Position numbers and translations under genes: made by a program
Part shown: in pieces, positions 1 through 64,000 of the stretch
Numbering within the stretch: position 1 is the first letter of the stretch
Layout of the letters: every line of letters starts with the position of its first letter
Origin: Candidatus Sulfotelmatobacter kueseliae
GTDB taxonomy: Bacteria; Acidobacteriota; Terriglobia; Terriglobales; Acidobacteriaceae
Length of the DNA stretch: 64,000 bases
NCBI GenBank assembly: GCA_900290255.1
Contig: OMOD01000007.1
Span: 46,000 to 109,999 of the forward strand
Direction: 5' to 3'
Notes under the pieces: model-generated
The model's input: the letters and a program-made list of their open reading frames with translations, nothing else
Databases searched by the model: none
What the model was told of the DNA's origin: nothing

Positions 1-1805
1 TTCAGTTCGTGATTTTCGACGGTTGCATGGTGCAACAAAGTATCTTCGTTGATGAAGTCGAAGTTATAGCCGTTCGCCATCAGCGAATACTCAAGTGGAT
101 AGTCCTCATCAGTCGGCATCCAGCTCGGGTAATAGAGGCGGTGCGAGTATAAGGCCACACGAGAAACGCTGTGCCCCGATTGCGAAAGCGTCTGCACCCG
201 AGCCATATAGTCATTCAATGGTTTCAGGTACGGCCAAAAAGGATTATGAAAATTCAGAAGCGAGGAAAAAGTGTAGACGAGCTCATACTGAGTCGAAAAA
301 GGAAACCAGCCGGGCTCGGGGCGGTCCATGTATTCGTAGGGAAAACCGTGATAGATGATCCGATTGATACCCGCTGTGAACAGCTCGTCGACGGTAGTTT
401 TCATCAATTCGGGCGTTGTCTCGTAGGGGTGGTCCCGCCACACGAACGTCTCGCTGGAAATGGCGTTTCTGCCGAACAGATGTCCGCCGGACGAGGCTAA
501 CTTCAAGAAATCGTAACTCCCGTCCGCGTACAGGACCTCGGTTTCCGGGAAATCCGCCTGGCCGTAAATTCGCAGAAGGTCGGCCGGGGCTCCGTGTGCC
601 TGGATGCGAGCCTTGAGATGATTGCTATGCGCCCAGTCGATCAGGGGCTGATAAAAGTTGTCAATCATCAAGTCGGAGACCGTCAGCCAATAGTCGTGCC
701 GCACGCGCTCCCCGGTTTCCGGAGCGTCGAAAACCGGAAGCGATGGATACTCCTCGCCAGGATCGCTCTCTCCCGGACGCTTGACTAAGGGGAGGTAGGG
801 AGTGAGATCGTAGCCTCGGCGTTTCTGAAACTCGGCTAAGAAATCGTCCGTCCAGTACATGCTTTCAGCACTAACTTCCAGACTGTCGCAAAAGATTGCC
901 CGCAACGACTTGCCAAAGTCTGCGCCAAAGTATTTCTTTCCCGCTTCGCCCACCGCCTCGATGTGCTTGTCAAGGGCCTGTCGTTTCAGATGGTCGAGGA
1001 CCCACTGTGTGCCAATTCCCGCGCCCCCTTCCACATTTTGCAAGGTCGGAGCTTGAATGAAGCTAAACAGCACCCACTGCCCGGCCGGCACCTCCCACTT
1101 CAGACTATTGTCCTCAGCAATCTGCGGAGTCAGTACGATCGCGGATGCGACATCGATTTTCCCCGATTCGATAACCGTATCGATGGGAGGAGAATCGGAA
1201 AACTCCTGTATTTTTCTCTTTCCATAGGAAGGCAGAGACCCAGGCGCCGCGACCACGGCCACGAGTTTTTCACCCGCCCTCAGCGGGGCCCCGGGAAACG
1301 GGCCGGCGAAAGTGGAGGGGCCGGTAAGAGCGATCTGATGGAAGCTCAACCTCTGCGAGGCAAGCTCCAACGGGATGTAGGGACCGCCGAAGGGCCATCC
1401 CGAACCAAACGTCAGATCCACGTCGAGACCAAGCCGGCCGCCTTCTTCAATCGCATACTTCACACGATTGAACCAGGCTGGCGTTAGAAAGCTGTCTACG
1501 CGACGAGCCACCTCGCCTGTCGGATTAGGATTCAGTCCATCCTTGAAGGACTGAATTTCCACTCCGCCCAGGCCGGCATCCTTGATAATTCGCAGTTCTC
1601 GCGCGATCTCTTCATCGGTGACGTCTCCTCCCGGCCACCACCATCGCACCATGGGACGAGCTGAAGCGGGAGGATTCTCAAAGCTGGTTCGCAGTTCATC
1701 CCGGGAATCCTCTCGCTTTGAAGATGAACGCTGGGCGGAGGAGAACAGCGTCAGGTATAACGTGCAAGCCAACAATGCCAAGACAGAGCAATAGTTCGAA
1801 CGCAT
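1..1805 (-). CDS. Glycoside hydrolase, GH106 alpha-L-rhamnosidase-like (3' end runs off the window)
   Basis: Not in the ORF track because it has no stop in the window. Manual reverse translation from ATG at 1805: MRSNYCSVLALLACTLYLTLFSSAQ... (signal peptide) ...ARPMVRWWWPGGDVTDEEIARELRIIKDAGLGGVEIQSF..., typical of GH106-like proteins. Confidence 0.8.
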   Translation of the reverse strand, partial: MRSNYCSVLALLACTLYLTLFSSAQRSSSKREDSRDELRTSFENPPASARPMVRWWWPGGDVTDEEIARELRIIKDAGLGGVEIQSFKDGLNPNPTGEVARRVDSFLTPAWFNRVKYAIEEGGRLGLDVDLTFGSGWPFGGPYIPLELASQRLSFHQIALTGPSTFAGPFPGAPLRAGEKLVAVVAAPGSLPSYGKRKIQEFSDSPPIDTVIESGKIDVASAIVLTPQIAEDNSLKWEVPAGQWVLFSFIQAPTLQNVEGGAGIGTQWVLDHLKRQALDKHIEAVGEAGKKYFGADFGKSLRAIFCDSLEVSAESMYWTDDFLAEFQKRRGYDLTPYLPLVKRPGESDPGEEYPSLPVFDAPETGERVRHDYWLTVSDLMIDNFYQPLIDWAHSNHLKARIQAHGAPADLLRIYGQADFPETEVLYADGSYDFLKLASSGGHLFGRNAISSETFVWRDHPYETTPELMKTTVDELFTAGINRIIYHGFPYEYMDRPEPGWFPFSTQYELVYTFSSLLNFHNPFWPYLKPLNDYMARVQTLSQSGHSVSRVALYSHRLYYPSWMPTDEDYPLEYSLMANGYNFDFINEDTLLHHATVENHEL

Positions 1806-1996
1806 AGGGCAGAGTCCTCTGATTCCTTTCTCAATCACTGGGAATAGCCTGTTTCTGATACGGATCCCGGATTCCAGACTAGTGAAGTCGTCTCAGGCGA
1901 GAGCCGGGCTCGCGTCGACCGAGGGACATTTAGAGTGGGCGGCATTCCGACCGCGGACGTTTCTCTTGTCTGCGTCAACTCCATGGCCGGCGTTGC

Positions 1997-4900
1997 TCAG
2001 AAAATAATCTTCAAGCCGAACTCTCCAATGCGTCCGTTATGCGCCCCACTGGGGTGCAGGAAATTACTGGAAACTAAGCCGAACTCGCTGTTGCCATTCA
2101 CACAATCGTCAGAACCCGAGTTCACCGTGTATCCACAAGAATTGTTATTTACGCCGGTCCACTGCGGATGGTTGAAAACGTTGAACCCCTCGGCACGGAA
2201 CTCAATTGCCTTCGACTCCCCAATTTTGAAGTGCTTGAACAATCCCATGTCGAAATTGAGACGGCCCGGCCCGATCAGAGAATTGCGGCCCGAATCGCCA
2301 AAAGTGAGACCTGTGGGTTGCGAGTAAGCTCCGGGATTGTAGAGCAACGGACCGTACACAATGCCCGGCACCTGGGCGAAGCTAGGTTTGGGGCCGTGCG
2401 GATCTCCCACCAGATCGGCGAAGGAGCCCGAACCTACGCTATTCCCGACTCCAGCATTGTCATAGGTGCCGCCATTAATAATGCTGGCCGGTTCTCCCGT
2501 CTGAGCCGTCGTGATGCCCGATACCTGCCAGCCTCCGAGCATCGATCCCGTCAAGCCTTTTGCATGCTGGAAAATCGGCAAATTGTAGATGTAGCTGACT
2601 GTGAAGATATGGCGCTGATCATAGTCGGAACTGGCGCGATAGGCATTCAGATTGTAGGAATCGACAAATGTAGCGTCATAGCGATCGGAAGAATCGTCAA
2701 TCGAGTGGCTGTAAGTGTACGCGAGCGTGAGCTGAAGTCCACCAGCATTCCGCCTGCCTGACACTTGCAGCGCATTATAGCTTGAGTTCGCTCCCCCGAT
2801 GATGCCATAGATCGAGTCGTAACCCTGATAGGGACGAAACATATCTGTATCTACGTTGCCGCAGGCGACGTTGAGATTGAGAAGAGCCTGACCGGTGACT
2901 GGAGTTCCATCTGAGAACGCATCATTGTCACATATGTCACCTGTAATGATCTGGTTCCTGGGAATGAACGGATTCTGGTTGGCGGGAACGGAATGAAGCT
3001 GATTGCGATCGAGTTGTCGTGAAAGATGAGTTCCCTTGCTGCCCACATAAGCCACGGTCAACAGAGTATTGCGAGCCAATTCACGCTGAATATCGAGATG
3101 GTATTGTTGCACGTAAGGCCATTGCGTCACGTTGGTAATTGAGGTCAACTGGCTTACGCCGCCGCCCAACGGGAACAGTTCCGGCCCGCCATTGGGCAAT
3201 GTACCGCCAAGATTGGTGTAGCCCGATATGAAAAATTGCACGGGCGCGATGATGCCCGGAGGGTTCCCCTCCAGCGACTCGGTGTTAGCGTCGTTTCCGT
3301 TGGCGTGTTCAAAGAAGATACCGTAGCCCCCGCGAATCGCCGTTTTTCCGTCCCCCTTCGGATCAAAAGCGAAACCGATGCGGGGCGCTGGATTGAATAA
3401 ATGATCGGACATGCAACTTCGATGCACTCCGTTATAACCGCAATGCACCATTCCGGTCATGTTGTAGACGCTTTGTCCTGGGCCAAAATTCAATGACCCG
3501 TCCGGATTAAACGTGGGGGCACTGGCTGCGACGTAGGCAGATGGCACGAAATTGTAAGAGTTACCATACCGCTCGTAATAACTGCCATACAGGCTCACTC
3601 TAACACCGAGGTTCAGTGTGAGCCTCTTAGTTGCTCGCCAATCATCCTGCACAAATGGTTCCAAGACCTTGTAGCGCTCGTAATATTTCAGGTTTTGGTT
3701 GGGTTGAGCGAAAGAATTGACATATCCCAACAACAAATCCGCGAAACCATCGCCCGTACTGGAAAACGGCCCTCCAGAATTGTTGGTCTGATTGTAGGCA
3801 GTAAATGGATCCGAGTAAAAGCCCAGGCTTCCATTCGGCTCCTCTCCCGCCATCTCGTTCTTTTGAATAGCCGCGAAGTAGGCTCCGAACTGGATGTTGT
3901 GCTTTCCTTTGGTCCAGGTCAACGTGTCATGGTAGGCGTAAGTAGGGTTCGAGTTATTCCAGGGCAAGTAGCCTGGATCGACGCTGAATTGGAAGTTGCC
4001 CTGGCCGCCAACACCAAACGATGGAATCGTTCCGTTAAAGCCGTTTTCGAAAATCCCGGTCATGGTCATGCTCGCTGGACGCTTCCAGCCGCTTCCCGTA
4101 TTGAAAAGATGCAAGTGATTGGCCCCATAGCTGAAGACAAACTCATTCATCAACGTGGGAGACATCGTAGCCGTCAAATTCGTCACCACGCTAACACCGG
4201 GACCCTGCAGCGTCCCGCCGATCGCCGGCACACTCGAACCCGACCAGGGCGAAATTGGAAAGTCCTGCGTCCACGAATCGTGGATAAAGCGCATGTTCGC
4301 CCGCAGTTTGGAGTTGATGTTATCGTCGACCCTAATCAGTTCCTCATGCCAATTGATGGGCGCAGCAAACGTTCCGACAAAGTTATGTCCGTCATTCGGC
4401 AGGGGAATATTTGCAACCAGCGGATTGGTGTTGACAGGATCCAGGAGATTGGAGGGAAGCGTGTTGTTGGGAAAACCAACATACAGATTATTGCCTTGAT
4501 TATCCTGACCAACTAAGGCGTATGCGGGACAGTTGTAGTTCACCACTTCATTGGGAATAGCGGGAGTAGAAACTACTCTTGCAAAAACAGTGCCAGCAGC
4601 CGGACATACATCGTTGAAATTCCCCGCACGCTCCGCGGCGGTCGGTATATATACGGTGGGGTTGTTATAGACGTACGGAACATTTTCCCGGCGAAATTCC
4701 TGGGACCAAAAGAAAAACAGTTTGTCCTTCTTGATGGGTCCGCCCAGGATGTATCCGAAATCGTTCTTGTTGTAGTAGGTCTTCGCCTGTCCCGGCAAGT
4801 CAAAGTAATTATGGGCGTTGAAGGCGGCATTACGAATGAACTCGAAGGCCTCGCCGTGGAACTTATTGGTGCCGGACTTAGTCACCGCCTCAATGGTCCC

Positions 4901-5611
4901 GGATCCGTTGCGACCGTACTGCGCGCCGTAGGTCGAAGTCAGGACTCGAACTTCAGCGAGTGCGTCGATGTTAGGGTAGACATTGATATTAGCGTTGCTG
5001 CCGCTATCAAGAATTTCGCCACCATCAATCTCCCAATTGTTGAACTCGGTGCGGCCGCCGTTGACGGCATAAGACACGCTGCCGTTCGGTCCAACGGTTC
5101 CGTCATCCTGCCCGGTTTGATCGCTCACTCCCGGGACAAGTTTGATGAGCGTGGTGAAATCCCGGCCGTTCAACTCCAGTTGGCTGATCTGTTCCCCGGT
5201 TATCGTACCGGCCATCTCAGAGGACTGGGTCTCGACCTTGCCGGCCGCGTTTCCCTCCACGACAATCTCGCTGGTCACTTTGCCAATAACCAACTTGGTG
5301 TCCACTCTGAGTTTTTCTCCGACGCGGAGAATCACTTTGCGGGCTTCATATTTCTGAAAGCCGGGGGCCGTGATGGTGACGTTGTAAGTCCCGGCCCCGA
5401 GGCCGCCGACGAAATAGTTACCGTCCCCGTTGGTAACGGTGGTCCGGCGAAAACCGGTGGAGGGATCACTAACCGAAACCTCAGCCCCGACGATCGCTGC
5501 TCCAGTATCGTCGAGAACGGTGCCAGTGAAGGACCCGGAAGACTGCGCGAAGAGGCGCACGGAAAGAAAACAAACGCACAGCAAACCCCATGACCAAGGC
5601 TTTAGATGCAT
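1997..5611 (-). CDS. TonB-dependent receptor, Oar-like, with N-terminal carboxypeptidase-regulatory-like domain
   Basis: 1204 aa; signal peptide, GSFTGTVLDDTGAAIVGAEVSVSDPSTGFRRTTVTNGDGNY, plug and beta-barrel typical of acidobacterial Oar receptors. Confidence 0.9.
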   Translation of the reverse strand: MHLKPWSWGLLCVCFLSVRLFAQSSGSFTGTVLDDTGAAIVGAEVSVSDPSTGFRRTTVTNGDGNYFVGGLGAGTYNVTITAPGFQKYEARKVILRVGEKLRVDTKLVIGKVTSEIVVEGNAAGKVETQSSEMAGTITGEQISQLELNGRDFTTLIKLVPGVSDQTGQDDGTVGPNGSVSYAVNGGRTEFNNWEIDGGEILDSGSNANINVYPNIDALAEVRVLTSTYGAQYGRNGSGTIEAVTKSGTNKFHGEAFEFIRNAAFNAHNYFDLPGQAKTYYNKNDFGYILGGPIKKDKLFFFWSQEFRRENVPYVYNNPTVYIPTAAERAGNFNDVCPAAGTVFARVVSTPAIPNEVVNYNCPAYALVGQDNQGNNLYVGFPNNTLPSNLLDPVNTNPLVANIPLPNDGHNFVGTFAAPINWHEELIRVDDNINSKLRANMRFIHDSWTQDFPISPWSGSSVPAIGGTLQGPGVSVVTNLTATMSPTLMNEFVFSYGANHLHLFNTGSGWKRPASMTMTGIFENGFNGTIPSFGVGGQGNFQFSVDPGYLPWNNSNPTYAYHDTLTWTKGKHNIQFGAYFAAIQKNEMAGEEPNGSLGFYSDPFTAYNQTNNSGGPFSSTGDGFADLLLGYVNSFAQPNQNLKYYERYKVLEPFVQDDWRATKRLTLNLGVRVSLYGSYYERYGNSYNFVPSAYVAASAPTFNPDGSLNFGPGQSVYNMTGMVHCGYNGVHRSCMSDHLFNPAPRIGFAFDPKGDGKTAIRGGYGIFFEHANGNDANTESLEGNPPGIIAPVQFFISGYTNLGGTLPNGGPELFPLGGGVSQLTSITNVTQWPYVQQYHLDIQRELARNTLLTVAYVGSKGTHLSRQLDRNQLHSVPANQNPFIPRNQIITGDICDNDAFSDGTPVTGQALLNLNVACGNVDTDMFRPYQGYDSIYGIIGGANSSYNALQVSGRRNAGGLQLTLAYTYSHSIDDSSDRYDATFVDSYNLNAYRASSDYDQRHIFTVSYIYNLPIFQHAKGLTGSMLGGWQVSGITTAQTGEPASIINGGTYDNAGVGNSVGSGSFADLVGDPHGPKPSFAQVPGIVYGPLLYNPGAYSQPTGLTFGDSGRNSLIGPGRLNFDMGLFKHFKIGESKAIEFRAEGFNVFNHPQWTGVNNNSCGYTVNSGSDDCVNGNSEFGLVSSNFLHPSGAHNGRIGEFGLKIIF

Positions 5612-5713
5612 GGCCGTATTCCTTTTTGACGCCCCCGTACTTTTCTCACTGACGGGGACATCCCTTACCGCCTATGAATTCCTCACGTTTGCGAATCTGG
5701 AAACGATCTTCAG

Positions 5714-5727
5714 TTGAAACGCTTCAA
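5714..5727. promoter_or_regulatory. Candidate LacI-family operator TTGAAACGCTTCAA (near palindrome)
   Basis: Near-dyad upstream of the TonB receptor start (5611, minus strand); resembles LacI/GalR GAAACGNTTC sites. Confidence 0.4.
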
Positions 5728-5844
5728 AACAACGTGTCATGGTGCGGCAAGTCTGTTCCGAGTGTCAAGCGATAAAGGCGTTCGACAGACATTGCTCTCC
5801 ATCTTGACCGTTTGGCGCAACAGTTCTCCCCAAGAATATCCGAA

Positions 5845-5860
5845 TTTGAAAGCTTTCAAA
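5845..5860. promoter_or_regulatory. Candidate operator TTTGAAAGCTTTCAAA (perfect 16-bp palindrome)
   Basis: Perfect dyad about 55 bp upstream of the likely ATG (5914) of the glycosidase. Confidence 0.45.
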
Positions 5861-5913
5861 CATTTCACGCCTTGGCTTATACTTCGCTTGGCAACACGAG
5901 TCCTGGTGAAATC

Positions 5914-8520
5914 ATGAATTACTGCCGCGGCCCTTTTCGGCGAAGATCGCGACCTCTGGCTGGAGTTTTCTTATCTTGCAGTGTGCTCTTCATATGCACG
6001 CTCACATTTGCCGGGGAGCCGGAGCATTCCCTGGAACTCTCTCGACCCATTCGATCATGGGAGTTTGTCTCGGCCGTTGGCACTCGCGCCGGGATCTTCG
6101 GGAATGAACAAGGAACACTCGAGGCGTGGGTGTATCCGCTGAAAATTGTGAACGCTTTCCATCTGCGATTTCATGTGGATGGCACCATCGTGCCCGCGGA
6201 AACCCTGGCGCGAACCTTGATTGTTCGTCCTGAGTCGAGCACGATCGTCTATACCGGGGACACTTTTTCCGTGCGCGAAACTTTGTTTGTCCCGGTGCAT
6301 GAGCCGGGCGCCGTAATCGCCTTCGACGTCGATACGAGTGGACCTCTGGAGATTGAGGCTATCTTTGAACGTGATTTTCAGCTCGAATGGCCGGGCACCG
6401 TGGGAGATGCAGGCGGAGACTGGGATCCGGCCCTGCGCGCTTTCCATTTCGGAGATGCGGCGGGGAAGTTTGACGCCCTGGTCGGCTCTCCATCCGCCAC
6501 CCGAACCTCTGAAGAATACTCCACCAACTACTCCCATTCTCGCCAAGACTCTTTTCGGCTAAGTGCGACCGAAAAAGGTATGGAGACGAAGCTCATCGTG
6601 ATTGCCGCGTCTTTCACAGGCCTGAATCCGATGGCAAGCCTCTACGCGCACCTGGCGAAGGACTATCCGGGATTGCTGCACGGTTCTGCTGAGTATTACC
6701 GGGATTACCTGGCCCGCACTGTAAGCCTTCAGCTCCCCGATGCGCAAATCGAACGAGCGTACGACTGGGCAAAGGTGAGCATGTTGCAGGGCGTCGTGCA
6801 GAACCCCTTTTTGGGCGAGGGCCTGGCGGCCGGATTCGACACATCAAGCGACGACCACCGCCCTGGTTTCGGGTGGTTCTTTGGCCGGGACGCGGAGTGG
6901 ACTTCTCTAGCGCTCGATGCGGTTGGCGACTTCTCCACTGCGCGCAATGCCTTGGCATTCCTCAGCAAGTATCAGCGGGCGGACGGTAAGGTCCCTCACG
7001 AAGTCTCGCAAAGCGCCAGTTTTCTGGACTGGTTCAAGAACACACCGTATGCCTACGCCTCTGCAGACGCCACGCCCCTCTTCATTATTGCTGCGAACGA
7101 TTACGTGACGCGCAGCGGCGACACTGACTTCGCCCGGGAGAAATGGGACAACCTTTGGAGAGCGTATGGATTTCTCCAATCCACCTACGATGCGCAGGGA
7201 CTAGCCCAGAACGTCGGCGTAGGCCATGGCTGGGTCGAAGGAGGACCGCTCTATCCGGTGAGGGTTGAGCTTTATCAGGCATCGCTGGGACTTGAAGCCC
7301 TGCGCGCGCTTTCGCACCTCGCTCATCTTCTGGGCAAGGAAGATCTCGGCCAGCAGCTGGCGCAGACTTTCGAACGGCAAAAGCCGCTTTTGGATAAAGT
7401 CTTCTGGTCCCAAGAAAAACAAATCTACGCTTATGCCCTTGATGCGAACAGCAAAGATGCAAATCCAAAACGGGTTGAGACGGCGAGTGTCCTGGCTGCA
7501 GTGCCGATGTGGTTCACGCAACTTGACGAAGATCGGGCTCGAAGCATGATTCGGCAACTCGCGGGCCCCGACCATCAGACCGACTGGGGCATGCGAATTA
7601 TTTCTTCGCACGACCCGAACTACGATCCCGGCGGATACCATTTCGGAACGGTGTGGCCGCTGTTTACCGGCTGGGCTTCCGTGGGGGAGTACCGCTATCA
7701 TCGCGCGCTTCCTGCTTACTCTAACTTGCGGGCCAACGCATTGCTGACCTTCGACGGATCGCTCGGCCACGTCGCCGAGGTTCTTTCCGGGAAGTACTAT
7801 CAGACGCTGGCGACGGGATCGCCCCACCAGATTTGGTCGGCAGCTATGGTGGTCAATCCTCTGCTCAGCGGCCTGTTTGGCTTGCAAACCGACGCTAGCG
7901 CTTGTCACTTGGATTTTGTTCCTCACGTCCCAGCGGACTGGAGTTCGTTTTCCGTCAATAATGTGCGCCTCAGCGGGTTGGTACTGAATCTGAATTATCA
8001 ACGGGTGCCCGACAATATCCGGTTAGAAGTGCAATCTACCGGCACGGGACGCTGTTCTCTGCAGTTCTCGCCAGCATTGAGTTTGCGCGCCAAAGTTGAG
8101 GCGGTTCGACTCGATGGGCGCGCGCTGCCGATTCACACGGAACCGAATTCATCGGATCAGCATGTTATCGTGAACATCCCGATTACCGGCGGCCGCAATG
8201 TCGTCGAGATTCGGTTTAAGCACGACTTTGCCCTGAGCGAGTCGGCGACTCTTCCAGCCCTCGGGAGTACAAGCCATGGCTTGCGTGTGCTTTCCGAATC
8301 GTGGACGCCCAACCGGGATGCTTTAAGCCTCCAACTCTCCGGTGCGGCGGGAGAAACTTACGAGCTCTCCGCCTGGAACCCGGGTCAAATTTCTTCCGTG
8401 GAAGGCGCGGAGCTTGAGAAGACAAGTGGGCAGAAGGCTCAGGTCCGTGTGCAGGTGCCGGCGACTGCACCCGGAATCGATCCGCAAGCCACCGTCATCT
8501 TTCATTTCGCTCCAAGATAA
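5914..8520 (+). CDS. Secreted (alpha/alpha)6 six-hairpin glycosidase-like protein
   Basis: ORF 5812..8520; internal ATG at 5914 gives a signal peptide (MNYCRGPFRRRSRPLAGVFLSCSVLFICTLTFAG). Motifs GFGWFFGRDAEWTSLALDAVGDF and GGYHFGTVWPLFTGWAS resemble GH37/63/amylo-1,6-glucosidase-like folds. Confidence 0.75.
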   Translation: MNYCRGPFRRRSRPLAGVFLSCSVLFICTLTFAGEPEHSLELSRPIRSWEFVSAVGTRAGIFGNEQGTLEAWVYPLKIVNAFHLRFHVDGTIVPAETLARTLIVRPESSTIVYTGDTFSVRETLFVPVHEPGAVIAFDVDTSGPLEIEAIFERDFQLEWPGTVGDAGGDWDPALRAFHFGDAAGKFDALVGSPSATRTSEEYSTNYSHSRQDSFRLSATEKGMETKLIVIAASFTGLNPMASLYAHLAKDYPGLLHGSAEYYRDYLARTVSLQLPDAQIERAYDWAKVSMLQGVVQNPFLGEGLAAGFDTSSDDHRPGFGWFFGRDAEWTSLALDAVGDFSTARNALAFLSKYQRADGKVPHEVSQSASFLDWFKNTPYAYASADATPLFIIAANDYVTRSGDTDFAREKWDNLWRAYGFLQSTYDAQGLAQNVGVGHGWVEGGPLYPVRVELYQASLGLEALRALSHLAHLLGKEDLGQQLAQTFERQKPLLDKVFWSQEKQIYAYALDANSKDANPKRVETASVLAAVPMWFTQLDEDRARSMIRQLAGPDHQTDWGMRIISSHDPNYDPGGYHFGTVWPLFTGWASVGEYRYHRALPAYSNLRANALLTFDGSLGHVAEVLSGKYYQTLATGSPHQIWSAAMVVNPLLSGLFGLQTDASACHLDFVPHVPADWSSFSVNNVRLSGLVLNLNYQRVPDNIRLEVQSTGTGRCSLQFSPALSLRAKVEAVRLDGRALPIHTEPNSSDQHVIVNIPITGGRNVVEIRFKHDFALSESATLPALGSTSHGLRVLSESWTPNRDALSLQLSGAAGETYELSAWNPGQISSVEGAELEKTSGQKAQVRVQVPATAPGIDPQATVIFHFAPR

Positions 8521-8662
8521 GCGACCGCTCCCGCCGCCGAACTTAGGCACGCGAGACAGCAGCCTCCAGATGGAGTGATATTTGGGAGTTTCCTGGTGAT
8601 ACTCCGGATGGAAAGTTGCTCAAAATCAAGCTCCGGCAGTTAATTCTAGAGAGAACCGCAGG

Positions 8663-10843
8663 ATGGCACTCATGAAGCTGAAAGTGAAGCAACTTGTCCT
8701 TACGAGTCTAGTGGCTTTTTCCAGCATGGCTTGCGCGCAGGATACGAATTTTGAACCCGACCACCAGCAGATTCCCACGCCCGATTGTCTGTTGATGAAG
8801 GCGGCGTACGACGGTGGATGGAAAACTTGCACTCAGGAAGATCATGATACGTGGCTGGCTGACATTCGGCATTGGCGCAGCGAGCGCTTGATTCGCATTG
8901 GCTATGATGGGTCGCGTTACGACATGCCCGCTCTGAAGTGGACGCACTCCAGTTTTTTCCAGCCGCAGATGATGGTGCAGGACCGCTATTTCTATGACCC
9001 GGTTGCCCACCGTTACACCGTCGATCGGTATCTCAATGATCTGGAAAAACGCTACGGAGGCATCGACGCCGTGCTGATCTGGCCGACCTATCCGAATATG
9101 GGCATCGACGACCGGAATCAGCACGATCTGATTCGCAGCATGCCAGGAGGGATTGCGGGAGTGCGGCAGATGATCGCTGACTTTCATAAACGTGGCGTGC
9201 GTGTATTGTTTCCCATGATGATGTGGGACCAGGGCACCCGCGATCCTGGCCAACCTTGGCCGCGGGCGATTGCTGAATTGATGGCGGAAGTCGGAGCCGA
9301 TGGCATCAACGGCGATACCCAGGATGGAGTCCCGCTTGCCTTTTCAGTGGCTGCCGATAAGGTTGGACATCCGCTGGCCTTCGAGCCGGAGGACGGACCT
9401 TCCGATGAGGCCCTGGCGTGGAATGTCATGACCTGGGGGCAATACAACTTTCCGTTTGTTCCCATGGTTGACAAGTACAAGTGGCTGGAACCGCGCCACC
9501 TGGTGAATATTTCAGATCGCTGGAATCGCGACAAAACCAACGATCTCCAGTTCGCCTTCTTCAATGGCGTCGGCTGGGAGAGCTGGGAGAACATTTGGGG
9601 AATCTGGAACGGGATTACTCCGCGCGACGCTGAAGCCACTCGCCGAGTCGCTACCATCGAGCGGGCCGTTGCCCCATTCCTTACCAGCAGCGAATGGGAA
9701 CCGCTCACGCCGATGCTTCGCTACGGAATTTTTGCCAGCCGTTGGCCCTCGAATGACCAGACAGTCTGGACCATCGTGAATCGCAACGAGTATGACGTCG
9801 AAGGTCACGAGATCGAAGTTCAGCCAGAAGAGGGAATGCGCTATTTCGATCTTTATCATGGGACGGAACTGAAGCCGGAACGGAATCCGAAGGGCAAGGT
9901 CGTGCTCAGCTTCGCGATAGAAGCGCATGGGTACGGTGCATTGCTGGCTGCGAAAACGGCTCCGGATACGGCCATTCAGGCACTCATGTCGAAGATGAAA
10001 CAGATGACTGCCAAACCACTGGCGAGTTATTCGCATGAGTGGACCGTATTGCCCCAGCAGATCGTACCGATAGCTGGAACTAAGTCTCCCTCAGCACCTC
10101 CGGACGGCATGGTGAGGATTCCTGCCGGGAACTTTGTCTTCAAAGTGCAGGGAATTGAGATCGAAGGGTACGACGACATCGGCGTGGACGTGCAATATCC
10201 CTGGGAAGATTCTCCGCGGCGCTTCCACGAACACCCCATGCAGGTGAAGTCATTCTGGATTGACACGTATCCAGTCACCAACGCGCAATTCAAGAAGTTC
10301 CTGGACAGTACGCACTATCACCCGCCGGATGACCGGAACTTCCTCAGGGATTGGAAAGACGGAAGCTTTCCCGCTGGTTGGGACAATAAACCTGTTACCT
10401 GGGTTTCTCTAGAAGATGCGCGGGCTTATGCGGCCTGGGCTGGCAAGCGCCTGCCGCATGAATGGGAATGGCAATACGCGGCGCAAGGCAGTGATGGCCG
10501 CGTATATCCCTGGGGGAATGACTGGAACGCAAGTGGGGTGCCCGTGCCGGATAAGAATCGCACGATGCGTGGGCCAGATGCCGTGGATGCGCATCCGCAA
10601 GGCAAGAGTCCTTTCGGCGTGATGGACCTCGTCGGCAATGTGTGGCAATGGACAGAGGAGTTCACGGACGAGCACACGCGCAGCGCTATTCTGCGCGGCG
10701 GTGAATACTATCAGCCGCAGGGCTCAATATGGTATTTCGCGCAAGCCTATAAGCTCAGCGAGCATGGCAAACTCCTGCTGACGGCGCCGAGCCTGGATCG
10801 TTCCGGCGGGATTGGTTTCCGCTGTGTTCAGGATGCGGAGTAG
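8663..10843 (+). CDS. Secreted fusion: N-terminal TIM-barrel glycosidase-like domain + C-terminal FGE/SUMF1 (formylglycine-generating enzyme-like) domain
   Basis: N-term signal peptide then DAVLIWPTYPN...GADGINGDTQDGVP; C-term MVRIPAGNF...DTYPVTNAQFKKFL...RLPHEWEWQYAAQG...YPWGN...GNVWQWTEE...GIGFRCV. Confidence 0.8.
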   Translation: MALMKLKVKQLVLTSLVAFSSMACAQDTNFEPDHQQIPTPDCLLMKAAYDGGWKTCTQEDHDTWLADIRHWRSERLIRIGYDGSRYDMPALKWTHSSFFQPQMMVQDRYFYDPVAHRYTVDRYLNDLEKRYGGIDAVLIWPTYPNMGIDDRNQHDLIRSMPGGIAGVRQMIADFHKRGVRVLFPMMMWDQGTRDPGQPWPRAIAELMAEVGADGINGDTQDGVPLAFSVAADKVGHPLAFEPEDGPSDEALAWNVMTWGQYNFPFVPMVDKYKWLEPRHLVNISDRWNRDKTNDLQFAFFNGVGWESWENIWGIWNGITPRDAEATRRVATIERAVAPFLTSSEWEPLTPMLRYGIFASRWPSNDQTVWTIVNRNEYDVEGHEIEVQPEEGMRYFDLYHGTELKPERNPKGKVVLSFAIEAHGYGALLAAKTAPDTAIQALMSKMKQMTAKPLASYSHEWTVLPQQIVPIAGTKSPSAPPDGMVRIPAGNFVFKVQGIEIEGYDDIGVDVQYPWEDSPRRFHEHPMQVKSFWIDTYPVTNAQFKKFLDSTHYHPPDDRNFLRDWKDGSFPAGWDNKPVTWVSLEDARAYAAWAGKRLPHEWEWQYAAQGSDGRVYPWGNDWNASGVPVPDKNRTMRGPDAVDAHPQGKSPFGVMDLVGNVWQWTEEFTDEHTRSAILRGGEYYQPQGSIWYFAQAYKLSEHGKLLLTAPSLDRSGGIGFRCVQDAE

Positions 10844-11003
10844 TCCGAGAATTCTGTTTGTGGCCCTAAACGATGGGACTCCGCTAGCGTTCCTGTTTTT
10901 CCCGGGACGAATGGTAAGCTTCGCACGGAGCGCTTTTCTTTTCAGCGAAGATCCCCATCTCTCAACCCTTTTCTTCTTGACAGTCGGGCGCCTGCGGCGA
11001 TAT

Positions 11004-11015
11004 TGAAACGTTTCA
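11004..11015. promoter_or_regulatory. Candidate LacI-family operator TGAAACGTTTCA (perfect 12-bp palindrome)
   Basis: Perfect dyad between the convergent ends of the FGE fusion gene and the VWFA gene. Confidence 0.4.
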
Positions 11016-11213
11016 TATGAGGTCGGCAATCTTCCCTCACCGTCTTCACGGTGGCGCGCTACCTTAGCTGTACCCGCTAGGCAGTCTCGCACTTGACCGC
11101 GTCGGCGAATCAGACCACAAGCCTTTCCTTAAGGCTCACGGCGGGTATCGCCGTCGTCTTGTTCGTGTTCAATCCTTATGTCATACCCTTGGATTCATCG
11201 CCATCGTTGGAAT

Positions 11214-13631
11214 CTATTCCACTTCGAAGTCCGCCGAGCGGACTCCGGTTGAGTTTCCTGCTGAATCCAGCGCCCGCAGCTCCACCTGATAGGAACCGGG
11301 AGTAAGCGAAGCGATCGGCAGCTTGAGACCAAGCGGGATCAAGGGGCTGCCCGGTTCTATCGCAGCAGCCACGCTGAGCACCCCTGTCGTCATCTTCTGC
11401 TCTTTGGTCTTGGGATCCACGATTCTGAGTTCAATCCCCACCTTAGGCGGATTGGCGCTGACCAGCGATGGCGCATAGACTTCCGCGTAGATCGCTGTGT
11501 TGTCTGTTTTCTTGAAATGGTTAGTGGCGGAGGGCACAATCTGCATGCCTCGAACCACCAGCGGCTTCTTATCTTCGAGCAGGTCCGCGTCCATGCCCGA
11601 CGGCTCGTCAGCGACGCGGTGCAGGTCGTTGCTCAGAGCCAGGGCACTCAAGCTGAACTGTTTGCCGTCATAGGGATCAATCACCAGTGGCACTTCCAGC
11701 TTCCCGAAACTCTGGCTGCCCGAGTTGAACACTACTTTAAGGTTGTACTGACCGGAGGCCACTTCGAACTGGTTTTCGTAATGGAAGGGCGCCTTCTGGA
11801 ATGCTTCCACTTCTTTCTTACCGTCGAAGTCGAGGTTCACCGTATCGCTGAAGCGCGCTCCGATTGTGCCATCCGGTTTGTAAGCGATCCCCAGCACGTT
11901 GACCGCGGAGTGCTGCTTCCCCTTCACCTTTTCGAACGTTATCGCTTGTGCGGGAATGTCGATCGCCAGGTTGATCCGCGCTGTGTTCGGAGAAGTGTAG
12001 AAGAAAGGAGCCCGCATCGCGCCGGTAACATTTCCCGCAAGTTCACTGGTGGCGTGACTCTCCAGATCCTTCTCGATGGGGTTTCCCGCCAGCAGATCCC
12101 GCGGGCGAACGTTGCAGTAGCCGCTGCGCGCCCGCACAATAGTCCCGCCGCGGTCTACCTTGACGCGCAGCGTGTGACAGCTGCCCTCCAGTGACTCGGC
12201 TGGCCTGTAGCCGAGAACGTAATACTGGGACTGATCCTTGGCAATCTTTTCCAAGCCACCAAGCAGGTCATTGGTATTGACAATGACAAACCCGCCGGTC
12301 CCGTCGGCTAGTTGGTAGAGCACCTGCTGGTTCGTCGAAGCCGAGTCTGGGAACGGAGGAACGATCTGGCGGGGCTGGTTGTACTGAGTTGTCCCGTAGG
12401 TCGGGGTTGATCCGCCCGAACCGCGTCCGCCGCCACCTCCTCCGGTGCCCCCATGGCCTCCGCCACTTCCGCCCGTCCCGCCGCTACCGGTGCCACCATG
12501 GCCACCGCCGCTTCCACCGGTGCCGCCGGTGCCGCCACCTCCGCCGCCGGTGCCGCCGCCACCATGGCCACCACCACCGCCGCCAGTGCCGCCACCACCG
12601 CCCGCGCCACCACCACCGCCGGCGCCACCACCGCCGCCGGTGCCGCCGCCACCACCTCCGGTATGCTGCGGATCCACCCAGGCGGTGACGAAAGACGCAA
12701 ACCGCAGGAACGGATATCCAGGAGCCGAATTTCGGTTGTATCTCAGCGCAGCCGGGAGAATTCGAGCCGACCCGGAGTTGGAGGAAGGCGCAAGCAAGGA
12801 ATGCGGCGCGGTAATGTCACCGGGCGCAACCAGACCCCGAACGTCGATCGGATACACGGCAACATTGGCCTTGTTGCACGCATCAATCACCGCCGTCAGT
12901 TCCGATTGCCGGTCCGGCGTCAACGGGAAGCCGGAGGTCAACATGACCAGCGACTTGCGCCCGGGAACACCGGCCAGATCCTTTGCCAGGCTGCGCAGCG
13001 CCAGCATCACCGTATGTGCCCCAAAATCTGCCTCTGCATTGTTCAGAGATGGCATCGGAGGCGTGCCCAGGGAAGCAACCTCTACCGGTTGAGCGTTGGG
13101 AGAAACGAACGATCCCTTAACGCCGCTGACCACTTGTTTCAACCGCTCTGCATCCGCTGTGAAGTTTTGCGCGATATGGACGCTGCCGCCAAAGTCAATG
13201 ATGGCGATCAGGCGGTTGGGACCAGCGTTTGCGTCAATGAATTGGGCCGCGGCTTGCCGCGCTCTTACCTGGTCGCCCATATCCATGGTGGAGTTGTCGA
13301 AGAACAGCACCATGTACCGTTTCTGGTTTTTCGTCGGCGACGCGGAATCCTCCTCGAACGAAAAAGTCGTGATGGCCTGTTCCTTGTTATCCTCCCAGAC
13401 CTTGAACTCTTTGGCGGTGAGGTCACGGATGTAATCGCCCTTCTTGTCGGTGACCACACTGTCCACCAGCACCAACCGCGACTCTACGCGGATTACTCCG
13501 GGACCACCGGTGTCGCCTGCGGGCTGCTGTTGCGCTCGCGCTGCGGAAGCGGGCACAGCCTGCCTCCAGTTCAACCACGCGCTTGCCACACATATCACCG
13601 CGATGAAGAGAACCAGCCGTCGAACTCGCAT
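11214..13631 (-). CDS. VWFA domain-containing protein, acidobacterial type, with Gly-rich insertion
   Basis: Signal peptide; VLVDSVVTDKKGDYIRDLTAKEFKVWEDNKEQ, RYMVLFFDNSTMDMGDQ..., GRKSLVMLTSGFPL; typical VWFA_Acido architecture. Confidence 0.85.
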   Translation of the reverse strand: MRVRRLVLFIAVICVASAWLNWRQAVPASAARAQQQPAGDTGGPGVIRVESRLVLVDSVVTDKKGDYIRDLTAKEFKVWEDNKEQAITTFSFEEDSASPTKNQKRYMVLFFDNSTMDMGDQVRARQAAAQFIDANAGPNRLIAIIDFGGSVHIAQNFTADAERLKQVVSGVKGSFVSPNAQPVEVASLGTPPMPSLNNAEADFGAHTVMLALRSLAKDLAGVPGRKSLVMLTSGFPLTPDRQSELTAVIDACNKANVAVYPIDVRGLVAPGDITAPHSLLAPSSNSGSARILPAALRYNRNSAPGYPFLRFASFVTAWVDPQHTGGGGGGTGGGGGAGGGGGAGGGGGTGGGGGGHGGGGTGGGGGGTGGTGGSGGGHGGTGSGGTGGSGGGHGGTGGGGGGRGSGGSTPTYGTTQYNQPRQIVPPFPDSASTNQQVLYQLADGTGGFVIVNTNDLLGGLEKIAKDQSQYYVLGYRPAESLEGSCHTLRVKVDRGGTIVRARSGYCNVRPRDLLAGNPIEKDLESHATSELAGNVTGAMRAPFFYTSPNTARINLAIDIPAQAITFEKVKGKQHSAVNVLGIAYKPDGTIGARFSDTVNLDFDGKKEVEAFQKAPFHYENQFEVASGQYNLKVVFNSGSQSFGKLEVPLVIDPYDGKQFSLSALALSNDLHRVADEPSGMDADLLEDKKPLVVRGMQIVPSATNHFKKTDNTAIYAEVYAPSLVSANPPKVGIELRIVDPKTKEQKMTTGVLSVAAAIEPGSPLIPLGLKLPIASLTPGSYQVELRALDSAGNSTGVRSADFEVE
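12420..12660 (-). repeat. Low-complexity GGN-triplet tract encoding a Gly/Ser/Thr/His-rich segment
   Basis: Encodes GGGGGGTGGGGGAGGGGGAGG...GGHGGTG...GGRGSGGS; read on + it gives artefactual Pro/Arg-rich ORFs. Confidence 0.9.
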
Positions 13632-13649
13632 AACTTCACCTCCACAGCT

Positions 13650-15509
13650 TTACGGAATTTCGACCGCACCGTTTTCAGCCGACATCAGCTGTCCCTCGGT
13701 GTCCCGCACGACCAAGCGCACCAGATAACTGCCCCGCTTTACCTCAAAACTGGCCTTCAGAGTGATGCCGGAGCCCAGCTTGCTTTGCAGAGTCTCGTCT
13801 TTCAAGCGCATCTCCAGGATTTTCTCACTCCCTTGGACAAAGTTTCCATTTCGATCGAACAGGGCAGAAGCCACGGTCAGATCATTTCGGTTTCGCCCCT
13901 CCACTTTTCGAAAGTGCAAACGCCTCACGTCGACATGAGCCAGGACAGTGAGCTTCGCGTCGCCATCAGTCGACCTGAAGAACTGAGTGTGCAGTTCGAC
14001 TGGGAGATCGTGCATTTCCTCCTGGGAAAAAATCGCATCTTCGATCTCCTGCTTGGCCTGCTCCGAAGCGTCCGCCGCGTGAGTGGGAGCATAATACCCC
14101 CTCCGCGCCTGCAAGGTAAGTTTTTCCGGGTTTTTCAGGGTAACTTTCAAACTGTGGAAGCTGCCATCCAGCTTCAAGTTCTGGGGGGTGAAGGCAAGGA
14201 CGTAATGGTATTCCGGCATGGCACTGACTTGTCGGAAGCCCTCGTCCATGTCGTTGTTATTGTGGAAGAAAGTTCCGCCCGTCCCATCCGCGAGCACCGC
14301 CATGATATCGGCGTCCGTCGAGGCGCTCGCGATTTGGTACTGAAGCTTATTTGCCGACACGAATGAGGCTGAAGGCGCCGCGACCGCGGGCGGGTTGGCG
14401 ATGTCGCCGGCAGAATCGATGGTATAAAGTCCGCGTGCATCCAGAGCGTTGATGATGATTTGAGATCGCAGAGCGCGATCGATGATCTCGATGTATTCGA
14501 ATTGCAGCTGTGGCGTCAGGAATCCCGGAGACACAAGGACGATGCTTCGTTGGCCCGGCATGACGGAGATTCTGCGAACAATATCCTTCAACACCCCGAG
14601 CGCAAGGCGGCTCTCGTGGTCGCCCACGGCCAACGCCTGACTGGCTGCGGCCAGGGCCATTTGCTGTGCCGCCTGGAGTTGCCTTTGATCGCCGTTAAAT
14701 GCGCAATTGACGGCATCCTGAGTGGCCACCGAGATTGCTTGCGGGTCGTTCTTGTTCTGAATCAAGTCGGCCATGTAGTAGCTAACATCGGGACATTCCG
14801 CGATCGGACTCCTGGCAACCGGCCGCGGCGTAAGACGATCGAGGGTCTTGTGCAACTGCGTGCGGTCGTCGGTGAAATCCAGGGTGGTTTGCCCGGAGGT
14901 TGAGAAGATGGCCGCGCGGTCTGTGGGTTGCAGCGCGGCCAGATGACGGTCGGCAGCGGTGCGCACGGATGCCAGATCGGGGAACTTTAAGTGCACGTCG
15001 TCGAAAACGAAGGCGACATAGCGTTCGGGCACGGCGGGTATCTTGGCCTGGTCCGCCGGCGCTTCGCCAGGGTTCGGCTGGCGGTTCTTGCTTTCCATGG
15101 CCAGTTGTTCTCCGGGCTGTTCGACGGAGAATTGAGTAATCACCTGAGGCTTGCGGTTGTCGAACACTTGGAAGTCTTCCTTGTGCAAAGTTCCAATCGC
15201 ATGCCCCTTGGCGTCGCGGGCTACCACTCGCACCAGAACCAGCCTGACATTAACTTTGAAGGTTGGGCGCTCGTCGCGAGAGTTCAACTCCGGGGAATTC
15301 GTGTCTGCCGGAGACTGAGCCGCGGGAGTGGGGGTTGGCGCAGGTGCTGGTTGCGGAGCTTGGGATTGCGCGCGCACAACCCCCGCACACAAGAGAATGC
15401 CCGAGAAGAACAAAACACACGTCCGGACCGTGCTCACGACGCGAGCAAAGGGCAGCCCGCGCCTAAAGGGGTAGGTGGGTGCCTGGCGAACCTGGGACGT
15501 AAGAAACAT
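13650..15509 (-). CDS. VWFA domain-containing protein, acidobacterial type (paralog of the neighbour)
   Basis: ORF 13650..15671; internal ATG at 15509 (MFLTSQVRQ...) fits the signal region better. RPTFKVNVRLVLVRVVARDAKGHAIGTLHKEDFQVFDNRKPQVITQFSVEQ, RYVAFVFDDVHLKFPDL. Confidence 0.8.
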   Translation of the reverse strand: MFLTSQVRQAPTYPFRRGLPFARVVSTVRTCVLFFSGILLCAGVVRAQSQAPQPAPAPTPTPAAQSPADTNSPELNSRDERPTFKVNVRLVLVRVVARDAKGHAIGTLHKEDFQVFDNRKPQVITQFSVEQPGEQLAMESKNRQPNPGEAPADQAKIPAVPERYVAFVFDDVHLKFPDLASVRTAADRHLAALQPTDRAAIFSTSGQTTLDFTDDRTQLHKTLDRLTPRPVARSPIAECPDVSYYMADLIQNKNDPQAISVATQDAVNCAFNGDQRQLQAAQQMALAAASQALAVGDHESRLALGVLKDIVRRISVMPGQRSIVLVSPGFLTPQLQFEYIEIIDRALRSQIIINALDARGLYTIDSAGDIANPPAVAAPSASFVSANKLQYQIASASTDADIMAVLADGTGGTFFHNNNDMDEGFRQVSAMPEYHYVLAFTPQNLKLDGSFHSLKVTLKNPEKLTLQARRGYYAPTHAADASEQAKQEIEDAIFSQEEMHDLPVELHTQFFRSTDGDAKLTVLAHVDVRRLHFRKVEGRNRNDLTVASALFDRNGNFVQGSEKILEMRLKDETLQSKLGSGITLKASFEVKRGSYLVRLVVRDTEGQLMSAENGAVEIP

Positions 15510-15743
15510 GCGCGCCCCCAAGAAAGGATCGAGGAACAGAGCAGCGCTCGCCACCCCAGTATAGCCCTGCTTCCGTTCTGCTGCCGCGTATGAAGGTCGA
15601 GCTTGGGATTCGGACGTCGTGCTGCTCCAAGAACGGCGCCGGTGCAGGACGGGCGCCGAGCGTTTCCCCACGTGACTGGGTCGACATCACTGGTCGACCG
15701 AAGAGCGAGTAGTCAAACCGTCAACTGAAAGATGGCCCGAAGG

Positions 15744-17972
15744 CTACAGTGCGACTTGGATTGGTTTTCCCTCGAATAGAACGCGCTTCGCGGATTGGAG
15801 AAGGCTCACTTCGATCGTCCTGTGAAATGGTGAAAGCATGCGAGATCCGGGGGCAATGGCTAGCCGCAAAGTACGTCGCGCATCGTTCCAATCCAGACGG
15901 ACACCCATCCACTCACCTTTGCGGTAGTTGAAGGAGCAGCCATCGTCTTCGTAAAGAAGAAACGATCCGTCGGCGCCCGGATAGATCGAAATCGACAGAG
16001 GCTTGTCTGTTTTCTCGTTTGTGTGTTGCTTGACGGGGCCAAGCGGCAGGATAGTTCCGGCAGCTACGAACAAGGGTATTGTCTCCAGATCAACCGGGCG
16101 ATTGATTTCGCGGCCTCCTGCTATCCGCTCGCCGGTCCAGAAATCGTACCAGTCGCCGCGGGGAAGATAGAGATTGCGCGTGGTTGCTCCTTTCTCGACC
16201 ACCGGAGCCACAAGCACACTTCGCCCCCACAAATACTCGTCCCCACGCGCAACTGCAGCGGGATCATTCGGGTAGTGCAGCCACAATGCGCGCATCACGG
16301 GCATCCCGGTGGTCGCACACTCGTGCACGGCGCTATAAAGGTAAGGCAGCATGCGGTAGCGCAGCTCCAGATACTTCCGGCAGATCGGTTCAACTTGCGG
16401 GTTATGCAGTTGGCTGGCGTCGGGGACCGCGGCGCCGTTGTAGCCGCGAATTTCGACGGGCCCAGGATCGCCGCTGTTCCATCCCCACGGCAGCCGCAGC
16501 TTCCAGGCTCGGCCGTGCGCACGGAACAAGGTGCAAAACGCTCCGAACTGAAACCAGCGCAGGTACAGTTCGCTGGTGAATTCACTTGTCGGTACGAAAC
16601 CGCCGATGTCTGTGCCCCAATACGGAATCCCGGTGAGTGCCGCGTTGATTCCGACTGAGACCTGGGTTTTGAGCGTCTCCCATGTCGAATACACATCGCC
16701 GGACCACAAGAAGGAGGCGAAGCGCTGCATGCCGGCATACCCATTGCGATGGAGCGCGTAGGGGCGTTCGTTGGGGCGATCGAACTGAGGGCCTTCCCAG
16801 TGCATGCGGTTGCGGGCGAGGCGCGAGGGGATGTCCAAAGGATCGCCTTCGTCAGGCCACCAACCGTCGACGCCCATCGCGAAATCTTTGCGGTGAGCAT
16901 TCCAGTAGCAACTGGCCAGCGCCTCGTCGAAAGTGGGCAGTGCACATGGATCGTGAACCGTTCCCCGCAGCGTGTCAGTGAGAATGACGTCGTGGAGCAC
17001 CACGTGGAAGTTGTCTTTGTGCAGTTCGTCGATCATTTTTTTCGGATCGGGAAACACGCGAGAGTTCCACGAGAAAGATCCGTTCTCGGTGTTCCAGCCA
17101 GAGGGGCAGAATCCAGTGCCAAGATAAATAAGAGCGTCGCAGGGAAGCGTCTTCTGGCGAAACGTCTTGGCTTCAGTGAGGATTTCTTCGCCGCTGGCGA
17201 GTGTGCGATGCGATTGCTGATAGCCAAGACTCCAGAGCGGCGGCATCTCGGCATGGCCGGTCAGGCGTGCATATTCGGACATGATCGTGCCGGGTTCCGA
17301 TGAGGCGACGAGAAAAATATCGAGCGGAGATTCGGAGCTGGACGGCTGAAACTTGCTTTGAGATCCGGCGAATTCGAATTTCCCCAGTGGCTGGTGGAAA
17401 AACATTGCCCAGCCCGCGGTACCGATAACCCATGGAATGGGAACGCGTCCACCGTGAGTTGCGAGGCGATAGCCACCCTGGCCGCCGATCATGGGATCGA
17501 TCGAGCCGCGCCGATCAAACTGCGGTCCACCTTCCCCAAGTCCAAGGAGCGGCGAGTCGCCTGTTGTGAAGGAAACGCTGCCAGTGTTCTTGTCTACGGT
17601 GATTTGTTGGATCAGCGTGCCGTTTGATGTGGCGATCGTGAAAGCGATCGGATCCGCGGAAACATGAACCGTGAAGCTGCCGGCCTTCAGTTCTCGGGCT
17701 GGTGCATTACCGCGAAGTTTCAGAATCGGAGGACCCCAGAATTTCTGCAACAGCGATCCATCATAAGGGACCTGAACTGTCGCGCTATCTCTTATAGGAA
17801 AGACAGTGAGCCGTACTGTGTGCAGACTGACGGAAGCAATCTGGATCTCGCGATCTGCTGCGGGGCCCTGCAGAAGAGCAGCCGCTGCGGCCGTGCGGCC
17901 GGGTAAGACCAGAACCGCGGAGCTTGCAGCTAGTTGTTTCAGCACTCGCCGCCGGCTCCAATGCTCATTCAT
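15744..17972 (-). CDS. GH31 family glycosidase (alpha-glucosidase/alpha-xylosidase-like), Tat-type signal
   Basis: ORF 15744..17990; ATG at 17972 gives MNEHWSRRRVLKQLAASSAVLVL (Tat-like). GH31 features: GVDGWWPDEGD, FLWSGDVYSTW, GIPYWGTDIGGF. Confidence 0.88.
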   Translation of the reverse strand: MNEHWSRRRVLKQLAASSAVLVLPGRTAAAAALLQGPAADREIQIASVSLHTVRLTVFPIRDSATVQVPYDGSLLQKFWGPPILKLRGNAPARELKAGSFTVHVSADPIAFTIATSNGTLIQQITVDKNTGSVSFTTGDSPLLGLGEGGPQFDRRGSIDPMIGGQGGYRLATHGGRVPIPWVIGTAGWAMFFHQPLGKFEFAGSQSKFQPSSSESPLDIFLVASSEPGTIMSEYARLTGHAEMPPLWSLGYQQSHRTLASGEEILTEAKTFRQKTLPCDALIYLGTGFCPSGWNTENGSFSWNSRVFPDPKKMIDELHKDNFHVVLHDVILTDTLRGTVHDPCALPTFDEALASCYWNAHRKDFAMGVDGWWPDEGDPLDIPSRLARNRMHWEGPQFDRPNERPYALHRNGYAGMQRFASFLWSGDVYSTWETLKTQVSVGINAALTGIPYWGTDIGGFVPTSEFTSELYLRWFQFGAFCTLFRAHGRAWKLRLPWGWNSGDPGPVEIRGYNGAAVPDASQLHNPQVEPICRKYLELRYRMLPYLYSAVHECATTGMPVMRALWLHYPNDPAAVARGDEYLWGRSVLVAPVVEKGATTRNLYLPRGDWYDFWTGERIAGGREINRPVDLETIPLFVAAGTILPLGPVKQHTNEKTDKPLSISIYPGADGSFLLYEDDGCSFNYRKGEWMGVRLDWNDARRTLRLAIAPGSRMLSPFHRTIEVSLLQSAKRVLFEGKPIQVAL

Positions 17973-18127
17973 CGATTGAACCTTTATCAACGACAGTCAC
18001 ACACGATACGCATTAACGTTCGCGCGGCAGAACAAAACATCCGCGATCATACCCTAAATCACTTTCAGTAAACGTAATCTCAAAGGGCTTGAGCGGCTCG
18101 CGGTGCGCAGAGCCCAATCCAGGGAAC

Positions 18128-19162
18128 TTACTTCGCTTTAAGCGATTTCTTGCGCTCGTTCACGGAAGGCGCCAGCTCGGTAGAACGTCTCAAGATCAGG
18201 CTGGTGATGAGTCGATACTCGTTCATTCGATGGTTCGGAGATACTTTTCCCACTTCGTTCATCAGGGCCCGGAATGCCAGCTTGGCCAGTTCCGTTTGCG
18301 ACATTTGCACGGTCGTCAGCGGCGGAGTAGTGAATTGAGCGAGTCGGATATCGTCGAACCCGATGACGGAGAGGTCAGCCGGTATTTTCATGTCGTGGTC
18401 GTAGGCTTCCCTGATCACTCCGATGGCGGTCATGTCATTGGAGCAAAGAACCGCAGTTGGGCAACAGTTGGATGCAATCAGTTTGGTCAGGGCACCCATG
18501 CCACCTTCCAGGCTGTGGTCCCCTTCTACGATCAGGTTAGCGGGAAGCCCGATTTCCGCCATGGATTGCAGGAACGCATTCTTCCTCGCCAACGCCGACT
18601 TCAGCTGGAGTGGTCCGCTGACAAAGGCGATGCGCGTATGACGCAGCGCCGCCAGATGTTGCACTGCCTGGCGAATCCCGCTTAGATAGTCGATTCGAAT
18701 GTTGGCTACGTGCGGGGCATCGGGCCCCACATCGACAAACACAAGCGGCACCTTGCGGAAGCGAAGGTGCTCGAGCAGCGAGTCTTCCATTCCGAAGGTC
18801 AGGATGGCAACCCCGTCGACGCGCCGTTCGATCATGCGTCGCACGGATAATTCCATCCTCTTGGGATCGTGCACGGTCGACGTCAGCAGAATCTCGTAGT
18901 TGTTCTCGACTGCGAGATTCTCGAACGTCTGAACAATCTCCGGGAAAAAGGGATTGGTAATTTCAGAGACGACCAAGCCAAAGATGCGGCTTCTGCCTGA
19001 GACTAGAGCCCGGGCTTGGGTATTGGGATAGTAGCCAAGTTTATCTACGACTCTCCAAACACGCTTGGCAAGTTGCGCGTCTACGGTGGGGACACGGTTA
19101 ATCGCACGAGAAACGGTGGCGGTGGAAACCCTCGCCCTCCGCGCAATCTCACGGATATCCAT
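18128..19162 (-). CDS. LacI family transcriptional regulator
   Basis: ORF 18128..19186; MDIREIARRARVSTATVSRAINRVPTVDAQLAKRVWRVVDKLGYYPN HTH, followed by periplasmic-binding-like sensor domain. Confidence 0.95.
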   Translation of the reverse strand: MDIREIARRARVSTATVSRAINRVPTVDAQLAKRVWRVVDKLGYYPNTQARALVSGRSRIFGLVVSEITNPFFPEIVQTFENLAVENNYEILLTSTVHDPKRMELSVRRMIERRVDGVAILTFGMEDSLLEHLRFRKVPLVFVDVGPDAPHVANIRIDYLSGIRQAVQHLAALRHTRIAFVSGPLQLKSALARKNAFLQSMAEIGLPANLIVEGDHSLEGGMGALTKLIASNCCPTAVLCSNDMTAIGVIREAYDHDMKIPADLSVIGFDDIRLAQFTTPPLTTVQMSQTELAKLAFRALMNEVGKVSPNHRMNEYRLITSLILRRSTELAPSVNERKKSLKAK

Positions 19163-19317
19163 AGAGCGGGAACAACCCGCGGGCACATCTTATCAAAGCC
19201 ATGCCGAGGCCGCCAGCAGTACACGTTTACGGCGATACCGGGAGCCGATTTCTCGCTCTCCTTGGGCCAGACAACAGAGGCCCGTTCCACACTGAGCAAA
19301 CCTCGAAGTACAGCACA

Positions 19318-19330
19318 GGAAACGTTTACC
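19318..19330. promoter_or_regulatory. Candidate LacI-family operator GGAAACGTTTACC (AAACGTTT core)
   Basis: Imperfect dyad about 155 bp upstream of the LacI regulator start (minus strand). Confidence 0.3.
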
Positions 19331-19427
19331 GCGAAGGCATCCACGATGGTGGGTCAACGGAGCGTCGGCAAGTGACATGCTGGCCAACTCTGGACTGGCA
19401 AGCGCAGTTTCTAAGCCGCTCCGCTCG

Positions 19428-20843
19428 TCATGGTTTATAAGCACCTTCGGTCAGGTCGTCCGGCAAGGTCGAATATCTGCCCAGCATCTGGTAGGTCTCA
19501 ATCAATGCCCAGTCAACCATCCGTTCTCCAGCACCTACCTCGACCCATGTGCTCGCACTCGCCGCCCCATATCCGCCACGGCTGGCAGCACGTATCGTCG
19601 GAAAGTATCCGTGATACCCGTTGGTGTATCCAAAGAACAGCGTAGTGCCAACCGGGCAACGGGCCCGCCAGCTCTCCTGAAAGTCGACAAAGGGCTCTCC
19701 TGGGACGGCGATGATTGCGATCTGCTTGTTGATCAGCACAGCCGTCACACGCGCGTCAATGACCGGGCGAATGGGCGATCCCATCTGCTCCAGACTTTTG
19801 GCGCCAAAGGTCTTCAGCAAAGCGGCACGAAACTGATCCGGATCCCAGCGAAGTCTCAGGTGCAGCGTTTCTTCACGGAAGTCGATGCTTGCGGAAGGAT
19901 CATTTGCCGTCTGAATGCCTTTAGCTACGCGTACCACTTCCTGGCCCAACTGCTCACCGGTCCAATCGCGCAGTTTGATCGCGTTTTCCTTCATTGGCAT
20001 GACCGCGTAGTAGGGATTGATGTCGCCATCCGCGCCTTGTACGAAAAAGCTCTGGACGTTCCCACCCAAGGCCTTCTCGACGACACGATTGGTGACGCCG
20101 GGATAGTCGGCCGAATACTGAAGGTTTTCCGAGCCGAGGACGACCGGGTGGCAGGCGTAGTTAATCAGAATTGCGAGAGGGACTCCGTTTCTATCATCGA
20201 TGCGAAGAACCGTCACGGTGGGATCCACCGGAGAGGTCGGAACCATGGTCGGATTCTGCTCGAACCAGCTCACCGACCCGTCGTCATTCACACGGAGCCG
20301 GTTGTGGCCGATGAAAACGGATCCGGTTCCAGTGCCGATTCGAGCGGTCTGCAAATTATCGGAAGCGGTCTTGATTCCTGCCGCGATCTCATTGAGCGCC
20401 CTCTGTTCCCATTCCGGGGGAGAGCCGTCGTACTCGTCTTTGATGACTGGAGCGGCATGTGTATGGGTCGCAGTCAGCAGCAGGCACGAGATGCCGCTCG
20501 ACTTGCTGACCACCTCCTTCAAGTGGTCCAACGAAGGTTCCCCAAAGCTGCGACCGAGATCGACGGCAACGATGGCAATTCGTTTCCCACCCGCGTCTAA
20601 TACCAGGATACGGGCATAGAGCGGGTCCAGGGTCCCGGTGGCGGGATCCGTGCGGTCTTCGAAGCCCCACAACGGCTCGTGTGTTTTCGGTGTGATGTCG
20701 ACCTTTGCAATGCCTGCACGAAGCTCTGCGCGAGCGATAGAGATGCCCCATAGAAGAAGGACGCAGAGGACCCCCAGGAAACGGTTTCGCATATGCCCCC
20801 CAAAAAACTGTTGCCAATCGGATTTCAATAACCTCAAACTCAC
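19428..20843 (-). CDS. Neutral/alkaline non-lysosomal ceramidase N-terminal-like protein
   Basis: LRAGIAKVDITPKTHEPLWGFEDR..., TATHTHAAPVIKDEYDG, NYACHPVVLGSENLQYSADYPG. GTG start overlaps the upstream stop by 4 nt; alternative ATG at 20792 (MRNRFLGVLCVLLL). Confidence 0.8.
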   Translation of the reverse strand: MSLRLLKSDWQQFFGGHMRNRFLGVLCVLLLWGISIARAELRAGIAKVDITPKTHEPLWGFEDRTDPATGTLDPLYARILVLDAGGKRIAIVAVDLGRSFGEPSLDHLKEVVSKSSGISCLLLTATHTHAAPVIKDEYDGSPPEWEQRALNEIAAGIKTASDNLQTARIGTGTGSVFIGHNRLRVNDDGSVSWFEQNPTMVPTSPVDPTVTVLRIDDRNGVPLAILINYACHPVVLGSENLQYSADYPGVTNRVVEKALGGNVQSFFVQGADGDINPYYAVMPMKENAIKLRDWTGEQLGQEVVRVAKGIQTANDPSASIDFREETLHLRLRWDPDQFRAALLKTFGAKSLEQMGSPIRPVIDARVTAVLINKQIAIIAVPGEPFVDFQESWRARCPVGTTLFFGYTNGYHGYFPTIRAASRGGYGAASASTWVEVGAGERMVDWALIETYQMLGRYSTLPDDLTEGAYKP

Positions 20844-22345
20844 TTCTGTTCCATCAAGCCAACCAGCGTGCGCGTCACGGCTCCCGCCATTTCCGGGCCG
20901 CAGGAATTGACTTCGCCGTACCAGCGCTCAGGTTTGTTGTTGAGCCAGGGTGGCTCGTTATCCCATTCCGCCTTGGGGATGATGTAGCCCAACTCGTCGT
21001 TCCCGAGCCCGAAAATGAACTGGTACTTACTCTTCATGTGGGCTCGCAGGGTTGGTTCAAATGGCGCGTCGGGGAAGTCGGCTCCCGGATAGCGGGTGAT
21101 CCCACCGTTGACCAGTTCCGGGTAGATCTCTCCCGGAACGGTTGTGATTTCCGCCGTTACCTGATTCTTGCTCATGAATTCGAGGTAGTCGACTTCCGTT
21201 TGCAAATCCTTGCCCGTGGCCTGCGGGAGTTGTGCCTGGCCGGAAAGCTCTTTCAGGGGGCTGGGCGAATCCTTGAGCAGGATGCTCTGGTCGGGTTTTC
21301 CTTCGGTATAAAGCGGGCGCCGACCCTTGAAGGCCCCCGCCGCGGCAGCGATCCGGAAAAGTTCATTTTGCAGGGGCACGAAGATGACCGACTTGCGGAT
21401 CACGACCGAATCGATGTCGAACTTCGTCCCGCTTTCGAGCGCGCGCAGGGCGAGATCGCCCACAAGATTGCCGAACAGCTCGGCCTTGGTCCACGTGGCA
21501 TCTTTCGCTACCTGACCCGTCTCCGGGTCCTGCAGAGCGACCTGGTCCCCGAGTGTGCTGAGCAACCCGCCAATGGAGCCGTTGAAATAGACGGCCACCC
21601 CGCCGGCCTTCTCTTCCACGCGCTTGCATAGCCAGAAGGGAAAGTCAGCAGTGATCTCGGTGTTTTTTGATTCGAGGGTTTCCGGATGGTCGCTCCAGTT
21701 CACCAGGGTGGCAATCGTCTTGCCTCCGGAAGCAGCCGTGAGCTGCATCGTGAACAGAAAAGGGTCCTTCACATAAGGCGGGCGGTCGTCATTCTGCAGC
21801 AGAGCGAGCAGCGGATGGGTGTCCCGCGCCAGTGTCAGCTGCGCGTCGGTCATGGAGTGGACGGCCTTGGCGGCGGTTTCTGCGATCTGTTCGTCAACCC
21901 AGTCCAGGTACTTCTCGTCAATCCCGGATTGCAGTGGGGCAGGGCCCCAAATCCCCATCGTGTCAGGCCCCTCGTGGTCGTGCGTCGAGGCCACGATCAC
22001 ATGGGTCACTTCGGGGGCCAGTTGCTTCATCTTCTCTCGGACCTTCAGCACGTTGTCATAAAAGAGCCCGATCACGTCCACCGCGCACATCGCGACCGTG
22101 TCTTTTCCTGTGCTCAGTGCCAGGCAGCGGACATAGAGGTCGTCATGAACGCCGGTGGCGACACGGTTGAAATCGAAGCCGGCCATGTACACCTTGCCCG
22201 ACTTCACATCCGGAGTGATGACGCTCTTGGCTGCACCTGCCCGCAACCCGGCTCCCCATGCCTGGAACGGCATGACGGCCAGCAAAAAGACGATGATTGA
22301 AGCTCTGCTAATGTTGCTGCGCACAATTTCCTCCTTGTCGAACAC
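20840..22345 (-). CDS. Neutral/alkaline non-lysosomal ceramidase N-terminal-like protein
   Basis: LRAGAAKSVITPDVKSGKVYMAGFDFNR, VIVASTHDHEGPDTMGIWG, NWSDHPETLESKNTEITADFP. Confidence 0.8.
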   Translation of the reverse strand: MFDKEEIVRSNISRASIIVFLLAVMPFQAWGAGLRAGAAKSVITPDVKSGKVYMAGFDFNRVATGVHDDLYVRCLALSTGKDTVAMCAVDVIGLFYDNVLKVREKMKQLAPEVTHVIVASTHDHEGPDTMGIWGPAPLQSGIDEKYLDWVDEQIAETAAKAVHSMTDAQLTLARDTHPLLALLQNDDRPPYVKDPFLFTMQLTAASGGKTIATLVNWSDHPETLESKNTEITADFPFWLCKRVEEKAGGVAVYFNGSIGGLLSTLGDQVALQDPETGQVAKDATWTKAELFGNLVGDLALRALESGTKFDIDSVVIRKSVIFVPLQNELFRIAAAAGAFKGRRPLYTEGKPDQSILLKDSPSPLKELSGQAQLPQATGKDLQTEVDYLEFMSKNQVTAEITTVPGEIYPELVNGGITRYPGADFPDAPFEPTLRAHMKSKYQFIFGLGNDELGYIIPKAEWDNEPPWLNNKPERWYGEVNSCGPEMAGAVTRTLVGLMEQK

Positions 22346-22359
22346 CGAAATGGCGCTGG

Positions 22360-25300
22360 CTAGAAAATAAGTTTCAGCCCCAACTGGACCTCACGCGGGT
22401 CTCCTGGACCCCCGGAGGCAAAACCGGCGACGGCTTGGACCGTGTTGAAAATCTTTCCGAAACTCGGCGATGCCAGGTCGGCCTGCGGGACGTCAAAATT
22501 CGCCCGATTCAGGAGGTTGAAAATCTGCCCGTCGAATTCCAGAGCCGTTCCTTCCGTCAGCCGGAAGTGCCGCGACACCGAGAAATCCCAACTTGCGAGA
22601 CCGGGCCCGGTCAAGCTATTGCGGCCCGCGTCTCCGAAGGTGTAAGGCGCCGGAGCACTGAAGGCGGAAGCGAGCACCCACTGATTGGGCGTCTGCTTTG
22701 CCGGAACAGGGTTCCCGACCAGGTTCGGGCGGTCGTCACCCTCGTTCGTTTGGCTGATGTCTCCGCTGATTTGTGGTGTAAATGGCGGCCCGCTCTGTGC
22801 GGTAAAGATGCCACTCACTTCCCAGTCGCTGACCAGATAGTTGAGCACGTGGTTCCCTGCCTGGAAGCGACCTGCACCGAAAGGCAGCTTGTAAACATAG
22901 GCCGCGGACAAGCGGTGGCGAATGTCGAACTCGGAGCGCGCCCGCTCCGCCGCCAGGTCGTGCGAGTTCTGGGGGAAGTTGGTATTGCGGTTGGTGCCGA
23001 ACACGGTGGAGTTCGTATCAATCGACTTCGAGTAGGTGTACGCCACCAGGAGGGCCATCCCATCGGAGAAGTGCCTCTCCAATTTCGTCTGCAGGGAATG
23101 GTAGATCGAGTCTCCGTTGGAGTCCGTGTAGGTGAAGTTTCCGTAATTTGGATAAGGTTGCGTGGTCGTCTGGGTCGCCGGATTGGGGATGGGCTCATTG
23201 GGGTCCCACTCGCGCACCAGGTGCAACCCACGCGTGCCCACATAGCCCACTTCGAGCAGGAACGCTCTCGGCAGCTCCCGCTGCACATTCAGAGTCCACT
23301 CGTAAATCTTCGCATCCCGGAAGTGCAGATTGAAGGGTGACGGTGAGGCGAAGGCCGGTCCGACCATGTTTGGCTCGAACACACTTTGAAGGATGGCCCC
23401 CGTGCCCACCTCCGCGGGGTTCAGCGGGAGTACCGTTGTCAATTCCCCAAAGCTTTCCTTGGCGAACGGGGGATTGGCCGATTTCTGGAAATCCACGTCG
23501 CCAAATGTGCGGTCATAGAAAACTCCGCCGCCGCCGCGCACCACGGTCTTTGCCTGCGGCGACCAACTAAACCCCAACCGCGGAGCAAAGTCATCGCGGT
23601 CGGGATACTGCAGGGCGCGGTTTTCCGCGGTGCTCCCCAGGCTCGTCGTACCGACAGTGGTATAACTCCCGGTCGTCGAATCGTACTGCATCAGGGTGAC
23701 CGCAGAAGTTCCCGCCACCATGATGTCCCCGTTCTGAAAGTCGAAATTAGCGAACTGGTTCTTCTGGTCGGTCACCAGCCCGTTGTACTCGTAACGCAGC
23801 CCGAGGTTCAGCGTGAGATTGGGACGCACCTTCCAGTTGTCCTGGAAAAAAAAGTTGGGAGAGTTCATCGCCCCGGAAATGTAGGCGGCAATCCCGTTGA
23901 TCCAGTATGTGGGCAGGCCCAGCAACGCGTCCGCAAGGCCATTGCCCAGGATGGTATTAGCGGGCAGCCCAAGATCTCCCGGGGTCAGATTTCCCAGGCC
24001 GCCAGTGACCAAACCGGTGAAGTCAAATTCGCCGCGAATCGTATTATCTTCCGAGAAATTGCCGCGGTGCACCGAGGCCACGGACACACCGTAAGCCATG
24101 GAATGATTGCCGTGAACCTGCGTGACTGTATCGGCGAGTTCGAAGGTGTTGACCGCGCCGGTCTGTGGCGTGCTTTCGTCCGATCCCATACTGACGTAGC
24201 TGCCTACGTTCATATTGGGCACGCCCGTCTGGCTGGGGATGGTACTCAAGCCTAGAATGCCCAATTGCTGCGCGATCGTCTGTCCCTGATCCTGGTTGAT
24301 ATAGTCGAGCTTCCAGCGGTTATAGCCGAACTTGAATTCGTTCAGCAGGGAGTGCCGGAAGGTGTGCGTCCAGTCCAGTCCCGCGATCATAAAACCGTCC
24401 CGATTCCGCTGTCCGTAACCTGGCAACGCGCTGCCTCCTGCGAAGGGCAAAAAAGTGTGGTCGAGCGTTTGCCCGAAGCGGAAGAACATGGTGTCCTTGG
24501 TTCCCCACTGGTGATCGACGCGGGCGGTGTAAGTGGCCAGTGCGATGCCGCGTTTTCCCTCCGCTTGGTAGTTGGCATCGCCGCATGCCGCGTTCGGGAT
24601 GTTCGGCTGGGGGTAAAGATTCATCAGCGCCTGCCCCACGGGGTCTGCGGCCGGCAACACCTGGTTAATGTTCGTAAACGGCTGCACGGTACCACTTAGC
24701 AGGGCTACTGGGTTGATCAGCACCGTCGGTGCCGCGCAGTCCGAGTCAAGAAGGTCGGAAAAGTCCCCGCCACGCTCTTTGAGCGTGGGCACAAGAGAGT
24801 TGTTGTAAAAGGCCCGGCTCTCCCGCAATTCTTCGAAGGCCAGGAAGAAGAAGCTTCGGTCGCGACCCTTGTAGATGCTGGGAAGTGTGATCGGACCACC
24901 CAGGGTGGCTCCGAACTGGTTGCGCACGAACGGCGGCACCTCGGGTTCAAAGTAGTTGGGCGCATCGAAGATCTTGTTGCGAACGAAATCGTGCAGGCTG
25001 CCGTGCAACTGATTGGTGCCCGAGCGAGTCACCATGTTGACCTGGGCCCCGGCCTGCCCGCCGAATCGCGCGTCGTACATCCCTGTCTCCATGCGGAACT
25101 CCTGCACCGAATCCAGGGGTGGCGTGACCACGTACTGTCCCACGCTCATGGTCGTGTTGCTCATGCCGTCGAGCAGATAATTGTTCATCGACTCGCGCAG
25201 GCCGTTCACGTTGATGGCCCCGCCGCGCTCGCTGTTCTCCGAGCCGCCTGCGGCTGGCACCACCCCAGGCGTAAAGAGCGTTAACTCCAGGAAATGCCGA

Positions 25301-25755
25301 CCGTTGAGCGGAAGCTCCTGCACTTTCCCCTGTTCAATCGTCGTGCCCACCGAGGAGGATTGCGTATCCAGCACGGTCGGAGGCGCGGAGACTGTGATCT
25401 CCGTGGCTTGCGCCCCGACTTTCATCTGAAAATCGATCTTCAAGTGGGCGTTGACCAGCAGTTGCACCGTGCCGGTCCTCGTCTTTTCGAACCCGGCCGC
25501 CTGCACCTCGAGCCGGTAATGGCCGGGCGGCAGCAGCGGAATTAGGTAGGAACCGTCGGCCACCGTCGTGGCGCCGCGGGTAAATCCGGTGTCCTGCTCG
25601 ACCGCCGTTACTTGCGCACCGCCGATAACCGCGCCCGACGAGTCAGTCACTTGTCCGGTGAAGCTCCCTTGGACCTGTTGTGCCCGCGCAACGGAGCACC
25701 ATCCGGCCAGCAATAGGAAAGAAAAAATGGCAGACGCCAGTATCGTGCGTTTCAT
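22360..25755 (-). CDS. TonB-dependent receptor, Oar-like
   Basis: 1131 aa; QGSFTGQVTDSSGAVIGGAQVTAVEQDTGFTRGATTVADGSYLIPLLPPGHYRLEV and beta-barrel. Confidence 0.9.
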   Translation of the reverse strand: MKRTILASAIFSFLLLAGWCSVARAQQVQGSFTGQVTDSSGAVIGGAQVTAVEQDTGFTRGATTVADGSYLIPLLPPGHYRLEVQAAGFEKTRTGTVQLLVNAHLKIDFQMKVGAQATEITVSAPPTVLDTQSSSVGTTIEQGKVQELPLNGRHFLELTLFTPGVVPAAGGSENSERGGAINVNGLRESMNNYLLDGMSNTTMSVGQYVVTPPLDSVQEFRMETGMYDARFGGQAGAQVNMVTRSGTNQLHGSLHDFVRNKIFDAPNYFEPEVPPFVRNQFGATLGGPITLPSIYKGRDRSFFFLAFEELRESRAFYNNSLVPTLKERGGDFSDLLDSDCAAPTVLINPVALLSGTVQPFTNINQVLPAADPVGQALMNLYPQPNIPNAACGDANYQAEGKRGIALATYTARVDHQWGTKDTMFFRFGQTLDHTFLPFAGGSALPGYGQRNRDGFMIAGLDWTHTFRHSLLNEFKFGYNRWKLDYINQDQGQTIAQQLGILGLSTIPSQTGVPNMNVGSYVSMGSDESTPQTGAVNTFELADTVTQVHGNHSMAYGVSVASVHRGNFSEDNTIRGEFDFTGLVTGGLGNLTPGDLGLPANTILGNGLADALLGLPTYWINGIAAYISGAMNSPNFFFQDNWKVRPNLTLNLGLRYEYNGLVTDQKNQFANFDFQNGDIMVAGTSAVTLMQYDSTTGSYTTVGTTSLGSTAENRALQYPDRDDFAPRLGFSWSPQAKTVVRGGGGVFYDRTFGDVDFQKSANPPFAKESFGELTTVLPLNPAEVGTGAILQSVFEPNMVGPAFASPSPFNLHFRDAKIYEWTLNVQRELPRAFLLEVGYVGTRGLHLVREWDPNEPIPNPATQTTTQPYPNYGNFTYTDSNGDSIYHSLQTKLERHFSDGMALLVAYTYSKSIDTNSTVFGTNRNTNFPQNSHDLAAERARSEFDIRHRLSAAYVYKLPFGAGRFQAGNHVLNYLVSDWEVSGIFTAQSGPPFTPQISGDISQTNEGDDRPNLVGNPVPAKQTPNQWVLASAFSAPAPYTFGDAGRNSLTGPGLASWDFSVSRHFRLTEGTALEFDGQIFNLLNRANFDVPQADLASPSFGKIFNTVQAVAGFASGGPGDPREVQLGLKLIF

Positions 25756-26010
25756 TGAAGGGACCTCCCAAGGCTAAGAGCGCTTCTCGATCGAGGCGTG
25801 GCCCATTTGACCATAGGCGTTTCGGCCGCTGCCCAAGAACACGCAAAACACAATAAAGCAGCAACAGCCTCCTGCGAATTGAGAAAACTCATGGGTCTCC
25901 GGGGATCAGTGCTCCCCCAGTGAAGGCGGGCAACCCGCCCCTCCGAGAACAACTCAGACAGGCAGTGAAGAATGCCTGCCCAACTGCATGCGGAATTTTC
26001 CTGTAACGAT

Positions 26011-26340
26011 TTAATGAAACGGTGTAGTATCATCTAGTTCAACGGGTGGTGTCAAGGGGAAGTTTGCCGCTGGTTGAGCGTTGACGCAGCAGATAGCGGC
26101 ATCGGTTTGTTGCAATTGCGCCTGACTGAGTTCGACGATCGAACCCAGGCCAAGCTGATAACGGCTATGGGCGAGACTCAGGCCGAGATCGGCTTCCTTG
26201 GCGAGCTCGGCGGCAACGCCGGCACGCCGAAATGCGGTGTTGCTGGAGAGCCATGCAGTGCGAACATCCCTCACGACCCGGTCGCGCAGATCCCGAGCGC
26301 TTTCCGCCGCAGCTTTGGCCGGGAAGTTTGCTTCCGAAGC
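26011..26340 (-). pseudogene. Relic of a TolC-like outer membrane efflux (OEP) gene, C-terminal helical region only
   Basis: Minus frame reads RWAASEANFPAKAAAESARDLRDRVVRDVRTAWLSSNTAFRRAGVAAELAKEADLGLSLAHSRYQLGLGSIVELSQAQLQQTDAAI, an OEP coiled-coil signature; overlaps the TetR 3' end in another frame. Confidence 0.7.
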
Positions 26341-26966
26341 GGCCCACCGAGGACAAGGCTGCAGACCTCGCGAATGTAATTCTCACTGAGTTCGTCATGC
26401 CGGATCAGGAAACGCATGTAGATTGCGCCGTAGAGCGTATCGAGCACGACGTCAAGGTCGAGGTTCTCTGGAAGCTCGCCTCGTTCAATTGCCCGTCGCA
26501 GGGTCTTGTAGGCTTCCTCCCGGCGCGGCCGCAGGAAGCGCTCACGGAAGGCAGTGAGCAATTCAGGGTCGGACTGCCCTCCTGCCAGTAGCGCGGCTAC
26601 AATCCGGCCGCGCGGGCTGCGCAGCACGCCCAGAAATTGCGCCATCTGCAGGCTCATGTCCCGGTACACAGAACCCGTATTGGGAAAATGCAGTTCCGGC
26701 TCCGCGCTGGAAGCAAATGCGTCTACCACCAGAGCGCCCTTGTTCGGCCACCAGCGATACACGGTGGCTTTGCCTACGTCGGCATCGGCGGCAATGGCTT
26801 CGATGGTCAGACCGGAGAAGCTGGAGCGCTGCAGCAGTTTCAGCGTGCTTCGAAATATGGCCTGGCGCGCCTGCTCGCTGCGGGGACGGCCAGGCAAGCG
26901 CCGGCCATTTGCGCCATCGTCGGAATCGCGCCCGTGTTTCCGGCCACCCGAAAGTAATTGCCGCAT
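26271..26966 (-). CDS. TetR/AcrR family transcriptional regulator
   Basis: GRPRSEQARQAIFRSTLKLLQRSSFSGLTIEAIAADADVGKATVYRWWPNKGALVVDAF. Confidence 0.9.
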   Translation of the reverse strand: MRQLLSGGRKHGRDSDDGANGRRLPGRPRSEQARQAIFRSTLKLLQRSSFSGLTIEAIAADADVGKATVYRWWPNKGALVVDAFASSAEPELHFPNTGSVYRDMSLQMAQFLGVLRSPRGRIVAALLAGGQSDPELLTAFRERFLRPRREEAYKTLRRAIERGELPENLDLDVVLDTLYGAIYMRFLIRHDELSENYIREVCSLVLGGPLRKQTSRPKLRRKALGICATGS

Positions 26967-26994
26967 CCGCCCACTTTAGCATATATTGAATCCA

Positions 26995-27007
26995 ATACGT
27001 ACCGTAT
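26995..27007. promoter_or_regulatory. Candidate TetR operator ATACG-TAC-CGTAT
   Basis: Inverted repeat in the divergent intergenic region between TetR (start 26966) and the RND permease (start 27092), with imperfectly symmetric flanks. Confidence 0.45.
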
Positions 27008-27091
27008 CGAATCAGCAAGGTCTGTAATTTTGTCTGAGTCCGGCCGGGTGTAGATTGGGGGAACGTTGCCGGCCGGAATTCGAGTCGCTCT

Positions 27092-30000
27092 ATGTGGATT
27101 GTTGCGCTCGCCCTAAGGCGGCCCTACACGTTTGTTGTCATGGCGCTGGTGATCATCCTGCTGATGATCGCAGCCGTTCAGCGGACTCCTGTAGATATTT
27201 TCCCTGACATTAATATCCCTGTGATCAGTGTCGTGTGGAGGTACGACGGGTTTGCGCCTTCGGAGATGGCTGACCGCATCATCACCAACTCTGAGCGCGG
27301 CCTTTCCATTACGGTCAACGACATCGAGCACACGGAGTCACAGTCGGTCAACGGTGTCGGCATCATCAAAATCTTCTTCCAGCCCGATGCCAATATCCAG
27401 GCGGCGCTGGCGCAGGTGACCGCGATGGTGCAAACCACGGTACGCAGCCTGCCGCCGGGAACTACGCCGCCGCTGGTCATCACGTACTCGGCCTCGTCCA
27501 CGCCGATTGTGCAACTCGGCCTGAGCAGCAAGACCCTCCCAGAGCAGCAACTGTTCGACCTTGGGCAAAACTTCCTGCGTAACCAGCTTGCCACCGTGCC
27601 CGGCGCAGCTACGCCTTATCCCTACGGCGGCAAGATCCGCCAGGTCCAGGTGGACCTCGACATTCCACGCTTGCAGGCCAACGGGCTTTCGCCCAACGAC
27701 ATTGTCAGTGCCATCAACGCGGAGAACCTGATTACCCCGTCGGGCACGGCCAAGATCGGGCCGCTGGAATACCAGGTGGAGATGAACAGCTCGCCGCGCA
27801 CCATCGCCGACTTGAATGACCTGCCGGTGAAGACGGTGAACGGCTCGACCATTTACATGCGCGACGTGGCCCACATTCGCGACGGATTTGCGCCGCAGAC
27901 CAACATCGTGCGCCAGGACGGCGTCCGCGGCACGCTGATGTCGATGTACAAGATCGGCAGCGCATCCACACTCACGATCGTGCAAGCGGTAAAGGACCTG
28001 ATCCCCATCGCCGCCCTGCAATTGCCGCGCGACATCACCATCAAACCCTTGTTTGACCAGTCGCTGTTTGTGCGGGCCTCGATCAATGGCGTCGTGCGCG
28101 AAGCGCTGATCGCCGCCGCGTTGACCGCGGTGATGATCTTGCTGTTTCTGGGCGACTGGCGGCCGACTTTCGTTATCTCCATCTCCATCCCGCTCTCCAT
28201 TTTTGTTTCCGTAATCCTGCTGAGCGCATTAGGCGAGACCATCAACATTATGACCCTGGGCGGCCTCGCGCTGGCCGTAGGCATTCTGGTGGACGACGCG
28301 ACCGTCGCGATTGAAAACATCGAACGCCATCTGGCGCAGGGCAGGGAAATGAAGCAAGCGATTCTGGACGGCTCCGCCGAAATCGCGGTACCGGCCTTCG
28401 TCTCGACGCTTTGCATCTGCATCGTGTTCGTGCCCATGTTCTTTCTTACTGGGGTGGCGCGATACCTTTTCGTCCCGCTGGCCGAAGCCGTATCGTTCGC
28501 GATGCTGGCCTCGTATTTTCTTTCGCGGACGCTGGTACCGACGATGGTGATGTACATCATGCGCGGCCACGAGCATCGGGCAGAAGGGCCCAAGACGTTT
28601 TTCGGACGTTATCAGCGCGGTTTCGAGCAAGGCTTCGAAAACTTCCGCCGCGGCTATTACCAACTGCTGGAAACAACGATCGAGCACCGCAAGCTGTTCG
28701 CCTCCTGTTTCCTGGCTTTTTGTGTTCTCTCGCTGGGACTGGTGTTCTTCCTGGGACAGGACTTCTTTCCCTCCGTTGACGCCGGACTGATGCGGCTGCA
28801 CGTTCGCGCCCGCGCCGGGTTGCGGGTCGAGGAGACCGCGCGCCTGTGCGACGAAATCGAGCGATACCTACACCAGGAGATTCCCAAGGACGAGTTGGTT
28901 ACGATCCTGGACAATATCGGGCTGCCGTACTCGGGCATGAATCTGTCGTACGGTAATTCCGGCGTCGTGGGGACCAGCGACGCGGAGATTCTGGTCGGGC
29001 TGAATGCCGAACACCACCACTCCACCGATGGATACATTCGCAAGTTGCGCGCTGAACTTCCGCGCCAGTTTCCGGGTGTGGAGTTCTACTTTCAGCCGGC
29101 GGACATCGTCTCGCAAATCCTGAACTTCGGGTTGCCTGCGCCCATTGACATTCAATTGGTGGGCGCGGACACACAGCAGAACTATGCCATCGCGCAACGA
29201 ATTGCGAACCGGCTGCGCCAAGTTCCTGGAACCGCCGACGTTCACGTGCAGCAGATGATGAGCCTGCCGACGCTGCATCTGCAGATCGACCGAACTAGGG
29301 CCACGCAGGTGGGCATGAACACGCGTGATGTAGCGCAGAACGTGCTGGTTTCGCTGAGCGGAAGCTTCCTGGTCGCCCCCAATTTCTGGCTCAATCCCAC
29401 GAACGGAGTGACTTACTCGGTCGTGGTACAGGCGCCGCAGTACCGAGTCACTTCACTGCAAGACCTGATGAACGTGCCGGTCACCGATTCGAGGGTGCCC
29501 AGTTCGCAGGTGCTGGGTAATCTGGTGCAGTTGTCGCCAGCGGCGCGGCCCGCCGTGGTTTCGCACTATAACGTACAACCGGTCATTGACGTCTATGCCA
29601 GCACGCAGGGCCGCGACCTTGGAGCTGTGGCCAAGGACACGATGAAGGCCCTGCAGCCCTTCCAGCAGCAATTGCCGCGCGGGACGCAGTTTATGGTCCG
29701 CGGGCAAGTGGAAACGATGAAGTCGTCCTTTGTTGGATTGGGCATTGGTCTGGTATTGGCGATTGTGCTGGTGTATTTGCTGATCGTGGTGAATTTTCAG
29801 TCGTGGCTTGATCCCTTCATTATTATTACCGCCCTGCCGGGTGCGTTGGCCGGCATCTGCTGGATCTTGTTGCTGACGCGCACGACCATGAACGTCCCAT
29901 CTTTGACCGGAGCGGTTATGTGCATGGGCGTGGCCACGGCCAATTCGATCCTGTTGGTTTCGTTCGCGCGCGATCGCATGAGAGCCGGGATTCCCGCGAT

Positions 30001-30247
30001 TCAGGCCGCTCTGGAGGCGGGGTATACCCGAATTCGCCCGGTGCTGATGACCGCTTTGGCTATGATTATCGGCATGGTGCCGATGTCGCTGGGTTTGGGC
30101 GAAGGCGGCGAGCAGAATGCGCCCCTGGGACGCGCTGTGATTGGCGGTTTGTTGTTTGCCACGGTCGCGACGCTGTTCTTCGTGCCGTCGATCTTTGCCA
30201 TGATTCATGGCCACCGGGAGGCAAGAGAGGCGGCCAGGCAGTCGTAG
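27092..30247 (+). CDS. Efflux RND transporter permease subunit (AcrB/MdtB-like)
   Basis: 1051 aa; GLALAVGILVDDATVAIENIERHL, RTPVDIFPDINIPVISVVW, C-term GEGGEQNAPLGRAVIGGLLFATVATLFFVPSIF. Confidence 0.95.
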   Translation: MWIVALALRRPYTFVVMALVIILLMIAAVQRTPVDIFPDINIPVISVVWRYDGFAPSEMADRIITNSERGLSITVNDIEHTESQSVNGVGIIKIFFQPDANIQAALAQVTAMVQTTVRSLPPGTTPPLVITYSASSTPIVQLGLSSKTLPEQQLFDLGQNFLRNQLATVPGAATPYPYGGKIRQVQVDLDIPRLQANGLSPNDIVSAINAENLITPSGTAKIGPLEYQVEMNSSPRTIADLNDLPVKTVNGSTIYMRDVAHIRDGFAPQTNIVRQDGVRGTLMSMYKIGSASTLTIVQAVKDLIPIAALQLPRDITIKPLFDQSLFVRASINGVVREALIAAALTAVMILLFLGDWRPTFVISISIPLSIFVSVILLSALGETINIMTLGGLALAVGILVDDATVAIENIERHLAQGREMKQAILDGSAEIAVPAFVSTLCICIVFVPMFFLTGVARYLFVPLAEAVSFAMLASYFLSRTLVPTMVMYIMRGHEHRAEGPKTFFGRYQRGFEQGFENFRRGYYQLLETTIEHRKLFASCFLAFCVLSLGLVFFLGQDFFPSVDAGLMRLHVRARAGLRVEETARLCDEIERYLHQEIPKDELVTILDNIGLPYSGMNLSYGNSGVVGTSDAEILVGLNAEHHHSTDGYIRKLRAELPRQFPGVEFYFQPADIVSQILNFGLPAPIDIQLVGADTQQNYAIAQRIANRLRQVPGTADVHVQQMMSLPTLHLQIDRTRATQVGMNTRDVAQNVLVSLSGSFLVAPNFWLNPTNGVTYSVVVQAPQYRVTSLQDLMNVPVTDSRVPSSQVLGNLVQLSPAARPAVVSHYNVQPVIDVYASTQGRDLGAVAKDTMKALQPFQQQLPRGTQFMVRGQVETMKSSFVGLGIGLVLAIVLVYLLIVVNFQSWLDPFIIITALPGALAGICWILLLTRTTMNVPSLTGAVMCMGVATANSILLVSFARDRMRAGIPAIQAALEAGYTRIRPVLMTALAMIIGMVPMSLGLGEGGEQNAPLGRAVIGGLLFATVATLFFVPSIFAMIHGHREAREAARQS

Positions 30248-30289
30248 CAGGATTGGAATACTCTGGAACCGAACAGAAAGAGGAGCACG

Positions 30290-30376
30290 ATGGAAACTGT
30301 TGAGCCTGACGCTGTGCGACCCAAGCAAGGCAAACTGACCGAGGGAATGAAGCGATATGGATTCACGATCGACTGA
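30290..30376 (+). CDS. Possible 28-aa leader ORF overlapping the adaptor start
   Basis: METVEPDAVRPKQGKLTEGMKRYGFTID*; preceded by AAAGAGGAGCACG; stop lies inside the adaptor CDS (+2 frame relative to it). Confidence 0.35.
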   Translation: METVEPDAVRPKQGKLTEGMKRYGFTID

Positions 30377-31598
30377 ACCTGAACTAACGGAGCCTAAACC
30401 CAGCGCTCCCCAAATAACGCCACCGCCGAAATTGCCAGCGGCCTCGCCGCGCAAGGCCTTGCTCATGGTTGGCGGCGTTGTTCTGCTGTTGATCGTCGGT
30501 GCTGTGGTCACAGCGCTCGTGCGGATTCATAACGGCGATGTTCTGGCCAAAGAAACGGAACAAGAGGCCACTCCGACGGTTGCAGTGGTCCACCCGGTGG
30601 CGGAAAAACCCGATGAGGAACTGGTGCTGCCCGGCACCATGCAGGCGTATGAGGAATCTCCGATTTACGCACGAACCAATGGATATCTGCTGCGCTGGTA
30701 CAAGGATATTGGCAGCCGGGTCACTAAAGGCGAGCTTTTGGCCGACATTGATACGCCCGAGGTGGACCAGGAATTGATGCAGGCTCGTGCCAACCGCCAG
30801 CAGGTCCTGGCCCAACTCGATCTGGCGAAGATCAATGCTGATCGCTATGTGAACTTGCGCAAGACCGATTCAGTTTCGCAGCAAGAGGCCGACCAGCAGT
30901 CCAGCGGGTACGAGCAGGCCGTAGCCAACCTGGCCGCAGCCGATGCCAACGTCCGGCGGCTCGAAGAACTGGAATCGTTCAAGCACGTCTACTCACCGTT
31001 CACTGGCGTGCTGACTAAACGCACCGTGGATCCAGGCGCGCTGATCAATGCCGGCGTGAGCGGGGCGGCAGGCAAGGAATTGTTCGACATCGCGCAAGTT
31101 GATCCTCTGCGCGTTTACATCAGCGTTCCGCAGAGCTATGCGCCTTCCATCAAGAACGGCATGGATGCCGAGGTAACCTTGCAGGAGTATCCCGGGCAGA
31201 AGTTCAAGGGAACCGTGGCTCGTACAGCGGAAGCGATTGATCCGGCGACGCGCACGTTGCTCACCGAAGTGGACGTGCCCAACAAGAAGGGTCAGCTGTT
31301 GCCCGGTTCTTATGGGGAAGTGCATTTCCGAGTGGGGATGAACGCGCAAAAGGTCACGCTCCCCGTGAACACCATGCTCTTCCGCCAGGAAGGCGCGCAG
31401 GTAGCCATAGTGGGCATAGATGGCAAGCTGCACCTGCGTCCGATCACCATTGGCCGTGATTACGGGACCACTCTGGAAATTTTGGGCGGCGTGGAAGTGG
31501 GCGACCGTGTGGTCATCAATCCCGCCGACTCCCTCGAAGAAGGGCAGCCAGTGAATGTGGTTCCGGAGAATGGCCCGCCAGTGCCGGGAGGGCAGTAG
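30357..31598 (+). CDS. Efflux RND transporter periplasmic adaptor subunit
   Basis: ESPIYARTNGYLLRWYKDIGSRVTKGELLADIDTPEVDQEL; HlyD/AcrA-like. Confidence 0.93.
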   Translation: MDSRSTEPELTEPKPSAPQITPPPKLPAASPRKALLMVGGVVLLLIVGAVVTALVRIHNGDVLAKETEQEATPTVAVVHPVAEKPDEELVLPGTMQAYEESPIYARTNGYLLRWYKDIGSRVTKGELLADIDTPEVDQELMQARANRQQVLAQLDLAKINADRYVNLRKTDSVSQQEADQQSSGYEQAVANLAAADANVRRLEELESFKHVYSPFTGVLTKRTVDPGALINAGVSGAAGKELFDIAQVDPLRVYISVPQSYAPSIKNGMDAEVTLQEYPGQKFKGTVARTAEAIDPATRTLLTEVDVPNKKGQLLPGSYGEVHFRVGMNAQKVTLPVNTMLFRQEGAQVAIVGIDGKLHLRPITIGRDYGTTLEILGGVEVGDRVVINPADSLEEGQPVNVVPENGPPVPGGQ

Positions 31599-31600
31599 CC

Positions 31601-33064
31601 GTGAGCGGATTGAATCTGGCGGTCGGCATTCTGGCGACGGGCGCGCTGGCCGGTTGTGCGGTTGGGCCGAACTACCATCGTCCATTGGTCGAGACACCGC
31701 CAATTTACAAGACAGAGGCGCCTTGGCGGGTGGCAGCGCCGAAAGACTCCTTGCCCAAGGAAGCCTGGTGGGAGATTTTCAACGACGGCGAACTCAGCGG
31801 TTATGAGCAGCAATTACTCAAAGCTAATCAATCGCTGGAAGCGGCGCGAGACCGCCTGAACCAGGCACGGGCGCTGGCGCGAGTGACCTCAGCTGGGTTG
31901 TTCCCGACTCTTAACGCCGACCCCAGCGCTTCGCGAACTCGCTATTCGGCCAATCGCCCAGAGCAAGTCACGACCACCGGGCCGCTCACCCAGAGCACTT
32001 ATCAGATTCCCTTTCTGCTGAATTATGAGCCGGATCTGTTCGGGTCGGTGCGGCGCAACTTGCAGGCCTCGAATGCTGCTCTGCAATCGACGGCCGCTGA
32101 TCTGTACAACGCGCGCCTGGTGCTTTCCGCGGAACTGGCCGCCGACTACTTCAGCCTGCGCGAGCTTGACGCCGAGATGCAGGTCGTGCAGGAATCAGTT
32201 GAAATCCAGCAGAGGGGATTGCAGTTGGTGCAGAGCCGTCACACCGGCGGCGTAGCCTCCGGACTCGATCTGGCACAGCAGCAGACGCTCCTCGATTCAA
32301 CGGTTGCGCAGCTCTACCTTGTCCAGCAGCAACGAGCGCAGTACGAGCACGCCATTGCCGTGCTGACGGGGAATGCAGCGTCCACCTTCAACGTGCCAGT
32401 GCGTCCGCTGAAGGCTGAACCACCCCCAGTTCCGCTGGGAGTGCCATCGGACCTGCTGGAGCGGCGCCCGGATGTGGCCAGTGCAGAGCGCCAGATGGCA
32501 TACCAGAACGCACTGGTGGGAGTTGCCACCGCCGCTTTTTATCCACAACTCACGATCTCCGGGAGCGGCGGTTTTCAGAGCACGAGTCTGTCGAACTTGA
32601 TTACTGCCCCCAACGCGGTCTGGTCGTTAGGGGCCGATCTGCTGCAGCCGATTTTTCAGGGAGGTCGTAACCGCGCCAACCTGGAAGCAACCAAGGCCGC
32701 GTATGAAGCCACGGTCGCCAACTACCGCGAGTCGGTGCTCACCGCTTTCCAGCAGGTGGAGGACGGGTTGTCAGGCTTGAATGCGCTGTCAAAAGCTTCC
32801 GCCTCGCAGACCGCGGCCGTCGAAGACGCCCAGCGTGCGCTGCAGTTGGCCAACAACCGTTACACCGGCGGCGTAACCAGTTACCTCGACGTGATCACCG
32901 CGCAATCGGCGCTGCTGAGTAATCAGCGCCTGGCGACGCAACTTCTCGGTCAGCAACTGGTCACGTCTGTATATCTGGTGAAGGCCCTCGGCGGAGGGTG
33001 GGACGCATCCCAGATCCAGAATGAGCAAGTGCATCCGAAACCGGTACAGGCGATAGAACAGTAG
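31601..33064 (+). CDS. Efflux transporter outer membrane subunit (NodT-type)
   Basis: GTG start 2 nt after the adaptor stop; GCAVGPNYHRPLVETPP, RRPDVASAERQMAYQNALVGVATAAFYPQLTISGSGGFQS. Confidence 0.93.
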   Translation: MSGLNLAVGILATGALAGCAVGPNYHRPLVETPPIYKTEAPWRVAAPKDSLPKEAWWEIFNDGELSGYEQQLLKANQSLEAARDRLNQARALARVTSAGLFPTLNADPSASRTRYSANRPEQVTTTGPLTQSTYQIPFLLNYEPDLFGSVRRNLQASNAALQSTAADLYNARLVLSAELAADYFSLRELDAEMQVVQESVEIQQRGLQLVQSRHTGGVASGLDLAQQQTLLDSTVAQLYLVQQQRAQYEHAIAVLTGNAASTFNVPVRPLKAEPPPVPLGVPSDLLERRPDVASAERQMAYQNALVGVATAAFYPQLTISGSGGFQSTSLSNLITAPNAVWSLGADLLQPIFQGGRNRANLEATKAAYEATVANYRESVLTAFQQVEDGLSGLNALSKASASQTAAVEDAQRALQLANNRYTGGVTSYLDVITAQSALLSNQRLATQLLGQQLVTSVYLVKALGGGWDASQIQNEQVHPKPVQAIEQ

Positions 33065-33178
33065 CATTGCTGTCCGTCGTCGCTTCCGGGCGTCAGCCGC
33101 CGGACGCCCTCATTACCAGCGTTACGCAACAACAGGCACTGTTTTGGACTATCATTCTGCTGAACCCAGGGGGGGCTT

Positions 33179-34114
33179 GTGTCCAAACCGCGACTCTTGC
33201 TTTCGGTACTGAACGACAGCAACGATTTCCAAATCGAACAGGTGAACGGTGCCCGCCAGGCAGCCGCCAGGTTCGGGCTGGATCTCGAGATAGTCTATGC
33301 ACAGGACGACGGTATCCTTCAGAGTCAGCAACTGCTCAAGCCCATCCAGTCCGCCGCCGAACCCCGTCCCAACGTCATCATTCTTGAGCCGGCTGGATCC
33401 ACCACTCTTCCACATGTGGCACATGCCGCAGCCGCGCAGGGCATCGGTTGGATCGTTCTAAGCCGCGAGGCAGAGTACATCATGGAATTGCGCTCAGCCT
33501 TTCACGTCCCCGCCTTCGTGGTCACCCCTGACCACGAGGAAATCGGACGCATCCAGGGACGTCAACTCGCCGCCCTGTTGCCGCGAGGAGGAATCGTTCT
33601 CACTATTCAAGGTCCCGCTCATAGCACGGCAGCTAAGCTCCGCTATGCCGGTTTGCTGGAAACGAAACCCGAGAATATTCAACTCCGTGGGGTGAAGGGG
33701 CACTGGACTGAGGCCAGCGCTCAAAAAGCCGTCCACTCCTGGCTCGATCTTTCAACGTCGCGCGGAACCGACATCGCGGCGGTTTGCGCCCAGGATGATT
33801 CCATGGCGATAGGCGCGCGGAAGGCATTCGAGAACTCCGCCCACCAACTGCGCCAGTCCTGGTTGCAGATTCCTTTTCTCGGTTGCGACGGACTGCCCCA
33901 CTCGGGGCAGGAATGGGTTCGTCGCGGCCTGTTAACGGCTACCGTCTTCAGCCCGCCGACGGCGCCGCTGGCCATCGACTTGATCGCGCGTTTTCTGCGC
34001 GACGGAACTATGCCTCCGCCACGCACTCTGACGGAAGCCCGGTCAATCCCTGATATCGAAACCCTCAGCAGCAAGGGGCGGCGGGCACAGCCGGATAACT
34101 CAACGTCGAGCTGA
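33179..34114 (+). CDS. Orphan periplasmic-binding-protein-like (sugar-binding fold) protein without obvious signal peptide
   Basis: SKPRLLLSVLNDSNDFQIEQVNGARQAAARFGLDLEIVYAQDDG...NVIILEPAG; GTG start; resembles LacI/RbsB sensor domains but has no HTH. Confidence 0.7.
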   Translation: MSKPRLLLSVLNDSNDFQIEQVNGARQAAARFGLDLEIVYAQDDGILQSQQLLKPIQSAAEPRPNVIILEPAGSTTLPHVAHAAAAQGIGWIVLSREAEYIMELRSAFHVPAFVVTPDHEEIGRIQGRQLAALLPRGGIVLTIQGPAHSTAAKLRYAGLLETKPENIQLRGVKGHWTEASAQKAVHSWLDLSTSRGTDIAAVCAQDDSMAIGARKAFENSAHQLRQSWLQIPFLGCDGLPHSGQEWVRRGLLTATVFSPPTAPLAIDLIARFLRDGTMPPPRTLTEARSIPDIETLSSKGRRAQPDNSTSS

Positions 34115-34385
34115 AATCCGGTGATTGCGCGCAGAAGAACCTGGGAAGCCGAGTGGGCGACGCTCGGATGGTGGAGTTGAAAGGCGCCTTCCGCGAGCAC
34201 TGGGCCTTGGCCTCAATGACAATGTGATATACACGTCTCTCGCCGAGTCAAGGACTGGCCGGAGTGAAGACGCTAGCGGAGTTGCTTACTAAAACAAGAA
34301 CTGACACTATTACCTCAGCCCGAACCCACAGCCGGCGACAGGTCGTGGTGTAGTTCGTTGTATCTAAAGTGGTTACCGTCAGAAT

Positions 34386-34475
34386 GCCGGGATGGCGAAA
34401 TTGGCAGACGCAGCGGACTTAAAATCCGCAGGGGCCAAAAGCCTCATGGGGGTTCGATTCCCCCTCCCGGCACCA
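34386..34475 (+). tRNA. tRNA-Leu (anticodon TAA), CCA encoded
   Basis: GCCGGGA...TCCCGGC acceptor stem, anticodon arm GCGGA-CTTAAAA-TCCGC, long variable arm, GGTTCGATTCC T-loop, genomic ACCA end. Confidence 0.95.
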
Positions 34476-34815
34476 GCACTTTTGGTGTCAGTAGGTTGCA
34501 GTTGTTCCCTAGAATACTTCCCTAGTATTTGGGGCTACCTTTCAAGGGCGGAAAGGAGCCAGTACCCTCACCGGCAGGGCACGGACTATAATTACGCGCA
34601 CGCACGATCCTGACCTCCCGCACGAAACTGGGCTGTATGAGATCCAATCTTCCCTCCGCGCCGCTGCCGCCGAAAACAGGTGTCGAACTGCGGAATTGAA
34701 ATTTGCGAAAACTGGTTCGCCAAGATCGGACGCGAAGTCATTGCGCGCGGCCCACGCCCTGGGCGGAGAAGTTTTCCGTTAGCCAGCGAAGACCCAAAAT
34801 ATTCGGTGGTTCCCT

Positions 34816-35313
34816 CTAGTGGTAGTGGAGCAAGTAGCCAGGTTCGAGAGGGAGCTTTCCGTCAACTTTTACGACTACGATTTCACTCGTGATGGAGTAA
34901 GTGTCAACAACTCCCACCGCATTGGGAGTACTACTGACAAGCCTAATCACCTCGGCGTCACTGTTGACTACGATAATGCTTCGGTTGGTCGCCATCTGGG
35001 AGAGTCCCTCCGGCGTCTGCGCCAGGAGTTTGCTGGCTACGGCCTGAGTTTCCGGCGTCTTCAATAGCTTGACGACCAGAATTATTTCCTGGCCGTCCGC
35101 CAGTCGGGCGGGCGCTGACTTGAATGCCTTAATGAATGCAGCGGACTGGACTGCGGTGACCTTGGAGTTTTTCGCCACGACGAGCGCCGCGTCTTTGGCA
35201 AACGCCGGCAGCGGCGCAGCAGCGAGCAGCGCCAGCAGCACAAGCTTTCCGACCGATACCCTCACGCTATTACCAAGAGCAAAGTTATAAGGACCCACAG
35301 CCGAGTTCAGCAC
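34816..35313 (-). CDS. Small secreted phosphate/substrate-binding-like protein
   Basis: Signal peptide (VGKLVLLALLAAAPLPAFA); ALVVAKNSKVTAVQSAAFIKAFKSAPARLADGQEIILVVK... resembles truncated PstS-type domains. Confidence 0.55.
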   Translation of the reverse strand: MLNSAVGPYNFALGNSVRVSVGKLVLLALLAAAPLPAFAKDAALVVAKNSKVTAVQSAAFIKAFKSAPARLADGQEIILVVKLLKTPETQAVASKLLAQTPEGLSQMATNRSIIVVNSDAEVIRLVSSTPNAVGVVDTYSITSEIVVVKVDGKLPLEPGYLLHYH

Positions 35314-35383
35314 ATGGAAAAATCCAGTTCAAGTTACCTTAGCTACTTTTTAGGAAACTAGGACTCTGCTACGTTGGCCGGTT

Positions 35384-36823
35384 ATGCAGAAAGTCCGCGT
35401 CCTTATATGCAGCATTGTAATGGTACTGATTGTTCCCGCCGTCGCGCAGACTGCCGCGCATTCGAAATCCCCGCAGGCGTTCCGTCTCTATCAAGAAGGT
35501 CTCAGGCTGCAGGAAAACCGCCGAAGTTATGAAGCGATGCAGAAATGGCGCGAAGCCACAAAACTCGACCCGAACCTGGCGCTCGCTTGGGCGATGCTTT
35601 CTATCGTCGAGACCAGCCCCGATTCTGCACGCGAAGATCGAGAGAAAGCACGCAACCTGATTGAGCATCAGCCACAGGGCGGCGTTGACGATCTGTTGAT
35701 TCGCTGGATCGTCAGCCGGTCCGAGACCGAACTTATGTATTCGATCCAAGTCGCCAACGACCTGGTATCAAAGCATCCAGACCAGAAACGCATTCTGTGG
35801 ACCGTTGGCTCCTGGTATGGGTTTCAGATGCACCAGTACGATCAAGACGTCGCCTTGCAGGAGGCGGCTCTGAAAATTGACCCGGACTTCGCTCCCGCGC
35901 TCGACGAGCTGGGATTCGCGTACGCGCATCTGCAACGATTCGACCGCGCCGTCGAAATGATCAGGCGTTACGCGGAGCAGGTGCCGAACGAACCCAATTC
36001 AGAGGATTCCTACGGTGAGGTGCTGCGCCTTGCCGGGCGCTATGAAGATTCCTTGGAGCATTACCGTCGTGCGCTGAAGATCCTGCCTACGTTTGAATCC
36101 TCCCAACTGGGCCTCGGCGACACTTACGCCTTGATGGGGGACGAGAAGAAGGCGCGAGAGGAATATGAGAAGTGCAGCAGCGTCGGCCCAGTCAGTGTGC
36201 GCCTCGACTGCCGCAAGATGTCGATCTATACCTACGTGCGCGAAGGTAATGACGAAGAAGCTGCAAAGCTCCTGACCGACTTCGCGCAGCAGATGCATTC
36301 TGTGAAACGCATTTCCCTGGAACTGGAAAGCGTGATCGCTCTCGGGTTGATTGCGAAGAAAACCGACGCTGCATTCGGATATTTTGACCAGGCAATTGCG
36401 GCGGCCAAAGCCAGCAAAACGATTCCCCCGTCGGACCGTGAAGAAACCATGGCGCGGGTGATGGCATACAAGGTTCGCATTGCCAGCGCCAATGGCGAAA
36501 ACGAGACAGCGCAGAAGGTACAAGCCGAACTTGAGGCCATGGACGCGTCCACGAAGGATCCCAACGTTTATGCGGCCATGCAGGGAGGAAGAGGCGCGCT
36601 GCTGTATTACCAGGAGAAGTATGACGACGCCTCCGGCGCGCTACAGGATGATGCCAACGACATGTTCTCGACGTTACTGCTGACACGGTGCTATGAGCAC
36701 CATGGTGGGAAAGCTGCTGCCTACAAGTTAAAGAAATCGATCGTTGAGGATCACACCATGGACATCGATCTCGCCCTGGTGCAAAGGGAGATCAAAGGCC
36801 GGTTGTCCGATTCGGGGCGATAG
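35384..36823 (+). CDS. TPR repeat-containing secreted protein
   Basis: Signal peptide; repeated units such as APALDELGFAYAHLQRFDRAVEMIRRYAEQVP and YGEVLRLAGRYEDSLEHYRRALKILP. Confidence 0.85.
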   Translation: MQKVRVLICSIVMVLIVPAVAQTAAHSKSPQAFRLYQEGLRLQENRRSYEAMQKWREATKLDPNLALAWAMLSIVETSPDSAREDREKARNLIEHQPQGGVDDLLIRWIVSRSETELMYSIQVANDLVSKHPDQKRILWTVGSWYGFQMHQYDQDVALQEAALKIDPDFAPALDELGFAYAHLQRFDRAVEMIRRYAEQVPNEPNSEDSYGEVLRLAGRYEDSLEHYRRALKILPTFESSQLGLGDTYALMGDEKKAREEYEKCSSVGPVSVRLDCRKMSIYTYVREGNDEEAAKLLTDFAQQMHSVKRISLELESVIALGLIAKKTDAAFGYFDQAIAAAKASKTIPPSDREETMARVMAYKVRIASANGENETAQKVQAELEAMDASTKDPNVYAAMQGGRGALLYYQEKYDDASGALQDDANDMFSTLLLTRCYEHHGGKAAAYKLKKSIVEDHTMDIDLALVQREIKGRLSDSGR

Positions 36824-36877
36824 AGGGCGGCAAGTGGAAGTAGTCGATTGAGTCTATGCGCTGGTTAGGGAGCAAGG

Positions 36878-37825
36878 ATGAAAGACTTACTAAGTCGCAG
36901 ACGATGTTTCGTCTGGGTTGCCGCATTCCTGCTGCTATCGATGTTCGCCACCGCGTTGGCGGCGGCTAGTAAGCACAGCGGAAGCGATGCGCAAACGCCA
37001 ACAACGGCACCAGTTTTGTCCGCTGCCGGGGCAAAATATGTCGGCAGTGACCAGTGCAAAATCTGTCACGCGGACCAGGCTCGCATGATGGAGGCGACGC
37101 CGCATTACCGTATTTTTGGCGCAGACAAGCAGGCTGGCGCAGAAGGCTGCGAAGTTTGCCATGGGCCTGGTTCTGCCCACATCGATGGAGGAGGAGACAG
37201 GAGCAAGATCTCCCGCCTGGGAGAAGTCAAATCGGGTGAGGTGCTTGGTGTCTGTCTGAACTGCCACGCTGAGCGCGCGAACCAAATGCACTTCAATCGC
37301 AGCCAGCATGCCAGCGCGGGCGTGACCTGTGTCGATTGTCACCGCGTGCATACTTCCAAGGCGGAACCGCTGCTTGCCGAGAAGGAGCTTGACCTGTGTT
37401 ACGGCTGCCACCAGGAGACGAAGAGCGACTTCGCCAAGCCTTTTCACCATCGCGTAAACGAAGGCCTGGTGCAATGCAACGACTGCCATAACATTCATGG
37501 GACGGCGACTGTGCGGCAGGCACGAACCCTGCCGAGCGGGGATGCCGTTTGCTACAAGTGCCATGCCGACAAGCAGGGGCCATTCGTTTATGAGCATGTG
37601 CCGGTGAAGACCGAAGGCTGCACCACTTGCCACACCCCCCACGGTTCCACCAATCCTCGGCTCCTGAAAGTGAGCCAGGTGAACATGCTCTGTCTGCAGT
37701 GCCATACCTTCCCGGCGGTGGGGCCGGCCGGGCCCGTACACAATCAATCAGCGAAGTACCAGGCCTGCACCATGTGTCACAACCAGATTCATGGGTCCAA
37801 CTTCAGCAGTGTCTTTTTCAAGTGA
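36878..37825 (+). CDS. DmsE-like decaheme c-type cytochrome
   Basis: Ten CxxCH motifs counted: CKICH, CEVCH, CLNCH, CVDCH, CYGCH, CNDCH, CYKCH, CTTCH, CLQCH, CTMCH; N-terminal signal. Confidence 0.92.
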   Translation: MKDLLSRRRCFVWVAAFLLLSMFATALAAASKHSGSDAQTPTTAPVLSAAGAKYVGSDQCKICHADQARMMEATPHYRIFGADKQAGAEGCEVCHGPGSAHIDGGGDRSKISRLGEVKSGEVLGVCLNCHAERANQMHFNRSQHASAGVTCVDCHRVHTSKAEPLLAEKELDLCYGCHQETKSDFAKPFHHRVNEGLVQCNDCHNIHGTATVRQARTLPSGDAVCYKCHADKQGPFVYEHVPVKTEGCTTCHTPHGSTNPRLLKVSQVNMLCLQCHTFPAVGPAGPVHNQSAKYQACTMCHNQIHGSNFSSVFFK

Positions 37826-37834
37826 GGGGAACCG

Positions 37835-40291
37835 ATGCCGTTGCCAAGACAACTCGCTCTGCGACCCCAATTCGGGCGAGGACAAATTTGTGTGGAGACG
37901 GGCGCCTCGCCCGGCCAAGCTGAGCGCACCGGGGCCGTCAAGGCCGCTATTGGATTCACGGGGTGGAGCAGTTCGCCAGCCGCCTGTGACCACAGTAACT
38001 GTGGACTTGTGCTGTTTCTCGCCGCGCTGGCCGCGTTCTTGATGTTGTCGTCGTCAAACTCGCTCTTTGCGCAATCTTCCAGCGCTGGCCAGAATCTGGC
38101 CGCGGAGCCAGATGGAGTTATCAGCAGCGGTTATCGAATTCACTCGTCGGGTGAGCTAGGCTACCGGTCCAGCGACATAAGCGGCAGTGGCGATATGTAC
38201 GACACATTAGTGAATCTGCAGACCGGTCCGCGATTTCTCGACGAGACGCTTTCGATGCAATCGCTGGATCACCGGGGCGTGCCTTTCGACAATCTTTACC
38301 TCAACAGCTTTGGATGGGGAGGCGATCCCAACAATGTCTTGGGGATTCGGGCCGACAAGAACAAGTGGTACAAACTCGCAGGCAATTTCCGCCGCGATCA
38401 GAGCTTCTCCGATTTCAACTTGCTGGCCAATCCCCTGAATCCTCCAACCTCCACTCCGTCGATTCCTGTGCTGAACTCGCCCCACTCATTCGATACGACG
38501 CGGCGTATGAGCGACGTCGACCTCACTCTGCTGCCGCAGTCGTGGGTCAGCTTTCGCCTGGGGTTTTCGCACAACAATATGACCGGGCCTTCGTACAGCA
38601 GCATCCACGACGGCACTGACGCTCTGCTCCTCCAGGACTGGAACACAACCATGAACTCCTACCGTTTGGGGGCGGACTGGAGGATTCTGCCGCGAACGGT
38701 TCTCAGCTACGACCAATTCCTCGATTACTACAAGGGCGACACGGACTACCAACTGGCGCCCTTCGCGCCGGCGCTTCTGTCCACTGGAACTCCGGTTGAG
38801 TTGGGTTTGTCCATCGACACGGCGAACAAGGAACCGTGTGCCGTGTTGCCGCCGGCGACCAGTCTGATCGTCGGCGGAGTCCTGACCAACAACACCTGCA
38901 GCGCCTACTTCGGTTATTCGCGGAACCAGCGGATTCGTACTTCCACGCCCACCGAGCGGCTCAGTTGGCGCAGCACTGACCTCCAGCGGTTAGACCTGGT
39001 CGGTTCTTATTCCTACAGTTCCGCCGCAATGAACACGCCCTTGGACGAGAATTTCGCTGGTCTGATCACGCGTACCCACACTCTCGCCTTCAACGGCACC
39101 GGTGTCGCCGACGCGAACCGAATTTCCAACGTGCTCGATCTCGAGGCCACACTGCACCTGAACCAGCATCTGCGCCTGGTTGAGACATTCTATTTTTGGG
39201 CCTACCGCATTCCGCAGAATGGCAATTTCACCGAGATCGACAGGGATTGCACAGTGCCAGCTACGTGCACGCTGCTGACTCCGCTGAGCGCCACTACGCC
39301 CACGATCATTACCACCCTGCCCCAATCGTCTTTCAACCAAACCTGGAACAGAAATGAGACCGAATTAGCTTGGGACATTTCGAAGGAGGCGGGAGCACGT
39401 ATCGGTTTCCGCTATGGTGATCGGGTCTTCGACGTCTTCAACGATTATTCAGGCGTCGAGACCTACAACGGCTTTTCAACGACGGGCGAGGACCATTTCC
39501 TGGTCAACGAGTACACAGAACTCCTGGGCTTGTGGGCAAGGCCCACCCACGCCTTGCGGTTCAATTTCGATCTGGAGCACACCAATTACGACAACGTGAT
39601 CGTTCGCATGGCTCCGCGCAAGGAATCGCGGTACCGGTTCCAGACGACCTATAAACCCCGGCCGTGGGCGGTCTTGGGCGGGTCCATTAATATTCTGCAA
39701 GATGCCAACGCCGATGCACTAACCCAGTACGTGGGACACAACCAAAACTACGGACTTACCGCCTCGCTGACACCGCGCGAACGCTTCGGGCTGGATCTGG
39801 CGTACAACTTCAACAACGTGATCCAGAATGCCCTGATCTGTTTCAACGACACGCCGCCAGCCGGGGTGACACTCCCGTTTGTGGACGGCGCCACCACCCC
39901 TGTCAATTATTGTGGAAATACTCTAACCGGTGGAGTGGAAGTGCTCTCGGCCAATCCTCTACTGGCCAACTCGTATTACACCAACCATACTCAATTCGGA
40001 ATGACTGCCATCAGGTTCAAGCCCGTGAAGCGAATGACGGCTAACGTCGGCTACAGCATCACCAGTGTTGACGGCAGCACCCCGCAGTTCAACATTCTGC
40101 AGCCCCTCGGCTCGTTGCAGTACAAGTACTCGCAGCCAGTGGCCAACCTGAGCGTGGACATTGGCCATAAGTTGGCTTACAACATGGGCTGGAATTATTA
40201 TCAGTACAACGAGGGTTCGTTTGTCGGGCCCACCGCGCCACGCTATTTCCACGCGAACTCGGTGGTCGACTCCCTGCGTTACACATTCTGA
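37835..40291 (+). CDS. MtrB/PioB family outer-membrane beta-barrel
   Basis: Starts 9 nt after the decaheme stop; SSGYRIHSSGELGYRSSDISGSGDMYDTLVNLQTGPRFLDETLSMQS..., terminal aromatic strand ...VVDSLRYTF. Confidence 0.85.
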   Translation: MPLPRQLALRPQFGRGQICVETGASPGQAERTGAVKAAIGFTGWSSSPAACDHSNCGLVLFLAALAAFLMLSSSNSLFAQSSSAGQNLAAEPDGVISSGYRIHSSGELGYRSSDISGSGDMYDTLVNLQTGPRFLDETLSMQSLDHRGVPFDNLYLNSFGWGGDPNNVLGIRADKNKWYKLAGNFRRDQSFSDFNLLANPLNPPTSTPSIPVLNSPHSFDTTRRMSDVDLTLLPQSWVSFRLGFSHNNMTGPSYSSIHDGTDALLLQDWNTTMNSYRLGADWRILPRTVLSYDQFLDYYKGDTDYQLAPFAPALLSTGTPVELGLSIDTANKEPCAVLPPATSLIVGGVLTNNTCSAYFGYSRNQRIRTSTPTERLSWRSTDLQRLDLVGSYSYSSAAMNTPLDENFAGLITRTHTLAFNGTGVADANRISNVLDLEATLHLNQHLRLVETFYFWAYRIPQNGNFTEIDRDCTVPATCTLLTPLSATTPTIITTLPQSSFNQTWNRNETELAWDISKEAGARIGFRYGDRVFDVFNDYSGVETYNGFSTTGEDHFLVNEYTELLGLWARPTHALRFNFDLEHTNYDNVIVRMAPRKESRYRFQTTYKPRPWAVLGGSINILQDANADALTQYVGHNQNYGLTASLTPRERFGLDLAYNFNNVIQNALICFNDTPPAGVTLPFVDGATTPVNYCGNTLTGGVEVLSANPLLANSYYTNHTQFGMTAIRFKPVKRMTANVGYSITSVDGSTPQFNILQPLGSLQYKYSQPVANLSVDIGHKLAYNMGWNYYQYNEGSFVGPTAPRYFHANSVVDSLRYTF

Positions 40292-40383
40292 TGTTGCCTT
40301 CAAATGTGTAGCTGGAGGGGTGCGTTCGGGCGTTACCTCCAGCGCCTCTACCTTATCGCGGCCGCCGCTGCCATAATGTTACA

Positions 40384-42084
40384 ATGGTTGGTGCTTTCCT
40401 CAATGAAAATTGGCTTCCGAAGTCTGTCCTCTGTCTGCGTGACTATACCCGGCACAAATTCTTGCTCGATGTGATCGCGGGCCTTACGGTGGGGCTGGTG
40501 GCGCTGCCGCTGGCCATGGCATTCGCGATTGCTTCCGGACTGACGCCGCAAGCAGGAATCTACTGCGCGATCGTCACCGGTTTCCTGGTTTCCGCGCTGG
40601 GCGGGTCAAAGACCCAGATTGGCGGACCGACGGGCGCTTTTGTGGTTGTGGTGGCGGGCATCATCGCCGTGCATGGCGTCGATGGGTTGTTCATGTGCAC
40701 GGTCATGGCCGGCATTTTCTTGATCGTCATGGGGCTGACCGGCCTGGGCACGGCGGTGAAATTTATTCCCCGGCCCGTCGTCATCGGATTCACCAATGGC
40801 ATTGCTGTACTGATCGCCAGCACCCAGATCAAAGATTTTTTCGGCCTGCATCTCGACAAAGTGCCGGGAGTCTTCTGGCAGCGCGTGGAAGCGCTCGCCT
40901 CGAGCTTCCATACGCTGTCATTCGAAGCCACGGCGCTGGCCGTGTTCACGTTGCTGACCCTGATCATCTGCCGGGGTCTCTCGGCGCGCATCCCTGGACC
41001 GATTGTGGCGTTGCTTCTCAGCACCTGCGCCGTCTACTTTTTCCACCTGCCGGTGGAAACGATCGGGACGCGATTCGGGGGAATTCCGGGCGGATTGCCG
41101 CACTTGCAGATTCCGCAGTTCCGGTCAGACCTGATTCACGGCCTGCTCGGGCCGGCGTTCACGGTGGCGATGCTCGGCGCGATTGAGTCACTGATGTCGG
41201 CCGTGGTTTCTGACCGCATGAGCAACGACCGCCATAATCCCAACGTCGAACTGGTCGCACAAGGCGTGGCGAATGTATTTTCGCCGATGTTCGGCGGTCT
41301 GCCGGCAACGGGCGCGATCGCGCGCACGGCGACCAATATCCGCTCGGGAGCGCAATCGCCCGTAGCCGGGATCATCCACGCGCTGACTCTGCTGTGCATC
41401 TTGCTGTTTGCCGCCCCACTCGTCAGTTACATTCCCATGGCCGCTCTGGCGGGGATTCTGATGATCGTCTCCTACAACATGGGAGAGTGGCGCGAGATTC
41501 CGCAACTGCTGAAGTTGACCAAAACCGACATCAGCATTTGGCTGGTGACGTTTGCGCTGACCGTGTTTGCCGATCTCACGGTCGCGGTCGAGGCCGGAAT
41601 GATTCTGGCGGCGCTGCTGTTCATCAGCCGCGTGGCCTCAACCACCACCGTCTCGCAAGTGACCGACGACTACGTCGAAGATGGACGCGTGCACATTTTG
41701 CAGGACAAGGACATTCCGTATTACGCGACCATTTTTCGCATTCATGGGCCATTCTTGTTTGGCGCGACGGACAAGATTTCCGCCGTCACCGAAAATCTGC
41801 ACCGGCTTCCGCCGGTGGTCATTCTGCGGTTGCGGAACATGACCGCCCTCGACGCGACCGGACTGTTTGCCATCGAAGAAGCGGCCAAGCAACTGCACGC
41901 CAGCAAACGCACATTGATTCTGTGCGGGGCGCGCGAGCAACCCTTGAAGCTGATGCACCAGGCGGCGGAATTTGAAGAGGTACTCGGCAAGGAGAACATC
42001 TGCGACAACGTTCAGGAAGCGCTGAGACGGGCCGAGGAAGTGTACGAAGGGCTGCAGCCGCAGACCCCGGCGGGCAAGCTCTGA
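40384..42084 (+). CDS. SulP family inorganic anion transporter with STAS domain
   Basis: DVIAGLTVGLVALPLAMAFAIASGLTPQAGIYCAIVTGFLVSALGGSKTQIGGPTGAFVVVV; C-term STAS (RNMTALDATGLFAIEEAAKQL). Confidence 0.94.
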   Translation: MVGAFLNENWLPKSVLCLRDYTRHKFLLDVIAGLTVGLVALPLAMAFAIASGLTPQAGIYCAIVTGFLVSALGGSKTQIGGPTGAFVVVVAGIIAVHGVDGLFMCTVMAGIFLIVMGLTGLGTAVKFIPRPVVIGFTNGIAVLIASTQIKDFFGLHLDKVPGVFWQRVEALASSFHTLSFEATALAVFTLLTLIICRGLSARIPGPIVALLLSTCAVYFFHLPVETIGTRFGGIPGGLPHLQIPQFRSDLIHGLLGPAFTVAMLGAIESLMSAVVSDRMSNDRHNPNVELVAQGVANVFSPMFGGLPATGAIARTATNIRSGAQSPVAGIIHALTLLCILLFAAPLVSYIPMAALAGILMIVSYNMGEWREIPQLLKLTKTDISIWLVTFALTVFADLTVAVEAGMILAALLFISRVASTTTVSQVTDDYVEDGRVHILQDKDIPYYATIFRIHGPFLFGATDKISAVTENLHRLPPVVILRLRNMTALDATGLFAIEEAAKQLHASKRTLILCGAREQPLKLMHQAAEFEEVLGKENICDNVQEALRRAEEVYEGLQPQTPAGKL

Positions 42085-42335
42085 CCAAAGAAAACCCCGC
42101 AAAAGCCGCCGAGGTTTCGCAAACAGCGCGGAGGAAACGGCAAGTTTCAGACATGAACTGCCCCTGTTTCACGCCTGCGTTGCCATCCCCAGAGCAGGCG
42201 CGATAAGATGATGCGTACACATCTCTCCGCTCTTATTCCAGTGACTTTTTGCGAAAGCAGCCCTGCGGGCGAGGAGTGTGCGGCCCGGAACGGCGCAGGC
42301 ATGTGCCTGCTCGAATTCTCCTGACGGAGCTGGAA

Positions 42336-43661
42336 TTGAAAAAAGGTAAAACCGCGGTGATCGTAGGGGCCCAGTGGGGCGATGAGGGCAAGGGGAAGAT
42401 CGTCGACGTGTTGTCGGAAAACTTCTCGGTCGTCGCTCGCTACGCCGGCGGACACAATGCCGGCCACACCGTCGTTATCAACAACAAGAAGTTCATTCTC
42501 CAGCTTGTTCCCTGCGGCGTGTTGCGCGCCAGATGCCGCAGCGTCATCGGCAACGGTGTGGTGCTTGATCCGCTGGCCTTTCTGAAAGAGGTTGGCTCTC
42601 TGCGCGAAGCCGGGGTGAAGGTGGATGGGAATCTGTTTGTTTCCAACCGCGCCCACGTAATTCTGCCTTACCACCGCATGATCGAACTGGCTGCCGAGAA
42701 TGCCCCGGGACGGGTGAAGATCGGCACCACTTCGCGGGGCATTGGGCCTGCTTATGAAGACAAGATGGGCCGCCGCGGCTTACGCGTCGCTGATTTGCTG
42801 GACCTCGAACTGCTGAAAAAGCACATCGAGAACGCGGTGCATGAGAAGAACATGATTGCGCACGCGTTGTTCAACACCGAACCGCTCGACGCCGACAAGA
42901 TGTACAAGGAATACGCACAGGCGGCAGAGAAAATTGCCCCGTTTGTCTGCGACACGGCCGTGCTGCTGAATCAGGCGCTGGACGCCGGCGAATCCATCTT
43001 GTTTGAAGGCGCGCAGGGAACGATGCTCGACATCGATCACGGTACCTATCCCTTCGTGACCTCTTCGAGTGCGACTTCGGGTGGTGCGGTCATCGGGACG
43101 GGCGTGGCTCCCAATGCGATCAATTCGGTCATCGGCATTACCAAGGCATACTGCACGCGCGTGGGGGAAGGTCCGTTCCCCAGCGAGGAAAAGGGCGCGG
43201 CCGGCGAGAACCTGCGCAAGCGCGGCAACGAATACGGCGCGGTCACGGGGCGCCCTCGCCGCACGGGATGGCTCGATCTGCCGCTGCTGCGCTACTCCGG
43301 CATGATCAACGGCACGTCGTGGCTGGTCGTGACCAAACTCGACGTGCTTGACGATCTGGAGGAAATCCCGGTGTGTGTCGGCTACAAAATCGACGGTAAG
43401 GCAACCGCCGAAGCACCCGCGCAGGCCAGCGGCTTCGAAAAGATCGAGTGCATTTACCGGAAGCTGCCCGGCTGGCGGACTTCGACCGAAGGCATCGCAG
43501 AATACGAGAAACTGCCCCGGCAAGCGCGGGAATACCTGGCATTTCTGGGAAAGGAAGCCGGGGCGAAAATCGGCATGATTTCGACCGGTCCCGACCGCGA
43601 CCATACCATCCTGGTGGACGAGTTCGTTTCTGAGTTGAAGGCCGCCGCAAAGAAGGCCTAG
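42336..43661 (+). CDS. purA: Adenylosuccinate synthase
   Basis: KKGKTAVIVGAQWGDEGKGKIVDVLSE..., RGIGPAYEDKMGRRGLRVADLL. ORF 42249..43661; likely TTG start at 42336 with GGAG at 42326-42329. Confidence 0.95.
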   Translation: MKKGKTAVIVGAQWGDEGKGKIVDVLSENFSVVARYAGGHNAGHTVVINNKKFILQLVPCGVLRARCRSVIGNGVVLDPLAFLKEVGSLREAGVKVDGNLFVSNRAHVILPYHRMIELAAENAPGRVKIGTTSRGIGPAYEDKMGRRGLRVADLLDLELLKKHIENAVHEKNMIAHALFNTEPLDADKMYKEYAQAAEKIAPFVCDTAVLLNQALDAGESILFEGAQGTMLDIDHGTYPFVTSSSATSGGAVIGTGVAPNAINSVIGITKAYCTRVGEGPFPSEEKGAAGENLRKRGNEYGAVTGRPRRTGWLDLPLLRYSGMINGTSWLVVTKLDVLDDLEEIPVCVGYKIDGKATAEAPAQASGFEKIECIYRKLPGWRTSTEGIAEYEKLPRQAREYLAFLGKEAGAKIGMISTGPDRDHTILVDEFVSELKAAAKKA

Positions 43662-43736
43662 AATGCCCTTCTCCGGCTCGTGGTTTAGCAAACCGGCTCG
43701 CGTCGCGAGCCAAGGGCCGCGGGGAAGGAGCGAACG

Positions 43737-44024
43737 ATGGTGGTGTTGGCGGTTACCTGGATGGCGAAAGTTGGGCACGAAGCCGAAGTTGCCGCACTCT
43801 TTGAAAAACTGACCGAACAATCCCGCAAGGAACCGGGCTGCGCCATGTACCAGGTGCACCGGCACAAGACCGAACCGCGCCGCTTCTTCATCTACGAGCA
43901 GTACAAGGACGACGCCGCGATTGAAGCCCACCGCAGCGCTCCGCACTTTCTGCAGTTTGCGCGCAAGGATCTCCCCAAAGTCGCCGACCGCGTGGAAGGG
44001 CATTTGTTAGAGCCGCTCGGCTGA
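43737..44024 (+). CDS. Putative quinol monooxygenase (ABM domain)
   Basis: AVTWMAKVGHEAEVAALFEKLTEQSRKEPGCAMYQVHRHKTEPRRFFIYEQYKDDAAIEAHRSAPHF. Confidence 0.88.
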   Translation: MVVLAVTWMAKVGHEAEVAALFEKLTEQSRKEPGCAMYQVHRHKTEPRRFFIYEQYKDDAAIEAHRSAPHFLQFARKDLPKVADRVEGHLLEPLG

Positions 44025-44083
44025 GTGCAGCGCCGGCGCCCCGCCCGCGTGGTTGACGCCGTAGGGCGCGGCGCGTGCGTGGA

Positions 44084-44275
44084 CTATTTCCCTTTGTCCG
44101 CCATCAACTCGCCGCCGCTCGCATAGCTTTCCTTGGACACTTCGTGGAAGGCTACGATGATTGCCTCCCGCCGCGCGCCGGCTTCTTCGACTAACGCGTC
44201 GGTGATGCGCTTGGCGAGTTTGCGTTTCTGATCGGCGGTGCGGCCCGTGAGCATCGTGATTTGAACTAGAGGCAT
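44084..44275 (-). CDS. 4-oxalocrotonate tautomerase family protein
   Basis: MPLVQITMLTGRTADQKRKLAKRITDALVEEAGARREAIIVAFHEV (Pro2 present). Confidence 0.85.
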   Translation of the reverse strand: MPLVQITMLTGRTADQKRKLAKRITDALVEEAGARREAIIVAFHEVSKESYASGGELMADKGK

Positions 44276-44365
44276 AAGAACCCAGTTGTCAGTGGCCAGT
44301 AAGACCGGGGAACTTTTTCGAGTTAACCCTGGCCTTATCCGTGAAAATCTGTGGGAATCCGTGGC

Positions 44366-44791
44366 CTATTTTGCCAGTTCATATCCGGCAAAAAAGAAGC
44401 TCAGTTCGAAGCGCGCCGTGTCTTCGGCGTCGGAGCCGTGAACTGCGTTGCGCTCGATGTTGGTCGCCCACTTCTTGCGGATCGTGCCTTCCTCGGCGTT
44501 GGCCGGGTTGGTGGCGCCCATGAGCTTGCGCAGATCGGCGATGGCGTTTTCCTTTTCCAGCGCCAGCGCGACGATCGGCCCGCTCGACATGAAGTCGGTC
44601 AGCGAATTGTAGAACGGCCTCCCGGCGTGCACCGCATAAAACTGCTCCGCCTGATGCTTGGAGATTTCCAGCATCTTCATGGCGAGGATGCGGAATCCAT
44701 TTTTCTCGAATTGTTCAATGATGTCGCCGATGGCGTTCTTGCGCACGGCGTCAGGTTTAACGATGGTAAGTGTGCGTTGCAGGGTCTTCAT
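44366..44791 (-). CDS. ndk: Nucleoside-diphosphate kinase
   Basis: [31 protein letters not shown]..., [21 protein letters not shown]. Confidence 0.95.
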
Positions 44792-44852
44792 AAGTTCGGT
44801 CGTTGGTCCTTGGTCGTTAGTCGTTGGCGAAGGTTATCCACGGTCGCGTGAA

Positions 44853-44932
44853 TTGCAGATTTCTGATTTCAGATTAAATCGAACTGCAAGCAATGATGTC
44901 AGAATCTGCAATCTGAAATCTGACTTCTGCAA
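44853..44932. repeat. Intergenic imperfect inverted repeat (23-bp arms)
   Basis: TTGCAGATTTCTGATTTCAGATT ... AATCTGAAATCTGACTTCTGCAA; about 20/23 arm positions pair. Confidence 0.7.
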
Positions 44933-44960
44933 TCCAAACGGAATTCTCCTTGATACTGGG

Positions 44961-45839
44961 TCAGACGTTGACTCCGATCGCCGCCGCCAGCGTCTCGCCA
45001 ATCACGGCAGGGGACTTCGCCACGCGGATTCCGGCAGCTTCGAGCGCCTTGATCTTTTCCGCGGCGGTGCCTTTGCCGCCGGAAATGATCGCTCCCGCGT
45101 GGCCCATGCGGCGTCCCGGAGGTGCGGTCTGTCCGGCAATGAAGCCCACGACGGGCTTCCTCATGTGAGTCTTCACGAACTCGGCAGCGGTCTCTTCGGC
45201 ATTTCCGCCAATCTCGCCGATCATCACCACGGCCTCGGTCTCGGGATCGCGGTTGAACAGGTCGAGCGCGTCCACAAAATTCGTTCCGATAATCGGATCG
45301 CCGCCGATGCCGATGGCCGTAGACTGTCCGATGCCGCGTTGCGTGAGTTGATGAACCGCTTCGTAGGTCAGCGTGCCGGAGCGCGAGACGATGCCGATTG
45401 GACCTTCTTTGTGAATTGAAGCGGGCATGATGCCGATTTTGCACTTGCCCGGCGAGATAATGCCGGGGCAGTTCGGTCCGATCAGGCGCGAGCGCCGGTT
45501 CTGCAGAAATTCCCACGCCTTCACCATGTCAAGCGTCGGGATGCCTTCGGTGATGCAGACGATCAGATCGATCTCGGCGTCGGCTGCTTCCATGATGGCA
45601 TCGGCGGCGAACGGAGGCGGAACGAAAATGACGGTGGCATTGGCGCCGGTTTTGTCTGCGGCTTCGTGCACCGTGTTGAAAATCGGCCAGCCCTCGTGCG
45701 TAGTGCCGCCCTTGCCGGGCGTCACGCCCCCGACAATCTGCGTGCCGTATGCAGCGCTGGCTTTCGCATGAAACGTGCCTTCACGGCCGGTAAGGCCCTG
45801 TACGATGACCCGCGTATTTTTATTAACTAAGATTGCCAT
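44961..45839 (-). CDS. sucD: Succinate-CoA ligase, alpha subunit
   Basis: [45 protein letters not shown]..., [19 protein letters not shown]. Confidence 0.96.
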
Positions 45840-45872
45840 AAATATGAGCCCTCACTTCTAAGCTTCGATCGC

Positions 45873-47069
45873 TCAACGCCATTCGGTGACGCCGAGAGTT
45901 CCCCGGGCTGCGGCCACGACTTTGTCGGCGGCACTCTTCATGCTGTCCGCGACGATGAAGTTCAATCCCGAGTCGGTCAGAATCTTCTTGCCTTCCTCCA
46001 CGTTCGTGCCCTCCAGCCGCAGCACGATGGGCAGTTTGATGTTGGTCTTGCGCGCGGCTTCAACCACGCCGGTGGCCAGCATGTCCACGCGGAGGATGCC
46101 GCCGAAAATGTTGATCAGCACCGCTTTTACGTTCTTGTCGCTGAGCAGGATTTCGAACGCGTGCGCGACCTGCTCGGAATTGGCGCTTCCGCCCACGTCG
46201 AGGAAGTTCGCAGGCATGCCGCCCGCGTACTTGATGATGTCCATGGTTGCCATGGCGAGGCCGGCGCCGTTGACCATGCAGCCCACGTTGCCGTCGAGCT
46301 TGATGTAGTTGAGGCTGTACTTCGAGGCCTCGACTTCCAGCGGATCTTCTTCGGTGATGTCACGCAGCTCGCGCAGATCGGGATGACGGAACAACGCGTT
46401 GTCGTCGAAGTTGATTTTTGCGTCGAGCGCGAACAGACGGCCGTCGGTAGTGGTAATGAAGGGATTGATCTCGACCAGCGAAGCGTCGGTCTCGAGAAAC
46501 GCCTTGTAAAGACTGGTCAGGAATTGCACCGCGGGATTGATCTGTTTCGCATCGAGTCCAAGCTTGAAGGCGATCTTGCGCGCCTGAAACGCCTCCAGGC
46601 CCATGCCGGGATCGATGTGCTGCTTCAAAATGGCCTCGGGATTTTCGGCGGCAACCTGCTCGATCTCCATTCCGCCCGCAGCCGAAGCCATAAACACCGG
46701 CTTGCCTTCCGCACGATCCACCAGAATGCCCAGGTAGAGTTCCTTTTCGATGGGCAGCGTCTCTTCGATCAGCAAGCGGCGCACAATGCGGCCTTCGGGA
46801 CCGGTCTGATGCGTGACCAGCTTCATGCCCAGCATCTTAGCGGCGAGATCACCGGCCTCGTTCACCGATTTGGCGATCTTGACGCCGCCGCCCTTGCCGC
46901 GGCCTCCAGCGTGAATTTGTGCTTTGACCACGACCCCAGTCGCGCCGGAACTGAGAAGTTCTTTGGCGACCGACTCGGCTTCTTCCCGCGTTGCAGCCAT
47001 CGCGCCGCGCGGAACAGCCACACCATATTTCTTTAAGATTGCCTTTGCCTGATATTCATGGATTTTCAT
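45873..47069 (-). CDS. sucC: ADP-forming succinate-CoA ligase, beta subunit
   Basis: [25 protein letters not shown]..., [21 protein letters not shown]. Confidence 0.96.
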
Positions 47070-47214
47070 ATAAGAAACTCGTCAGTAAGAATCGGAAGGA
47101 CCCTGCTTGCGGCGTCGCACTGCGGGCAGCAAACCTTTCATTTTATAGAAGGGCAGTGCATTAGGGCAAACGCCGCGCAGCAGCGGTAGTGCCTCAGTTT
47201 GTAGAAACAACTAT

Positions 47215-47282
47215 GTGGGGACAGCCGCCTGAGCCTGCCCTGAGCGAAGTCGAAGGGGCTGTCCTGTCGAGGGAAGCTCGAC
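47215..47282 (+). repeat. Palindromic element family P1, copy A (loop-interrupted)
   Basis: GTGGGGACAGCCGCC[tgagcctgccctgagcgaagtcgaagg]GGCTGTCCTGTCGAGGGAAGCTCGAC: stem halves GGACAGCC/GGCTGTCC split by an extra segment. Confidence 0.75.
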
Positions 47283-47363
47283 TGCGTGGACGAATGCCGT
47301 GCGGGCGCCGGTCTGCTCATTTTCAGAGAGCGGCACCCGCCACACGATTTGAAACGCAGCCGC

Positions 47364-48245
47364 TTAGGCGGCCGACTTCCTCTTTGCGGTTGAAGTGAGG
47401 TTCCTGGCAGAGGGTTTGGCCAGGAACTTCACCAGTGCGCTGTTGACTTCGTCAGCGTGAGTCCAGGCGATGTTGTGCGGACCGTCTTTGATGACGACGA
47501 GTTCCGCGCCGTTGATCAGCTTGGCCGTGCGCTTCCCAGCGGCGGAGAAGGGCACGATCCGGTCCGCGTCGCCGTGAATTACCAGCGTTGGAATGTCGAT
47601 CTTGGCCACATCATTGCGAAAATCTTCATGCCAGGTAGGGACGCAAGCGAGGCTAGCCGTGGCCGAAGCACTGGCGGCTACGTTCCAGCTTGCCGCGACC
47701 GCTTGTTCGCTGACGCGCTTCCCGAGATTAACATCAGTGTTGTAGAAATTCTTGAAGAACTCGGTGAAGAACGCGTAACGGTCCGCGACGATCACTTTCT
47801 GAATCCCTTCGAACACGCTGCCGTCAACGCCCTCGGGGTTGTCATCCGTCTTGAGTAGAAACGGCGGGACCCCGCTGATGATGACCGCCTTGCTCACGTC
47901 CTTCGATCCGAACTTTCCGATGTAGCGCGCCACTTCGCCGCCGCCCATGGAGAATCCGACCAAGGCAACACCCCGCAGCTTCAAGTGAGTGACGAGTTTG
48001 TGCAGATCTTCGGCGAAGGTGTCGTAGTTGTAGCCGGTAGTCGGCTGGCTGGACTTTCCAAACCCACGGCGGTCATAGGCGATGACGCGATAGCCGGCGG
48101 CCAGAAGCACCGGAATCTGCTTCTCCCACGACGCGCCGCTGAGCGGATATCCGTGGATCAGGACAACGGGCTGGCCTGAACCGTGATCTTCGTAATAGAG
48201 ACTGATCGAACCGGAATTCTCTCTTCCCACATCAACGTACGGCAT
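47364..48245 (-). CDS. Alpha/beta hydrolase (non-heme chloroperoxidase/esterase-like)
   Basis: VVLIHGYPLSGASWEKQIPVLLAAGYRVIAYDRRGFGKSSQP, ALVGFSMGGGEVARYI, HGDADRIVPF. Confidence 0.93.
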   Translation of the reverse strand: MPYVDVGRENSGSISLYYEDHGSGQPVVLIHGYPLSGASWEKQIPVLLAAGYRVIAYDRRGFGKSSQPTTGYNYDTFAEDLHKLVTHLKLRGVALVGFSMGGGEVARYIGKFGSKDVSKAVIISGVPPFLLKTDDNPEGVDGSVFEGIQKVIVADRYAFFTEFFKNFYNTDVNLGKRVSEQAVAASWNVAASASATASLACVPTWHEDFRNDVAKIDIPTLVIHGDADRIVPFSAAGKRTAKLINGAELVVIKDGPHNIAWTHADEVNSALVKFLAKPSARNLTSTAKRKSAA

Positions 48246-48440
48246 AAAGCTCCTCCTGACGAACTCTTTTGTGATTTCAAAACCGTGAAGGTTGGTTGGA
48301 TTCCCGGTGTTGCTTCTGTGCTAGATGGCGGCGGCTGTGTTCGGGATTCACTTTGAAACTGTGACCGGGGAAGTCCTTTCCGTGCCACTTATAAACTGAT
48401 CAGCTAACTCCTGCTAAACTCATGCGTTTGGAGGTGGAAC

Positions 48441-49622
48441 GTGCAAGGGGTCTATGTAGTCTCGGCGGTGCGGACACCGATCGGGAAGTTTGGCGGCTCG
48501 CTCGGGTCGCTGACCGCGGCGGATATGGGAGTGGTGGCGGCGAGGGCTGCGATGGAGCGGGCCGGAGTGCAACCGGAGCAGATTGAGGAGACGATCTTCG
48601 GCAACGCAAGACAAGCGGGGGGCGGACCGAATCCGGCGCGTCAGATCTCAGTGCGCAGCGGCGTCCCGCAGGAAGTTCCCGCGTTCACGGTGAACAAGGC
48701 GTGCGCTTCGGGGATGAAGTCGATCGCACTGGCGTATCAGGCAATTCTGTTGGGCGAGGCAAGTTGCATTCTGGCGGGCGGTACGGAATCGATGTCGCGG
48801 CTTCCTTATTATCTCGACGGCGCGCGCTGGGGATACCGGTTGGGGCATCAGGAACTGGTGGACGGAATGTATCGCGATGGATTCTTTTGCCCGCTGGCGA
48901 AGATGGTGATGGGCGAGACGGCAGAAGTGCTGGCCCAGCAGTACAAGATCACGCGCGAGGAACAGGATGAATACGCGCTGATGTCGCAAACCCGCGCGGC
49001 CCGGGCGATGGCGGCGGGGCGGTTCGAGGCGGAACTGGTTCCGGTGACGATTGAGGGTAAGAAAGGGACGACGACTTTCGCGCGCGATGAACATCCGTTT
49101 GCGGACGCAAGCATGGAGAAACTGGGCAAACTTGCTCCCGTGTTCTCGAAAACAGGGACAATTACGGCGGGAAATTCTTCCGGCATCACCGACGGCGCGG
49201 CGGCGGTGATTGTGGCCAGCGAATATTTCGTGAAGCAGAACAATCTGAAACCGCTGGCGCGAATCGCGGCGGTCACTTCGGCGGCCGTAGATCCGCGGAC
49301 CATGGGGATTGGGCCGGTTCCGGCGCTGCGCAAACTGGATGAAAAGCACGGGCTTAAGATGCATGATTTCGGGTTGATCGAATTGAACGAGGCATTTGCC
49401 GCGCAGGTGCTGGCCTGCGATCGTGAGCTGAATTTCAATCGCGAACGGCTCAACGTGAATGGCGGGGCAATCGCGCTGGGACATCCCATTGGCTGCACCG
49501 GGACGCGCATCACAGTCACGCTGCTGCATGAAATGCTGAAGCGGAATACGAAGCGTGGCGTGGCGACACTGTGCGTCAGCGGAGGTATGGGGATGGCGCT
49601 GGCGCTGGAAAACGCGGTGTGA
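48441..49622 (+). CDS. Acetyl-CoA C-acetyltransferase (thiolase)
   Basis: GTG start; VSAVRTPIGKFGGSLGSLTAADMG, NKACASGMKSIALAYQAI, GGAIALGHPIGCTGTRITVTLLHEM, CVSGGMGMALALE. Confidence 0.95.
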   Translation: MQGVYVVSAVRTPIGKFGGSLGSLTAADMGVVAARAAMERAGVQPEQIEETIFGNARQAGGGPNPARQISVRSGVPQEVPAFTVNKACASGMKSIALAYQAILLGEASCILAGGTESMSRLPYYLDGARWGYRLGHQELVDGMYRDGFFCPLAKMVMGETAEVLAQQYKITREEQDEYALMSQTRAARAMAAGRFEAELVPVTIEGKKGTTTFARDEHPFADASMEKLGKLAPVFSKTGTITAGNSSGITDGAAAVIVASEYFVKQNNLKPLARIAAVTSAAVDPRTMGIGPVPALRKLDEKHGLKMHDFGLIELNEAFAAQVLACDRELNFNRERLNVNGGAIALGHPIGCTGTRITVTLLHEMLKRNTKRGVATLCVSGGMGMALALENAV

Positions 49623-49823
49623 CCGTGCTGCGAATCTGTTCGAGGTTACGGCGGGCTACTCCAACTTCGACATGGGCAGCATCATGCAGCGCCGCAGTAG
49701 CCCATGGGAGCATCCATCGCCGCGATTCGACGGAAGGGACTTAACGCCGGGACCGCGTTTGCGCGACTAAAATCATCCCACTATACTTCTCTGCAGCGGT
49801 TCACTGCAACCGCCGGAGCAACG

Positions 49824-50603
49824 ATGTCCTTAACCGCGGTGATCGTGGACGACGAGCAGTTGGCCCGCGATGAACTCGCCTATCTGCTGAAGAATGCCGG
49901 CGACGTGAACGTCGTGGCCCAGGGCAAGAACGGCCTGGAAGCGGTCCACCTGATCAAGGAGCACAATCCGGATCTGGTTTTTCTGGACGTGCAGATGCCT
50001 GGGCTCGACGGCTTTGGAGTGATCAAGAAACTGCTCGAAAAGAAACTTCCTCTGCCCAAGATTGTCTTCGCCACAGCGTTCAATCAGTATGCGGTCAAAG
50101 CGTTCGAAGTAAACGCAGTGGACTATCTGCTGAAGCCCTTCGACAAGAAGCGCGTAGCCCAATCCGTCCAGAAGGCAAGAGCCCGGCACGAGGCTGGCGG
50201 CCTGCCTGCCGACAAGATTGACGCGCTGGTGCGGATGATCGAAGCACAGAAGCAGCCCGCATCTAAGATTCTGCTGAAAGCGCTGGGGCGCATGCTCCTG
50301 GTGGATCAGAAAGACATCTGCTACGCGTGGATTGAAGATGGCGTGATTACGGTGGTGACGGCCGGGCCGAGTGGCATGGAAGGACAATCGAACTGCCGGA
50401 CGCTGGAAGAACTATTGACCAGCCTAGATGGCAATCTTTTCTGGAGGGCGCACCGCTCCTATCTGGTCAACATCAACCGGATTCGCGAAGTTGTTCCCTG
50501 GTTCAAAAGTTCCTACCAGCTGCGGATGGACGACAAGAAGCAGAGCGAGATCCCAGTCAGCCGGGCTCAGACGAAGCGGCTGCGGGAGTTGTTCGGACTC
50601 TGA
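49824..50603 (+). CDS. LytTR-type response regulator (receiver + LytTR DNA-binding)
   Basis: ORF 49704..50603; likely ATG 49824: MSLTAVIVDDEQLARDELAYLL..., VFLDVQMPGLDGF, FWRAHRSYLVNINRIREVVPWF. Confidence 0.92.
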   Translation: MSLTAVIVDDEQLARDELAYLLKNAGDVNVVAQGKNGLEAVHLIKEHNPDLVFLDVQMPGLDGFGVIKKLLEKKLPLPKIVFATAFNQYAVKAFEVNAVDYLLKPFDKKRVAQSVQKARARHEAGGLPADKIDALVRMIEAQKQPASKILLKALGRMLLVDQKDICYAWIEDGVITVVTAGPSGMEGQSNCRTLEELLTSLDGNLFWRAHRSYLVNINRIREVVPWFKSSYQLRMDDKKQSEIPVSRAQTKRLRELFGL

Positions 50604-50839
50604 GTCTTCGCTTCTGCCGTTCCCATCATGCAAGTCAGGCCGGGCGGCGCGGGTATCAGCAGCGTGCCTTGATGAGGATCTGGCTGCCCGACTGTCTCCA
50701 CCAACGTGAAAGATCGTTAATCAACGTTCCCGTGTACATCTAAATTCCAAGCCCTCGGCGAACCAGCGGAGCAGTGCTCCGGACAAATCCGGAGGGCGGC
50801 CGAGAAAGGAAAACCACCCTCCGGTTCCCAAGGGGAAGA

Positions 50840-52072
50840 TCAAACCGTGAGCGCCTCCAGCGCCTGCCGGTCGCGGATCACCAGAGTTGGTCCTTCCACG
50901 TGAATCAAACGTCTTCTGCGCAGATCGCTCAACAACCGCGTGACCGTCTCGCGCGACGAGCCGATGCGCTGGGCCATTTCTTCGTGGGTCATAAAGGTAT
51001 GGATGCGAGTCTGGCTGTCTCCCGAGTCCTTGGCCGGCGGCTGCGACAACAGAAGCCTGGCCAGCTTGCCTGCTGAAGAACGGGTGAGCACCAGATCATG
51101 AATGTCGCGATAGGCCAAGTGGTAATCGCGGCTTAGAGACTGGGCCGCGCGCACGCTGACTTCGCTGCGAGCCTGCATCAGTTCCAGAAGGTGCACGCGG
51201 TCCACGAAGTTCAACTGGCAGGGCGTAGCGGTTTCGGCCGTGACCTCATACCCGGCGCCCGAGATCGCTGCGCTCAAGCCCATGGCCTCTCCGGCCTCCG
51301 CAGTCTTGAGGATGAGGATCTTTCCTTCGCGCGAGGTAGTGGAGAGATTCACCCTGCCGGAGCAGAGGATGAACATGCCGCGGGGACTCTGCCCCTCCAC
51401 GAACAGGATGGCTCCTGCCGGCAACGTGCTCTTGTGACTGACTTGATTCAGAGACGACAGGACCGAAGGAGAGAAGCCGCAGAAAAAGTCAGGGTGCGCA
51501 GTGGGGCATTCGGTGCAGTCTTCGATGATGTTCAGTCCATAAGGGGCCTTCATGTCGGTTTCTCCGTCGAAGTCCCGCCTGAATTTGCCAAAGCACAGCG
51601 GGCGAGCCGCGGTTGCGATTCCGCCCAAATGGTGGGAACTGGCCAGCAAGGCACGAGCGTGAGCGCGGGTGTCGCTGTGCGAGCTTTGAGCCGCTGCGAG
51701 CAGATCCCAGGCAGCGCTCGGCTCTTCCCGTAGTTCCCATTCGACCCAGCAAGCAAACAGGTAGAGAGGATCAATTTCGGACGCCTGAACCTCGGAGGTG
51801 GCGGAGGGGCTGATCTCAAGTCTGGTAGCGGAAGTGTTCAGCGTTTCATTTCGCGGGGGAATCGTGTCGTCCAGGAGAGGATGGACATATTCGCCGGCAC
51901 GCCGGCAACGTTGAGGATTGGCCGCTGGCACCTGCACGCGAAAGGCTTGCGAGACGACGGCGGGGCCCACAGACTGACATTTGCTGGTCGCGAACACAGC
52001 TACACTCCATCGGGCCTGCACCGTACACCAAGCTTCAGTTTTCAGGGGAAGGCCAGATCCGTCTTCGCACAT
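50840..52072 (-). CDS. Crp/Fnr family regulator (core from 51553; ORF has N-terminal extension)
   Basis: Core MKAPYGLNIIEDCTECPTAHPDFFCGFSPSVLSSLNQVSHKSTLPAGAILFVEGQSPRGMFILCSGRV...; HTH THEEMAQRIGSSRETVTRLLSDLRRRRLI. The start is uncertain. Confidence 0.88.
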   Translation of the reverse strand: MCEDGSGLPLKTEAWCTVQARWSVAVFATSKCQSVGPAVVSQAFRVQVPAANPQRCRRAGEYVHPLLDDTIPPRNETLNTSATRLEISPSATSEVQASEIDPLYLFACWVEWELREEPSAAWDLLAAAQSSHSDTRAHARALLASSHHLGGIATAARPLCFGKFRRDFDGETDMKAPYGLNIIEDCTECPTAHPDFFCGFSPSVLSSLNQVSHKSTLPAGAILFVEGQSPRGMFILCSGRVNLSTTSREGKILILKTAEAGEAMGLSAAISGAGYEVTAETATPCQLNFVDRVHLLELMQARSEVSVRAAQSLSRDYHLAYRDIHDLVLTRSSAGKLARLLLSQPPAKDSGDSQTRIHTFMTHEEMAQRIGSSRETVTRLLSDLRRRRLIHVEGPTLVIRDRQALEALTV

Positions 52073-52164
52073 GGCCGAGACCCGAGTTCGGCCTAAGGCA
52101 AAGGACGTGGTGCTTGTGCAAGTGATGTTCCCAAAATGCGGCGGACGGGGTAACGGGAACTTCC

Positions 52165-52188
52165 CTGTTTGGAACAGTTTCGAAACAG
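52165..52188. promoter_or_regulatory. Overlapping palindromes CTGTTTGGAACAGTTTCGAAACAG
   Basis: CTGTT-TGG-AACAG and GTTTCGAAAC dyads between the sigma-54 regulator stop and the Crp/Fnr ORF. Confidence 0.35.
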
Positions 52189-52245
52189 CACCCGCCCACC
52201 ATTTTTCGGGAACTGCCGAAAAGTCGGCAACCTGCCGATTAGCCG

Positions 52246-54291
52246 TCAGCTATCGTGAGTGCCGGACTTTCGTTGCCGTTTGGGAGACGGGAATGATCGC
52301 GGATCGGAATAGTCCTGCCGGGTGATTTTCAGGCGCTGCATCTTCGACTGCAGGGTGGTGCGCTTCAAGCCCAGGCGATGGGCGGCGCCGTTTGGTCCCG
52401 ACACCACACCTTGGGTTTCGCGCAGCACGCGGATGATGTGCTGGCGCTCCGCACGGTCGAGACTGTGGGCAGGCTCGCCACCGAGTTGCGGTTTCTCGGC
52501 ATGCAATTCCCACAACGGAACCTGCAGAGCTCTGCCTTCACTCAGGATGAAGGATCGTTCCATCAGGTTCTCGAGTTCGCGTACGTTGCCCGGCCAGGAC
52601 CACGCTGCCAAAGCCTGCATGGTCTGCTTGGGAACGGTTTCGACGTGGCGATCCATGCGCGCGGCGAGCTTGCGCACAAAGTAGCGAACCAGCAAAGGGA
52701 TGTCCTCGCGCCGTTCCCGCAGCGGCGGAACGCGAATGGGAAACACATTGAGACGGTAAAACAGGTCACTGCGAAACTCGCGGTTGGCCACGCTGCCGGC
52801 CAGGTCGCGATTGGTGGCCGCGATCAGGCGCAGGTTCACTTTGATGGTGTGCGTGCTGCCCAGACGCTCGAACTCGTGGTCCTGGAGTACCCGCAGGAGC
52901 TTGGGCTGCAGCTCGAGGGAGATTTCGCCCACCTCGTCGAGGAATAAAGTGCCGCCGTCGGCAAGCTCCAAGCGCCCGACCTTGCGGACGACCGCACCCG
53001 TGAAAGCTCCCTTTTCATGGCCGAACAACTCGCTCTCCAGCAGCCCCGTGGGAATGGCAGCGCAGTTGACCTTGATGAAGGGCTTCTCCTGGCGTCGGCT
53101 CAACCGGTGGATGGCGCGGGCCACGAGCTCCTTGCCGGTGCCGGTTTCTCCCAGAATCAGAACTGTGGCGTCGCTGGCGGCGACCGTGGCTACCTGATCG
53201 AGTACCTGCTTGAGGGCGCGACTCTCGCCCACGATCTCCGTGAGCGAACCATGCGAAGGAGTTTCGCCCTCCAGATATTTCTTCTTTTCGTCCAGACGTT
53301 GTTGCAGGGCGTCAATCTCGATGGCCGCGCGCTGATTCTCAATGGCGATGGCAAGCTGCATGGCGACCTGGTTCAGCAAGGGCAAATCGTCGGGATGAAA
53401 CGCGTTCGGGCGGGTGCTGCCAAGGAGCAAAACGCCCAGCGGTCCCTTCGGCCGCAGGAGTGGGACACAACAGAGGGACCTTATGCCTTCCGCCAGGAGC
53501 TTCTTCGCAATCTCGGCGTCAAAGCCCTGCAGCTGTTCCCGGGAGAAAATCATGGAGGTGCGCGCCTCGAGCGCGCGGCCTCCCGGACTAGTGTGCGGGT
53601 TGATTTGAATATCCGTTAGCAGACCCTTACCCAGAGGGAAGTCCTCCGACTGCCGGACCAGGAGATCTGTGGCAGGGTCATGCAGCTCGAATCCGGCGTA
53701 CTCCTGGCGCAGGACGCGCCTAATGCGGGCCGAAATCGTGGGGAAGACCTGGGGAACGTTCCAGTTCGACGCCAGGATGCTGCTTACCTCCAGCAACATC
53801 TGCAGGCGCGCCATCTGGTTCTTTAGGCTCCCGGTCAGATCGCGGAGCAAATCCTCCATCTTTTTCTGCTGAGTAAGGTTGAATACCATCACACCGATCC
53901 GGGTGACGGCGCCGGTCCCATCTTTGATGGGGAGATAGTGCACAATCCAGCGGCTATCCTCCTCCTTGGTGAGGGGCTTGCCTGGCACATCGAATGTGAC
54001 GGGATTCCCCGTGACGAGAGCACGGCGAAACTCGGGTTCAAGCAGATCGGCGAAGTCGTCGCCGAGGATTTGGCGCGCCGTCTTGCCTGAATGATCCGCC
54101 GCTGATGCTCCGTTCATCTTCGCCAGAGTGTCGTTAATGGCGAGATAGCGAAACTCCGGATCGAGGATGCAAAGCCCCACGGTGGATGAACCGAAATAGG
54201 CCGCCAGCAGCTTCTCCGGATCGGTGAGAGCTTCAGGGTGAGCGACCGGGAACAGACTGCCGGCTCCGGGGCCGCTCGGTTCATCCGGCAT
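52246..54291 (-). CDS. Sigma-54-dependent regulator: PAS + GAF + AAA+ + Fis HTH
   Basis: [75 protein letters not shown]-term [19 protein letters not shown]. Confidence 0.95.
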
Positions 54292-54712
54292 GGTAAAACC
54301 TCGGGCCGCGGAACTGGATTGCCGGTTTCAATCGCCCTGCACAGCCATTTGCTGGAAGCGATGATGAGGAAGTGAATCTGATGCAATGGCAACCGATAAG
54401 AGCGGGGGAGCGCTGAAGCCGGGTGACGAAGTCATCGCCTCCCTGGCAGCGGGGAGACAAAACCGCGGCCCTACCTGCAACTGGGCTGCGGCGCAACAAC
54501 GCGGGTTGCAAACGTGACGCGCTTCCGGTGTACAGAATAATATCTTTGTCCGCCCTTCAAGGAGGACATGTCCGTCCAGCCAGAAATTGCCGCCCATTAT
54601 ATGCAAGTTGTCAAACAGGAATATCTCCTCTTGAATTCCTGTACGGTTTTCGTAACAAACGGGAAACCATCTACCGGACCGAGCGGTCGTTCGGGAGGGG
54701 GAGACTTGCGAG

Positions 54713-54997
54713 TTGCTCCGAAGCAACGGCCTGCGGAACTATAATCTTGACGTGGCCCGAGGCTGGGAGAGCAAATCTGTGGAGGCGCAGCAGGCCGAAG
54801 CTGAGGAGAAACGGGCGCCGACCCGGCCTCCAGTGACGCCCGAGGAGGCCGCACGCTGCCGGGAAAAGGAGAATCTACGGCTTGCGCGCCAGAGAGTTCT
54901 GCAGCAGATGGCAGCGAGCCCGAATCCCCGGCACCGCAAGCTGATGCAAGATTCCCTCGCTGATCTGGAGGAGAAGCTGCGCAGGCTGGAAAAGTGA
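54713..54997 (+). CDS. Small charged hypothetical protein (true start probably internal)
   Basis: VARGWESKSVEAQQAEAEEKRAPTRPPVTPEEAARCREKENLRLARQRVLQQMAASPNPRHRKLMQDSLADLEEKLRRLEK; protein-like composition. Confidence 0.55.
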   Translation: MLRSNGLRNYNLDVARGWESKSVEAQQAEAEEKRAPTRPPVTPEEAARCREKENLRLARQRVLQQMAASPNPRHRKLMQDSLADLEEKLRRLEK

Positions 54998-55080
54998 GAT
55001 GGCGGACCTCAGACCTCAACCTTCAGATATTGGGTCTGAGACCCGAGGTCTGCGTAATGTCCTGTCTTGCGGAAATAACC

Positions 55081-55130
55081 ATGTGGGGACAGCCGCCCTC
55101 GGCTGTCCGGTCGAGCGAACCTCGACGGCG
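55081..55130 (+). repeat. Palindromic element family P1, copy B
   Basis: ATGTGGGGACAGCCGCCCTCGGCTGTCCGGTCGAGCGAACCTCGACGGCG: stems GGACAGCCG/CGGCTGTCC and GTCGAG/CTCGAC. Confidence 0.8.
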
Positions 55131-55213
55131 AAGTCCTTCCGAGCACCAAGACCTGAAATCTTACCGAGGTTCGAGGTCCGACGCCAGGACCGGTCACGTA
55201 TAATGATGGCCTT

Positions 55214-55459
55214 ATGACAGCCTACGTTTACGTTTCTCTCAAGAAGAGCGTTCTCGATCCTCAGGGCAAGACGATCCAAGGCGCGTTAAACAAGATGGGA
55301 TATAAAGGACTGGGGAGCGTTCGCCAGGGAAAGTATTTCGAAATCATGCTCGATCAGGGAATCTCGCGGGAAGAGGCGCATAGCGAGATCGAACGGATCG
55401 CCCGCGAAGTGTTGACCAACCCGGTGATCGAAGAGTACCGATTCTCGCTGGCAGACTAG
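55214..55459 (+). CDS. purS: Phosphoribosylformylglycinamidine synthase subunit PurS
   Basis: MTAYVYVSLKKSVLDPQGKTIQGALNKMGYKGLGSVRQGKYFEIMLD...REVLTNPVIEEYRF. Confidence 0.92.
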   Translation: MTAYVYVSLKKSVLDPQGKTIQGALNKMGYKGLGSVRQGKYFEIMLDQGISREEAHSEIERIAREVLTNPVIEEYRFSLAD

Positions 55460-55474
55460 GAATCGGACGGGCTA

Positions 55475-57070
55475 TCAAGCCTCGGGCAGTTCCAGGGAGA
55501 TCGCTTTCCTGAGTCGCCGCAGTACCAGGGCTAGAGCCCCAATCCCCGCGAACCAGATGGCAAAGGCAACGTCCACCACCCACCGGGGCGCCTCGCCTAC
55601 CCGCCGCAGCAGGAACGGCAGAAAATTCCAGGTTGTGATGTGCACATAGTCCCACGAGTCATAAGTCATGGTTTCAGTGTTGAGTCCCCAGGCATCCATC
55701 TTGCCTAGCGCGAAGGCAGCGATGTTCTTGAAGCGCAGCGCGATCACAAACGTGGGATGGCCTAATTCTTCCATCTGGTAGATCTCGAGCGGCAGCCAGA
55801 AGGCCAGCGACGCAATCTGAACGATGAGGCTGGCCGCGACCAGGACAATGCCCGCGCGCCAGATCCATCGGCCAAGACTCGCGCGATACCGCACCAGCAG
55901 GGGAACTGCCAGGAACGCGGCCATCTCTACTGCGGTCGAAACGTAGCGGTCGCCCCAGGCAAAGTCGCCCGCCCAGTATGTATAACGCGCATAGAAGCTG
56001 ATGTAGCCGACCAGCAGCAAAAGCGACGTCACGGCATACGCTCGAACTTCGGCCTCTAGGCGCTTCCAAAGCAGAACGAAGAGCACGAGAGCGAGAACGA
56101 GCAGAGGGTCAAACAGGAAGATTGATTTCTCGGGCTGGAACAGTGCTCCGAGAACGCCTTCGTGAAACGGCGTGCTCCAGGGAAAATTCGCGGGCAGACT
56201 GGGATCCTGCATGCGCTGCACTTTCGCGAAAAGTGGGACGTAAGTTCCGGTCCACGAGCCGAAACGATAGAAATTGTAAGCGCGCTCGCAGAAAACGAAG
56301 AAGCCATAGACGGGCGCGGCAATCTTGCAGTAATCGAGAAGGCGCTGCCACAGCGCGCGGCCGCGCACCTGGTCGAACCACAGCACGATCGGCACCAGGG
56401 CGCAGCCTGCCATCAGGTCGAGGCCGGTCGTCAGGCGAGTCTGCAGGTTGAGGCCGAACGCTGCAGTGCCGATGAAGAGTGCCCGGCGGCTGCCCGTGCG
56501 CAGCCATTCGTATTCAAACGAGAATCCCACCAGGGTCAGAAGCATGATGTAGTTGTTCTCCATCATGTTCTGCGTGTAGTGCAGATGGGTGGTGCAGAAC
56601 AGCAATGCCAGCACACCGGCAACCGACTCCTTGACCCCGAAGCGCAACTGCCGGAGCAGCCGAAACGCGATCAGCGCGGTCAGCACGTTCACCAGGATAT
56701 TGGTGCTGTAGCTGACGACAATGCTCCGTACGGTGGGATCGTCCTCATATTCAGAGAAGATGGGCCAGTGCGCGATCCACGTCCCCACCACGTCGGCCGG
56801 CAGCATGAGCAGGGACTGGCCGATGCCAAACTGGCTGTAAATCCGCCCGCCACGTCCCGGTATCCCGAACTCGGGATACTCAGCGGGCAGCACCTGCGGT
56901 TGCGAAGTCCAGAGCCAGTGCGTCGTCTGCAGACGGTGAGTGGTGTCGGAAGTAGCCAGTTCGCCCGATTGCACGACAAAGGCGAGCAGGCCCGCCGTCA
57001 GACAGAGAAGAAATAGAGGATCGCGAAACCACCGTCCCAAGCAGGAGGTCATCGCTATGGATGGTAACAA
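55475..57070 (-). CDS. Polytopic membrane protein, GT39/mannosyltransferase-like
   Basis: 531 aa with many hydrophobic helices; SDTTHRLQTTHWLWTSQ, ARYTYWAGDFAWGDRY resemble glycosyltransferase-39-like membrane proteins. Confidence 0.6.
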   Translation of the reverse strand: MLPSIAMTSCLGRWFRDPLFLLCLTAGLLAFVVQSGELATSDTTHRLQTTHWLWTSQPQVLPAEYPEFGIPGRGGRIYSQFGIGQSLLMLPADVVGTWIAHWPIFSEYEDDPTVRSIVVSYSTNILVNVLTALIAFRLLRQLRFGVKESVAGVLALLFCTTHLHYTQNMMENNYIMLLTLVGFSFEYEWLRTGSRRALFIGTAAFGLNLQTRLTTGLDLMAGCALVPIVLWFDQVRGRALWQRLLDYCKIAAPVYGFFVFCERAYNFYRFGSWTGTYVPLFAKVQRMQDPSLPANFPWSTPFHEGVLGALFQPEKSIFLFDPLLVLALVLFVLLWKRLEAEVRAYAVTSLLLLVGYISFYARYTYWAGDFAWGDRYVSTAVEMAAFLAVPLLVRYRASLGRWIWRAGIVLVAASLIVQIASLAFWLPLEIYQMEELGHPTFVIALRFKNIAAFALGKMDAWGLNTETMTYDSWDYVHITTWNFLPFLLRRVGEAPRWVVDVAFAIWFAGIGALALVLRRLRKAISLELPEA

Positions 57071-57165
57071 AACCGGGCGGCGGACCTGCTTGGATTGTCA
57101 TTCGGAGCGGAAGGGATGGGATCGTGGAGTCCCATGCTTCGCAAGGCAGGCGAGGCGTCCGAGAG

Positions 57166-57198
57166 CTTTTGGGTGGCGCAGCGCTTCAGCGCTGCGAT
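57166..57198. repeat. REP palindrome, left flank of RAYT
   Basis: CTTTTGGGTGGCGCAGCGCTTCAGCGCTGCGAT; near-exact inverted copy of 57731-57764 (1-nt indel). Confidence 0.85.
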
Positions 57199-57681
57199 TC
57201 AAGCTGTTAAGGTGGCCGGCTTCAGCCGCTGGGGTACCTCGTCCATCGCAAACTCCGGCCGCGCCGAAATGTAGGGATAGTCAGCGAGTGCGGTCACCAA
57301 CCCCTGCTTTATTGGATTTTGCCGGATATATTGTTTGAAGTTGTAATAGTCTTCCGCTCCGCGAACGCGCCGGTCGCAGAAACTCTTCTCCCAGATTTCG
57401 CTGACGAATCCCAGCTCTTTTTTCGCCCGATAGGAAAATCCTCCCTTGATCAATTGCAGAGATCGTTCGAGGCTGACCGCGGGTGAAATCAGCAGGTGAA
57501 AGTGATCGGGCATCAGCACAAATTCGTGCAGCAGATAGTTCTTGTGGTCTCGGTAGTGGAACAGCACTTCCACAAAGAGCCGTGCCATCGGATCTTTGCG
57601 AAACAGCGGTGTTCGTTGAGCGGTGGAAGCGGTGATGAAGTAAACGCTGTATCCGGTATTGCCTCGGGGCGGTGCGGCCAT
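57199..57681 (-). mobile_element. REP-associated tyrosine transposase (RAYT; Y1_Tnp/IS200-like)
   Basis: YSVYFITASTAQRTPLFRKD..., EFVLMPDHFHLLISP (HUH), YIRQNPIKQGLV; flanked by inverted REP-like palindromes. Confidence 0.92.
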
Positions 57682-57730
57682 AAGTACCTCAGTACCTCGG
57701 CGGCTAAAGCCGTTCTTTCATAGCCAATCT

Positions 57731-57764
57731 ATCGCAGCGCTGAAAGCGCTGCGCCACCCAAAAG
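57731..57764. repeat. REP palindrome, right flank of RAYT
   Basis: ATCGCAGCGCTGAAAGCGCTGCGCCACCCAAAAG. Confidence 0.85.
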
Positions 57765-57829
57765 CAGTTTTGCACAGATTCCGGTTCCGATTTGAACTGC
57801 ACCCCTTTCCCCTGCTACCGCATCTAAAA

Positions 57830-57859
57830 CTTGACAATGATCCACTCAGGTTCTATCAT
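57830..57859 (+). promoter_or_regulatory. Candidate sigma70 promoter (TTGACA-N17-TATCAT) overlapping a HAIR-like inverted repeat (CTTGACA-N7-ACTCAGG)
   Basis: -35 57831-57836, -10 57854-57859; dyad arms 57830-57836 and 57844-57850, compared with HspR HAIR consensus CTTGAGT-N7-ACTCAAG. Confidence 0.6.
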
Positions 57860-57935
57860 GTGCTTGATATAAAAGCACTTGCTAGAAATAAATCATTGTC
57901 AGCAAAGGACTTATCAAGTTTAGGAGGACCGTTTT

Positions 57936-59873
57936 ATGAGCAAGATTATCGGAATTGACCTGGGGACAACCAATTCCTGCGTGGCTGTCATGGAGGGCGG
58001 TGAGCCCAAAGTGATCCCCAATGAAGAAGGAGGGCGGACCACGCCTTCCGTGGTCGGCTTCACCAAGACCGGAGAGCGGCTGGTGGGGCAGGTGGCCAAG
58101 CGGCAGGCCATCACTAATCCGGAAAACACCGTGTATTCGATCAAGCGGTTCATGGGACGCCGCTTCGACGAAGTCAGCGAAGAAATGAAGATGGTCCCAT
58201 TCAAAGTCGTGCAGTCGGGCGACCACGTCGGCGTGATGGCGCAGGGCAAGGAGTATACTCCGCCGCAGATTTCGGCGCTGATCCTGCAGAAACTGAAGAA
58301 GGCGGCGGAAGACTATCTCGGCGAAAAGGTCACCGAGGCGGTCATCACCGTGCCCGCGTATTTCAACGATGCGCAGCGGCAAGCCACCAAAGACGCCGGG
58401 CAGATTGCCGGGCTGGAAGTGAAGCGCATCATCAACGAGCCGACGGCGGCGGCGCTCGCCTACGGTCTCGACAAAGGAAAAGACGAGACCATCGCCGTTT
58501 ATGACTTTGGCGGCGGCACCTTCGATATTTCCATCCTGGAAGTCGGCGAGGGCGTGATCGAGGTCAAGGCTACCAACGGCGACACCCACCTGGGCGGCGA
58601 CAACCTGGATCAGCGGTTGGTGGATTGGCTGATTGACGAGTTCAAGAAAGACGAAGGCCTCGACCTGCGCGGCAAGGGCAATGAGATGGCGCTGCAGCGT
58701 CTGCGCGACGCGGCGGAGCGCGCCAAGATTGAGCTTTCGACCACCATGGAGACCGAAATCAATCTGCCCTTCATCACGGCGGATGCCAGCGGCCCCAAGC
58801 ACCTGGTCAAAAAACTGACCCGGGCCAAGCTCGAAGGCATGGTCGAGGACCTCATTCAGCGCTCGGTCGGCCCGTGCAAGCAGTGCATGAAAGATGCGGG
58901 TATCGACGCCAGCAAGATCAACGAAGTCGTGCTGGTCGGCGGGCAGACCCGCATGCCTCGCATCCAGCAGCTGGTAAAAGAGCTGTTCGGACGCGAAGGC
59001 CACAAGGGCGTGAATCCCGACGAAGTGGTCGCGGTGGGTGCGGCGATTCAGGGCGGCGTGCTCAAGGGGGAAGTCAAAGACCTGTTGCTGCTCGACGTAA
59101 CTCCGCTGACGCTCTCGATCGAGACGCTGGGCGGGGTTTCCACCCCGATGATCCCGCGCAACACGACCATTCCGACCCGCAAGACGGAGACGTTCTCGAC
59201 CGCGGCCGACAGCCAGACCTCGGTTGAAGTCCACGTGCTGCAGGGTGAGCGCCCCATGGCGGGGCAGAACCGGACGCTGGGCAAGTTCCACCTGACTGGC
59301 ATTCCGCCGGCTCCGCGCGGCGTGCCGCAAATCGAGGTGACGTTCGATATTGACGCCAACGGCATCCTGAACGTGACCGCGAAAGATACGGCCACGCAAA
59401 AGGACCAGAAGATCACGATTACGTCGTCCTCCGGCCTGTCGAAGGACGAGGTCGAGCGCATGGCCAAGGAGGCCGACGCGCACTCGGCCGAAGACAAGGT
59501 CAAGCGCGACGAAATCGAAGCCCGCAACCAGCTCGACTCGATGGTCTACAACATCGAGAAGATGCTGCGCGAGCAAGGCGACAAGATTTCGGGCTCGGAG
59601 CGCGGCGACGTCGAAAACGCTGTGGCCGACGCCAAGAAGGCGCTGGAATCGAACGACAAGACCACTATGGACAAGGCCCGCGAAAAGCTGACCCAGGCTT
59701 CGCACAAGCTGGCCGAGCAGATGTACAAGGCGGCCCAGGCGCAGCCGGGGGCTGGTCCGGGAGCAGGTGGTCCGACGCCCGGAGCAGGTGCCCAGCCCGG
59801 CGGCGACGGCAAGGCCAAGAAAGACGAAGGCGTGATCGACGCCGAGTACGTGGATGTAGAAGATAAAAAGTAA
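57936..59873 (+). CDS. dnaK: Molecular chaperone DnaK (Hsp70)
   Basis: [51 protein letters not shown]; full length. Confidence 0.98.
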
Positions 59874-59880
59874 GACTGGG

Positions 59881-59940
59881 CCACGGATTCACACGGATCA
59901 ATAAAGCCGCTAATCCGTGAGATCCGTGGCCAGCTTTTTT
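59881..59940 (+). terminator. Terminator-like inverted repeat with T-run (family P2 palindrome)
   Basis: CCACGGATTCACACGGAT ... ATCCGTGAGATCCGTGG CCAGC TTTTTT between dnaK and the small ORF/dnaJ. Confidence 0.6.
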
Positions 59941-59945
59941 GGAGG

Positions 59946-60134
59946 ATGGATTTGGATTTTCAGGTCAATGGTGAAACGTATTTCTTGAGCCTCGCCGAGG
60001 ATGAGAGGCGGTGGCTCGTTTTTGTGGAAAGTGCCACGGGCAGGCGGCCGATCCCTGTCTATGTGGATGTCCCGGAGTCCGAGGATTTGACGCTGGTGGT
60101 AGAAGATAAAGAGCGGCGGAAGATTCTGAATTAA
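59946..60134 (+). CDS. Small conserved-looking protein between dnaK and dnaJ
   Basis: MDLDFQVNGETYFLSLAEDERRWLVFVESATGRRPIPVYVDVPESEDLTLVVEDKERRKILN. GGAGG abuts ATG 59946, so TTG at 59952 may be the real start. Confidence 0.6.
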   Translation: MDLDFQVNGETYFLSLAEDERRWLVFVESATGRRPIPVYVDVPESEDLTLVVEDKERRKILN

Positions 60135-60172
60135 ACTCGGTTCGTCCCTGACTCGATTTAAGATTACGCTGA

Positions 60173-61420
60173 ATGGCAACTACTACCAAGAAGGACTACT
60201 ACGAGATTCTCGGCGTTAAGAAGTCCGCCTCAGCCGAGGACATCCGCAAGGCATTCCGCAAGCTGGCGCGCAAGTACCATCCGGACGTCAATCCTGGCGA
60301 CAAGTCGGCCGAAGAGAAGTTCAAGGCGCTCTCCGAGGCCAACGACGTTCTCAGCGATCCCAAGAAGCGCAAAATCTACGACCAGGTCGGGTTCTACTCC
60401 GACAACATTGATCCGGCGACAGCGGAAGCCTATGCGCGCGCCGGAGGCGGAGCGGGCGAGGGCTTTCCGGGAGGATTTCCAGGGGGTTTCCAGAGTGGGG
60501 CGCAGCAGGGCGGCCAGGGCGTTCCTTTCGATTTCGGCGGGTTCGATTTTTCGGATTTGGTCGACAGCGCGGGCCGCGGCCGCAAGAGCAGCGGCGGTGG
60601 GGGCAGCAGCTTTCGCGACATCTTCGGTTCGATGTTCGGCGGCGGGCGCGGCACACCGCCAGCCGAAGAAGGTCCTGAGCCGGGCGCCGATCTCGAATAT
60701 CAGGTGAATGTGCCTTTCTGGACGGCCATCCGCGGCGGCGTGATGCGGCTGAACATAACGCGGCACGATGTCTGCTCGCAGTGCCACGGGCAGGGGTTTC
60801 TCGAGTCGCCGGGCAAATGCCCGGAGTGTGGCGGGACCGGCCAGATCACCCAGACCGGCGGGCGGATGAAATTCAACGTGCAGTGCCCGCGCTGCCACGG
60901 GACGGGCAAGAATCTGACCACCTGCCCCACCTGCCACGGCGAGGGAACGGTGACGAAGACCGAACCGCTCGAAGTACGCATCAAGCCCGGAACGCGCGAC
61001 GGGCAGCGCATCCGGGTGCCAGGCAAGGGCAACGCCGGGGTTCACGGAGGTGCGGCGGGCGATCTCTACGCGATTATCCGCACCGGGGAGCACCCAATTT
61101 TCCGGCGCGAAGGCGATGACATCTACCTGACCGTCCCGGTGAGCGCCACCGAAGTCGCGCTGGGCGCCAAGATCGAGGTCCCGACTGTGGACGGCCGCGC
61201 CCTGCTGAAAATTCCCCCCGGCACGCACTCGGGTCAGAAACTGCGCCTGCGCGAAAAAGGCGTGCCTTCGGCTACAAAAGAAGGCGTGCGCGGAGACGAG
61301 ATCGTCGAGATCACAGTGACTGTTCCGATGCCGCGCGACGAGCGGACGAAAGAACTGCTGCGGGAACTGGCCAAGCTGAATCCGGAAGACCCGCGGGCCG
61401 AGCTGTGGAGCAGGGTGTAG
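60173..61420 (+). CDS. dnaJ: Molecular chaperone DnaJ
   Basis: [38 protein letters not shown]-rich region, four CxxCxGxG-type zinc motifs. Confidence 0.97.
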
Positions 61421-61725
61421 GCCGGGTTTTCGATTGCTGAATGCCGATTGAAAACTGTGCTCTCAGCCCCCGGTGGCGTCCACAATCGGCAATCGAAAAT
61501 CAGCGATCGAGAATTCCCCATTACCTCCGTACCACACCCCTCGCTTACAAAATTTGCAAAAAAACTCAAAAATAACTTGCATCTGTGGAAATTTGCCGTA
61601 ATCTCTAACTGCGAACTAACTCCGCCGAAATGCCCGGGAAATCGCACGATCCCGGGAGCCGCGAACGGAAAGTCAAGGGAGACGCGGTGGTGAGAGTGAG
61701 TCGCTTGAGGAGGAAGACATAGAAA

Positions 61726-63135
61726 TTGGCAACCGCTAGCGCCCCGCGTCGACAACTCGAACATCCCCAACCCCTCGCCGCCGTCCCCAACCGGAAAAGA
61801 TTCGTCCGCCTCACGCTCTGGCCCCTGGTCGCCGCCACCTTCTTTATGGTGTCGGGCGGAACCTATGGCACAGAAGAGATCGTGCATGGCGCCGGCTACG
61901 GACGCGCGATCCTGATTCTGCTCGTCACGCCTCTGCTCTGGAGCCTGCCGACCGCCTTCATGATCGGCGAGCTTTCGAGCGCGCTGCCCTTCGAAGGTGG
62001 ATACTACGCCTGGGTGCGCCGCGCCATGGGCAACTTCTGGGGATTTCAGGAAGCCTGGCTTTCGCTGGTGGCGTCCATTTTCGATATGGCGATCTATCCC
62101 ACGCTATTCGTGGCCTACCTGACCCGGATGTTCCCGTGGTTCCAGGAGGGCAATCGCGGATGGTGGGTGGCATTGTTCGTCGTGGTCGCGTGCGCACTGC
62201 TGAATATTGCCGGGGTGAAGGTGGTGTCGCTCACCTCGCTGTGGCTGTTCCTGGCGCTGTCAGCGCCCTTCGTGGCGATCGTGATACTGGCGCCGTTCAA
62301 GGTCAGCGCGCTGGTCAACGCCGTGACCAAGCCAACGACTTCCACCGTAGACATTCTGGGCGGCCTGCTCATCTGCATGTGGAACTACATGGGATGGGAC
62401 AATGCCTCGACCATCGCGACCGAAGTCGAGCGTCCGCAGCGCACTTATCCGCGGGCGATGCTGGTCGCGGTCTGCATCGTAGCCGTGAGCTACATCCTGC
62501 CCTTCGCCGCCATGTGGATGACCGGCCTGAAGGCCACCGCATGGGAGACCGGCTCATGGGCTGACATCGCGGGACTGTTGGGCGGGCCGCTGCTGCGTAT
62601 CGGCGTGGTGCTCGGTGGCATGATGAGTGCCTTCGGCATGTTCAACGCGCTGGTGATGAGCTATTCGCGCCTGCCGCTGGCCATGGCGCAGGACGGCATG
62701 CTCCCCAGCGTCTTCGGCAAACTGCAGAAGAAGTCGCGGGCGCCCTGGGTTGCCATCATCGGGCTGGCCATCGGATGGGCGATGTGCCTGGGCCTGGGCT
62801 TTGCCCGTCTGGTCACGCTCGACATTCTCCTCTACGGCTTCAGCCTGGTGCTGGAGTTCATGGCGCTGGCGGTGCTGCGCTTCCGCGAACCGGAACTGGC
62901 TCGGCCGTTCAGGGTACCGGGCGGGTTGTTCGGAGCCATCGCCATCGGCATTCCTCCGGCTCTGTTGCTCGGCTTCTCGGTGGTGAGGAGCGAACATGAG
63001 TCGGTGCTCGGCATGAGTTCGTTTGCCTTCGGAATGATCCTGATCGCGGCTGGCTTCGTGGCCTATTTCGTTAATCACGCGCTCAAGCCGGCGGGGTGGT
63101 CGGCGCCCGAAAGCAAACCACAGCCCGCGGCCTAG
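61726..63135 (+). CDS. APC family amino acid permease
   Basis: TTG start; FFMVSGGTYGTEEIVHGAGYGRAILILLVTPLLWSLPTAFMIGELSSALPFEGGYYAWVRRAMG; multiple TM segments. Confidence 0.88.
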   Translation: MATASAPRRQLEHPQPLAAVPNRKRFVRLTLWPLVAATFFMVSGGTYGTEEIVHGAGYGRAILILLVTPLLWSLPTAFMIGELSSALPFEGGYYAWVRRAMGNFWGFQEAWLSLVASIFDMAIYPTLFVAYLTRMFPWFQEGNRGWWVALFVVVACALLNIAGVKVVSLTSLWLFLALSAPFVAIVILAPFKVSALVNAVTKPTTSTVDILGGLLICMWNYMGWDNASTIATEVERPQRTYPRAMLVAVCIVAVSYILPFAAMWMTGLKATAWETGSWADIAGLLGGPLLRIGVVLGGMMSAFGMFNALVMSYSRLPLAMAQDGMLPSVFGKLQKKSRAPWVAIIGLAIGWAMCLGLGFARLVTLDILLYGFSLVLEFMALAVLRFREPELARPFRVPGGLFGAIAIGIPPALLLGFSVVRSEHESVLGMSSFAFGMILIAAGFVAYFVNHALKPAGWSAPESKPQPAA

Positions 63136-63143
63136 ATTCATTG

Positions 63144-63245
63144 CCACGGATTCACACGGATCCACCAGATCATGTTGGGGACAGCCGCCCTCGGCTGTCC
63201 GGCCGAGCGAAGCTCGACAGCGCTAGAATCCGTGCTGATCCGTGG
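63144..63245. repeat. Family P2 palindrome interrupted by family P1 copy C
   Basis: CCACGGATTCACACGGAT (63144-63161) ... P1 (63171-63223) ... ATCCGTGCTGATCCGTGG (63228-63245). Confidence 0.8.
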
Positions 63246-63274
63246 CTGATTTGTTTCTGCTATAAATAGTCGCG

Positions 63275-63391
63275 ATGACCAAACGCAAATCTAAAGGTGC
63301 ATACATGTTGAGCCGATTTGCGGGCGTGAGCGAAGCGGGAGCCCGCAGGCGAAATCCCGAGCGGAGCGAGGGAACCCGTGACCAAGCGTAA
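63275..63391 (+). CDS. Possible 38-aa upstream ORF beginning with a duplicated HspR N-terminus
   Basis: ATG ACC AAA CGC AAA TCT AAA GGT GCA TAC ATG ... TAA = MTKRKSKGAYMLSRFAGVSEAGARRRNPERSEGTRDQA*; first 11 aa identical to HspR. Confidence 0.45.
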   Translation: MTKRKSKGAYMLSRFAGVSEAGARRRNPERSEGTRDQA

Positions 63392-63779
63392 ATCCAAGGG
63401 CGCATACATGATCTCGGCCGTGGCCGAAATGTACGGCATTCATCCCCAGACGCTCCGCCTCTACGAGCGTGAAGGGCTGCTCAAGCCCTCGCGCACCGAG
63501 GGCAACACCCGCCTCTACACCGAAGAAGACCTGCAGCGGTTGGAATTCATTCTCACGCTGGCCCGTGATCTGGCGGTGAATATCTCGGGCATCGCCATCA
63601 TCCTGCAGATGCGCGAGCGTATGGAGGAGATGCAGCGCCAGATTCACGAATTCGTGCAGTACATCCAGCAGGAAGTGCTCACCCGCGCCACCGCGGCGGC
63701 CGATCCCTCGAAGGGCGCGATTGTGCCGGTGCGAAGAGCGATGGTCGCACCAACTGTGCAAACGCAAAAGAAACGGTGA
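63378..63779 (+). CDS. hspR: MerR-family heat-shock regulator HspR
   Basis: GTG start; MTKRKSKGAYMISAVAEMYGIHPQTLRLYEREGLLKPSRTEGNTRLYTEEDLQRLEFILTLARDLAVNISGIAIIL. Confidence 0.92.
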   Translation: MTKRKSKGAYMISAVAEMYGIHPQTLRLYEREGLLKPSRTEGNTRLYTEEDLQRLEFILTLARDLAVNISGIAIILQMRERMEEMQRQIHEFVQYIQQEVLTRATAAADPSKGAIVPVRRAMVAPTVQTQKKR

Positions 63780-63868
63780 CCGATCTCACATCACAGTTCG
63801 TCCCAAGCAGAACGATCAAGCCTGTTCACACTTGGATCATCTGCCCGATACCGTACTAGTGCAGTGCG

Positions 63869-64000
63869 TCATGCAGAGTGACGTTTATGCAGCGCCCGGC
63901 GGGCGCGTTTGACCTTCTCTAAGATGTCGGAAGCGCGGGCCGTCCAGATGAAGGGTTTAGGATTTTGGTTGTGGCGGTCGATGTAACTGCCGATCGCCAT
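63869..64000 (-). mobile_element. IS630-family-like transposase, C-terminal fragment (truncated by window edge)
   Basis: Manual reverse translation: MAIGSYIDRHNQNPKPFIWTARASDILEKVKRARRALHKRHSA*; YIDxHNxxPKPFxWTA is typical of IS630-like C-termini. Confidence 0.82.

Follow-up and report, generated by a model that had tools for sequence, protein, structure and literature searches.

The start of the heat-shock repressor gene hspR in the window (the whole 64,000-nucleotide stretch of DNA that was analysed) occurs twice, on either side of a 70-bp dispersed element, and comparable duplications of gene edges around copies of this element were identified at protein-encoding, tRNA and rnpB genes in related genomes. 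As judged from the sequences compared, the two copies of such an edge diverged inside intact genes, under protein- or tRNA-level constraint. We propose that a replacement edge, derived from another lineage, accompanies the insert as part of it or in linkage with it; the gene would thereby be restored and its native edge left as a remnant, an interpretation which we consider reasonably probable.

The duplicated hspR start

The preliminary description of this DNA reported two copies of the hspR start separated by a palindromic insert, and both were found to be present, namely ATGACCAAACGCAAATCTAAAGGTGCATACATG on the left (outer) side and GTGACCAAGCGTAAATCCAAGGGCGCATACATG on the right (inner) side (Table 1). 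The copies differ at 6 of 33 positions, comprising the start codon and five third-position synonymous transitions, and the spacer between them is exactly 70 nt. The 38-aa ORF which is opened by the left copy was likewise confirmed, its TAA (63389 to 63391) being located within the hspR start in a different frame; profile comparison of this ORF returned no family match.

Table 1. Features at the hspR start in the window and the basis on which each was assigned
Feature	Position	Strand	Basis
Left (outer) hspR start copy, MTKRKSKGAYM, ATG	63275..63307	+	Sequence; flush against the element
Dispersed two-hairpin element, TTGAG type, 70 bp	63308..63377	+	Matches elsewhere in the genome and in relatives
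hspR-locus subfamily of the element, ending GGGAACCC	63308..63377	+	Sequence
Element hairpin 1	63312..63350	+	Predicted DNA fold
Element hairpin 2, CCCGAGCGGAGCGAGGG	63355..63373	+	Predicted fold
GAGGGA, Shine-Dalgarno-like element end	63368..63373	+	Sequence; 4 nt 5' of GTG
Right (inner) hspR start copy, GTG, joined to the intact gene	63378..63410	+	Sequence
hspR, 133 aa, MerR-type heat-shock repressor	63378..63779	+	NCBIfam NF047375, best match
38-aa ORF across the left copy and the element, ending inside hspR	63275..63391	+	Sequence

The deduced hspR product matched the NCBIfam HspR family with 103.2 bits, which is just below the curated cut-off of 105. The gene is located downstream of dnaK (57936 to 59873), dnaJ and a gene for an APC-type transporter, the last of which was identified by inspection, and close relatives of hspR are present in most genomes of the genus. 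Upstream of hspR, positions 63143 to 63246 harbor a nest of other dispersed palindromes, in which an inverted repeat, GCCACGGATTCACACGGAT ... ATCCGTGCTGATCCGTGGC, resembling sequences upstream of hspR in many relatives, encloses a second palindrome, GGGGACAGCCGCC...GGCTGTCC, which also occurs elsewhere in this genome. Between 63261 and 63275, a TATAAAT motif ends approximately 8 nt 5' of the ATG at 63275, and the original hspR message could have been nearly leaderless at the first copy. Native hspR leaders are highly variable among relatives.

The dispersed element and the gene edges beside it

A search of the source genome with the region of the hspR start returned nine places, and the element consensus was detected in 33 of the 37 genomes of the genus. 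Of the 80 genera represented by 397 sampled genomes of the order, 39 had a strong match to the element, and outside the family the consensus was found in only 2 of 24 sampled genomes. Rfam yielded no match up to E = 1 across positions 63100 to 63800, and no description of the element was found in the open-access literature searched. The predicted DNA fold contains two hairpins, the second of which constitutes, by itself, a commoner dispersed repeat, as is apparent from many short matches within the genome to query positions 47 to 69. As a single copy is not predicted to fold with unusual stability (DNA z = -0.8), the designation of the element as palindromic rests on the two hairpins together with paired changes among copies, as judged by eye.

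Approximately 120 regions were fetched, among which 132 distinct copies were examined that begin with TTGAG after A-A-(G/C), with A at position -3 in 93%, A at position -2 in 77% and G or C at position -1 in 95%; 14 copies begin with TGAC. A flanking direct duplicate was identified for 81 of the 132 TTGAG copies, compared to 9 of 393 mismatched control pairs. The outer copy ends no more than 2 nt from TTGAG in 74 of these 81 duplicates, and the inner copy starts between 0 and approximately 50 nt past the element (more in arrays) and continues into the intact gene. As edge copies which are too decayed cannot be aligned, this sample is biased toward young insertions, and old, decayed insertions are missed.

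The duplicated stretches are variable in length, at about 15 to 80 nt, and comprise start-codon edges (hspR, infA, mutL, mnmG, dnaJ, hbd of the 3-hydroxyacyl-CoA dehydrogenase type and a lolC-like gene), stop-codon edges (an oppC-like gene, a yifB-like gene and an amidohydrolase gene) and the edges of RNA genes (tRNA 3' and 5' ends and rnpB), these names being based on inspection of the translations and sequences. The copies cease to resemble each other at the gene edge or a few bases from it, and the flanks beyond are unrelated even where the coding part is >90% identical, with the exception of some infA copies, in which ribosome-binding sites past the gene edge are also shared. Tandem arrays of element and edge exist as well, such as the 103-bp units at hspR of genome G181.

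Comparison of the hspR 5' region among relatives revealed the insert and the duplicated start in nine genomes belonging to at least four genera. The insertion lies after codon 11 in G000, G006, G010, G258 and G391, which belong to this genus, and in G281, G358 and G181, which represent three other genera; in the remaining case (locus L063) it lies after codon 18. Chance is excluded as an explanation, because seven further genomes have the two-copy structure and the same insert at this very codon, and the ninth has them seven codons further in. The same joints recur in different genomes at infA, hbd, yifB and the lolC-like gene, and the genomes with recurrence at the same codon of hspR, infA, hbd and yifB are mostly of different genera. 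In five genomes of three genera, hspR-locus elements are approximately 95% identical on average (94 to 98% between genera), compared to 85% for elements at other loci of the same five genomes, and the hspR-locus element is degraded in three further genomes.

Divergence of the two copies and origin of the inner edge

Codon differences between outer and inner copies were counted in 30 protein cases, from which the infA copies of L214 and L236 were left out owing to indels. At gene starts, 95 of these differences are silent and 15 are replacements, and at gene stops all 26 are silent, with an overall ratio of 121:15. Were half of the differences due to drift in a useless copy, the expected number of replacements would be approximately 53, with a minimum of 42 in 1,000 simulations. 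The tRNA-Leu copies of L168 differ in their variable-arm stems, which are nonetheless intact when paired by eye (GGGC/GCCC versus GTCC/GGAC). It is the dominance of silent changes, including those in stop-type fragments which cannot be translated, that points to divergence of both copies inside intact genes. The suggestion in the preliminary description that the copies had recombined from a related allele gains support, since silent-only divergence is general and extends to the C-terminal fragments.

By composition and by distance to orthologues, the outer copy is native and the gene-attached edge atypical in three of the four loci tested (yifB, hbd and the amidohydrolase gene). At yifB of G279, the outer copy has a GC3 of 0.94, identical to that of the gene body, compared to 0.65 for the inner edge, and 26 of 29 orthologues are nearer to it than to the inner edge, with one tie. 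For hbd of G231, all 14 orthologues are nearer to the outer copy, and GC3 is 0.31 in the inner edge before the joint and 0.70 in the body after the joint. For the amidohydrolase gene of G225, the outer copy is closer to 15 of 19 orthologues, and GC3 is 0.50 for the inner edge and 0.90 for the body; the copies at dnaJ of G181 do not differ in this respect (6 versus 9 orthologues). In a count over all pairs, third positions that have G/C in the outer copy and A/T in the inner copy number 55, compared to 29 with the reverse arrangement (P = 0.006). The hspR gene of the window presents the reverse, its left copy being the odd one (GC3 of 0.33 versus 0.67), over a length of only nine codons, and an attempt to call native and foreign copies at hspR from the 30-nt starts was abandoned, as these contain too little signal (rho of about 0.3 between distances of native starts and of bodies). 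A donor search with the hbd edge returned nothing close. The best candidate donors of the yifB edge belong to other genera of the family (G391, dR of 5 versus dL of 9), having been picked by searching with that same edge.

Under the proposed replacement of gene edges, the insert in the window would encompass the 103 bp from 63308 to 63410, that is, the 70-bp element and the second hspR start, and would follow codon 11 of the resident hspR. The second start would be the allele of another lineage, and its differences from the first would thus be only silent. The new GTG start and the ribosome-binding-like GAGGGA would restore hspR, and the resident start would be left upstream as a cut-off remnant. 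More generally, entry of the insert and its replacement edge would take place behind A-A-(G/C), at a distance of 15 to 80 nt from the edge of the target gene, upon which the inner edge would complete the gene and the native edge would stay outside and decay over time. The earlier view that the first copy is the ancestral start, displaced by a palindromic element, is supported in outline, as this copy keeps the promoter-side flank common to relatives which lack the insert, and the insert is a dispersed element.

We infer that the element and the replacement edge arrive together, and that the choice of target is enzymatic, in a homing-like or transposase-like manner, rather than the result of homologous exchange alone. 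The joining itself may be enzymatic and homing-like or may proceed by homologous exchange between alleles which already possess the element. The GAGGGA at the end of the element, 4 nt from the GTG, would be able to serve hspR as a ribosome-binding site, and translation of HspR therefore probably starts at GTG 63378; in relatives such as L010, the native leader has a similar end (CGAGGGAACCTGTG). Extended to the other loci, these observations may describe a new kind of mobile cassette, in which a hairpin element of approximately 70 bp homes into conserved gene edges and brings a synonymous copy of the edge, such that essential genes survive and locus-specific lineages (of hspR, infA, yifB, tRNA-Leu and others) spread between genera, a generalization which is put forward tentatively.

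Alternatively, the element may transpose with long target duplications of about 20 to 80 bp, of which only those spanning a gene edge are tolerated, with the copies drifting apart thereafter. The arrangement of target, element and target, in which the left copy directly adjoins the element, would be expected of such a process, several copy pairs (at infA, tRNA genes and rnpB) are identical, and at hspR the left start lies nearer to the right start of its own genome than in random pairings (P = 0.002). The observed 26 silent and 0 replacement changes, however, cannot have arisen by drift in a useless copy, the length of the duplication varies and stops at or near the gene edge, with unrelated flanks beyond, and the atypical edge is the inner and not the outer one in three loci. 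This alternative is accordingly regarded as unlikely, if deserving of some weight.

The hspR locus also bears on the possibility of a single old insertion in the family ancestor, the arrangement having since disappeared from most lineages as its repeats recombined with each other. The identical insertion codon in several genera and the repeated joints at infA, hbd and yifB are in keeping with such a history, as are G391 and G006, which have the flank, the right copy and the insert in common and are plausibly a vertical pair. Against it, the element differs by about 3% and the hspR body by about 23% between G000 and G281, which are of different genera, and old useless copies should have decayed; we therefore give a single ancestral insertion little credence. 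Bodies of hspR group with the lineage of their own genome, irrespective of whether the element is present, and wholesale transfer of hspR with the element was rejected on this basis. Between this genome and G281, the right starts differ at 1 of 30 nt, compared to 76 of 330 for the bodies, a likeness which falls within the lowest 0.2% of the background and which, being one of 36 pairs, is only suggestive. In general, right hspR copies are no more alike between genomes than left copies, and the left and right start of one genome differ from each other as much as the starts of related species do. A drop in identity past the element between L105 (G281) and L071 or L091 was considered as a junction and dropped, as the two element-free genomes are similarly low in body identity to each other.

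The preliminary description also raised the possibility that the upstream copy is a translated leader which controls HspR by translational coupling, with both copies maintained by peptide-level selection. In the eight hspR loci checked, the leader ORF is indeed open and overlaps the hspR start, ending 4 to 14 nt beyond the element, and silent-only differences are seen in most of these loci. Divergence inside intact genes, however, means that selection for a leader peptide is not the cause, and the stop-type outer fragments, being C-terminal pieces devoid of a start, cannot be explained by it even though they exhibit the same silent-only pattern. At several other genes, the stop of the equivalent ORF lies within the element itself. 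Moreover, decay of the upstream copy in relatives, which had been named as evidence against a conserved leader, was found in G006 (K to N and M to I), the infA leader copies of L214 and L236 are frameshifted, and in G010 the upstream hspR copy differs by A/T. Selection on a leader peptide was consequently rejected as improbable, and the leader ORF is a by-product of the insertion, although its end may be coupled to the start of hspR. At L284 (G358), it is the inner hspR start that contains replacements (LIRRKSKGAYM), the outer copy still reading MTKRKSKGAYM, the opposite of outer-copy decay.

Finally, an assembly artefact, conceivable for a metagenome-assembled draft of 198 contigs with 8% contamination, is highly improbable in view of the identical structure, at the identical codon, in independent assemblies of other species.

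Relation to known systems

The closest parallel found is that of hybrid genes in fungal mitochondria, in which mobile ORFs (mORFs) introduce a foreign C-terminus, as described for atp6 of Allomyces and for atp6, atp9, cox2 and nad3 of Glomus (PMC3630166). In both systems, the insert brings a foreign gene end which completes the gene, and the native end is left behind; in the fungal case it remains beyond the insert and matches that of relatives, and in atp6 the DNA differences between this native end and theirs are all synonymous (PMC3630166). The insert in fungi encodes an endonuclease, measures several hundred bases and is located at 3' ends (PMC3630166), whereas the bacterial element described here is 70 bp long, non-coding and situated at 5' ends, 3' ends, tRNA genes and rnpB. 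An outer native and inner foreign copy with mostly synonymous differences was found at yifB, hbd and the amidohydrolase gene, the copies at dnaJ and at hspR of the window being indistinguishable in this respect, and no homing endonuclease is encoded by the 70-bp insert, the 38-aa ORF being without a family match.

If the proposed replacement of gene edges is right, a tiny non-coding element can invade the ends of essential bacterial genes, which are spared by means of a silently altered spare edge. To our knowledge, edge-supplying insertion in such a form is known only for the much larger, endonuclease-coding inserts of fungal mitochondria. The proposal would also account for features of acidobacterial genomes which are otherwise puzzling, namely duplications with silent differences only, truncated ends of tRNA genes and alternative start codons, and would provide dozens of natural cases in which to study the movement of the insert and the exchange of short stretches of conserved genes between genera.

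Integrative elements and phages restore gene ends from their own att site, as exemplified by SXT in prfC, and are large and encode an integrase. As in the present case, the version of the incoming DNA replaces the gene end and the cut-off native end remains; the insert described here, in contrast, is about 0.1 kb and encodes nothing, its 70-bp element leaving no room for an integrase gene. A transposon with a target-site duplication of fixed length was also considered and set aside, as the lengths vary and similarity ends at or near the gene edge.

Among small mobile sequences (reviewed in PMC2229807), palindromic elements of Rickettsia are inserted inside conserved protein and RNA genes and become part of the gene product, whereas here the product is restored free of the element. 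REP sequences, which are associated with RAYT transposases, and the GTAG- and CGTC-tagged palindromes are similarly short, dispersed, hairpin-forming and non-coding (PMC3733652), and related tyrosine transposases are present in acidobacterial genomes. The present element differs in being longer and in residing inside gene edges with duplication of the edge, and mobilization as a REP by RAYT was rejected given that copies begin with TTGAG or TGAC and lack a GTAG-type tag. No full element was found to flank any of 30 Y1_Tnp loci in eight genomes, among which L403, L395 and L394 contain only partial matches of 21 to 33 nt, and a Y1 transposase was rejected as a helper for this reason. In the window, a 160-aa Y1-type transposase ORF (Pfam PF01797; 57199 to 57681, minus strand) adjoins dnaK about 6 kb from the element and is not flanked by element copies.

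MIRUs (mycobacterial interspersed repetitive units) are small repeats which are located at start and stop codons, can be read as short ORFs overlapping the next gene and are able to form tandem arrays. The present element resembles them in all three of these properties. We know of no MIRU that carries or duplicates a divergent copy of the end of a neighboring gene. The TGAC sub-type sits on stop codons, several of them within ribosomal operons, and is not accompanied by edge duplication; at L222, L224 and L235 it occupies the same place in three genomes, where it provides the stop codon between ribosomal protein genes, again with no duplication. Arrays at L109 (G181; 2107 to 2498), L196, L212, L304 and L320, involving hspR, tRNA and other genes, are minisatellite-like in appearance and lie beside essential genes.
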